Source: a virus
Length of the DNA stretch: 34,723 nt
Virus record (IMG/VR): IMGVR_UViG_3300021963_000378
Span: 1 to 34,723 of that record
Strand: one strand, 5' to 3'
Below the pieces are notes generated by a model that made no database searches, was not told the DNA's origin, and saw nothing but the letters and a program-made list of their open reading frames with translations. A program made the translations under genes and the position numbers. Shown here piece after piece: positions 1 through 34,723 of the stretch. The number at the start of each line of letters is the position of its first letter. Position 1 is the first letter of the stretch.

Positions 1-1
1 A

Positions 2-2797
2 GACCCTAGCCTTAAGGCAACCAGCTACACAGCCGTCATTGATTCAAGCAACAACGGAACAACTACTCTTGTATTGAATTACAACACAACAGCAATGACG
101 CTTTCTGACAAGCTTCAATTCACTATTGATGAGTTTGCAGAACGTATCCTTCCAGGAGAAGCCCTACAAGACCCTGTACAGAAGATGCGCGTGTCTACTC
201 CTCAGTCCCTTATTGATACCGACTTTGAATACGGCACACAGCCTACTAAATGGGAAGTGTTAAGCGCTGTAAATAACAAGCCTTGCCAGTACTACGATAT
301 TCAAGACCCAGTTGCTCAACCTTCAGGTGGTGCACGTACTATCACAGCAGTCACAGGAACTGGCTCTTCTCGTCTAGTAACTGTTGTTACCTCTTCAGCA
401 CACGGCCTTGTAGTAGGAGATAAGTTCTTTATCCAAGACACAAATGACCCGTATGCTAATGGCTGGTTCATGGTTCGCTCTGTAGCAACAACTACAGTTT
501 CTAACGATACATTTACATACTACTCACGAGCTAATATCCTTACAAACGGCTCTATTCTAGACGCTACTCAAACGTTTATCTATAAAGCGTTTGACTACTC
601 ATCTTCAACAATTCCAGTATCTGTTTCAGCAGGTGCCGCATTTACTAACTCAGGCACAACAGTTACCGCAACAACAACTAACGCTCACGGACTTGTTCCT
701 GGATGTATGATTTATGTAAAGGGAACAACTGCCTCAACTAACCCACCTAATGGTGCTTGGGAAGTTGCAACAACTCCTACAGCTAACACATTTACTTTCT
801 CTGTAGTAGATACCCCAACAGGTACGATTACATCGCTAGCAACCTCTCTTACACCACGTACAGGTTCTCAATCTATTCACCGCGCATTTGATGGTGGTGT
901 TAAGTTTACAACTGGTATCTCTGCACCTGGTTCTCGCATTGTTCGTCAAACACGTAAGTACTTCCGTTACCAATCAGGTAAGGGTATTCAGTTCTCAACA
1001 GGCTCAATGATGAAGCCAGTGTTTGCTGTTGACTCAGTCACTTCTTCTTCTAACGTTGTAACAGTTACTACTCACTATGAGCATTTCCTTGGTGTCGGAG
1101 CAACCATACTTGTATCTGGTTCAACAGATGCTGCGTACAACGGAACTTGGACAGTAGCCTCTGTACCAACTCCTCTATCATTTACTTACGTTGCAAGCTC
1201 TGTTCCTGCAACAACTCCTGCACCAGGATGGCCTATCAACATAGCGCCTACAAACTGGTACGGTGCTCAAGTTCGTATTGGTATGTTTGATGACCAGAAC
1301 GGTATGTTCTTTGAGTATGATGGGCAAAACTTTAACGCTGTACGCCGCGACTCAACAGAACAAATTTCTGGAGAAGTGGCTACAACGCAAGGCTCACAGA
1401 CCGTTACAGGAACAGGAACAGCATTTTCATCTCAGCTAACCCCTGGAGATAAAATTGTTATTCGTGGTACAACGTACTCAGTAGAGTCTATTGCTAGCGA
1501 TACTTCTATGTTTATCTTCCCTGAGTACCGTGGCCCGTCTATCACAAACGGCGGTATTATAAGCAAGACTGTTGACTTTAAAGTGTCTCAGTCCCAATTT
1601 AATATTGACCGTCTTGACGGAACTGGCCCATCAGGTATGGTTCTCAATCTTTCTAAGATGCAGATGTTCTACATTGACTACGCTTGGTATGGTGCTGGAG
1701 CAATTCGCTTTGGTGTTAAGGACGAGTTTGGTGAAGTTATCTATGTACACCGCATGACTCACGCTAACGTTAAGAACGCTGCATACATGCGTTCAGGTAA
1801 CTTGCCTGCACGATATGAAGCATCTAACGACACACCACGCACAGTTTTAACAGCGACTGCTGCTAGCTCTGCATCATCTATATCAGTTGCAAGTACCGCT
1901 GACTTTCCATCAGCTGGAACACTATTCCTAGCAGCCGCAGGTGCATCGGGCGCAATTGAATACGTATCTTACACAGGAAAAACTGCAACAACCTTTACAG
2001 GTTTAACTCGTGGTCTTACTAACGTAGTTATTAACCCAAATACAGGTGCAACAGGCGGAGCTTCTGCAGCAACTACCTTTACATACTCTGCAACTGCTCC
2101 TATCCCAGTACGCCTCTATTCACGTCACGTAGCAACAGGAACTAGTCACTGGGGTTCTGCAGTTATCATGGACGGTCGCTTTGATGAAGACAAGGCTTAC
2201 ATCTTCCAGACAGGTATGGCTTCTTCTCTTGTAATCCCTCGCGGTAGCACAACTACCCGTTACGGACTTCTAAGCCTTCGTGTAGCCCCTTCTGTTGATA
2301 ACGGTATGGTTGGTGTGTTTGGCCAACGTGAACTTATTAACCGTATGCAGTTAACACTTAAGCAGATGGACGTACTTGCGCAGTCAACAGCGGCAACTGC
2401 TGGTAACCCAGGTATCTTCCTTATTGAGGTTATCTTGAATGGTAAAGTGAACACCACAACAGGTAACACTTGGCAGAACGTTGGTGGTTCAAGCCTGTCA
2501 CAGGTTCAGTATCACGCCGCTAACACCACTATCACAGGTGGTGAGCCAATCCTTTCCTACTTCGTTAGTACAGTTACTGGTGAAGCTGCTGTGGTTTCTC
2601 AAGACCTATCTACTGTCCGAGAACTTGGTAACTCTGTTATTGCTGGTGGCACAACAACTGTTTCATCTACAGATGGTACTAACGTATTCCCTGATGGTCC
2701 AGACATGGTAACCATCTGCGTACGTAACCTCAGCGGTGGGTCAGTAACTTCAGCAAGCCTTAACGGACGTTTATCCTGGACTGAAGCACAAGCATAA
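2..2797 (+). CDS. Large phage structural protein, 5' end outside window
   Basis: The reading frame is open from base 2, so the gene almost certainly begins upstream; the first start-like codon inside (TTG at 74) has no ribosome site. The visible 931 residues hold several beta-rich modules in series. Three look alike at about nt 335-535, 640-830 and 1035-1220, each with a T/V-rich strand, a pattern like HGLxxGD, and then NGxW/F-x-V. A different GTGTxF-x-x-x-L-x-x-GDxI module lies at about 1363-1545 and another beta module at about 1840-2030. I recognise no enzyme motif. Such repetitive modules are typical of virion surface or fibre-associated proteins. The next gene follows after a short AAGGAGG-containing gap, so the two are probably co-expressed. 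Its role as a virion protein is inferred from composition and position; the exact function is unknown. Confidence 0.75.
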   Translation, partial: DPSLKATSYTAVIDSSNNGTTTLVLNYNTTAMTLSDKLQFTIDEFAERILPGEALQDPVQKMRVSTPQSLIDTDFEYGTQPTKWEVLSAVNNKPCQYYDIQDPVAQPSGGARTITAVTGTGSSRLVTVVTSSAHGLVVGDKFFIQDTNDPYANGWFMVRSVATTTVSNDTFTYYSRANILTNGSILDATQTFIYKAFDYSSSTIPVSVSAGAAFTNSGTTVTATTTNAHGLVPGCMIYVKGTTASTNPPNGAWEVATTPTANTFTFSVVDTPTGTITSLATSLTPRTGSQSIHRAFDGGVKFTTGISAPGSRIVRQTRKYFRYQSGKGIQFSTGSMMKPVFAVDSVTSSSNVVTVTTHYEHFLGVGATILVSGSTDAAYNGTWTVASVPTPLSFTYVASSVPATTPAPGWPINIAPTNWYGAQVRIGMFDDQNGMFFEYDGQNFNAVRRDSTEQISGEVATTQGSQTVTGTGTAFSSQLTPGDKIVIRGTTYSVESIASDTSMFIFPEYRGPSITNGGIISKTVDFKVSQSQFNIDRLDGTGPSGMVLNLSKMQMFYIDYAWYGAGAIRFGVKDEFGEVIYVHRMTHANVKNAAYMRSGNLPARYEASNDTPRTVLTATAASSASSISVASTADFPSAGTLFLAAAGASGAIEYVSYTGKTATTFTGLTRGLTNVVINPNTGATGGASAATTFTYSATAPIPVRLYSRHVATGTSHWGSAVIMDGRFDEDKAYIFQTGMASSLVIPRGSTTTRYGLLSLRVAPSVDNGMVGVFGQRELINRMQLTLKQMDVLAQSTAATAGNPGIFLIEVILNGKVNTTTGNTWQNVGGSSLSQVQYHAANTTITGGEPILSYFVSTVTGEAAVVSQDLSTVRELGNSVIAGGTTTVSSTDGTNVFPDGPDMVTICVRNLSGGSVTSASLNGRLSWTEAQA

Positions 2798-2809
2798 GGA
2801 GGCTTCAAG

Positions 2810-4894
2810 GTGGCTTTAAATAAGCTTAACCATATATACGGAGAACCTCTTGTTGTTAGCTCGCTAAACACCACGGGTGATGCCGTAATAGATGGTGCTC
2901 TCACCGTACTTGGTACTTCCAACTTTGTTGGCGCAGTAACTTTTGGAAATGTAAGTGACGCAGAACTTCAGTTTCTAGATGGCTTAACTGACAATATACA
3001 GACCCAGTTAGACGGCAAAGTTACATCTGCTCAAGTTGCTGCTTCTTATGCTGCTTTATCAGGTGCTGCATTTACTGGAGCTATCTCTGCTACTGACTTA
3101 ACTCTTACAAACGACTTAACTATTGCCAATGGTGGTACAGGACTTAGCGCCACTACCAAGGGCGGAATCTTTGTAGGTAATTCTACAACTGCCTTTACTA
3201 ACGTCACCGTTGGAACAGATGGTTACCTACTTACTGCAGATAGCGCTCAAGCAACTGGCCTTAAGTGGGCAGCAGCCCCTGTAAGTCTTCCAACACAAAC
3301 GTCTAACTCAGGTAAGTTTTTAACTACTGATGGAACATCTGCGTCTTGGGCAACTTTAAACGCTCTTCCAACTCAGACAGGTAACTCAGGTAAGTTCCTA
3401 ACCACAGATGCAACGACCGCTTCTTGGGCAACTCTTACCGCATCTAACCTAACTGGTGGAACTCTATCTTCAACTATCCTAGGTAACTCCACTGTCTACA
3501 TCGGTAGCACAGCAGTTGCGTTAAACCGCGCAACAGGAAACCTTGTTCTTACTGGTATTACAAGCGTGGCATTACCAGGTTCCACATCTGGAACTATCAC
3601 ACTACAGCCAGCTGCAACCGCAGGGACAAACACAATTACTCTTCCTGCAGCTACAGGAACTGTTGACCTACAGGGTAATACCTTCTATGTGGGAACTACA
3701 GCAATAGCTAATAACCGTGCATCTGCTTCTCAGACACTAACGGGAGTTAGTATTGATGGAAACGCAGCAACAGCAACTACCGCAAGTGGAGTATCTGCAG
3801 CTAACCTTTCTGGAACAACCCTTAACTCAGGCGTTGTTACTTCTTCTTTAACTACTGTTGGAACTATTGCGACAGGTACTTGGTCCGCATCATTTGGCGC
3901 TGTGTCAGGTGCAAACTTAACCTCACTTACAGCAGGTAACCTTTCTGGAACAATCCCTACTGGAGTGCTTGGTAACTCAACCCACTACATTGGAACTACA
4001 GCGGTTACATTAAACCGTGCTTCTGCAAACTTAGCTCTAACAGGAATTTCTAGCGTAGCATTTCCTGGTTCTACTTCTGGAACCATCACAGTACAACCTG
4101 CGGCAGTTGCAGGAACTAACACTTTTACGCTTCCTGCAGCAACTGGAACGGCAGCTCTTCAAGCAGATGTCCATTACATTGGAACCACATCTATTGCGTT
4201 AAACCGTGCCTCTGCCTCCCAGACTTTAACTGGAGTAAGCATTGATGGTAACGCTGCTACTGCTACAACAGCAGCGGCTACTACTAACGGCCTTACTACA
4301 TCCAACTACAGCTCTTATGCCGTACCACTATCTGGTGGAATTATGAGCGGTATTTTAACTATTGGAAATGTTGGAGACCAGATTCACCTTCACCCAGTAG
4401 CTAATGGAACTTCAGGAAAAACAACTCTTCTCAGAAATGATGGTTCTGACTTCTACATACTTCTTGCTGATGCGAATACTGCTCCAGCATCTGCAAGTTG
4501 GAATGCCTTGCGTCCGTTCTTTATTAATACTACAACAGGAGTGTTAAACTCAGTTAATAGCCAGAACTTTAGCGGAACAACTACAGTACAAGGAACACTT
4601 GTCATTAACTCTGACTCTCGTCTAAAGGAAAACCTAGTACCTATTACAGGTGCTGTGGATAAACTAAAAGCTATTACAGGCTATAACTACAACCGTATTG
4701 GTTCTGAAAAACTTGAAATGGGAGTTGTTGCTCAAGAAGTGCAGGTTATTGCGCCAGAATTAATTATAGAGAATGAAGAAGGAACGCTTGCTGTAGCCTA
4801 CGCAAATATGGTTGCGCTTCTTATTGAAGCGGTTAAAGAACAATCAGCAGAGATTGCTGCTCTCAAGGAGCAAGTAAAAGAACTTAGGGGCTAA
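2810..4894 (+). CDS. Tail fibre with C-terminal S74 intramolecular chaperone
   Basis: This 694-residue fibre starts at GTG 2810, 7 bases after a strong AAGGAGG. The body is low-complexity and rich in Thr, Ser, Ala, Gly and Asn, and contains internal repeats: a 26-residue unit repeated twice, and a longer unit repeated at 163-residue spacing. The last ~94 residues form a peptidase S74 chaperone: the motif SDSRLKEN begins at Ser601, with Lys606 five residues later, the Ser/Lys spacing known from endosialidase-type chaperones. A GVVAQEV segment and a final coiled-coil helix follow. Known members trimerise the fibre and then cut themselves off just before the Ser, so mature fibre would end near residue 600. 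It is followed by three small tip-like genes. Family assignment of the C-terminus is firm; which tail structure carries the fibre is not shown. Confidence 0.9.
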   Translation: MALNKLNHIYGEPLVVSSLNTTGDAVIDGALTVLGTSNFVGAVTFGNVSDAELQFLDGLTDNIQTQLDGKVTSAQVAASYAALSGAAFTGAISATDLTLTNDLTIANGGTGLSATTKGGIFVGNSTTAFTNVTVGTDGYLLTADSAQATGLKWAAAPVSLPTQTSNSGKFLTTDGTSASWATLNALPTQTGNSGKFLTTDATTASWATLTASNLTGGTLSSTILGNSTVYIGSTAVALNRATGNLVLTGITSVALPGSTSGTITLQPAATAGTNTITLPAATGTVDLQGNTFYVGTTAIANNRASASQTLTGVSIDGNAATATTASGVSAANLSGTTLNSGVVTSSLTTVGTIATGTWSASFGAVSGANLTSLTAGNLSGTIPTGVLGNSTHYIGTTAVTLNRASANLALTGISSVAFPGSTSGTITVQPAAVAGTNTFTLPAATGTAALQADVHYIGTTSIALNRASASQTLTGVSIDGNAATATTAAATTNGLTTSNYSSYAVPLSGGIMSGILTIGNVGDQIHLHPVANGTSGKTTLLRNDGSDFYILLADANTAPASASWNALRPFFINTTTGVLNSVNSQNFSGTTTVQGTLVINSDSRLKENLVPITGAVDKLKAITGYNYNRIGSEKLEMGVVAQEVQVIAPELIIENEEGTLAVAYANMVALLIEAVKEQSAEIAALKEQVKELRG
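3287..3442 (+). repeat. Two tandem 78-bp coding repeats in fibre gene
   Basis: Two adjacent 78-bp units (3287-3364 and 3365-3442) encode 26-residue repeats that begin LPTQT, continue NSGKFLTTD and end SWATL plus two residues. The protein copies differ at only a few positions, while synonymous bases differ more, so this is an older duplication kept by selection on the protein. Confidence 0.85.
3479..4279 (+). repeat. Duplicated ~104-residue fibre unit, 489-bp period
   Basis: Copy A is about 3479-3790 and copy B about 3968-4279, offset by exactly 489 bp (163 codons). Both encode a unit starting LGNST-x-YIG, passing through GSTSGTIT and LPAATGT, and ending GVSIDGNAATATT. This gives the shaft a repeated beta architecture. 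Copies are clearly homologous but diverged at the DNA level. Confidence 0.85.
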
Positions 4895-4897
4895 CAC

Positions 4898-5338
4898 ATG
4901 GCAATTACATTTACGGGCACAACAGGTACCTTTAGCGATGGCTCTACTCAAACTGGTAGCTATCCTTCTGGAGTAATTACTCCAGATTACAACACAGATA
5001 GAACAGCTCAAAGCTTTAACAATGGTCACGTCATACTTGCTAACTGTATTTTTGCCGCAAACACTGTAGGTTATGAAGCTGGTGGACTTATGTTTTGGTC
5101 GCTAAACTCAGCTAACTCGTATTACCACATATACGCAGGCACTGTTAACCTTGCACCCGCAGCAAACATAGCTATTGCTGCTGACGATGCTAGACACGGT
5201 TCTCAGTCTTATTTTGCTAGGGGTAGCGGCGTTGGTACAGGGACTTTAGCAGGAACTTGGAAAGCTAGGGGGCAAGCCTGCGGTGCTGGAATTAATCAAA
5301 CAAATGGCTATTTTGTTTTAATGGAACGAGTTGCATAG
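4898..5338 (+). CDS. Small fibre-tip-like protein, tandem paralogue 1
   Basis: This 146-residue protein starts three bases after the fibre stop. It opens with a beta segment ending in FSDGSTQTG, a pattern like the D-G-T-x-Q-T turn common in phage fibre domains. It closes with AGTWKARG, a variable loop and a terminal MERVA. The two following genes share this plan: an MxIT start, a GTW-x-x-x-G strand near the end and a final RVA. The tail end resembles the GTWR-type C-terminal strand of small phage tail-tip proteins that I recall from environmental phages, but I cannot name a formal family. Its place right after a self-processing fibre suggests a distal adhesin or interchangeable receptor-binding tip (inference). 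Confidence 0.75.
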   Translation: MAITFTGTTGTFSDGSTQTGSYPSGVITPDYNTDRTAQSFNNGHVILANCIFAANTVGYEAGGLMFWSLNSANSYYHIYAGTVNLAPAANIAIAADDARHGSQSYFARGSGVGTGTLAGTWKARGQACGAGINQTNGYFVLMERVA

Positions 5339-5775
5339 TGGCTATAACAATAACTGGTTCTCAAATTGGCTGGAATAGTGGAATGCAACAAACTACTAAA
5401 GCCCCTTACGCAGCTATTGGTGGAGACTACTCTATTGGCTATCCAGTTGGTGCGTTTGTTATGACTATGCAGGTAAACCCTAAAACCCCTCAATCTTATG
5501 TTAATGATAATGTGGCTGTAAATGGAACTGCTGGATATTTAGTTCCTTGGCCTACTTGGTATTGGAACTATGTGCAGGGTGGTGGTCCTTACACTGGAGC
5601 TGCCAATCAAGTTGTTACTGGGTTTATTACTTCAGTTTCTTCTGTTGTAAATTTCCCTGCAACTAACACTAACTACACCGCTATACCAGGAACTTGGAGA
5701 GCCTCTGGTTGGACTGGTGATGCTGATTACATTGACGAGCAGTACTTCTATCAAGTGTTTAGGAGAGTTGCATGA
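5338..5775 (+). CDS. Small fibre-tip-like protein, tandem paralogue 2
   Basis: This 145-residue protein starts at GTG 5338, sharing one base with the upstream TAG stop, an arrangement that suggests translational coupling. It begins MAIT like its upstream neighbour and ends with GTWRASGW, a loop and FRRVA. The middle is rich in Tyr, Trp, Asn and Gly (for example PWPTWYWNYVQGGG), a composition often seen in carbohydrate-binding phage tips. The middle does not align obviously with paralogues 1 and 3, while both ends do, which suggests a conserved scaffold with a variable recognition face. No enzyme motif is visible. Confidence 0.75.
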   Translation: MAITITGSQIGWNSGMQQTTKAPYAAIGGDYSIGYPVGAFVMTMQVNPKTPQSYVNDNVAVNGTAGYLVPWPTWYWNYVQGGGPYTGAANQVVTGFITSVSSVVNFPATNTNYTAIPGTWRASGWTGDADYIDEQYFYQVFRRVA

Positions 5776-6155
5776 CAATTACTGTTGGTCCTACCTTCAT
5801 AACCTATCCAGACGGAACTACACAACAGTCAGCAAACTGGCGTATCCTTGACGGTAATACAGCGCATAACGCTACTAACTACGCTATTGGTACATACTTA
5901 CTTATAGATACAAAGCATTACAATGGTAGAACTAGCCCTATTCCATTAGATGGTTGGGGAAGGTATTACACTGGACCAAGCTTGATGACAACCCCCGTTA
6001 ACGCAGGTGCTGGAGCAATAGCTGTTTACAACAACACAGTTGGAGTTCTGCAACCGTGCGCTGCATCTGGAGCATCTGGCGGAACAACTTTATCAGGCAC
6101 ATGGGTTTCAAGAGGGTCTGGGCAATCCCAGGCTTTTGTCGTACGAGTAGCATAG
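5772..6155 (+). CDS. Small fibre-tip-like protein, tandem paralogue 3
   Basis: This 127-residue protein begins in an ATGA overlap with the upstream stop. Its first strand reads FITYPDGTTQQS, the same D-G-T/S-x-Q-T/Q turn as paralogue 1. It ends with LSGTWVSRG, a short loop and VVRVA. It is the shortest of the three and lacks the aromatic-rich middle of paralogue 2. Compact spacing places all three in one operon with the S74 fibre. The function as a fibre tip or cap is inferred from this context and from the shared ends. Confidence 0.75.
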   Translation: MTITVGPTFITYPDGTTQQSANWRILDGNTAHNATNYAIGTYLLIDTKHYNGRTSPIPLDGWGRYYTGPSLMTTPVNAGAGAIAVYNNTVGVLQPCAASGASGGTTLSGTWVSRGSGQSQAFVVRVA

Positions 6156-6164
6156 GATAACAAG

Positions 6165-6599
6165 ATGGAAAACAATCCACTAAGTAATGTAAGAGATGTA
6201 AAACGTCTAATTGAAGGTTCAGACCAGCGCTTTCAATGCACAGTAGACCTAACCTTAAACGGAGTCACAGAGGCTGTTGGGTATATCGCAGATAAAGACG
6301 ATATCGCTGAAACAGGTCAATGGGTTTACGCACAGATTATGGGCGGTGAAGCTGGAGAGATTGCAGAGTTTGTCCCTGCGGAACCTCCTACGGAGGAGTA
6401 CTTAGCTGAAATGGCACGCAATGAGCGAGGTTCTTTGTTGCGTTACCTAGACACCATCATTACTAACCCTCTTCGCTGGGCTAGTTACAGCGAAGAACAG
6501 CAGGCTGTTATTGCAAAGTATCGCCAAGATTTATTAGACATTACAGACCAAGAAGGCTTTCCTACTAATATAGTATGGCCTCAATCACCAATCGGATAA
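6165..6599 (+). CDS. Tail fibre assembly chaperone (APC-like)
   Basis: This 144-residue protein has the C-terminal signature of phage tail-fibre assembly chaperones: an RGSLLRYLD helix, W-x-SYSEEQQAVIAKYRQDLLDIT, then GFP and a terminal WPQSP. Members help fold or attach the fibre encoded next door, consistent with its position just after the fibre and its tip genes. The N-terminal half (V-x-LTLNGVTEAVGYIA, an acidic segment, VPAEPP) is typical of the variable region that contacts the partner. Start ATG 6165 is preceded by AGGA at a plausible distance. The family match is to my recollection of the Phage_tail_APC / gp38-type signature. Confidence 0.8.
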   Translation: MENNPLSNVRDVKRLIEGSDQRFQCTVDLTLNGVTEAVGYIADKDDIAETGQWVYAQIMGGEAGEIAEFVPAEPPTEEYLAEMARNERGSLLRYLDTIITNPLRWASYSEEQQAVIAKYRQDLLDITDQEGFPTNIVWPQSPIG

Positions 6600-6609
6600 G
6601 GAATACGAC

Positions 6610-6888
6610 ATGTCAGAAGAGACAACAGAGCACACACACGAAGAAGCACCAGCAAAGCCATTAACAGGATTTGCTGTATTTATTGGCGCAGATGGTGGAG
6701 TTATTCTTGAGAGAAACACATCCATCCTTAACATTGAGGTAGCTCACGAAGCAAACCTTGCTGAGGTACGCCGTGCTGTATCTGAGATTCTTATGGACCT
6801 TCAGGCACAGACTGCTGCTGAGTACACTGTCATGAAAATGCTTAGTTTTGAACAAGCAAAAGCTTCAGCAGCTGCAGAACAAGAGTAA
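6610..6888 (+). CDS. Small conserved-type phage protein, unknown function
   Basis: This 92-residue protein has an acidic, His-containing N-terminus, a central strand set (GFAVFIGADGGVILER) and a helical second half ending in an Ala/Glu-rich tail. AAGGA lies upstream of ATG 6610. I do not recognise a named family. It sits between the fibre chaperone and the giant FN3 protein and is probably an accessory virion or assembly protein (inference). Confidence 0.65.
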   Translation: MSEETTEHTHEEAPAKPLTGFAVFIGADGGVILERNTSILNIEVAHEANLAEVRRAVSEILMDLQAQTAAEYTVMKMLSFEQAKASAAAEQE

Positions 6889-6965
6889 TTTTAGCCTCAC
6901 AATATCAAGGCTTACTGAGACAATAGCTCAGAGTCTTTTCCCTGTTTTGTGATAGGAAGTAACTA

Positions 6966-9900
6966 ATGTCAATTGTTGGAGTAACGGCTTCTAGCCGTAG
7001 GAAAGTACCTAACGCCCCAACAATTGGCACAGCTACAGATGTAGGAACCTCTAGAGCCTATAACAATGGCGCAGCAGTAGTTACTTTTACTCCAGACCCT
7101 ATTGGCTTTGAAGCAACCTCTTACACAGCAACATCTAGCCCTGGCGGGTTTACCGCAACAGGTGCTTCTTCTCCTTTGACTGTTACAGGTTTACAGTCTA
7201 ATACTGCTTACACATTTACGGTAACGGCTACAAACTTTGTGGGCACAAGCTCTGCTTCTTCTGCTTCCAACAGTATTACTGCAACTACGGTTCCACAGGC
7301 TCCAAATGTTGGAACCCCATTCCTTATAGACAATCAACCCTACACAGGTTCTGCAGATATTTATGTTTTGTTTTACCCACAGGCAACGGGTGGAAAAGCA
7401 ATTACTACAAATACTGCAACTTCTTCTAGCACCACAGCAGGTTCTGGAACTATCTCCCCAATCACTATTTCTGAAACAGTTGGAACTTCTAGAACTTACA
7501 CAGTAACGTCATCTAACGCTAACGGTACAAGCGTAGCTTCTACTACAACCTCTTCAGTTACACCAGCATCTGTTCCCCAAGCGCCAACAATTACTTCAGT
7601 GACTAATGTTGGTGGACAGCCAGCAAACGCTCCACAATCAAGCGTTGCATTTACAGCAAACGCTACAGGTGGTTCAACTATTACTGGTTTTACAGTAACC
7701 TCTTCAAGTGGCGCAACAAATACTGGTGCTACATCGCCTATTATTGTTACTGAATCTGCTTCAGCAACTTACACTTACACAGTTAAGGCAACTAACGCAA
7801 GAGGAAATTCCTTAGCTTCAACAGGTGTTAGCGGTTTTATTGCCTCTGTTCCTACGGCGCCTACTATCGGAACTCTTGCAAACGTAACTGGGATTGCTTA
7901 CGGCTCCAACCCACAGTTTACAATAACCTTTACTGCGCCATCTAGCACAGGTGGTTCCGCAATTAGCTCATATAAATACTCTACGGATGGCGGTACTACG
8001 TATGCCACTGCTTCAGGTACTACAAGTCCAATTACTTTAACTACACAAAGTACCTCTGGAACCCCTGCGTTTGTGGCAGGAACTTCTTACACCGTAAAGC
8101 TTCTTGCGGTAAACATAAATGGAAATGGTGCAGCATCTGCAGCAAGCAACTCCAAAACTGCTGCTACTGCTCCAAGTGTCCCTACATTCACTTTATCCAG
8201 TACTGGCGCAACAAATATTACAAATACGTTTAGTTACAACAACGGTGGACTAGCGGTAACTGGTGATTCCCCAGCTCTTTCTCCAACAATCTCTACTACT
8301 TTTGGTGGAGTAAGCCCTGTAGGAAATACATCTGGCGCTTTAACTTACACAGGTTCTTTTGTTCAAGGAACTACTTACACAGTGCCAATGAGCATTACTA
8401 ACCCAATTGGAACCGCAACTGCGACTTCTCAAACAATTATTCCATTTGCAGCAACAGCTCCTAGCGCACCAGCAAGTTTGAGCGCTGCTGTTGTTAACTC
8501 AACTACTGTAACTTTAACCTATGGTGCTATATCTCAAAATGGTTCAGCCCTTACTGCACTAACAGGAAGCGGAACAAGCACTGGTGACATTGTCTCTAGC
8601 CCTGCAATTAACTTGACGTACTCTGGAACCCCAAGCACAGCGGGGGGAACTTTTACTGTTACAGGAGCTTTTGCCGCAACGCAGTCATATACGTTCTCGT
8701 TAAAAGCAAGAAATGCTGTTGGAGCAGGTACTACTGCAACCTCTGGAGGCGTTGTTCCGCTACCTTCTATTACTGACGACTTTAACCGTACAGGTGCAAC
8801 TTTAGGGACAACTTCTTCTGGTAGTCCTTGGTCTTCTTACTCTGGAGCATGGTCTACAAACGGAACTAAAGGAGTTTCATCATCAACAGGTGTAGCTGCT
8901 GTAGCTTTTGGTAACAATAGTGCAACAGTAACCGCTGATGTAACTAACGGTTATGGAATTTCTTGGTGGGTAACTGGAAGCGGGTCTTACTACAGCTCTT
9001 ATTACCAACAGTATAGTTACACCTATTCAACTGGTGCAAACTACTGTACTGACTGTACTTATAGAAACTACTCGTGTACTACTGGTACTTCTTACTCCTG
9101 TCCAGCAGGCCAATCAGAGTTTAATGGACAGTGCTATACCTGTAGCTCTGGGACTTTTTCTTTTCCTAATTGTTATTCTTGTACTGCTGGAACTGCTGTG
9201 TGTCCTACTGGAACTACAGAGTACAACGGCAGCTGTTACAGCTGTAGTAGTGGAACTCTTTACAACAATACACAGTGCCAAGTTGTTTCTGGTAGTACTG
9301 GTAACGGTGTTTACTCCTATGTTGGTTCTGCCAGTACTTACTCTGCAACTGTTGTGACTAGGTATTGTAATTCAGCAGATGCTGCAAATCCATACGTATA
9401 TGGTTGCCCTACTACTAACTACTCAACTACATGTTACGAGGTTTCGCCATCAAGTGGGTCGGGTGCAACTGGGGCTTTATGTTCAACCACATGTTCACCA
9501 GGAACAGGTGCTAAATCAAGTGCAACTGCACTTACCTGTTACGACTGCGGCCTCAACACCAACGGACCTAACCCATCAACTGGTTCTGGCTCAATTGCTT
9601 CTTGCTACGCTCAAGGAACAACACCAACCTACACGTACAGCAACGCAACTGTTAGTTCTAAAGTAACTCCAGCCGCTGGAACATACCCTAACTGTAACTA
9701 TGGAACTACCTCCGTAAGCGCTGTCTACCAAGGACAAGCAACTGGTACAACTATTACTACTGGTCTAGGAACTTACCCAAACTGTACATACGGCTCAACA
9801 TACAACGATACAACAGCTGCTGCTGTAGCGGCTTACCCAACGTGTGGGTGTCTTGCAAACACGACTACTAGAACAAACTTGTCTGGAGGTGTGGCTGTTA

Positions 9901-10154
9901 CACCAACAGCTACAGCTACTGGAGACAGAATTATCACTGGCGGAACAACGGGTGGACTACTTGCGTCTGTCCCAACAAAAATTACAGCAGTAGTAAGTGC
10001 TGCGGGCTCTTGGACTGTGTACGCTTATAACTCAGGTGGTACTCAGATTTACACCACAACAGGTACAGGTACCCCAGTAGGAAACTATGGTATATTTTTA
10101 GGCACAAGTACAATAGCACTTGGAACAGGCGTAGACAACTTCTCGGTATCATAA
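6966..10154 (+). CDS. Giant adhesin: FN3 repeats plus lectin-like domain with Cys-rich insert
   Basis: This 1062-residue protein starts at ATG 6966 after AGGAAG. About six fibronectin-III-like repeats begin near residues 14, 109, 203, 295, 402 and 498, most opening VP-x-APT-like and carrying TYTVTATNxxG-type strands. From Asp604 (DDFNRTG) a concanavalin/laminin-G-like domain begins; its likely second half (ITAVVSAAGSWTVYAY... DNFSVS) is at residues ~970-1062. Between them, residues 694-962 contain 24 cysteines, in units such as CPxGxxxxNGxCYxC and YPNCxYG. I see no cysteine elsewhere in the protein. FN3 and ConA-like domains on phage virions usually bind carbohydrate or host surface. No signal peptide is present, as expected for a virion component. 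Domain calls are by motif and would need structure prediction to confirm. Confidence 0.85.
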   Translation: MSIVGVTASSRRKVPNAPTIGTATDVGTSRAYNNGAAVVTFTPDPIGFEATSYTATSSPGGFTATGASSPLTVTGLQSNTAYTFTVTATNFVGTSSASSASNSITATTVPQAPNVGTPFLIDNQPYTGSADIYVLFYPQATGGKAITTNTATSSSTTAGSGTISPITISETVGTSRTYTVTSSNANGTSVASTTTSSVTPASVPQAPTITSVTNVGGQPANAPQSSVAFTANATGGSTITGFTVTSSSGATNTGATSPIIVTESASATYTYTVKATNARGNSLASTGVSGFIASVPTAPTIGTLANVTGIAYGSNPQFTITFTAPSSTGGSAISSYKYSTDGGTTYATASGTTSPITLTTQSTSGTPAFVAGTSYTVKLLAVNINGNGAASAASNSKTAATAPSVPTFTLSSTGATNITNTFSYNNGGLAVTGDSPALSPTISTTFGGVSPVGNTSGALTYTGSFVQGTTYTVPMSITNPIGTATATSQTIIPFAATAPSAPASLSAAVVNSTTVTLTYGAISQNGSALTALTGSGTSTGDIVSSPAINLTYSGTPSTAGGTFTVTGAFAATQSYTFSLKARNAVGAGTTATSGGVVPLPSITDDFNRTGATLGTTSSGSPWSSYSGAWSTNGTKGVSSSTGVAAVAFGNNSATVTADVTNGYGISWWVTGSGSYYSSYYQQYSYTYSTGANYCTDCTYRNYSCTTGTSYSCPAGQSEFNGQCYTCSSGTFSFPNCYSCTAGTAVCPTGTTEYNGSCYSCSSGTLYNNTQCQVVSGSTGNGVYSYVGSASTYSATVVTRYCNSADAANPYVYGCPTTNYSTTCYEVSPSSGSGATGALCSTTCSPGTGAKSSATALTCYDCGLNTNGPNPSTGSGSIASCYAQGTTPTYTYSNATVSSKVTPAAGTYPNCNYGTTSVSAVYQGQATGTTITTGLGTYPNCTYGSTYNDTTAAAVAAYPTCGCLANTTTRTNLSGGVAVTPTATATGDRIITGGTTGGLLASVPTKITAVVSAAGSWTVYAYNSGGTQIYTTTGTGTPVGNYGIFLGTSTIALGTGVDNFSVS

Positions 10155-10164
10155 TAGGAGCACA

Positions 10165-10425
10165 ATGAGCGACAAACCACGTAATGCACGTCCTTGGGAT
10201 TTATTTAATAAAAACCTTGGAAGAGTTGAAACAACTATTGCAGAAGAACGATATGAAATTTGTGCTATCTGTCCAAAGCTAATTAAGTTAACAGGTCAGT
10301 GCAGAGAATGTGGCTGTCTTATGCAACATAAGGTAAAACTCCCAAATGCATTTTGTCCTTTAGACAAATGGCAAGCAGTTTCAGTTAGCTATACAGAAGA
10401 CCAATCAGAAGAGGACACAAAATGA
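10165..10425 (+). CDS. Zinc-ribbon-like small phage protein
   Basis: This 86-residue protein starts RPWDLFNKNLGRV and then has a cysteine cluster: Cys33, Cys36, Cys46, Cys49, Cys51 and Cys64 (CAIC-x9-CREC-x-C-x12-C). This can bind one zinc ion or more. Proteins of this layout with KLPNAxCPxxKW are common hypothetical proteins near virion genes in environmental phages; no function is established that I know. GGAGCAC precedes ATG 10165. The stop overlaps the next start (ATGA), so the pair are translationally coupled. Confidence 0.75.
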   Translation: MSDKPRNARPWDLFNKNLGRVETTIAEERYEICAICPKLIKLTGQCRECGCLMQHKVKLPNAFCPLDKWQAVSVSYTEDQSEEDTK

Positions 10426-10625
10426 CAGAACTGTATGACCCAGAGCGCCCACTTCCACCTAAGAAAGTTGCATTTGTTCTTGATGGAGTTATTCAAGATA
10501 TTCTTCATACAGATGAGCGTTTAGCTTCAATCTTGCTAAGTGAGCCACTAATAGTTGATGTATCTGATGAACCAGAAAGCGTTGTTCCTGGCACTCTTTA
10601 CCCGTTTGATACTCCAGAAGCTTAG
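10422..10625 (+). CDS. Short conserved-type phage protein, unknown function
   Basis: This 67-residue acidic protein contains KKVAFVLDGVIQDILHTDERLASILLSEPLIVDV, a compact strand-helix-strand pattern that I recall from small phage proteins near head-tail genes, without a known role. The start overlaps the zinc-ribbon gene by four bases. It ends with TAG at 10623. The following gene is in the same frame and its ATG lies only 12 sense codons later, so the amber codon is the only thing separating the two frames. Confidence 0.7.
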   Translation: MTELYDPERPLPPKKVAFVLDGVIQDILHTDERLASILLSEPLIVDVSDEPESVVPGTLYPFDTPEA

Positions 10626-10661
10626 CCCACTTTCTACTCTTCTTTAAGAGATAATCCTCGT

Positions 10662-11267
10662 ATGCGTGGTAACAAAGTACAAGGGCGTTTTAAAATTGAC
10701 TTTGAAAGTAAGTCAATGGATGAGGGCATTGTTGATGACCTTCGTGACCCTGTTGGTACCACCGTATCTTGGTGGGTTTGGGACCAAGCATACCTAGACG
10801 CAAATCCAAACTTAGTGGTTGATGACATTTACGATGTCTCAAGTACCACTCCTGGTGAAGGACGTCGTTGGAAGACCCCATTTGAACTGCCAGTAATTAT
10901 GGCTCAACAGATGCGTTCTACAAACATTATGAACGAACGAGGCTTCTACGTTACAGATACTTTGCGCCTTGTTGTGTCAGTTTCAGATATTAACTTACTT
11001 CTTCCAGCAATGGTTACAGACCCAACTATCCATATTAAAGATAGAGTTTCATTTCAAGACAAAATATTTGTTCCTACACGGGTTATGCCACGTGGACGGT
11101 ACAAAGAGCGCTATTCTGTAGTCACTATTGACTGCAACCAGGTTAACGCCGAAGAGCTTGTCAATGACCCTCAGTTCCAAAGTTACGCCTCACCAAGCGT
11201 TGGTTCTGGAAATGGCGTATTAGGTTATGGTGTTGGACTTTATGGTAGCTATGGATATGGAAGGTAA
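10662..11267 (+). CDS. Probable virion structural protein with Gly/Tyr-rich tail
   Basis: This 201-residue protein has FKIDFESKSMDE near the start, the segment VSWWVWDQAYLDANPNLVVDDIYDV, a central LRLVVSVSDINLLLP, and a Gly/Tyr-rich end (GVGLYGSYGYGR). The upstream ribosome site is weak (AAGAG about 11 bases before ATG 10662). The open frame continues upstream for 12 codons to the TAG of the preceding gene with no alternative start. I do not recognise the family. Its place among virion genes, ahead of the neck genes, suggests a structural or head-tail role (inference). Confidence 0.7.
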   Translation: MRGNKVQGRFKIDFESKSMDEGIVDDLRDPVGTTVSWWVWDQAYLDANPNLVVDDIYDVSSTTPGEGRRWKTPFELPVIMAQQMRSTNIMNERGFYVTDTLRLVVSVSDINLLLPAMVTDPTIHIKDRVSFQDKIFVPTRVMPRGRYKERYSVVTIDCNQVNAEELVNDPQFQSYASPSVGSGNGVLGYGVGLYGSYGYGR

Positions 11268-11272
11268 TTATT

Positions 11273-11743
11273 GTGCCGCTAATTAAACCTGTTGATGGAG
11301 ATTTAAACTGGGACGTAAGCCTTAATGCTGCCCTTGATTACCTAGATGCTCAAACTGGATTAAAAGCTCCTATTGCTTCACCCACATTTACTGGGACTGT
11401 AACTAGCCCAATATCCAATATTACTTCTTACCAAAGAGTTGCTGTTGCTGCAGTGACTACACCTATTACAGCGGCTACGTACGCAGTTCCAGTAACTGAC
11501 ACTTATGTAATCTTTAACTCAGCTTCTGCTATCTCTGTAACACTACCTACTGCGTCTGCTTTTACTGGGCGTGTTCTTAACTTTAAAACAATCAACACAG
11601 GAGCAGTTACTTCTGCATCTGCTAACGTCGTAGCATTAGCAACCACCACAGCTGTTGCAACAATTTTCTCTGCTAACACTGCAGGGAAATGGACAACCCT
11701 GGTTAGTAATGGAACTAACTGGGTAATAATGGCACAGAACTAA
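11273..11743 (+). CDS. Small fibre/decoration-type virion protein
   Basis: This 156-residue protein starts at GTG 11273, five bases after the upstream stop. After LIKPVDGDLNWDVSLNAALDYLD comes SPTFTGTVTSP, the typical phage-fibre repeat turn. The C-terminal half is a beta domain (TYVIFNSASAISVTLP, LNFKTINTGAVT) ending W-x-TLVSNGTNWVIM. The same closing design (TLP/SIP strand, then N/D-x-W-x-I) occurs in the protein at 26177-26860, so the two are distant relatives. This is probably an oligomeric tail or neck appendage; no catalytic motif is visible. Confidence 0.7.
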   Translation: MPLIKPVDGDLNWDVSLNAALDYLDAQTGLKAPIASPTFTGTVTSPISNITSYQRVAVAAVTTPITAATYAVPVTDTYVIFNSASAISVTLPTASAFTGRVLNFKTINTGAVTSASANVVALATTTAVATIFSANTAGKWTTLVSNGTNWVIMAQN

Positions 11744-11754
11744 AGGAGATAGAC

Positions 11755-11883
11755 ATGTCAGAGTTTGAAGATAACATTGTTGAAGATGTTGACTTTGAAG
11801 ATTTTGAGCCTGAGCTAGATGAAGACCTATTTGATGAAGAATTTGATTTTGAAGATGACGATGAAGAAGAGGAAACCAAATGA
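11755..11883 (+). CDS. Extremely acidic 42-residue protein
   Basis: ATG 11755 follows AAAGGAGAT, a strong ribosome site. By hand count, 25 of 42 residues are Asp or Glu, with one Lys near the end; Phe recurs between the acidic pairs. There is no recognisable fold. It is the first gene of a cluster whose other members are strongly basic, so it could be a charge partner or assembly mimic of DNA (inference). Its stop shares a base with the next ATG. Confidence 0.7.
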   Translation: MSEFEDNIVEDVDFEDFEPELDEDLFDEEFDFEDDDEEEETK

Positions 11884-11936
11884 TGACAGAATGTAAGTGT
11901 GGCAACTGTGGCTGCGGCAAAAAAGACCCAAGCTAA
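11883..11936 (+). CDS. 17-residue Cys-rich peptide (CxCGNCGC)
   Basis: ATG 11883 overlaps the upstream TGA, and GAGGAAA lies about ten bases ahead. The peptide is MTECKCGNCGCGKKDPS: four cysteines in a CxC-x2-CxC pattern followed by Lys-Lys. The same kind of head starts the genes at 12730 and 12945. There the head is fused to a Lys-rich tail, whereas here the frame closes just after an A6 run (11919-11924) and a Lys-rich frame continues in +1. It may be a real micropeptide, the front of a frameshifted fusion, or a relic. Confidence 0.5.
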   Translation: MTECKCGNCGCGKKDPS

Positions 11937-12153
11937 GGTTGAAAAGCCAGTAACTCTGGCTATCAAGGTCCCAGGCAAGCCTGCACGGGAAACTCACAAA
12001 ATTTCTAAGAACAAAAAAGGTGAGGTCATTGTTGACCATACCAACCGTGATAAAGGCAAGTACGACAAGATTAACCTGACAAAAAAAGCTGGGTCTAAGA
12101 CAATTGCTCAAGGAGTAAAAGCGACTAAAGATTGGCATAAAACAAATGGCTAA
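11899..12153 (+). CDS. Lys-rich 84-residue protein, start uncertain
   Basis: The frame encodes a basic protein with a strand pattern VTLAIKVPGKPARETHKISKN, then GEVIVDHTNR and a Lys/Thr/Gly-rich end. The only starts are GTG 11899 or 11908, neither with a good ribosome site, and both lie inside the Cys-peptide gene in another frame. From about 11926 onward it looks coding. A +1 shift at the A6 run would instead join the CxCGNCGC head to this body. The family is unknown; its basic nature suggests nucleic-acid contact (inference). Confidence 0.6.
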   Translation: MATVAAAKKTQAKVEKPVTLAIKVPGKPARETHKISKNKKGEVIVDHTNRDKGKYDKINLTKKAGSKTIAQGVKATKDWHKTNG

Positions 12154-12280
12154 AGGACCTTGTTGGGATGGATACGAGCAAAAAGGTATGAAGATGAAGA
12201 ACGGCAAGTCCGTTCCTAATTGTGTACCTGTGGGTTCAGTTAAGAAAAAAACTGTAAAGAAGAAAGCGAAGGCAAAGTAA
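12146..12280 (+). CDS. 44-residue basic protein, KGPCWDGYE type
   Basis: ATG 12146 overlaps the preceding stop; TAA shares its last base with the next ATG (TAATG). The protein starts AKGPCWDGYEQKGMK and has PNCVPVG followed by a Lys-rich tail. The CWDGYE ... VPNCVP layout is a small-protein type I recall from environmental phage genomes, with two cysteines about 20 residues apart. Function is unknown. Confidence 0.7.
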   Translation: MAKGPCWDGYEQKGMKMKNGKSVPNCVPVGSVKKKTVKKKAKAK

Positions 12281-12483
12281 TGGCTACAGCAAAGAAAGCT
12301 GCTGCAAAACCAAAGTCTAAGGTTAATGAGGCTGGAAACTACACTAAACCTGGTATGCGCAAAGCAAAGTTTAATAAGATTAAAGCTGGCTCTAAGGGTG
12401 GAGACCCAGGAGAATGGTCTGCCCGTAAAGCTCAACTTCTTGCTGCTGAGTATAAGAAGGCAGGCGGAGGGTACAAGGACTAA
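12280..12483 (+). CDS. 67-residue basic protein with GWSARKAQ-type motif
   Basis: Start ATG 12280 shares a base with the upstream TAA. Residues after a Lys/Ala-rich head read VNEAGNYTKPGMRK, then KIKAGSKGGDPGEWSARKAQLLAAEYKKAGGGY. The segment G-G-x-PG-x-WSARKAQ-x-x-A-x-x-YKK-x-GGGY is a recognisable short module found in phage and large-virus proteins of unknown role (I believe a DUF5872-like family, from memory). High Lys content suggests binding to packaged DNA, but this is not shown. Confidence 0.75.
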   Translation: MATAKKAAAKPKSKVNEAGNYTKPGMRKAKFNKIKAGSKGGDPGEWSARKAQLLAAEYKKAGGGYKD

Positions 12484-12484
12484 A

Positions 12485-12721
12485 ATGGCTAAAGCTAAGT
12501 CACAGCAGTCATTAAGTAAGTGGGGCGCTGAAAAGTGGCGCACTTCTGATGGCAAAGAATCTAAAGGTAAAAAGCGTTACCTGCCAGAAAAGGCGTGGAA
12601 TTCTTTATCTTCTTCAGAGAAAGCTGCAACTAATAAAGCAAAAGCAAAAGGCAATAAAGAAGGAAAGCAGTTCGTAGCTCAACCAAAGAAGATAGCTAAA
12701 AAAACCTCTAACTACAGATAG
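12485..12721 (+). CDS. 78-residue basic protein with KWGAEKWRT motif
   Basis: The correct start is most likely ATG 12485, right after the upstream TAA; the frame is open further upstream but overlaps the previous gene completely there. The protein reads SLSKWGAEKWRTSDGK, then GKKRYLPEKAW, SSSEKAATNKAKAKG and QPKKIAKKTSNYR. This is a known compact layout of hypothetical basic viral proteins (I recall it as DUF6321-like). The Lys-rich nature and neighbours suggest a nucleic-acid-binding virion role (inference). Confidence 0.75.
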   Translation: MAKAKSQQSLSKWGAEKWRTSDGKESKGKKRYLPEKAWNSLSSSEKAATNKAKAKGNKEGKQFVAQPKKIAKKTSNYR

Positions 12722-12729
12722 GAAATAAG

Positions 12730-12945
12730 ATGTGTGCAGCATGTGGATGTGGAAAGAAAAAGGGCGAGCCAGGTTTTGGCAAAGGCCCAAAGTCCAAGTC
12801 AAAAAAGGCCTGTACTTGCGGTACCTGTAAGGCATGTAAATCAAAGAAGTCACCTTTAAAAGGTAAGCAAAGTAAGCTTGATGCAGACAAAGACGGCAAG
12901 CTAGAAGGCTCTGACTTTGCTGCCCTACGAAAGAAGAAGAAGTAG
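12730..12945 (+). CDS. Cys-rich protein with EF-hand/dockerin-like loop
   Basis: ATG 12730 follows AGGAAAT. The 71 residues comprise a head MCAACGCGKKK, a second cysteine group CTCGTCKAC, and a C-terminal calcium-loop-like element LDADKDGKLEGSDF, with Asp at loop positions 1, 3 and 5, Gly at 6 and Asp at 12, as in dockerin-type EF loops. It ends in Lys5-like RKKKK. It could bind a soft metal at the cysteines and calcium at the loop. The stop TAG overlaps the next GTG. The role is unknown. Confidence 0.75.
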   Translation: MCAACGCGKKKGEPGFGKGPKSKSKKACTCGTCKACKSKKSPLKGKQSKLDADKDGKLEGSDFAALRKKKK

Positions 12946-13073
12946 TGTGCGCAACCTGTGGCTGTATGAAGCCAGCAGATAAGCACGGTATGAAGACCCT
13001 TGCTGCAGCAAACAAGAAGTTTGATAAAAAACCCAAAGGAAAAAAAGAAAAGCCAAAGGCAAAAAAGAAGTAA
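12945..13073 (+). CDS. 42-residue Cys-head/Lys-tail protein
   Basis: GTG 12945 shares a base with the upstream TAG. The head MCATCGCMKP matches the head of the upstream gene (MCAACGCGKK) almost exactly; after a short helix comes a Lys-rich tail. It is the last gene before a strong terminator, so it closes the micro-gene operon. It is likely a paralogue of the upstream gene that has lost the second cysteine group and the EF-like loop. Confidence 0.65.
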   Translation: MCATCGCMKPADKHGMKTLAAANKKFDKKPKGKKEKPKAKKK

Positions 13074-13079
13074 GTAGTT

Positions 13080-13106
13080 AGGCCCCGAAAGGGGCCTTTC
13101 TTCTTT
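13080..13106 (+). terminator. Intrinsic terminator after micro-gene cluster
   Basis: A perfect 7-bp stem (AGGCCCC with GGGGCCT) is closed by a GAAA tetraloop and followed by a pyrimidine tract TTCTTCTTT. It lies 7 bases after the stop at 13073. It separates the fibre and micro-gene region from the tail module. Confidence 0.9.
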
Positions 13107-13213
13107 ATCATAGGCTTATCAGTAACCCGCTGCGGGCCTGTGCAGTCCCAACTGCTTGCGTTGTATAAGGGGTTTATTCATGTTGTTTTGCCTTACCAAA
13201 AACAAGGTACATA
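13107..13213 (+). promoter_or_regulatory. Gap ahead of tail module: short palindrome and weak -10-like site
   Basis: This is one of the few non-coding gaps. It holds the palindrome CCCGC-T-GCGGG (13126-13136) and a TATAAG hexamer at 13164-13169 without a convincing -35 partner. Because it follows a terminator and precedes the tail genes, a promoter is expected here, but the sequence evidence is weak. Confidence 0.3.
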
Positions 13214-13531
13214 ATGGCTGACACCCACGCTCATACATCGCTAGATAAGAGCAGTCACGAAACTGCTAAGTATCTCTCCTCACACCTTCGTAACGAAGCA
13301 AGCGCAGCTGGATGGCCTGACCACATCGTCAGTGGTATGAAAGTCCATTACCACGAGGGCGAATTTAAAATTGCTGCTAATAAAAAGCACACCAAGGAAA
13401 TTAATGACTTGGAATACGGCACCCAAGATAGCCGCCCTACAGCAGCTATGCGACGCTTCTCCAACAACACCTCTGAAGCTGAAGAGTTCCTTGTTGGAAG
13501 AATGTTAAAGCACATGGGAGGCGAATTATGA
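13214..13531 (+). CDS. Neck/tail-completion protein, HK97 gp10-like
   Basis: This 105-residue protein has an N-terminal helix (SSHETAKYLSSHLRNEAS), a basic strand region (VHYHEGEFKIAANKKH) and the C-terminal EINDLEYGTQDSRPTAAMRRF. The last part resembles the E-x-GT-x-x-x-x-P-x-x-x-LR close of HK97 gp10-like tail-completion proteins. Position directly before the terminator-like and sheath genes supports a neck or completion role. The start ATG 13214 has AAGG upstream. Its stop overlaps the next gene by ATGA. Confidence 0.6.
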   Translation: MADTHAHTSLDKSSHETAKYLSSHLRNEASAAGWPDHIVSGMKVHYHEGEFKIAANKKHTKEINDLEYGTQDSRPTAAMRRFSNNTSEAEEFLVGRMLKHMGGEL

Positions 13532-14193
13532 CATTTCTACTTTCAGAAGACGAAGCTTTGCGTAATCTTCTTTTGGGTATGACCGTAGTTGACCAAAAGT
13601 CAACGAATGACAATACCTCCCGCAGTGTAAAAGTTTACTTTGGACAACCTGACCAGGAAATCCGTGAGCAGTCATACCCTTACGTCACAATTGACATGAT
13701 TGATATTGCAGAAGACCCAGCCCGTGCTCATCGCGGTTTAGCAAAGCCTTCTTATTTGCCAAACCCCACTACCGACCCATCGGGAGATGCTGCATATAAC
13801 GCAACAACTGATGACTGGTATATCCACTGGCCTATCCCAGTAAACATTGATTACCAAGTAACTACGTACTCTCGTCAACCGCGACACGACCGTCAAATTC
13901 TGTCGCAAATGTTAACCAATAAGATTCCAATGCGGTTTGCTGTATTGGAGCCAGATGATGGAACAGTCCGTCGTCTAGACCTTCTGGATGTCTCAAAGCG
14001 AGATGTTACAGAGCAAGGAAAGCGTTTATTTGTAAATGCTTTCACAGTGAGAGTCTCGTCCGAGATAACCTCACAAACCTATACACAAGTGTACAAGACG
14101 TTACAAGTTATCGGCACTGGCACAACTGGGACGTTTTTTCAAGGACAAACTAAATCTCCGTTTGATGCCGTTTATCCATGGACTAATTCATAA
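13528..14193 (+). CDS. Probable neck/tail terminator protein
   Basis: This 221-residue protein starts in an ATGA overlap. It contains VKVYFGQPDQEIREQSYPYVTIDMIDI near the front, a strand IPVNIDYQVTTYSR, then the helix RHDRQILSQML and FRVRV-like strands (NAFTVRVSSEI). A strand-helix-strand core with a P-Y-V-T-I-D-M segment is what I would expect of a tail-terminator or neck subunit that caps the sheath and tube. Assignment rests mainly on its place immediately before the sheath gene; no family is firmly recognised. Confidence 0.55.
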   Translation: MTFLLSEDEALRNLLLGMTVVDQKSTNDNTSRSVKVYFGQPDQEIREQSYPYVTIDMIDIAEDPARAHRGLAKPSYLPNPTTDPSGDAAYNATTDDWYIHWPIPVNIDYQVTTYSRQPRHDRQILSQMLTNKIPMRFAVLEPDDGTVRRLDLLDVSKRDVTEQGKRLFVNAFTVRVSSEITSQTYTQVYKTLQVIGTGTTGTFFQGQTKSPFDAVYPWTNS

Positions 14194-14231
14194 CAATACG
14201 GAACCCCTACCCAACTAGTTAGGAGAAAACA

Positions 14232-15788
14232 ATGGCTTATAGCCGTCCAGGTGTTTACATTAGTGAGCGCCTACTACCCGCACCAATTGGAGCTGGAGCT
14301 GCAGCTAATGCTGCAGGTGCAGTTGCTGCACCGCTTGCTCAAGGTCCAGAAACCGTAACTCTTGTTAATTCTTGGTATGAATTTACCAAGTATTTTGGAG
14401 GATACAACGCCGCATATCCATCAACTTTTGGAATTGCTCAATTCTTTGCTAATGGTGGTCGTGATTTATACGTAAAGCGTATCCTTTCATCAAACGCATC
14501 AAATGCTTCTGTAACAGTGTCTACCGCTGGTTCAGTAGCTGTGTTTACTGTTACTGCTAAAAGCCGTGGAGCAGATGGCACTAACCTTCGTGTAGAAATT
14601 ACGGCTGGTACCGTTGCAAGCACTTACACTCTAACACTTACTAAGGAAACCGTTGCAGGAACATCGTCAAATACTGCAAACGATTTCTTGCTTGAGCGTT
14701 ATGAAAACGTTATTTTTGACCCAACGTTTGCAACAAGTTCCGATTATGCAAACACAGTAATTAACACTATTTCTGCGTACATTACTATTAGCGGTAACGC
14801 TGCTGGTGTTCCCGCTCCAGCTGTTTACCCGCTTACAGTCAGTGGTTCACCAGTAAATGGTGGAGATGGCTCAACTGTAGTTGCAGCTGATTACACATCT
14901 TATGCTTCAACATCAACTGCTGTTTGGAATGAGTTCAACTTCATCAATCGTCCTCTAGTAATCTTTACACCAAACATCTATGCTGTAGTACCTACATCTA
15001 CTGCAACAGTTACAGCAGCAGCAGCTGCATGGGCTGAAGCTAACAACGGATTCTATGTTGCAGAAACAGCTTCTGGACTAACTGTGGATGCTGCAATTGC
15101 TGTAGCTCAAGCACTTAGTGGTAAGAGCTCAACTGCTATGTATTACCCACACGGGTACATTGCAGACCCAGTAGGCCGTGGAAATGGCGCACTGCGTCTA
15201 ACAGGTCCTTCAGGAGCCGTTGCAGGAAAGTACCTTGCAACAGATGCAAGCATCGGAGTGTTTAAAGCACCTGCTGGTCTACGAAGCCCAGTTGCTGGAA
15301 TCGTTGCTTTAGAGCGCGTGTTTACAACAGCTGAACTAGACAGAATGAACGTTGGTCTTCCTGCTGCAGGAACAGGTTCAGTTGCACCTCTAAACCCTCT
15401 TCGCCAGATTCCTGGTGCGGGAATTGTAGTTATGGGTGCTCGCACTCTTCTACAAGATGGAACTGCAAACCGCTATGTAAATATGCGTCGTTCCTTGATT
15501 TACATCAAGGCACGTCTAAAAGCTATTACTGAGTTTGCAATTTTTGAAAACAACGATGAGCGCCTATGGATGCAAATCAATAACGTTATTGATTCATTCC
15601 TGAACGAGTATCGTAATCAAGGAGGTCTACGTGGAGGACCTGCACAAGCATACTTCATCAAGTGCGACGCAGAAAATAATCCTGCAAACTTAATCGCTCA
15701 AGGTGAAGTCCACATTGAAGTTGGCGTCGCACTGCAGTACCCTGCAGAGTTTATCGTCATTGACCTCAGCCAAAAAACGCTGAACTAA
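14232..15788 (+). CDS. Contractile tail sheath protein
   Basis: This 518-residue protein opens with SRPGVYISER, the N-terminal strand that links neighbouring sheath subunits, and has FFANGGRDLYVKRI, a typical sheath segment. The C-terminal core includes GARTL, RYVNMRRSLIYIKA, LW-x-QINNVIDSFLNEYRNQGGLRGG and VHIEVGVALQYPAEFIVIDL, all diagnostic of the phage sheath fold. It polymerises around the tube and contracts at infection. AGGAGAAAACA precedes ATG 14232. The middle (residues ~90-300) is an Ala/Thr/Ser-rich variable domain exposed on the sheath surface. Confidence 0.95.
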   Translation: MAYSRPGVYISERLLPAPIGAGAAANAAGAVAAPLAQGPETVTLVNSWYEFTKYFGGYNAAYPSTFGIAQFFANGGRDLYVKRILSSNASNASVTVSTAGSVAVFTVTAKSRGADGTNLRVEITAGTVASTYTLTLTKETVAGTSSNTANDFLLERYENVIFDPTFATSSDYANTVINTISAYITISGNAAGVPAPAVYPLTVSGSPVNGGDGSTVVAADYTSYASTSTAVWNEFNFINRPLVIFTPNIYAVVPTSTATVTAAAAAWAEANNGFYVAETASGLTVDAAIAVAQALSGKSSTAMYYPHGYIADPVGRGNGALRLTGPSGAVAGKYLATDASIGVFKAPAGLRSPVAGIVALERVFTTAELDRMNVGLPAAGTGSVAPLNPLRQIPGAGIVVMGARTLLQDGTANRYVNMRRSLIYIKARLKAITEFAIFENNDERLWMQINNVIDSFLNEYRNQGGLRGGPAQAYFIKCDAENNPANLIAQGEVHIEVGVALQYPAEFIVIDLSQKTLN

Positions 15789-15806
15789 CCAAGGAGATAA
15801 TAACTT

Positions 15807-16466
15807 ATGGCTACCATAACTAATAATCGCTCAAGCCTAATTACAGACCCGTTACGTAACTTTAGGTTTTTGGTTACGTTTACTGCACAAACTGGCGCAA
15901 GCCCAGCAACTACCGCACTAGCAGCAAGTACAGCGGTAATGGGCTTTACTTCAGTATCAGGAATGGCTGTAACAACAGATTCTATTCCTTACCGTGAAGG
16001 TGGTTACAACACTACCGTTCACCAAATTCCAGGACAAACAACGTTTGCTCCTATTACGCTACAGCGTGGAATGATGCTTGGACAACGCAAGAACTTTGAC
16101 TGGATGCGAGATATGTTTGCAACAGTTCAGGGTGGAGCTGGTTCACGTGGAGTTGGACAAAACTTCCGTTGCGACCTAGATATCCAAGTTCTATCTCATC
16201 CAATTCCAGGAGTTGGTGGAGAAGGAACTGGAGACACAACACCCCCAACGGACCACGTAGCTATGCGCTTTAAAGTGTATAACTGCTGGCCTACATCCCT
16301 TGCTTACTCAGACCTTAATGCAGGAGACAATGCTTTATTCGTAGAGCAAATGACCCTTGTACATGAAGGTTTTGATGTTAACTTTGGAACAACACTAGCC
16401 ACCGATGGTGGAGCTTCAGCTATCTTTGGCGCAATTCCAGATGCAACTCAAGCAAAAGCAGTCTAA
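15807..16466 (+). CDS. Tail tube protein, T4 gp19-like
   Basis: This 219-residue protein matches the gp19-type tube: DPLRNFRFLV near the start, FTSVSGM, IPYREGGYNTTVHQIPGQTTFAPITLQRG and DWMRDMF. These strands form the hexameric ring of the inner tube. The order sheath then tube is the standard one. AAGGAGATAATAACTT precedes ATG 15807. It is longer than T4 gp19 (163 residues) because of loops such as GGAGSRGVGQ and PGVGGEGTGDTTPP. Confidence 0.95.
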   Translation: MATITNNRSSLITDPLRNFRFLVTFTAQTGASPATTALAASTAVMGFTSVSGMAVTTDSIPYREGGYNTTVHQIPGQTTFAPITLQRGMMLGQRKNFDWMRDMFATVQGGAGSRGVGQNFRCDLDIQVLSHPIPGVGGEGTGDTTPPTDHVAMRFKVYNCWPTSLAYSDLNAGDNALFVEQMTLVHEGFDVNFGTTLATDGGASAIFGAIPDATQAKAV

Positions 16467-16483
16467 TCTAACAAAGGAATAAA

Positions 16484-17299
16484 ATGACAACGAAAACAAT
16501 CAGTGCAGCGGCTAATCCCGCAATGGCTAACAATCTCCTAAACCAAGTCATTAATGAACAGATTGAAGATGATTTCAATCCCGAAATTAAATCTCCTGCA
16601 GATAATACGGTTGAGCTTCCTGGCGGGTTTTTAACACCCGCTGGGGAGGTCCTCCGTACTGCAGAGGTACGAGAGCTAAATGGTCGCGATGAAGAAGCAA
16701 TTGCTAAAGCATCTAACGTAGGTAAAGCTCTTGGGACAATAATTCAACGTGGAACAGTTTCTATTGGAGACCTTAAAGCGGAAGAATCTGTTTTAGATAG
16801 ATTACTAGCGGGAGACTTAGATGCTCTTCTCCTAGGCATTATTAAATCAACTTTTGGAACAACTGTTGACATCCCCTCTTACTGCGCAAAGTGCGAAGAC
16901 TATAAGATTGTAACGGTTGATTTAAACGAAGATATTAAAGTAAAAGTTTTAGCAGACCCAATTAATGACCGTGTTTTTACTGTACAAGGAAAGAAAGACC
17001 TATTCACAGTTTCTCTTCCAACTGGTATTACTCAAAAAGCGCTTATTAAAAATGCTGATAAAACAGAGGCAGAGCAAACAACAATTCTTCTTGAAGATTG
17101 CATTTTAAAGATAAACGAAAACCCTGTCTATAGCCCTGTACAAGTACAAAACCTTGGAATGGTAGATAGAAAGAGTATTGTAAAAGAAATTAACAAACGA
17201 GTTCCTGGACCTCAGTTTACTGACATCACAGTTACGTGCCCTGAGTGTGAAGGCGAGGTAACGGTCTCCATTAATTTGGGAACCTTGTTTCGCTTGTAG
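16484..17299 (+). CDS. Tail assembly chaperone / T4 gp26-like zinc protein, frame-0 product
   Basis: The 271-residue frame-0 product lies between tube and tape measure, the usual place of tail assembly chaperones. It has a disordered head, PGGFLTPAGEV, LNGRDEE, an acidic helix segment and four cysteines in two distant pairs (Cys134-x2-Cys137 and Cys252-x2-Cys255) that could share a zinc ion, as in the T4 baseplate gp26/gp51-like family. It stops at TAG 17297, right after the run ACC-TTG-TTT-CGC-TTG. A second frame continues in +1 beyond the stop to 17459, so a minor longer product is likely. AAAGGAATAAA precedes ATG 16484. Confidence 0.8.
   Translation: MTTKTISAAANPAMANNLLNQVINEQIEDDFNPEIKSPADNTVELPGGFLTPAGEVLRTAEVRELNGRDEEAIAKASNVGKALGTIIQRGTVSIGDLKAEESVLDRLLAGDLDALLLGIIKSTFGTTVDIPSYCAKCEDYKIVTVDLNEDIKVKVLADPINDRVFTVQGKKDLFTVSLPTGITQKALIKNADKTEAEQTTILLEDCILKINENPVYSPVQVQNLGMVDRKSIVKEINKRVPGPQFTDITVTCPECEGEVTVSINLGTLFRL
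17285..17299 (+). promoter_or_regulatory. Candidate +1 frameshift site (TTG-TTT-CGC-TTG-TAG)
   Basis: In frame 0 the bases read TTG TTT CGC TTG TAG. A Phe tRNA in the P site at TTT (17288-17290) can re-pair with TTC (17289-17291) after a one-base forward move, before the Arg CGC codon and just ahead of a stop. The UUU-CGN core matches the influenza PA-X type shift site. The shift joins frame 0 to the open frame ending at 17459. A -2 shift would give the same frame but has no equally good slippery sequence here. Confidence 0.65.
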
Positions 17300-17459
17300 T
17301 TATACGTCGTACTTAGAGTTATTCTCACAATGGGCAGTTCTAAGCGACATACATACGGGATGGACACTATCTGACATAAAAGATATGTCAGTAAGAGAGA
17401 GACAAAATTGGCTAGAACTAGCCAAGGCAAAGGCAGAGAGGACAAGCAGTGGCATTTAA
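17292..17459 (+). CDS. +1 frameshift extension of tail assembly chaperone
   Basis: This frame has no usable start of its own (only ATG 17385, 24 codons from the end) but is open from 17262 to TAA 17457. Its translation reads like a real domain: SYTSYLELFSQWAVLSDIH, then TLSDIKDM, SVRERQNWLELAKAK and AERTSSGI. If the ribosome slips from TTT (17288) to TTC (17289), the chaperone would be extended by 55 residues to about 324. The end overlaps the tape-measure start by a few bases. The M-S-x-RER-x-W-L helix is the kind of C-terminal segment seen in this chaperone family. Confidence 0.75.
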   Translation, partial: ACSYTSYLELFSQWAVLSDIHTGWTLSDIKDMSVRERQNWLELAKAKAERTSSGI

Positions 17460-20322
17460 CTTTATGGGTAATGTTAAAACTCTTACCTCTTCTGTCACCT
17501 CCCTTAAAAAAGAACTCTCTGGTGTCTATGACGTCTTAAAAAAGATTAAAGGACTTGGGCCATCAGCATTTGGGGACGTCAATGCTGTGCTCCAAAAAAG
17601 CGGTCAGTTTGGTAACGGTGTTGGTACACCTGTATTTGCAAAATCAAGCGTAACAAATGCCCCTAAGTTTTCAAATAGCACAACTATGGGTGCGGCTAAA
17701 CCAAGCTCAAATGCGCAGTTAAGCAATTACGAAAAAACAGCTTCAGCAATACAGACTCAGTATTTAGATATGGGTATACGCGAAGCTAAATTTAGTATAG
17801 CTGCAGGTGTTGCACAAACAGTTACTGGGGTTGTTAGTGCGGGTATGGGTATGCTCCCTAACGTTGGGGATGTGGCTCAAAGAGCTGGTTCTTTTTACGG
17901 CTCTTCAGCGATGTTTGGTGGTACTAACCGTACTCAAAACCAGCTAAACACAATGGCGGCTATGCGGGGCGGAATTACAGGCCCTACAGGTACTGCTGAA
18001 GCTTTTGGAACTCTTACTAGTTTTAGTTATATGCCTGGTAGTTCAAATATGGCACGGGGTCTTGGCGACGTGGGAGCAGCTGCTAAAGCATTGAACATGG
18101 ACAACGCCAGCGCCGCACAAGCGGTAGGAGCAACATCTACAGGAAGTTTTGGAGCTCAGCTCTACCAGTATGGTATTCGTCAATACGACGACAAAGGAAA
18201 CCTCCGTAAATCTGGAGATATTTCTAAAGACATTTTGCAGCGTATTTTTTATCCAGGCAAAGATGTAAGCAAAATTGGTGCAGAACAATTTGCTAAAGAC
18301 TCAATGGGTATGAACCTTGATTACCAGCTTGGAACTATGGGAATTCAAGGCGCACAGTTAACTAAGATGAAAGCTGAAATGGGTCTAGCAGTAACAGGTA
18401 AAAATCCTAATCTTGATACAGTAAACACTTCTGGTAATCCTTTAAACCCTTTTCTTCAAATTCAAGGTTCTGAAGAAAAACTTACTCAAAAAACTGAAAA
18501 AGACATTTTAGCAGGAGCACAAAAAGCTGCTGATGCATTAGTTATTTTAAATAATGCGTTAGAAAAAACTCCTAGTTTAATTGTACAAATGAACAGCGCT
18601 TTACAAACTTTTAATGGTACAAAGTCTGGTAACGGCGTTATGAACATAGTTAAAAGTGTTGCTCAAGGTGGAGCACAGCTTTATGCTGGCTCTAAACTTA
18701 TAAAGTACCTTAAAGGACTTAAAGGAGGAGCAGCAGCTGAAACAACAGCTCTTGAAACTGCAGCAACAACAGCAGCAAATACTGGAAAAATTGTTATAGA
18801 CCCTGTAACAGGAGCTGCAAGCCACAGCGCAACTGCAGTGACGGAAACAGCAGCAACGGCTGCTAAAGCTTCAAAACTTGCAATGGCAAGTCGTGTAGCT
18901 GGAAAAGTTGCTATACCCCTAACTGTTGCTACATCCTCGTATGATGTTTATAAACTTAGTCACGACGAAGAAATGAAAGCTTATGCAGCAAAGTGGGATA
19001 AAGACCACAAAAAAGCTTCATTTTGGGACAGGTTTAAAGAATCTATTAATATGATTGGTGACTACTATGGTGGACAAAAGTACGGAACAACTAACTCTCA
19101 AAATAGAGGTGGCCCAACCTCTGGTTTCTTCTCCAATGTTGGAGGAAACACTCCTAGCGTAAACTCATTTTCATTTAGCTCTGGCTCTCAACCAATGGCT
19201 AGTGGACCTTTAGCTTCTTCAATGAGTGCTACATCTATCTCTAAAACTATGGGTGCTGGGTTTGGTGCAAAAGACCCGTCAATGACAATGGCTGGAGCAT
19301 TGAACTATCACACAGGTGAAGACACTCCTATGCCAACAGGTACTCCTGTCTATGCGCGTTTTGCTGGAAAAGTTGTAGAAAGAAATTTAAGTAGAGACTT
19401 AGGTATTGCAGTAGAAGTTGACCATGGAGATGGTTACTCCTCTATCTATGGTCACTTAAACTTAAAAGTAGTTCGTTCTGGTCAAGAAATTAAAATTGGC
19501 GACTTGATTGGAAAATCTGGTTCAACAGGCCGTGTTACAGGTCCTCACCTTCACTTTGAACTACGTAAAGGCAAAGTTCCTACTGACCCAAAAACTTACA
19601 ACCCAGACAATAAGGGCGACGGTAAAAAAGGAACAGGGTCTAGTGCAGCTGGAGCATCAGTCAACGCAGCAAATGTGTCTAAGGGGATTAAAGCAAGTGG
19701 TAAACAATTACACGCTTGGTTAATGTCTCAAGGGTTTAGTAGTAATGGGGCTACAGGTATTCTTGGTAATTTAATCCAAGAGTCTGGTCTTAGCACTGGT
19801 TCAATTGGAGATGGCGGAACCTCATTTGGCATTGCTCAATGGCATAAAGGCCGTGGAGATAACCTAAAGAAGTTTGCTGTATCTATGGGTAAAGATTATA
19901 CGGACCTTGAAGTTCAAAAAGCATTTTTGTTAAAAGAAATGAAAACTTATCCAGATATGGTTAAGAAACTTCAAGACCCAAATATAGGAATTGTTGATGC
20001 TGCAGCACTATTTATGAGAAAGTTTGAACGACCAAAAGACCAAAGTGATAAAGCTGCAGGAAAACGAGCAAGCCTCGGTATTGGAGCAGTACAAGGTGGT
20101 CCAAACGATGGCTTTAACATCAATGTCAATGATGCAACTTCTGGCACTGGTATGCTATCTACACGTAATACAAATGCAACATCTTCAAACAGCGGAACAA
20201 ACAACATCTACGTTACTTTACAAATTCAACAAGCTAACCAACAAGAAGCAGAAGCTTTTGCAAAAACTTTGAAGAAGTATCTTGAAAAAGACAACCAACT
20301 TTATAAGTTAGGAAGTAACTAA
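17449..20322 (+). CDS. Tape measure protein with M23 peptidase and tail lysozyme domains
   Basis: This 957-residue protein sets tail length and is carried in the tube. GTG 17449 follows GAGAGGACAAGCA. The N-terminal ~600 residues are helical and Ala/Gly/Ser-rich, with a hydrophobic patch near residues 480-500. A LytM-type M23 peptidase occupies about 610-720, with the zinc and catalytic set His621, Asp625 (HTGED), His669 (YGHL), His700 and His702 (GPHLHFEL). A phage tail lysozyme-like domain follows at about 755-880, with the likely catalytic Glu778 in NLIQESGL and SFGIAQWHKGR. The end (IYVTLQIQQANQQEAEAFAKTLKKYLEKD) is the usual closing helix. Both hydrolases would open peptidoglycan during DNA entry. 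Confidence 0.95.
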   Translation: MAFNFMGNVKTLTSSVTSLKKELSGVYDVLKKIKGLGPSAFGDVNAVLQKSGQFGNGVGTPVFAKSSVTNAPKFSNSTTMGAAKPSSNAQLSNYEKTASAIQTQYLDMGIREAKFSIAAGVAQTVTGVVSAGMGMLPNVGDVAQRAGSFYGSSAMFGGTNRTQNQLNTMAAMRGGITGPTGTAEAFGTLTSFSYMPGSSNMARGLGDVGAAAKALNMDNASAAQAVGATSTGSFGAQLYQYGIRQYDDKGNLRKSGDISKDILQRIFYPGKDVSKIGAEQFAKDSMGMNLDYQLGTMGIQGAQLTKMKAEMGLAVTGKNPNLDTVNTSGNPLNPFLQIQGSEEKLTQKTEKDILAGAQKAADALVILNNALEKTPSLIVQMNSALQTFNGTKSGNGVMNIVKSVAQGGAQLYAGSKLIKYLKGLKGGAAAETTALETAATTAANTGKIVIDPVTGAASHSATAVTETAATAAKASKLAMASRVAGKVAIPLTVATSSYDVYKLSHDEEMKAYAAKWDKDHKKASFWDRFKESINMIGDYYGGQKYGTTNSQNRGGPTSGFFSNVGGNTPSVNSFSFSSGSQPMASGPLASSMSATSISKTMGAGFGAKDPSMTMAGALNYHTGEDTPMPTGTPVYARFAGKVVERNLSRDLGIAVEVDHGDGYSSIYGHLNLKVVRSGQEIKIGDLIGKSGSTGRVTGPHLHFELRKGKVPTDPKTYNPDNKGDGKKGTGSSAAGASVNAANVSKGIKASGKQLHAWLMSQGFSSNGATGILGNLIQESGLSTGSIGDGGTSFGIAQWHKGRGDNLKKFAVSMGKDYTDLEVQKAFLLKEMKTYPDMVKKLQDPNIGIVDAAALFMRKFERPKDQSDKAAGKRASLGIGAVQGGPNDGFNINVNDATSGTGMLSTRNTNATSSNSGTNNIYVTLQIQQANQQEAEAFAKTLKKYLEKDNQLYKLGSN

Positions 20323-21698
20323 TGGCAACTCCAAACTACACTCCAGGACGACCAACAGGTATTCCAGTTCTTGATAATATAACTGCTTCTTTTCAAGCAT
20401 CAGGAGCTGCTGTAAGAACTACTCGTGTTAAAGATACCGAAGACGCAATTCTTATAGAAAAAATTAAACTAGCTTCATACGAAGGAAATGTGGCGTTAAA
20501 ACAAGCTGCAATAGTTGCGTATAAAAAAGCACAGACACCAAAGTTAAAACCTGAAGGTTCTGGAGTACCAAACGCAGTTCAAACGCAAGCACTTAATGCA
20601 CTTGAACTTGAAAAAACAAATTGGACAAAACAAGCAACTGCAAGTAAAGCAAAAATACTTGCTTTAACAAATGCTCTTAAAGGATTTAAAGCAGATTTAG
20701 CAAAGTACACAAAGCAAACTGGGCCAGTAGAAATACCTACAATTAAGGTTTCTTCTGGAGATGCTGATAAACTTATTTATCAGTACAACTTACCTATGTT
20801 AAAACAAGCATATTTGCATCCTACTGGTCCTCAAGCAACTTCTCTTTTAAAACCAGAACTACTTGGTGCTCCAATTAATGACTTTAATAACGCTAGATTG
20901 GCTTGGAAAGGTGTTACGCCTTCTAGGGGCACGCTTCAAATGAGTAGACTTTACGCAGAAAACGCTAACTACTCAGCATCTGTAGCAAAAGGTCAGAAGA
21001 GAAATGACCAACCTTATGGGTTTAGATTCTTATACAACCCAACCGATATAACAATGGCTTGGGGAATTGTTGATGCATTTTCTCCTGAATATGCACAAAG
21101 TAACTCCAACGGAATGTCAGGAGTAGCTGTAGGTTTAATGAAAGGAACAATTGCGTTTACAATTTTACTAAATCGCATTGAAGACCTTGGCATTTTAGAG
21201 GAAGACGGCTCATACGTTAATGGCACATTTGGAAATGACCAACCTTATGATTTTAATGCTTACTCACAAGTTCGGTACCCTCCTGATGGAACACAAACAG
21301 TTCCAATTTTAAAGACACCTCCTTTAAATAGTCCGTACGGTCTTTCTGAAGAGCCTTCGTTTGAAGAGAGAGCAACTATATGGAAACGCGGAACTATGTA
21401 CGACTTAGAGTATTTGTTCAGAGCAATGGGCGGATACTACGCTGATTATCAATCTGGATTAAATGGTATGACTGCAGATAGAGGGTGGTTACAACCAATC
21501 CCTATGGAACTTCACTTAGGTGCAGGACTACGCTATCTCGTACGTGTAAGCAGCTTAGACTTAAAGCACATGATGTTTAATGAAAGAATGGTTCCTATCC
21601 TTACAACAGTAAATGTTATTTGTACTAGGTACTACGACAGCCCAGATGCGTTTACTGACCCAACAGCTTATTCTCCAGAAACAACACCTACTAGTTAA
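20322..21698 (+). CDS. Baseplate hub/tube-adaptor protein
   Basis: This 458-residue protein starts in a TAATG overlap with the tape measure stop. The N-terminal third is helical and Lys/Ala-rich (residues ~40-145), with a possible coiled coil. From about residue 225 comes YGFRFLYNPTDITMAWG, a segment like the F-x-F-x-NP pattern of hub-adaptor proteins of contractile injection systems. Later come RGTMYDLEYLFRAMGG, LRYLVRVSSLDLKHMMFNERMVPILTTVNV. It probably joins the tube to the baseplate hub next to the LysM protein. Family membership is by motif memory and needs profile search. Confidence 0.7.
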   Translation: MATPNYTPGRPTGIPVLDNITASFQASGAAVRTTRVKDTEDAILIEKIKLASYEGNVALKQAAIVAYKKAQTPKLKPEGSGVPNAVQTQALNALELEKTNWTKQATASKAKILALTNALKGFKADLAKYTKQTGPVEIPTIKVSSGDADKLIYQYNLPMLKQAYLHPTGPQATSLLKPELLGAPINDFNNARLAWKGVTPSRGTLQMSRLYAENANYSASVAKGQKRNDQPYGFRFLYNPTDITMAWGIVDAFSPEYAQSNSNGMSGVAVGLMKGTIAFTILLNRIEDLGILEEDGSYVNGTFGNDQPYDFNAYSQVRYPPDGTQTVPILKTPPLNSPYGLSEEPSFEERATIWKRGTMYDLEYLFRAMGGYYADYQSGLNGMTADRGWLQPIPMELHLGAGLRYLVRVSSLDLKHMMFNERMVPILTTVNVICTRYYDSPDAFTDPTAYSPETTPTS

Positions 21699-21707
21699 GG
21701 AATTTAA

Positions 21708-21983
21708 ATGATATATTTAGATAGCAGATACGCTGATTCTATTATTTTTAAAGCATGGGATTCTAGAAAAGCTCAATATAACTTAACTTGTTTTAGAAGA
21801 TTTCCTACTTATACAAAAAAGTATTTTATGTATGAGTGGGTGGAAAATGACCGTTTAGATAATTTAGCAAACAGGTTTTTGTCCAACCCTGGTTTATGGC
21901 ATACAATATTAGATATTAACCCAGAGATTATTGACCCAACTAATCTCACTCCTGGTACTCAAATAAGGATTCCTAGTGCGTGA
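21708..21983 (+). CDS. LysM-like baseplate protein, T4 gp53-type
   Basis: This 91-residue protein contains WVENDRLDNLANRFLSNPGLWHTILDINPEI and ends LTPGTQIRIPS, the classic LysM pattern of the gp53/tail protein X type. Such proteins staple baseplate subunits together; the LysM fold here is structural and need not bind peptidoglycan. TTAAGGAATTTAA precedes ATG 21708. The stop overlaps the start of the next gene by eight bases. Confidence 0.85.
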   Translation: MIYLDSRYADSIIFKAWDSRKAQYNLTCFRRFPTYTKKYFMYEWVENDRLDNLANRFLSNPGLWHTILDINPEIIDPTNLTPGTQIRIPSA

Positions 21984-23229
21984 CCCAGAACGTCAAAATA
22001 GATACGGAAATAGTTTTACTGTTGTATTTCCAGATTTTCCTGGGTTTACTCAATCTCCGTACTCTTTAACTATTACTCAAAGTATAGGCAAACATGACGT
22101 AATAGAGATATTTTACAGCACTATAAACTTAAGCTATTTAAAAGCTTTATCAACAGGAGTTGCTGTAGAAGTAACCTGGTCTAACGATGCGGTTTCAGGT
22201 GTTTTTGTTGGGTATGTTTCTGATTTAGAATATCCAACATCATCTGCTATTCAAAAACCTTTAACAATCACTTGTCTAGGAGCTTCTTTTCCCCTTAAAG
22301 AAAAACGACAAAAAATATGGAAAAACGCTACTGCAAGTGAAGTAGCAACAGACATTGCTATTTTCAATAAGTTAAAACCAGTTGTTACACAGTCCGACAT
22401 TAGGTTTCCTCAAATATCTTTTTCAGGGCATTCTCAATGGCAAAAGTTACAAGAGTTAGCTAAGTCAGTGGGGTTTGCATGTCAAGTAATTGGGGTAGAA
22501 CTTCATTTTCATCCTATAGACGTAATTGTAGATAAATTTTTAACTACTATTCCTGTGATGGCGTTTGTAGACCCAAACGTCACTCCTACAAACCAGTTTA
22601 ATTCTCAAACTTTAGACCACTTTGAAAGCGTTCAAAGTGATTACGGAGATTTTCGCGGAAATACAAAAGCAGTAAAAATTGTGGGTGGAGTTGACCCTAT
22701 AACAGGAAAAATTTACAAATCAACATCCTCACCAAATTCTGTTGGAAAAAATCTTAGAACAAAAAATAAAAATCCTTTGTTTTTTGATATTGATACAGCC
22801 TCAGTTGTAACTGATGGTCTTACATCTCAAAGCCTTGCAAATGCAAAAGCTCAACTTTCTAGGTTATCTACTCCTGGCTATGGTTTTGGTCAAGGTGACC
22901 CAAGAATTGCTCCATGGAAAACACTGGAAGTACGAGGAACTGGGGATACAAGTGACGGGTTTTGGGTTGTTGCCAATGTAATCCACACACTAAATGCGGA
23001 CGGTAAATACAAGGTAGAATTTAACTGCGTAACTGATGGCAGTGGTTCTAATCAAATTTCCGCTTTAAGACCGTCTTCTGCTGGAACAGTTCCTACTGTA
23101 AATTTAAATGATGCAATTACAACAGGTGCAAACACACCGACAACGTATAAACTAAGTAATCCAGAACCAATGGTAAGTCAGTCATCAACAGGGTATAACG
23201 TCGTTCCAAGAAGGTGGGTAGCAATTTAA
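21976..23229 (+). CDS. Baseplate hub protein, gpD/gp27-like
   Basis: This 417-residue protein starts at GTG 21976, inside the LysM gene. The pattern SLTITQSIGKHDVIEIFY, VAVEVTW, SGVFVGYVSDLE, then KPLTITCLGASFPLKEKRQKIW and ASEVATDIA, with SGHSQWQKLQELAKSVGFACQVIG, is typical of P2 gpD / Mu gp44 hub folds: two related beta barrels that bridge the threefold spike and sixfold tube. The C-terminal part continues with WKTLEVRGTGDTSDGFWVV and HTLNADGKYKVEFNCV. Position before gp25- and gpJ-like genes fits. No catalytic residues are expected. Confidence 0.85.
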   Translation: MRDPERQNRYGNSFTVVFPDFPGFTQSPYSLTITQSIGKHDVIEIFYSTINLSYLKALSTGVAVEVTWSNDAVSGVFVGYVSDLEYPTSSAIQKPLTITCLGASFPLKEKRQKIWKNATASEVATDIAIFNKLKPVVTQSDIRFPQISFSGHSQWQKLQELAKSVGFACQVIGVELHFHPIDVIVDKFLTTIPVMAFVDPNVTPTNQFNSQTLDHFESVQSDYGDFRGNTKAVKIVGGVDPITGKIYKSTSSPNSVGKNLRTKNKNPLFFDIDTASVVTDGLTSQSLANAKAQLSRLSTPGYGFGQGDPRIAPWKTLEVRGTGDTSDGFWVVANVIHTLNADGKYKVEFNCVTDGSGSNQISALRPSSAGTVPTVNLNDAITTGANTPTTYKLSNPEPMVSQSSTGYNVVPRRWVAI

Positions 23230-23633
23230 TGATATTTGAAAAAACAATTTCCCTTCCATTTTCTATTGACACTTTTGGAACAATAGGAACAACTACTGAC
23301 CAGTCAAAAATTTGGGCAGACAAAGTTCGTTCTGTGTTGGGCACTTCTCTTCGTGAGCGAGTTATGCGACCAACTTTTGGCACTTTAATTCCTTTTTCAT
23401 TGTTTAATAACGTAGAAAATGCGGCTGTTGAAATTAAAGAAGAAGTAACACGTGCTTTTGGTAAACAAATAAAGTTATTAACGTTAAAAGACGTCTCTAT
23501 TGAACAAGATACTTACAATAACTCTTTAACAGTAACAGTAACATACGCACTTCCCAATCAAGAAATAAACAAACTATCCATTGGGTATATAACTATCCGA
23601 GGAACGCTTCCAATGTATGAGGAGTTGAAATGA
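23229..23633 (+). CDS. Baseplate wedge protein, gp25-like
   Basis: I chose ATG 23229, which overlaps the upstream TAA (TAATG), giving 134 residues; GTG 23214 in the same frame would add five. Diagnostic segments are VRSVLGTSLRERVMRPTFGTLIPF, an E-x-RP-x-FG-like motif of gp25 proteins, followed by AAVEIKEEVTRAFGKQIKLLTLKDVSI and SLTVTVTYALP. gp25 clamps the sheath to the baseplate wedge and starts sheath assembly. Despite an old lysozyme label for this family, no lysozyme activity is expected. The stop overlaps the next gene (ATGA). Confidence 0.92.
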   Translation: MIFEKTISLPFSIDTFGTIGTTTDQSKIWADKVRSVLGTSLRERVMRPTFGTLIPFSLFNNVENAAVEIKEEVTRAFGKQIKLLTLKDVSIEQDTYNNSLTVTVTYALPNQEINKLSIGYITIRGTLPMYEELK

Positions 23634-25648
23634 GCGTAACACCAGTATCTACTATCCCAATCTCCGTTGATTACACAGGGAGAGATTACTACTCAATTCG
23701 GGAACAACTCATAGCACGAATTCAAGACCGTATACCAGAGTGGACAGCCTCAGACCCATCTGATTTTGGTGTAGCTCTTGTAGAAGCTTTTGCTTATATG
23801 GGTGATTTAATCTCTTATTACATTGACAGAACAGCTAATGAATTTTCTCTTGCAACTGCTACTCAAAGAAATAGCCTTTTAAATATTGCGCAAACTTACG
23901 GGTACATACCTTCTGGGTACAGAAACGCAATAGTTGACGTAACGTTTTTTAACAACAACAACTCTTCTGCTTCAGGCAGTTTAACCGCTACTGGAAATGG
24001 TACAACAATAACTTATATTGGAAGCAACGCTTTTGTTTTAAATGGAATTGTTACAGTTACTGGGTTTAGTACAACTACTTTTAACGTAACAAGTGCTGTT
24101 ATAACATCTGCTTCATCAACTCAGTTTACTGTTGCTGTAACGGGCGTCAGTGGCACCGCTTCAGGAACTGGTGCTGCAACTATGGTTTATCCTTCTATAA
24201 CAATTCCTAAAGGAACTGTTGTTAGTGGCGATTTAATTACTGCAGATGTTGTTAAACCTATTTATTTTACAACTAAGAGTGATGCAGTAGTAAGCGCTAC
24301 CAGCACACAGACCGTTTCTGCCGAAGAAGGTCGCTATATAAATGTAGTAGACACTACATCTGACTCAACTTACGGACAACAAATTGGAACTTCTAATCAA
24401 AAACCAAACATGATTTTTGAATTACCAAATACACCCGTAGTTGATGGGTCTATTTCTGTTTATGTTCAATACGGAACTATATATTCTAAATGGACACAAG
24501 TACAGCACTTGCTAGATTACGGCCCAAATGATTTGGTTTACACAGTAAAATCTGACGGAAACGATGTTGTATCTATTTATTTTGGTGACGGAGTATCTGG
24601 AGCAATCCCAGTAAATAGCTCAGTAATTCGTGCAATGTACTTGGTTGGTGGAGGAACTTTAGGAAATATTTCTTCTAATATTATTAACACTATTTCTTAT
24701 ATACCTTCATTTACATCTTCACAAACTAGCGCTTTAGCTTCCGCCATAACAGTTGCAAACGGAACAGCGGCGTTAAGCGGAGCAAACCCAGAAAGCAATG
24801 ATGAAATACGAGTTGCAGCTCCTCTTACTTTAAGAGCTTCTAACAGAGCTATAACGTTAGAAGACTATGAGAATTTAGCTTTGTCAGTAACGGGTGTTGG
24901 AAAAGCAAATGCTTACAGCTCAACTTGGACATCAGTAACTGTGTATATTGCACCAAGTAGAAATGTAAATGACACAGATATACAGCCAGGTCTTACAGAC
25001 ACTGGAGCTGTTTCATCCGAATACACTGATTTAGCATCTTCTCTTACAGACTATTTTTCTGACAAATTACTTATTGGAAGCTCAGTAACAATCCAACCAC
25101 CAACGTACTCCGACTTGGTAATTACTGTTCAATACGTAAAACTACCGCAATACACACAAGCAGAAACTGATATAAATATAAAGAAAACACTTCTTTTTAA
25201 ATACGGTTACACTGGCATGAACTTTCAAGACACTATTTACCCACAAGACATTGAGTACGCTTTAAATCAAACAGAAGGAATTAAAACAGCAAAAATAGCT
25301 TCTCTATATAAAAATGGGTTAACTATTACTGGAAATGCAACTAACGTTAAAGTCGGTTACAACTTAGACACCGTTGCTTCGGGGTATATTACTTACACCG
25401 TAAACCAAAGACACGCAATGAAAGCTGGAGGAACGGTAACTATTTCAGCGCTTTCTGCAACTGGGTTTAACGTTTCTAGCGCAGCAATAGTCGCTGTTGA
25501 CGATTACCGAATTGTAGTAGCAAACGCAACTACTGGAACTGCTTCTGGTACAGGTATCATTACAGGACTTTCTCCTCTAAATGGTTTTGCAAACGAAATC
25601 TTTAGATTTAAAGAGAGCAACATGAACATTGGTGCGTACAGTGGATGA
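23630..25648 (+). CDS. Baseplate J-like wedge protein with inserted beta modules
   Basis: This 672-residue protein begins VDYTGRDYYSIREQLIARIQDRIPEWTASDPSDFGVALVEAFAYMGDLISYYIDRTANEF, the gpJ/gp6 N-terminus. The core continues with SITIPKGT, YINVVDT, VSIYFGDGVSGAIP, NPESNDEIRVAAPLTLRASNRAITLEDYE and TVYIAPS. Two extra beta modules related to each other interrupt it, at about residues 122-186 and 586-648, both with VT-x-T/S-G-x-x-FNVTSA and TGTASGTG-like ends. J-like proteins form the ring of wedge arms that triggers sheath contraction. The next gene starts within its last 20 bases. Confidence 0.92.
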   Translation: MSVTPVSTIPISVDYTGRDYYSIREQLIARIQDRIPEWTASDPSDFGVALVEAFAYMGDLISYYIDRTANEFSLATATQRNSLLNIAQTYGYIPSGYRNAIVDVTFFNNNNSSASGSLTATGNGTTITYIGSNAFVLNGIVTVTGFSTTTFNVTSAVITSASSTQFTVAVTGVSGTASGTGAATMVYPSITIPKGTVVSGDLITADVVKPIYFTTKSDAVVSATSTQTVSAEEGRYINVVDTTSDSTYGQQIGTSNQKPNMIFELPNTPVVDGSISVYVQYGTIYSKWTQVQHLLDYGPNDLVYTVKSDGNDVVSIYFGDGVSGAIPVNSSVIRAMYLVGGGTLGNISSNIINTISYIPSFTSSQTSALASAITVANGTAALSGANPESNDEIRVAAPLTLRASNRAITLEDYENLALSVTGVGKANAYSSTWTSVTVYIAPSRNVNDTDIQPGLTDTGAVSSEYTDLASSLTDYFSDKLLIGSSVTIQPPTYSDLVITVQYVKLPQYTQAETDINIKKTLLFKYGYTGMNFQDTIYPQDIEYALNQTEGIKTAKIASLYKNGLTITGNATNVKVGYNLDTVASGYITYTVNQRHAMKAGGTVTISALSATGFNVSSAAIVAVDDYRIVVANATTGTASGTGIITGLSPLNGFANEIFRFKESNMNIGAYSG

Positions 25649-26120
25649 TTACTCTAAAAGCCTTGGCTTTTTTAGGGGAGTTGTTCAAAACAATAAAGAC
25701 CCTTTAAACCAAAGAAGATTACAGGTCTTAGTACCACAAGCTACTGGGGCTGAAGTAACTGATTGGATTTGGCCTGTTGAACCACACGGTATACACACCT
25801 CTCCACCAATGGTGGGTCAAGGAGTGTGGGTTTCTTACATATCTGGTAATTCTGAATACCCTGTTTGGATTGGGTCTTTTGGTAAACATCAAGAAGCAAG
25901 TAAACCTTACTTGGTGTCTTCACTTTCAAACTCAACGTCTTTAGCAGGATTAACTTCCTACCTGATTGTCTCTACTGAGCCTGATGGAACTCAAGTAGTT
26001 GACCTTACAAAAACCCTTTTAGCAATGGCTAAAACTTTAAAAGACCATGAAACACGCATCACATCTCTAGAAGCGCAAATAGTAACTAAAGCAAGTATTA
26101 GTCATACACACCCAGTTTAA
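25632..26120 (+). CDS. Short baseplate spike, gp5/gpV-like OB-fold with SHTHPV tip
   Basis: Possible starts are TTG 25629, GTG 25632 and GTG 25641; I chose GTG 25632 (162 residues). FFRGVVQNNKDPLNQRRLQVLVPQ and MVGQGVWVSYISGNSEYPVWIGSFG are typical of the gp5 N-terminal OB-fold of spike proteins. After a linker comes a coiled-coil-like helix (LLAMAKTLKDHETRITSLEAQIV) and the last residues SHTHPV, an H-x-H element like those that bind iron at the tip of P2-type spikes. It lacks the lysozyme domain of T4 gp5. It should trimerise on the gpD-like hub. Confidence 0.85.
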   Translation: MRTVDDYSKSLGFFRGVVQNNKDPLNQRRLQVLVPQATGAEVTDWIWPVEPHGIHTSPPMVGQGVWVSYISGNSEYPVWIGSFGKHQEASKPYLVSSLSNSTSLAGLTSYLIVSTEPDGTQVVDLTKTLLAMAKTLKDHETRITSLEAQIVTKASISHTHPV

Positions 26121-26176
26121 CCAGTAATTGCCCCATAAACCAGAGAAAATACAACATTACGATGGAAAGGTAAATC

Positions 26177-26860
26177 ATGGCAGTATATTATCCAGGAAAT
26201 ATTAAAAACGATTTTAGCTCTAAAGTTGATTTTACAGACACAGTTATTGCGTCTCATATCAACGACCTTCAAGGTGAAGTTACGGCTATTGAAACAACTC
26301 TTGGAACCTACCCATTAACAAGCTCTGGTTGGGGAACAACTGGTTTTGATACCTCAACTACTACCTGGTCAACAGTTAAAGACCGTATTAACAACATTGA
26401 AGTCGGTATTTCAAATACCCGTGCACAAGTAGCAGCTATTGCTGCTGAGACACTTGCTGGAACTACACTTAAAAGCACAATTACTGGTTCTTCTTTAACG
26501 TCTTTTGGCACTTCCCCAACATTAAACGACCCAAAGATTTACATAAGTATTAACGGAAAAACAGCTTCTTACACTGCAGTTCTTGCTGATGCAGATAAAT
26601 TAGTAACTATGACTGTTGCTACTGCTAATGTGTTTTCAATACCAACCAACGCAAGCGTACCATTCCCAATTGGAACAAAACTTAATGTTGCACAGTTTGG
26701 GGCTGGAACAACGACTATTTCTGCCGTAACTCCTGGGACAACCAGTATTGTTTCTGCAGGAGCAACTGCTGCTGCGCCTTACACTCGTGTGCAGTACTCG
26801 GCTGCAACTTGTATAAAGACTGGGACCGATAGCTGGTTTATCCTTGGCGATATCCGATAG
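26177..26860 (+). CDS. Baseplate fibre-like protein
   Basis: This 227-residue protein follows a 56-base gap and GGAAAGGTAAATC. The N-terminal FTDTVIASHINDLQGEVTAIETTLG is a recurring phage attachment segment with a short coiled coil. The C-terminal half has YTAVLADADKLVTMTVATANVFSIP and FPIGTKLNVAQFGAG, ending W-F-I-LGDI, a beta domain often found on small phage fibres. It resembles the 11273-11743 protein in design. It probably decorates the baseplate next to the gpI-like protein. Confidence 0.75.
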   Translation: MAVYYPGNIKNDFSSKVDFTDTVIASHINDLQGEVTAIETTLGTYPLTSSGWGTTGFDTSTTTWSTVKDRINNIEVGISNTRAQVAAIAAETLAGTTLKSTITGSSLTSFGTSPTLNDPKIYISINGKTASYTAVLADADKLVTMTVATANVFSIPTNASVPFPIGTKLNVAQFGAGTTTISAVTPGTTSIVSAGATAAAPYTRVQYSAATCIKTGTDSWFILGDIR

Positions 26861-26868
26861 GAATATAA

Positions 26869-29094
26869 ATGGCTAATTACGGTAATGCAGTATATGGAAT
26901 ATCCAAGTATGGAGTTAGTCCGCTTTTGGCGTACTCAGTTGAGCCAATGGCTTTACTTGTTACCAATTTTACAGAAGCGTACGTTTACTGGCAAGTACCG
27001 ACAGGAAGCTATACAAAAGTAAGATTACTACGTAATCAAAATAGTTACCCAGAAACAGCAGAAGATGGGGTAATTGTTTATGAAGCAAGTACAACAACCC
27101 TTACTAAAACAGTGTTTAACGACGGTGGAGGGGTTGAAGACTTAGCTTCTACTCCATCAATTGTTTCTGGTAAACCTATTTACTATAAACTTTTTCTTTT
27201 TACTTCTTCTTTTTCTTGGGTAGCTGCTGGTGATGTGGCTGGAGTAGTTCCAGGTGACCATCAAACAGCTTCTAAACTATTAAATTTTTTACCAAGAGTA
27301 TTTACCAGTGCTGAACAAACCCCATTAGCTCCAGTTGATTACAACTCTGCATTAGCAACCTTTATGGACGCATACGGGTTTGACTTAGACGAAGCATTAA
27401 CTTACCTAGACTTACTGCTTCCTGACCACTCACGAGTTTCAAGTATTGCTTCTATGCTTCCTTTAGAAGTGGCTAACTTTGGCCTTTTAATTGAACCTGG
27501 TCTTCCAGTAAAAAATCAAAAACAATTAATTCGTGAATCAGTTTTTATGTACAACAACAAAGGCACATTAAAAGGGTTGGGAACTTATATTGAAGCTTTA
27601 ACTGGCTACCCACCAACTTTAACTGTATCTAAAAACTTAATGCTTACACCTCAAGAGTCTACTTTTTACAAGTCAACGGGTAATTGGATTTCTACAAACA
27701 CCTCCACATTTGCTGCATCAACAGAGCAGGTTCCAGCTACAAACTCAAATAATATTGATTTAACTTACACCTGTAAAATTGTTGCAACAGGCGCAGGGTC
27801 AATGAAGCTTGGTGATGTAGACCCTGTACGTAAAGGAATTCCTGTATCACCTGCAACTTATTATGTTTTATCGGCTCAAGTTAAATCGCCAGCAAGCGCT
27901 GGAACTATAACTCCTAAGCTATCTTATTACGACGGTAAAGGAGTTCAATTAGGCAGCACTGTGTCAGGAACAGCAACTAGTGCAACAAACACTTGGGCAC
28001 AAACATCTGTAAACGCTAGAACACCTAAAAAAGTATCTACAGGTGTGGCATCTGCTGTAGGGGCATCTGGAACAATAACTTACACAACTTCTTCCGCTCA
28101 TAACCTTATTGCTGGAGAAGTAGTTACAATTTCAGGGTTTATTTCTCCAGACACTGCTTTTAATTTAACTAGCGCAACTATAGCTACAGTTCCAACAAGC
28201 ACAACTTTCACTATAACTTCTGCTGTTACAGGAACAACAACTACTCCTGGATTGGTAACTAACTCAAGTACAGACGCTGTTTACGCAAGTGTGGAGCTTG
28301 CTTGGTCTGCTGCTGGAACTTACTACGTAGATATGGTATGTGTTCAATCTGGACAAACAGTTGCATACGACGAAGCTCGTGCTCTGGATATTTTTTTAAA
28401 CCCTGATAAAACAAACTTCATAAAAAATCCAACATTTGAAACTAATACAACAAACAGTTGGACAACTTCTGGGGCGGGGTTAACTGTAACTCAAGACGTT
28501 GCTTACCCGACAGCCTCATACTCTGGAACACATAGTGCAAAACTTGTTAACACAACAGGGGCTTGGTCTTACACCTCTAATTCATTTCCAATTGACAAAG
28601 GGCAGTACTACTCATTTTCTTTTTACAAAAAAGCAACTGCAAACTTTACTTTAACAATAGTTGGTCGTGACTCTGGTGGCACGATTGTTTCAGTAGACGC
28701 ACCAGCACCGTACCCAGTGACATTAGCCTCTGATTTTGTCCGTGATTACTACACTGTACTTGTAGGCGTTAACTCCGCAATAGAAACTTTAGAAATGGTT
28801 TTTTCAGGAACTGGAGCTAATACACTGTACTTAGACTCAATTCAAGCAGAAAAATCACCTAAGCCAACTGATTACTTTGATGGCAGCTTATCTGCAATTA
28901 GTGGTAATCCCTTTGGGGCGGTATGGCAAGGAACTGTTGGTAACTCTTACTCATCAGTATACAATAGCAAACCTTTGAAAGTCCCTCGTTTGGGTTACAC
29001 TTTAAAGGATTGGATTCCTCAAAACTTGTTTTGGAGATTAAGAAGTTATGAAAACTCCTCTCCACCAGAATACACAAACCTCACGGCGGTGTAG
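26869..29094 (+). CDS. gpI-like baseplate protein with carbohydrate-binding-type C-terminus
   Basis: This 741-residue protein starts ANYGNAVYGISKYG. Residues ~130-260 carry LNFLPRVF, LATFMDAYGFDLDEALTYLDLLLPDHS, LPLEVANFGLLIEPGLPVKNQKQLIRESVFMYNNKGTLKGLGTYIEALTGY, the pattern of P2 gpI / phage tail protein I components. The remainder is beta-rich: a jelly-roll-like region, a module at ~401-465 related to those in the J-like and first proteins, and from ~516 (NPTFETNTTNSW ... SFYKKATANFTLTI ... LYLDSIQAEK) a CBM4/9-like jelly roll. This suggests a baseplate arm carrying glycan-binding domains (inference). GATAGGAATATAA precedes ATG 26869. Confidence 0.85.
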   Translation: MANYGNAVYGISKYGVSPLLAYSVEPMALLVTNFTEAYVYWQVPTGSYTKVRLLRNQNSYPETAEDGVIVYEASTTTLTKTVFNDGGGVEDLASTPSIVSGKPIYYKLFLFTSSFSWVAAGDVAGVVPGDHQTASKLLNFLPRVFTSAEQTPLAPVDYNSALATFMDAYGFDLDEALTYLDLLLPDHSRVSSIASMLPLEVANFGLLIEPGLPVKNQKQLIRESVFMYNNKGTLKGLGTYIEALTGYPPTLTVSKNLMLTPQESTFYKSTGNWISTNTSTFAASTEQVPATNSNNIDLTYTCKIVATGAGSMKLGDVDPVRKGIPVSPATYYVLSAQVKSPASAGTITPKLSYYDGKGVQLGSTVSGTATSATNTWAQTSVNARTPKKVSTGVASAVGASGTITYTTSSAHNLIAGEVVTISGFISPDTAFNLTSATIATVPTSTTFTITSAVTGTTTTPGLVTNSSTDAVYASVELAWSAAGTYYVDMVCVQSGQTVAYDEARALDIFLNPDKTNFIKNPTFETNTTNSWTTSGAGLTVTQDVAYPTASYSGTHSAKLVNTTGAWSYTSNSFPIDKGQYYSFSFYKKATANFTLTIVGRDSGGTIVSVDAPAPYPVTLASDFVRDYYTVLVGVNSAIETLEMVFSGTGANTLYLDSIQAEKSPKPTDYFDGSLSAISGNPFGAVWQGTVGNSYSSVYNSKPLKVPRLGYTLKDWIPQNLFWRLRSYENSSPPEYTNLTAV

Positions 29095-29103
29095 TATGCG
29101 CCA

Positions 29104-29379
29104 ATGGTTAACTTACTCATATCAATAATCCTTTCAGGACTCGCAGTAACTTTTACAATAGAGCTTGTTTCTATTGGTTTAAAGCTGTTTTTTGATAAGG
29201 AAAAAATTTACTCTATCTTGTCATTGCCCTTAAGCTTTGGTGCACTTACATGCTTCTATGGGATATCTACTAAATTCATAGTTGCTGTACCAGCAATCTC
29301 TTTCATAGTGCTTTTCATAAACAAGTACATAAATAAACCATTAGTTTTAGCTACACCACGCCGACTACCGACTCTTTAG
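29104..29379 (+). CDS. Small membrane protein, holin candidate
   Basis: This 91-residue protein has three hydrophobic stretches, at about residues 3-24 (LLISIILSGLAVTFTIELVSI), 36-52 and 57-72, with short charged loops (FFDKEKIYS; NKYINKP). No signal peptidase site is obvious. Size, three membrane passes and place at the end of the tail module fit a phage holin, but no endolysin gene is seen nearby and there is no specific holin signature. An alternative is a superinfection or membrane-modifying protein. Confidence 0.7.
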   Translation: MVNLLISIILSGLAVTFTIELVSIGLKLFFDKEKIYSILSLPLSFGALTCFYGISTKFIVAVPAISFIVLFINKYINKPLVLATPRRLPTL

Positions 29380-29386
29380 GAGCACA

Positions 29387-29980
29387 ATGAAAATCGCTGT
29401 TTTTTCAGAAGACGACTTGGATGTATCACTTGGAATTGATGAACTCCTCACGAAGTACTCTGAGCAATCGCCCGAAGTACTTTTTCCAGTAAAGACAAAC
29501 TACGACGACTTCTCTCAAAGCATTATACGAAAGTGCTTAGAGAACAAAGTTAAAGTGACTGCTTTCTTAAGTGATGCCACAGATGTAGGTCACATCATCA
29601 AACAAGTTGACGCATTTGTCGTTTGCGAAGACCCAGTAAGTGACTTGTTAAGGCAACTTTCTGCTGGGGATGCTATCGGTGTAGTTTGGACTGATAGCCT
29701 TAATGACCACTTGATACTCCACACGGTTGAAGACCTTGCGTTGGACACCTGGGATATAACTGACGGAATGGACCCGATTGAATTGGACGACAACCCCTTC
29801 TTGGGTATGGACCCAGATGAACTGCATGATGGTATGCATAAGGCTCTAGGAGTATTCGTAGACATGATGAGCGCCTTTATAGCCAGCACGGTTATGGAGT
29901 CACTAGGTCAAGCCGTTGTGCAGCACCTGAACGAACAGATAGACAAAAAGGACATTTCACCGTTTGATGATGAGGAGTAG
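29387..29980 (+). CDS. Acidic phage protein of unknown function
   Basis: This 197-residue protein has an alternating strand/helix start (MKIAVFSEDDL, VKVTAFLSDATDVGHIIKQVDAFVVCEDPVSDLLRQLSAGDAIGVVW) that suggests a small Rossmann-like domain, followed by an acidic linker (DGMDPIELDDNPFLGMDPDELHDGM) and a hydrophobic helix (ALGVFVDMMSAFIASTVM). No catalytic motif is recognised. AGGAGCACA precedes ATG 29387. It lies between the holin candidate and the replication genes and may be an early regulator; this is speculation. Confidence 0.7.
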   Translation: MKIAVFSEDDLDVSLGIDELLTKYSEQSPEVLFPVKTNYDDFSQSIIRKCLENKVKVTAFLSDATDVGHIIKQVDAFVVCEDPVSDLLRQLSAGDAIGVVWTDSLNDHLILHTVEDLALDTWDITDGMDPIELDDNPFLGMDPDELHDGMHKALGVFVDMMSAFIASTVMESLGQAVVQHLNEQIDKKDISPFDDEE

Positions 29981-29989
29981 GCTAAGCCT

Positions 29990-30973
29990 GTGTACATCCC
30001 GTCAGAAGCTTATTCAGCAAAGATAACGGATTTCCAGTTCCGTCTCTTTGCCATATTGTGCCGTTCTGCGGGCCCTGGAGGGCTCGTAGAGACCACAGTA
30101 GCCCAGCTTTGTGTAGAGACTGGCAAAGCAAGCGACAAGACCATCCGTAGCGCCTTGCAAGGCCTTGAGGCATCGGGGCTTATTGAGACTTCTCAGACCA
30201 AGCGTGCTAACGGTTATCAGGGACGGAAAAAGATTACGGTAAAAAATTACCAACAGGAAGAACAGAAGTTGGTAGAAAATTACCGCACCTCACATGACTA
30301 TGTGACTAATAGCCACCCTAGCTATCTAGCTACTAGACCATTAGTACCTAATAGCCATAGTAGTAAAGCTAGTTATAAATTAAAAGAATCTGAAACCGAA
30401 GGTTTCACAAAAGAGATAAGGGTTCCTATGAGAAAATGGGAAGATGATGGAGACTCTCTGGCAGGCTTTGGACTCGTTGAACCAAAAGATGCCCCGCAGC
30501 CGAAGATACGCAAGAGCGACCCTAAAACCAGAGGCAAGCGACCAGAGCACGAATGGACAGCAATGGACGTTGCTGCAGAGTTTAGTTACCAAGTGGGCCG
30601 TAAATACCCGTTACTTCCAGGTACCGTCTCCGTCAAATCGCTATCAGGAGCAATCCGAAAGTTCCGCTCACAGTACGGAACTACCCCGCTTATAGAGCTT
30701 GAACTTCTTCGGTTGTTCATGCAGGATGAGCGTAACTTCAAAGATATTGGGGATGAGGCTCCTCACCTTTACAAAAAGTACCTTGCCTCCTTCGGCACGA
30801 AGATGAACCAAGCAAGAGAAAATCTCGGATTAAACAAAGTTACTGCTAGGATTGAGACAACGCCAGCATCTGGTACTCTCACTGCCAGTGACGGTCGTGT
30901 ATTCCAAAACTCTTTGAGTGGACGTGCACAGCTAGAGCGACATGAAAACCGATTGAAAGGCAAGGAAAACTAA
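29990..30973 (+). CDS. Replication initiator-like winged-helix protein
   Basis: This 327-residue protein starts at GTG 29990. Residues ~10-80 form a winged helix (FQFRLFAILCRSAGPGG, TTVAQLCVETGKASDKTIRSALQGLEASGLIE, then a K-R-rich wing) as in phage initiators. Residues ~83-140 are a low-complexity linker rich in Asn, Ser, Tyr and Lys. A C-terminal domain follows (WTAMDVAAEFSYQVGRKYPLLPG, IRKFRSQYGTTPLIELELLRLF). Helicase-loader and helicase genes follow downstream, fitting a lambda O-like role of binding the origin and recruiting them. The DNA encoding the linker contains iteron-like repeats. Confidence 0.75.
   Translation: MYIPSEAYSAKITDFQFRLFAILCRSAGPGGLVETTVAQLCVETGKASDKTIRSALQGLEASGLIETSQTKRANGYQGRKKITVKNYQQEEQKLVENYRTSHDYVTNSHPSYLATRPLVPNSHSSKASYKLKESETEGFTKEIRVPMRKWEDDGDSLAGFGLVEPKDAPQPKIRKSDPKTRGKRPEHEWTAMDVAAEFSYQVGRKYPLLPGTVSVKSLSGAIRKFRSQYGTTPLIELELLRLFMQDERNFKDIGDEAPHLYKKYLASFGTKMNQARENLGLNKVTARIETTPASGTLTASDGRVFQNSLSGRAQLERHENRLKGKEN
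30238..30407 (+). repeat. Candidate origin: iterons, AT-rich stretch and hairpin
   Basis: Inside the initiator gene. Two near-identical palindromic 14-mers, GGTAAAAAATTACC (30238-30251) and GGTAGAAAATTACC (30271-30284), start 33 bp apart, about three helical turns. The 10-mer CTAATAGCCA recurs at 30306-30315 and 30348-30357, with CTAGCTA twice between them (30318, 30326). An AT-rich segment (about 30359-30390) follows, then a perfect 7-bp hairpin TGAAACC-GAA-GGTTTCA (30391-30407). This matches the general lambda ori layout, but function is unproven. Confidence 0.55.
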
Positions 30974-30975
30974 AC

Positions 30976-31284
30976 GTGGCAAAAAAGATTACAAAAACTT
31001 TTACAGCAACACTCGTCCTAAACACCGAACAAGGTGGCGCATGGTTGGCTAACGTCAGCCTTCTTACTCCAATGCTTGATGATGAAAACCCAAACTCAAT
31101 GCAACCAGCAGAAGCTGTAAGTGCAGAAGCAGCATGGAAGAACGCATCAGCAGGTAAGCGTTGGATTAAATCACAAGTTCTAGCACTAACACCTCGTAAG
31201 AGTGTGAAGTTGGAACCAACAAAACTTGATAAGACAACAGAAAAACCTACAGCTTTTGTAGGAAAACTGGAGTTCAAAGCCTAA
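30976..31284 (+). CDS. Small basic protein in replication module, unknown
   Basis: This 102-residue protein starts at GTG 30976 three bases after the initiator stop. It begins with a beta-hairpin-like TFTATLVLNTEQGGAWLANVSLL, has a central Ala/Glu helix (PAEAVSAEAAWKNASAGKRWIKSQV) and ends with a basic strand region (KSVKLEP, AFVGKLEFK). It ends in a TAATG overlap with the next gene. I do not recognise the family. Position suggests an accessory replication or DNA-binding role (inference). Confidence 0.7.
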   Translation: MAKKITKTFTATLVLNTEQGGAWLANVSLLTPMLDDENPNSMQPAEAVSAEAAWKNASAGKRWIKSQVLALTPRKSVKLEPTKLDKTTEKPTAFVGKLEFKA

Positions 31285-31442
31285 TGTACGCATTTAACGA
31301 AGCTTTACTAGAGAAAGAAACACCAATGCCTAATTTGACACAGGACCCTGACTTCTTGGAATACCTTGAAGAACACTCCGTACCAGAAGCAGAACGCCCA
31401 ATTGCGTTTGCTGCTTGGCTTAAGGAAAACGAAGACAAGTAA
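31284..31442 (+). CDS. 52-residue acidic protein, unknown
   Basis: ATG 31284 shares a base with the upstream TAA. The peptide includes PDFLEYLEEHSVPEAERPIAFAAWLKENED, mostly helical and acidic. The next gene starts directly after its stop. Tight coupling on both sides supports it as a real gene. No family recognised. Confidence 0.65.
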   Translation: MYAFNEALLEKETPMPNLTQDPDFLEYLEEHSVPEAERPIAFAAWLKENEDK

Positions 31443-31598
31443 TTGGAAGAAGAAGAACTAGAGCAAGCCCTAATGAGATTATTTGCGTTAGGGCTTGTTT
31501 CAGTTGATTACGATGAAGATTTAACTCCTCGGTTTGGAATAACGGATGAGGGCCGAGTAAAGTTAGAAAAAGAATTGGGGGGCAATACAGATGTATGA
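31443..31598 (+). CDS. 51-residue winged-helix-like protein, TTG start
   Basis: The frame starts at TTG 31443, immediately after a TAA, and ends at TGA 31596, overlapping the helicase-loader start by eight bases. It reads ALMRLFALGLVSVDYDED then TPRFGITDEGRVKLEKE, a pattern like the last helix and wing of a winged-helix domain. It may be a mini-regulator or loader partner. ATG 31473 is an alternative start. Confidence 0.6.
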   Translation: MEEEELEQALMRLFALGLVSVDYDEDLTPRFGITDEGRVKLEKELGGNTDV

Positions 31599-32313
31599 CA
31601 TAAATACTTTATCTCCATTAAAAAAGCATTGGTTACTACGCACTTCAAACATTCCTCGCAGATTTATTGGTTTAGAACCAAGTGACATTACTGAGAAAGT
31701 AGGGTCATTTCCAGGAGAGTTATCTTCTTGGGTTGATGATGTGACTTCAGGTCATGTTATTAAAAGCATTGGAAACATTGGTGTAAATGGCGTAGGGCTT
31801 GTCTTTGATGGCGGCCCTGGTCTTGGTAAGACAACACACGCTGTTGTTGCAGCGATGGAGATTGTCCGTAACTTGCCAGATGATGATGCTTTAGCAAGCA
31901 AGCTTCTAGGGTTAAACTCAACTGAGTATGGGTTAAAGTTTCGCCCTGTTTACTATATGACCTATCCAGAGTTTCTTTCTCGTAAGAAGTCAACCTTTGA
32001 TATGGATGGCGAAGATAAACGCGAGATGAGTTATGAGTTAGATGGATTTCACGGTCGTTGCCGTTTTGACTGGCTAAACGTAAGAGTATTAATACTTGAT
32101 GATTTAGGTAAAGAATACGGTTCTAAGTATGACGACACCTCATTTGATGAGATTCTAAGACTGCGCTACGACAAGGGATTGCCTACAATTGTTACTACCA
32201 ATGTTCGTTTAGAAAATTGGGAATCTCAGTACAGCGAAGCAATGGCAAGTTTTGCTAACGAAGCGTTTATAAGAGTGCCTATACTAGGTTCAGACCTAAG
32301 AGGCGCCCAATGA
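31591..32313 (+). CDS. DnaC/IstB-like AAA+ helicase loader
   Basis: This 240-residue protein has Walker A GGPGLGKTT with Lys80, Walker B VLILDDLG with Asp170 and Asp171, and sensor-1-like IVTTNV, in the AAA+ arrangement of DnaC and phage helicase loaders. The N-terminal ~65 residues (NIPRRFIGLEPSDI) match the short pre-AAA segment often seen in DnaC-type proteins. It would open and load the DnaB-like ring encoded at 33164 onto origin DNA, using ATP, in the host cytoplasm. The stop overlaps the next gene (ATGA). Confidence 0.9.
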   Translation: MYDINTLSPLKKHWLLRTSNIPRRFIGLEPSDITEKVGSFPGELSSWVDDVTSGHVIKSIGNIGVNGVGLVFDGGPGLGKTTHAVVAAMEIVRNLPDDDALASKLLGLNSTEYGLKFRPVYYMTYPEFLSRKKSTFDMDGEDKREMSYELDGFHGRCRFDWLNVRVLILDDLGKEYGSKYDDTSFDEILRLRYDKGLPTIVTTNVRLENWESQYSEAMASFANEAFIRVPILGSDLRGAQ

Positions 32314-32615
32314 AAGGACCGAGCATGAGTAAAGAATGGATGACTGTTCAACAGTTCATCTCTGCTCAGGGTGTTGGTATCTTTGAGGTTGAGCTAGAGA
32401 CTAAGTCTAAGCAAACCCGTTGCAACTGCCCAGTGTGGAGTAAGAAAAGCACTTGCAAGCACACCTCCTTTGTAAATAACAAGATTAAAAACACAGGTCA
32501 CTACTCAATCAACGTCCCTAACTCAGTGCCAGAAGAGTGGGCATACGAGGCTAGCGAAGACCCTAAGAAGTTCCGTGAGTTTGTAGTTAACTACGCGACG
32601 ATAGAAGTTATATGA
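32310..32615 (+). CDS. Small SWIM zinc-finger-like protein
   Basis: This 101-residue protein has Cys38-x-Cys40-x8-Cys49-x-His51, the CxC...CxH spacing of SWIM zinc fingers (RCNCPVWSKKSTCKH). A beta strand FEVELETKSKQT leads into it, as in other SWIM domains, and a helix ends it. SWIM domains usually contact DNA or proteins. A start at ATG 32325 (AAAGGA upstream) is also possible. It overlaps its neighbours on both sides by ATGA, within the loader-helicase set. Confidence 0.8.
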   Translation: MKGPSMSKEWMTVQQFISAQGVGIFEVELETKSKQTRCNCPVWSKKSTCKHTSFVNNKIKNTGHYSINVPNSVPEEWAYEASEDPKKFREFVVNYATIEVI

Positions 32616-33028
32616 AAAACGGAGACATCTCTAACGTCTCCTCCCCGCAGGTAGTCTGTGTAACAGACGTAGCTCTGAAACTAAAAGAAGAAGTATCTAA
32701 ACGTCTTTTGGTAAAGAAGACTTCTTTTGCGGTAGGAGAGATTGATTTACTTGCAGCTAACAAGCTGTGGCAACTGTCAAATAACTATGCATTTTCTTTA
32801 GAGCTAGCTGGCTTTGAAAGCGAAGGCTGGACAGAAAAGCTCCTTGATAAAGCTTTTGAGAAACTTGAGCGCAGGGTTGTTAACCCGTTCAACTACTGGC
32901 AACTCTATGAGGACCCACATGAGTTGGTAGGGGCTCTGCCATATCGTGCTAATCTTAAGGCTGTAATAGATGTTCCAGGCCGAGTCGCTATGTATGGTTC
33001 GGCAGGGGTACAGTTAGATAATATTTAG
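32612..33028 (+). CDS. Unknown protein in replication module
   Basis: This 138-residue protein begins in an ATGA overlap. It is mainly helical (ALKLKEEVSKRLLVKK, LLAANKLWQLSNNYAFSLELAGF, EKLLDKAFEKLERRV) and ends in a strand-rich KAVIDVPGRVAMYGSAGVQLDN. I do not recognise the family. The tight overlap with the SWIM gene points to a common function in DNA metabolism (inference). Confidence 0.65.
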   Translation: MKNGDISNVSSPQVVCVTDVALKLKEEVSKRLLVKKTSFAVGEIDLLAANKLWQLSNNYAFSLELAGFESEGWTEKLLDKAFEKLERRVVNPFNYWQLYEDPHELVGALPYRANLKAVIDVPGRVAMYGSAGVQLDNI

Positions 33029-33046
33029 TCCTTGAGGGAGGGCGCT

Positions 33047-33163
33047 ATGTTTGGTATTGCAAATACAAATTGTCCGATGTGTCGTTCAAATGACATCGCA
33101 CGTCTTTGGGTAAATGGGAATTCATTCTTACAATGTCAAACATGCGGGGAGCGGTGGAAGTAA
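33047..33163 (+). CDS. 38-residue zinc-ribbon peptide
   Basis: ATG 33047 follows a strong GAGGGAGGG. The peptide has Cys9-x2-Cys12 (CPMC) and Cys30-x2-Cys33 (CQTC) with a strand LWVNGNSFLQC between them, a compact two-knuckle zinc ribbon. It ends GERWK. The helicase gene starts directly after its TAA. It may contact the helicase or primase; no known family name. Confidence 0.7.
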   Translation: MFGIANTNCPMCRSNDIARLWVNGNSFLQCQTCGERWK

Positions 33164-34417
33164 TTGGCAGCAGATAACGAACACAGACTAGTTAGCAAGG
33201 TAATCAAGGAACGTGAGATTACCCCCGTACTTCAACGTGGCATAACAGATGTCTGGTTCTTAGATGATGACAACAAGAAAGTTTGGGCTTTTTTACGCAA
33301 GCACTACAGTGAGTACAGCGAAGTGCCCACGGCAACAACTGTTCTTGACCATTACCCAAACTACAAAGTTCTCAATGTTGAAGACAGCATGGACTACTTG
33401 TTGGACACGATGGTGGATTTTCGCCGTCGTATGCTTACACGACAGGGTTTAGAAACTGCTGTTGAGCAGTTACAGGATAACAATCACAATGCAGCAATCC
33501 TTGCTATGGAACAAACCGTTTCCAAGGTTAATGAGCAAGGAGTACTAGGTACTCACGAGATTGATTTAACTAAGAACACAGAAGAGCGTTACAAGGAATA
33601 TCAATCAATTCAAAATCAAGAGTTCTTAGGTATACCTACAGGGTTTAAAGATATTGACGAAGCAACTGCAGGTTTACAGGGCGGTCAGTTAGTAACCATA
33701 ATTGCTCCACCTAAAACAGGTAAATCCCAGGTTGCATTGCAAGTGGCTATTAACATTCACAAACTAGGTAAAGTACCTATGTTTCAATCTTTTGAGATGA
33801 ACAACCACGAACAACAGCAGCGTCACGACGCAATGCGCTCTCACATTGACCACGGACGACTACGTCGTGGAAAGCTTTTACCAAAAGAAGAGTCTCGTTA
33901 CATTGACATGTTGAATGCTATGGAGACAGAACACCCCTTTCATCTAGTAGATGCAGTAAACGGTATTACGGTCTCTGCTTTGTCAGCAAAGATTGAGCAG
34001 TTAAAACCAGACATTGTTTTTGTAGATGGTGTTTATTTAATGCTTGATGATTTGACTGGTGAGATGAATACTCCTCAAGCAATCACTAACATTACTCGTG
34101 CACTAAAGCGCTTAGCGCAGAAGATTGACAAGCCGATTGTTATTACCACTCAGACTTTACTATGGAAGATGCGTGCTGGAAAAGTTACTGCTGACTCTAT
34201 TGGTTACTCATCCTCATTCTTTCAAGACTCAGATGTTATCTTGGGTTTAGAGCCTGTTGAAGAAGACGACTCAATTCGTTTATTAAAAGTTGTTGCTTCC
34301 CGTAACTGTCCACCAAAAGAAACCTCACTAACTTGGAAGTGGGAAACAGGATGTTTCCACGATGAGTCAGCAATGATGAGTTGTGAGTTCTGTTCTAACT
34401 GGGATAATAATGGTTGA
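33164..34417 (+). CDS. DnaB-like replicative helicase
   Basis: This 417-residue protein starts at TTG 33164 directly after the zinc-ribbon stop. Residues ~1-120 form the N-terminal helical domain. The RecA-like motor begins with LGIPTGFKDIDEATAGLQGGQL, then Walker A APPKTGKSQ (Lys187), MFQSFEMN (motif 1a), PDIVFVDGVYLM (Walker B-like) and PIVITTQ. It moves along single-stranded DNA as a hexamer, loaded by the DnaC-like protein. SASRNC-like VVASRNCPPKE near the end is also typical of RecA-type helicases. The final 30 residues contain a CEFC pair of unknown use. Confidence 0.92.
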   Translation: MAADNEHRLVSKVIKEREITPVLQRGITDVWFLDDDNKKVWAFLRKHYSEYSEVPTATTVLDHYPNYKVLNVEDSMDYLLDTMVDFRRRMLTRQGLETAVEQLQDNNHNAAILAMEQTVSKVNEQGVLGTHEIDLTKNTEERYKEYQSIQNQEFLGIPTGFKDIDEATAGLQGGQLVTIIAPPKTGKSQVALQVAINIHKLGKVPMFQSFEMNNHEQQQRHDAMRSHIDHGRLRRGKLLPKEESRYIDMLNAMETEHPFHLVDAVNGITVSALSAKIEQLKPDIVFVDGVYLMLDDLTGEMNTPQAITNITRALKRLAQKIDKPIVITTQTLLWKMRAGKVTADSIGYSSSFFQDSDVILGLEPVEEDDSIRLLKVVASRNCPPKETSLTWKWETGCFHDESAMMSCEFCSNWDNNG

Positions 34418-34723
34418 TGTAGAAAAAGTTTTACTTTCATTGGATATACCCCTTGTTTCTCAGAGAGGTGAAGAGGTACAAGGGTTATGTCCAATGCACA
34501 AAGCTCGCACTGGAAAAGAAGACCACAATCCGTCGTGGTGGATTAACTCCGTAACTGGAGCACACATCTGCTTCTCCTGTGGTTACAAAGGCAACGTGTA
34601 TACGTTGGTTGCAGATATCAAAGGCATTGATTATTTTGATGCAAAAGATTATGTAACGTCTAGTGCAGAGCTTGATGTGGATGTACTGTTAAAGCGTATC
34701 CGTGAATTGCCACAGTATGTCAC
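34410..34723 (+). CDS. DNA primase, CHC2 zinc-binding domain, 3' end outside window
   Basis: ATG 34410 lies within the helicase gene end (overlap of eight bases). The first 104 residues show Cys27-x2-His30 (CPMH) and Cys54-x2-Cys57 (CFSCG), the CHC2 zinc site of DnaG-type primases, with the typical PSWWIN strand before ICFSC. The TOPRIM catalytic part must lie beyond the window. It would make RNA primers at the fork next to the DnaB-like helicase. Confidence 0.88.
   Translation, partial: MVDVEKVLLSLDIPLVSQRGEEVQGLCPMHKARTGKEDHNPSWWINSVTGAHICFSCGYKGNVYTLVADIKGIDYFDAKDYVTSSAELDVDVLLKRIRELPQYV

What the first reader, a model, noticed from the sequence alone, without database searches (positions are those of the whole stretch)
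17262..17459. Hidden +1 frame after tail chaperone with UUU-CGC shift site
Seen: frame +1 relative to the chaperone is open from 17262 to TAA 17457, has no usable start, and translates into a domain-like sequence (SYTSYLELFSQWAVL ... MSVRERQNWLELAKA). At 17288 the P-site codon TTT can re-pair as TTC before CGC, just before TAG. Known: tail assembly chaperones between tube and tape measure are classic programmed-frameshift genes, mostly -1; UUU-CGN is the PA-X-type +1 site. Inference: this phage makes a minor 324-residue G-T-like fusion by +1 shifting. The -1 frame stops at 17314, excluding the usual mechanism.
Basis: partly seen in the sequence, partly recalled or inferred. Interest (0 to 1): 0.8.

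Follow-up and report, generated by a model that had tools for sequence, protein, structure and literature searches.

The report
Conserved +1 frameshift in tail chaperone
A group of uncultured phages, related to Streptomyces phages, appears to make a rare long form of its tail-building helper protein by having ribosomes skip one base at an invariant UUUC site, an unusual direction for a trick that most tailed phages perform by slipping backwards.

Summary
The chaperone ORF 16484-17299 (Pfam PF12322, T4 gp26-like) ends in TTT CGC TTG TAG; the +1 frame (17262-17456) is open, has no usable start and encodes a conserved domain. In 114 of 115 distinct relatives the last Phe codon is TTT followed by C, the +1 frame is open, and it encodes the same helical domain. 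In 69 non-redundant loci UUUC is the only run of invariant bases. In GC-rich relatives TTT is used at this site in 10/10 cases but only 6/62 elsewhere in the same genes. A search started from the extension gave 75/75 complete loci with the site. Extension codons are under purifying selection (pooled pN/pS 0.22). The extension aligns with P2 E', the tail protein part made only by -1 frameshifting. Distant relatives reach the same domain by -1 shifts or in-frame fusion. The A-site codon is not only CGN (81/114): CAR and CTN also occur, so the invariant signal is UUU_C. No Shine-Dalgarno or RNA-structure stimulator was found. Precedent: a TTT-CGC +1 shift was proposed for HF1-group haloviruses (PMC7230728), in an apparently unrelated chaperone. 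Direct peptide evidence is lacking.

The parts
15807..16466 (+). tail tube protein gene, directly upstream
   Evidence: PHROG 4542 tail tube, E 1.5e-28
16484..17299 (+). 0-frame chaperone ORF (G-like), 271 aa, T4 gp26/PF12322 family with two CxxC zinc-ribbon-like motifs
   Evidence: PF12322 40 bits, cut-off 24.5; phrog_150 baseplate hub E 1.4e-9
17285..17299 (+). shift region TTG TTT CGC TTG TAG
   Evidence: sequence; same layout, slip codon 2-3 codons before the stop, in 114 distinct relatives
17288..17291 (+). slippery tetranucleotide UUU_C: P-site tRNA-Phe re-pairs UUU to UUC
   Evidence: only run of invariant bases in 69 non-redundant loci; TTT 114/114 versus 411/622 at other Phe codons
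17289..17459 (+). +1-frame extension (T/E'-like domain), 55 residues after the shared Phe, with TAA stop
   Evidence: homologous in all 114 loci; pooled pN/pS 0.22; P2 E' match E 4.9e-5
16484..17459 (+). predicted 324-residue frameshift fusion (GT-like)
   Evidence: translation with TTTC read as one Phe step
17449..20322 (+). tape measure protein with M23 peptidase and tail lysozyme domains; its GTG start overlaps the end of the extension
   Evidence: PF01551 E 2.1e-28, PF18013 E 1.4e-25

Best explanation
This is a programmed +1 ribosomal frameshift gene of the G/GT kind. Most ribosomes are expected to read the chaperone to TAG 17297-17299 and make the 271-aa protein (G). With UUU 17288-17290 in the P site and CGC waiting in the A site, some tRNA-Phe (anticodon GAA) slip forward one base to UUC, which they pair with better. 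They then read GCU UGU AGU ... to TAA 17457, giving a 324-aa fusion (GT). By analogy with lambda and P2, G would coat the tape measure protein while the extension of GT recruits tail tube subunits, so that the tail is built to the right length. Shown by comparison: the frame, the site, the conservation and coding selection of the extension, its similarity to P2 E', and the gene order. Inferred: that the shift happens, its level, and the role in assembly.
For: TTT plus C at the site in 114/114 +1-type loci against 411/622 TTT at other Phe codons in the same genes and 98/112 at the conserved TFG Phe (Fisher 5e-19 and 3e-5, not corrected for relatedness). In 10 loci with GC above 58% the slip is TTT 10/10, other Phe 6/62 (p 1.5e-8). 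The wobble base of the slip codon carries 2.0 bits in 69 non-redundant loci, other wobble positions upstream 0.01-1.1. The +1 frame opens as little as 5 nt before the slip, confining the shift to that site. Extension pooled pN/pS 0.22, and window versus L021 substitutions 2/1/11 by codon position. Independent search from the extension: 75/75 complete loci carry TTTC in the right frame after a long ORF. No start codon at all before the core in 35/114, no start with a Shine-Dalgarno match in 104/114. Extension versus P2 E': hhalign E 4.9e-5, 31% identity over 39 columns; PF06528 in 9 of 25 members, best E 0.001. In-frame fusion in L107: PF12322 E 8e-18 plus DUF6760 E 7.2e-6 in one ORF. The window's chaperone model resembles the HK97 tail assembly chaperone 2ob9 (prob 0.66-0.69, TM by target 0.48-0.55).
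Against: No peptide, reporter or ribosome profiling data. No classic stimulator: anti-Shine-Dalgarno energy -2.98 versus -2.11 in controls, fewer sites below -4 than controls (16% versus 19%), and no structure specific to the downstream region. CGC is not obviously rare here (21 of 138 Arg codons in the window genes). Profile scores of the extension to Pfam families are below their cut-offs. Fold matches have E-values of 0.7-2.9.
Confidence: 0.9

Rival explanations
1. The extension is a separate small gene translated from its own start (or by re-initiation after the chaperone stop), as annotated for Streptomyces phages BRock, LuckySocke and GiJojo.
For: Separate CDS are annotated there; some loci hold TTG/GTG/ATG codons in the frame (79 of 114).
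Against: No start codon before the core in 35/114, including the window; no start with a Shine-Dalgarno match in 104/114. The BRock start at locus position 3773 lies inside the conserved domain. This model does not explain the invariant UUUC, the conserved +1 phase, or the in-frame fusions in relatives.
Confidence: 0.04
2. The two frames result from a sequencing or assembly error, or from a decayed gene.
For: A single contig could carry an indel; no tool result points to this.
Against: The same arrangement occurs in 114 distinct loci from separate assemblies, including isolates and bacterial genomes; the extension is under purifying selection.
Confidence: 0.005
3. The frame change happens by another route: slippage on the preceding Leu codon, tandem slippage, or transcriptional slippage.
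For: The preceding codon is usually UUG/UUA/CUG (105/114).
Against: The preceding codon varies (ACC, GCG, GTG, ATC, TTC also occur) while UUUC never does; a run of three U is too short for RNA polymerase slippage as usually described (own knowledge).
Confidence: 0.04
4. The frameshift is real but the product is not a GT-like tail length chaperone; for example it acts in baseplate hub assembly, as T4 gp26 is annotated.
For: PF12322 and phrog_150 are named baseplate/baseplate hub.
Against: Gene order tube-chaperone-tape measure, P2 E'-like extension, HK97 chaperone-like fold.
Confidence: 0.12

Closest known systems
HF1-group and HSTV-2 haloviruses, tail assembly chaperone (PMC7230728; PMC5009743)
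   Same: TTT-CGC close to the end of the first of two CDS between tail tube and tape measure; +1 shift proposed; sites read here: HSTV-2 TCC TTT CGC AGA, HF1 AAG TTT CGC AGA TAG.
   Different: Archaeal viruses; the 177-aa chaperone shows no detectable similarity to this one (hhalign prob 0.2%); the second CDS shows no E'-like motif on reading. That evidence was six genomes and no experiment.
Phage P2 E/E+E' (NC_001895)
   Same: Frameshift extension between tube and tape measure genes; E' aligns with this extension.
   Different: -1 shift; E is a different, shorter chaperone.
Phage lambda G/GT and HK97 gp13
   Same: Position and logic of a minor extended chaperone; weak fold similarity to HK97 gp13.
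   Different: -1 shift; no detectable sequence similarity to solved chains.
Influenza PA-X UCC_UUU_CGU (PMC3498833)
   Same: P-site slippage on UUU_C without an evident structural stimulator.
   Different: Eukaryotic ribosome, unrelated gene; there CGU is thought to matter, here the A-site codon varies.
Listeria PSA tsh and SPP1 gp17.1* (+1 shifts in tail tube genes; PMC5009743, PMC6316719)
   Same: +1 shift in a phage tail gene of bacteria.
   Different: CCC at or near a stop codon; structural tail protein, not the chaperone.

Membership tests
G/GT-type tail assembly chaperone genes | lies between tail tube and tape measure genes | tested here: met
G/GT-type tail assembly chaperone genes | overlapping second frame without its own start, conserved across relatives | tested here: met
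G/GT-type tail assembly chaperone genes | -1 slippery heptamer (usual, not universal: Mu -2, HSTV-2 likely +1) | tested here: not met
   -1 frame closed at 17314; +1 site instead; direction is not treated as defining because published exceptions exist
G/GT-type tail assembly chaperone genes | extension related to a known frameshift extension | tested here: inconclusive
   P2 E' hhalign E 4.9e-5; PF06528 15.9 bits, cut-off 23
G/GT-type tail assembly chaperone genes | chaperone fold | tested here: inconclusive
   HK97 gp13 2ob9 is the only sensible match, TM by target 0.48-0.55, E 0.7-2.9
G/GT-type tail assembly chaperone genes | fusion made at a fixed ratio, binds tape measure and tube, absent from virion | not testable with these tools
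   needs experiments
PF12322 T4_baseplate (T4 gp26 family) | score above the curated cut-off | tested here: met
   40 bits versus 24.5
PF06528 Phage_P2_GpE | score above the curated cut-off | tested here: not met
   15.9 versus 23 bits for the window extension; called E'-like, not a member
UUU_C (PA-X/HF1-type) +1 sites | UUU in the P site followed by C | tested here: met
   114/114
UUU_C (PA-X/HF1-type) +1 sites | A-site CGN codon | tested here: met
   met in the window (CGC); only 81 of 114 relatives
[quoted passage not shown]
   stop lies 2-3 codons after the slip codon; no anti-SD enrichment

The most novel reading that the evidence does not exclude
UUU_C with no added stimulator is a self-sufficient, widespread +1 frameshift signal in phages of Actinobacteria and relatives, and the T4 gp26 family (PF12322) is the long-missing G-type chaperone of contractile tails and injection systems. 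It gains its T domain by +1 shifting, -1 shifting or permanent fusion in different lineages, while unrelated chaperones of haloarchaeal viruses converged on the same UUU_C site.
Probability: 0.5. Interest if true: 0.78.

Novelty: new variant of a known kind. Interest (0 to 1): 0.64.

Why it matters
Frameshifted tail chaperones are nearly all -1, and a published review says that the arrangement is widely conserved except in T4 (PMC5009743). Here a T4 gp26-type protein has it, in the +1 direction, in over a hundred distinct loci with one invariant tetranucleotide. That gives bacterial +1 frameshifting a large natural data set, links the T4 gp26 family to tail assembly chaperones, and shows that automatic annotation misses or mis-starts this gene: pSt2308 has no CDS there and BRock starts inside the domain.

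Tried and rejected
Independent start, re-initiation and assembly error were tested and rejected. Stimulators: anti-Shine-Dalgarno pairing and downstream structure not found. The idea that in-frame UUU_C is specifically avoided elsewhere: it is depleted (10 seen, 46 expected in chaperone genes; 109 seen, 255 expected in other ORFs), but GAU_C is depleted too and UUC_C is also low in the chaperone, so not claimed. Homology to the HSTV-2 chaperone: none detected. Rfam and tRNA scans of the window were empty. The first extension DNA pattern was badly written and found nothing; corrected. A PF20546 search of the window found nothing. Two haloarchaeal source papers are not held.

Full report
Observation. 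The window is a virus record of 34,723 bases. The tail module runs sheath 14232-15788, tube 15807-16466, chaperone 16484-17299, tape measure 17449-20322. The chaperone ends TTG TTT CGC TTG TAG; the +1 frame is open from 17262 to 17456, holds no ATG/GTG/TTG before its conserved core, and ends with TAA 17457-17459, overlapping the tape measure start GTG 17449. The -1 frame stops at 17314.

Relatives. A search with the chaperone gave 80 viral loci, Streptomyces phage loci and nine loci in bacterial genomes; a profile search gave another 80 viral loci, partly overlapping the first set. After removing duplicates there are 115 distinct loci. In 114 the chaperone ends with a TTT codon followed by C, two or three codons before its stop, and the +1 frame continues into the same domain; the exception, L095 from a Lysobacter MAG, reaches the domain in the -1 frame after GCTTTTTTTTTG. 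To avoid choosing loci through the chaperone, a DNA pattern for the extension was scanned: of 76 distinct hits, 75 have TTTC in the correct frame after a long ORF, and the last is cut by a contig end.

Codon test. At the slip site TTT is used 114/114. Other Phe codons in the same genes are TTT 411/622, and the conserved TFG Phe is TTT 98/112. In ten loci with GC above 58% the slip is TTT 10/10 while the other Phe codons in these genes are TTT 6/62 (p 1.5e-8; relatedness not corrected). In 69 loci less than 85% alike, the four bases UUUC are the only run of fully invariant positions between -36 and +29. The A-site codon is CGC 54, CGA 19, CAG 16, CAA 13, CGT 5, CGG 3, CTC 3, CTG 1. The signal is therefore UUU_C, not UUU-CGN.

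Extension. Its codons evolve as coding sequence in the +1 frame: pooled pN/pS 0.22, median dN/dS 0.13 over 261 pairs; window versus L021 differs at 2, 1 and 11 first, second and third positions. Invariant residues include W25, R36-E37-R38 and W41 of the extension. It aligns with P2 E', the part of P2 gpE+E' made only by -1 frameshifting, at 31% identity over 39 columns, E 4.9e-5; Pfam P2_GpE and DUF6760 hit many members below their cut-offs.

Other routes to the same fusion. In Streptomyces genomes the +1 type recurs (L098, L104, L105). L108 and L109 show an extension-like sequence in the -1 frame after AAT TTT TTA, by reading only. L107 has PF12322 (8e-18) and DUF6760 (7.2e-6) in a single ORF, and L110, L112 and L114 carry a similar in-frame C-terminus, with L112 next to a protein that looks like Pvc16 of contractile injection systems (by eye). 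The model of L107 is confident (pLDDT 92.7) and one helix, 227-253, crosses the junction. This supports the view that chaperone and extension act as one chain.

Chaperone identity. The window protein is in PF12322. Its own model (pLDDT 85.9) and that of L107 find the HK97 tail assembly chaperone as the only sensible solved match: prob 0.54-0.69, TM by target 0.48-0.55, rmsd 3.2-4.1, E 0.7-2.9. This is suggestive, not proof.

Mechanism. For UUU_C the argument made for PA-X applies: one tRNA-Phe reads UUU and UUC and prefers UUC, so a P-site slip of +1 is favourable while the A site is empty (PMC3498833). UUU followed by a pyrimidine was studied as a shift-prone site by Schwartz and Curran 1997 (title seen in a reference list; content from my own knowledge). 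No Shine-Dalgarno-like or structural stimulator was found, so what sets the efficiency is open; the level may simply be low, as for lambda GT.

Prior knowledge. A review states that G-T frameshifting is widely conserved except in T4 and that HSTV-2 is very likely +1 (PMC5009743). For HF1-group haloviruses a +1 shift at TTT-CGC was proposed (PMC7230728). Both sites were read here, and the HSTV-2 chaperone has no detectable similarity to this one. No report was found of a +1 shift in a PF12322 chaperone or a bacterial tail chaperone, within the papers held.

Verdict. It is a new variant of a known kind: a +1, UUU_C-driven G/GT chaperone in a T4 gp26-type family.

Noticed in passing
L107:1492-2352; L110:1342-2115; L112:1351-2100 (-); L114:1336-2127: Streptomyces homologues, at least one beside a Pvc16-like gene of a contractile injection system, carry the extension-like domain fused in frame to the PF12322 domain.
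   Followed up: partly
L108 and L109 (near the chaperone stop); L095 around 3190-3224: Relatives in which the extension-like domain lies in the -1 frame after U-rich slippery stretches (AAT TTT TTA; GCTTTTTTTTTG), so the direction of shifting has switched in this family.
   Followed up: partly
window 17449-20322: Tape measure protein carries both an M23 peptidase and a phage tail lysozyme domain.
   Followed up: no
window 11899-12945: Several short lysine- and alanine-rich basic ORFs in a row upstream of the tail sheath gene, one rich in CxC motifs (12730-12945).
   Followed up: no
L001:3773-3955: The annotated start of BRock gp135 lies inside the conserved extension domain; in pSt2308 (L004) the extension is not annotated at all.
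   Followed up: yes
chaperone and neighbouring ORFs in 69 loci: In-frame UUU followed by C is about half as common as expected in other ORFs and rarer still in the chaperone gene (10 seen, 46 expected); GAU_C is depleted as well, so the cause is unclear.
   Followed up: partly

Follow-up and report, generated by a model that had tools for sequence, protein, structure and literature searches.

Genes at the locus

The window, that is the whole stretch of DNA analysed here, is a 34.7-kb virus record (34,723 nt; IMG/VR IMGVR_UViG_3300021963_000378) of an uncultured phage. It encodes a protein matching phrog_270 (replication initiation, E=1.6e-7), followed downstream by a DnaC-like and a DnaB-like gene (Table 1). 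Three scans of viral contigs yielded 133 distinct full-length relatives of this initiator, window included. Replication-initiation families were matched by 38/38 aligned relatives, the best match again being phrog_270 (E=6.8e-15). A tblastn search with the initiator against 50,697 phage records (INPHARED) returned zero matches, and no relatives were confirmed in bacterial genome contigs. The nearest Pfam family is HTH_36 (PF13730), below its cut-off; the RepA_N domain (PF06970) was not among the Pfam matches with E up to 1.

The domain structure was taken from a single AF2 model, the C-terminal half of which is of modest confidence (pTM 0.35). Residues 89–163 have pLDDT values below 50 (AlphaFold) and form a disordered stretch, while the C-terminal part is conserved among relatives. 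The N-terminal fold resembles the RepA initiator domain (residues 1–87; 4pt7_B with Z 10.2, 4pql_B with Z 10.1), although many other winged helices reach similar Z. Among the nearest folds are plasmid initiators and a large number of transcription regulators.

The original prediction had placed a DnaC/DnaB-like pair downstream of the initiator as the machinery to be loaded. Considering relatives with a locus long enough, a DnaC-like gene was found downstream in 96/97 and a DnaB-like gene in 25/25, in agreement with this arrangement; helicase loading would be the corresponding function. Other genes of the locus are retained as well. A 197-aa gene upstream of the initiator (29387–29980) is kept in 117/117 eligible relatives and has no significant family match in Pfam or phrog. 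A 102-aa ORF directly 3' of the initiator (30976–31284) is present in 111/118 relatives and has no Pfam match. The small protein encoded at 32310–32615, between the loader and helicase genes, matches a SWIM zinc finger (PF04434) barely over the cut-off. By helicase and baseplate the closest cultured phages are Streptomyces BRock and LuckySocke (31–34% identity). The gene that we examined there at the corresponding position is unrelated to the window initiator, and no relatedness was detectable between the 197-aa gene and its positional counterpart in LuckySocke, gene 104.

Table 1. Position of the features in the window
Feature	Position	Strand	Basis or remark
Initiator gene	29990..30973	+	GTG start, 327 aa
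Initiator domains	residues 1-88, 89-163, 164-327		winged-helix N-terminal domain, disordered linker, C-terminal part; AF2 model
Recognition helix (H49-61) with the residues preceding it, codons 46-61	30125..30172	+	mutual-information scan; model
Iteron 1, palindrome GGTAAAAAATTACC	30238..30251	.	repeat search, relatives and chance test
Iteron 2, palindrome GGTAGAAAATTACC	30271..30284	.	half-site adjoins constant GCACCTCAC flank
Second palindrome TCACATGACTATGTGA	30290..30305	.	other lineages have TGACTATAAGTCA, TGGCTATAAGCCA or CACCTGATAAGGTG here
Palindrome ATTAGTACCTAAT	30340..30352	.	nearly invariant core TTAGTACCTAA; one distant lineage has CTAGTACCTAG
AT-rich putative DNA unwinding element	30370..30394	.	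AATTAAAAGA at 30378-30387 nearly invariant
Hairpin TGAAACC-GAA-GGTTTCA	30391..30407	.	7-bp stem; compensatory change in relatives
DnaC-like helicase loader	31591..32313	+	phrog_50 E=2.9e-24
DnaB-like replicative helicase	33164..34417	+	PF03796 E=7.6e-28; phrog_19 E=8.3e-58

Repeats and AT-rich DNA in the linker-coding region

The region that holds the repeats, the AT-rich DNA and the hairpin codes for residues 83–139 of the initiator, and the elements lie where the original prediction had placed them. The two palindromic 14-mers were found 33 bp apart with a single mismatch between them. Their consensus has no further match in the window at fewer than 2 mismatches, and allowing up to 2 mismatches gives 5 sites in the window where 0.71 are expected, so that these near-identical repeats stand above chance.

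Other repeats described in the original prediction are present, but have no evident functional role. The 10-mer CTAATAGCCA occurs at 30306–30315 and 30348–30357, 42 bp apart, and two CTAGCTA units are located at 30318–30324 and 30326–30332. The first 10-mer copy and the CTAGCTA units are unconserved even in close relatives and were discarded as elements; the second 10-mer copy is part of an invariant element. The suggestion that the repeats are spaced near whole helical turns did not hold. Spacings in relatives are 24, 30, 33 or 42 bp, all of them multiples of three, and 24 bp does not correspond to a whole turn.

At the place of the iterons relatives carry GGTAAAAAATTACC (the type found in the window), direct repeats of AATTACCGCAC, GGACATTTGTGTCC together with GGACGCTAATGTCC, or other sets. 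The core TTAGTACCTAATAG...AATTAAAAGA occurs once per locus, inside the initiator ORF, in all 106 loci checked, and no copies of the origin outside initiator genes (e.g. in satellites) were found among these loci. Two initiators of 429 aa (L141, 3001–4281; L146, 2337–3617) contain an HNH-endonuclease-like insert (CxxC ... H ... H ... C) in the linker at the usual iteron position. Both have an aberrant recognition helix, ANEKTVRG, and retain the right half of the origin.

The predicted AT-rich stretch could be located adjoining the repeats. Its 25-mer is the least stable of the initiator gene and, taking the window as a whole, is among the 0.14% least stable. In 133/133 genes the least stable 40-mer lies at most 60 bp from AATTAAA, beside the iterons.

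Selection on the linker DNA

We determined synonymous codon identity, i.e. the share of same-amino-acid pairs using the same codon, over 55 non-redundant relatives. Identity is 74–98%, mostly above 85%, over about 30242–30395, compared with 38–77% over most of the remaining initiator gene. It peaks in the linker at 0.93–0.98, with gene background on either side, and shows a lower shoulder of 68–82% at 30404–30450. Exactly at the hairpin it drops to background, because the sequence changes there while pairing is retained. A second, smaller peak is found right of the hairpin at 30419–30450 (0.77–0.82 observed, 0.62 expected). The linker DNA is thus under selection beyond protein coding, and the comparison of relatives proposed along with the original prediction, namely whether this DNA is kept despite protein divergence, was clearly positive.

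Repeats arising by chance in an AT-rich low-complexity linker might be thought of, since the linker is disordered and the 10-mer and CTAGCTA copies are unconserved. Synonymous conservation and hairpin covariation over 55–133 relatives, however, rule chance out for iterons, AT-rich element and hairpin alike, and we give this explanation practically no weight.

The iteron half-site changes with the recognition helix

Among relatives the iteron half-site (last half-site) switches at the same place between TTACC, TGTCC and TGACC. We performed a mutual-information scan of protein columns outside the linker against the half-site. The best predictors were residues 48, 46, 49 and 47, the start of recognition helix 49–61 in the predicted winged helix; residue 54 also scored high. 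S48 together with D49 accompanies TTACC in 60/60 distinct cases and TGTCC in 0/36. TTACC is found with K-x-S-D-[KR]-T-[VI]-R, TGTCC with V-[HTN]-[mostly E or V]-[KR]-TVRR, and TGACC with VGEKTVRR or PSDSTVRR. One relative (L122) has flanks like the TGTCC class, yet carries TTACC and SDKTVRR.

A tree of the C-terminal part requires the half-site to have changed 13 times and the helix 12 times. Independent pairs agree, although only 2 of the 12 lie on well supported branches. Iteron sequence and recognition helix change together across relatives. The repeats and the N-terminal domain are adjacent in the DNA, so that co-inheritance as a swapped block could give part of the correlation. Judging from these sequence comparisons, the iterons are likely bound by the N-terminal domain of the initiator.

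Such binding might also serve regulation. The repeats could be an intragenic operator by which the winged-helix protein represses or times its own operon, the region not being an origin; they are palindromic and operator-like, and transcription regulators are numerous among the nearest winged-helix folds. A promoter-like site was, however, not found around the region, and an operator leaves the invariant AT-rich element and the covarying hairpin (see below) unexplained, as it does the interdomain position in a replication-initiation protein (38/38) beside loader and helicase genes. We consider an operator improbable.

The hairpin is preserved as a structure

The perfect 7-bp hairpin, merely listed in the original prediction, turned out to be among its best supported parts. 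Over 52 distinct regions 22 different stems were observed. Arms from the same region are 100% paired, whereas arms taken from different relatives are 40% paired. The mean stem is 7.0 bp, compared with 3.67 bp (sd 0.13) in synonymous shuffles. The stem has only 4 pairs in L130 and 5 in the most distant lineage.

Considered as RNA the stems are weak (mean -6.2 kcal/mol, 44% GC). A first count of G-U pairs hinted at a wobble asymmetry towards the minus strand, which vanished against base composition; once composition is considered neither strand favours G-U pairs. The lack of a G-U preference together with the weak RNA stems points to the hairpin acting as DNA.

We nevertheless weighed two readings at the level of RNA. 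The hairpin could be an intrinsic terminator of leftward (antisense) transcription, its stem and the T-rich complement of AATTAAAAGA halting RNA polymerase before the iterons or leaving a primer 3' end. It indeed scored terminator-like on the minus strand, and the T-rich side is always minus-strand 3' of the hairpin, where the first 8 bases include 4.2 T on average. This reading is at odds with the weak RNA stems, the lack of a G-U preference beyond composition and the gap of a few bases that separates stem and T run. It would account for the hairpin alone and not for the other elements, and is compatible with an origin; we regard it as unlikely. Alternatively the synonymous conservation could be due to an element of the initiator mRNA that acts as a regulatory structure or as a signal for pausing or frameshifting, covarying stems being typical of RNA. 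There were zero matches to Rfam families, however, the stems are perfect Watson-Crick without use of G-U, and the reading frame is intact throughout. In addition conservation is highest in AT-rich DNA and in short palindromes, and the iteron sequence tracks a DNA-recognition helix. We consider an RNA element very improbable.

Tentatively, and at slightly less than even odds, we propose that the hairpin is an active part of the origin which forms on melting and is recognised by its shape and not by its sequence, and that at the same time the family provides a readable code linking residues 46–49 to the half-sites, which has switched repeatedly. In this case the hairpin may serve helicase loading or priming, or it may block antisense transcription.

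A probable replication origin inside the initiator gene

Support for an origin comes from the anatomy of the region, the selection on its DNA, the coupling of repeat and helix, the pairing of the hairpin and the gene neighbourhood. We interpret 30238–30407 as the origin from which this phage lineage replicates, nested within its own initiator gene, with a probability of roughly 0.86. The lambda-like origin embedded in the initiator gene that had been postulated is thus well supported, as far as synonymous conservation, repeat/helix coupling and neighbouring genes can indicate it.

The cumulative GC skew of the window has its minimum near 29.0–29.5 kb. GC skew, put forward earlier as a check, agrees weakly. 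It steps up at the site in 8/8 long relatives, at the 87th–98th percentile of positions, but this is rarely the largest step, and we do not use it as proof of an origin. Elsewhere in the window, positions 12001–13000 show a strong AT skew (+0.32) plus positive GC skew in otherwise even surroundings.

In the mechanism that we envisage, the winged-helix N-terminal domain would bind the palindromic iterons via its recognition helix, probably with one dimer per palindrome. In some relatives direct AATTACC repeats take the place of the full palindromes, so binding as a dimer may not apply to the whole family. The assembled initiator complex would melt the adjoining AT-rich DNA, and the C-terminal part together with the DnaC-like loader would place the phage DnaB-like helicase on the exposed strand. 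Strand separation would allow the hairpin, which bounds the melted region on its far side, to form, and it would most likely mark or hold the single strand for loading or priming.

This assigns a putative origin to a common, uncultured phage lineage; its initiator is without a tblastn match in the phage reference collection. It also provides a natural series of more than 100 initiator-origin pairs with co-changing repeat and recognition helix. As the two change together, specificity can be tested by swaps. The right-hand inverted repeat is of interest since it is preserved here as structure and not as sequence, which makes its function testable; lambda also has one, which the origin descriptions compared leave out.

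Comparison with known origins

Like lambda ori, the putative origin lies within the initiator gene, between the parts that encode the N-terminal and the C-terminal domain, and the two have the order of palindromic iterons, A/T-rich DNA and an inverted repeat on the right in common. The lambda inverted repeat is imperfect and 28 bp long (GTCAGAGAATTC TGGC GAATCCTCTGAC, lambda ori sequence). As in lambdoid origins, iterons stand beside an A+T-rich region, with direct repeats in some relatives of the present family, and the repeat sequence varies between related phages. The kinship of the initiator with O is less certain, since the O-like profiles that match 36/38 relatives (best E=1.2e-8) and the window protein (E=8e-4) do so only distantly. 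A scan of viral contigs with lambda O returned near-identical copies alone.

The differences are as follows. Lambda uses its P loader and the host DnaB, whereas a DnaC-like loader (phrog_50) and a phage DnaB are encoded here. The number of iterons is two or three, unlike lambda, and there is an additional invariant palindrome, TTAGTACCTAA. The hairpin occurs in essentially all relatives, in contrast to a patchy distribution among lambdoids: of 12 lambdoid O genes, lambda, ES18, SEN22 and phiEt88 have a significant inverted repeat and P22 a borderline one, while in the remaining genes it is weak, absent or not significant, so we dismissed the idea of a hairpin universal in lambdoids. The site would work like lambda ori, yet it is not a lambdoid member: its initiator has no tblastn match in the 50,697 phage records, and a DnaC-like loader stands in for the P-type one.

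Origins inside initiator genes have been described in other systems. SPP1 oriL lies inside gene 38, with gp39 as loader and gp40 as DnaB-type helicase (PMC6316719). By its description oriL resembles the present site in its intragenic repeats and AT-rich element, and also in that the phage brings its own loader and DnaB-type helicase (PMC6316719); SPP1 differs in its direct repeats and a second origin (oriR), whereas we find one site per locus. In the RepA_N plasmids pSK41 and pSK1 the ori is inside rep, with Rep boxes mid-gene and the linker encoded by ori DNA (PMC5703833). In pPR9 a natural swap of the N-terminal domain and ori has occurred, and the N-terminal HTH is pfam13730 (PMC5703833). 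The winged-helix N-terminal fold is shared with the present initiator (4pt7/4pql, Z about 10, residues 1–87). The pSK41 C-terminal domain binds host DnaG, while here genes for a phage loader and helicase follow. Intragenic origins as a kind are already known; what is new in detail is this lineage, together with a hairpin that nearly all its members share and one additional invariant palindrome.
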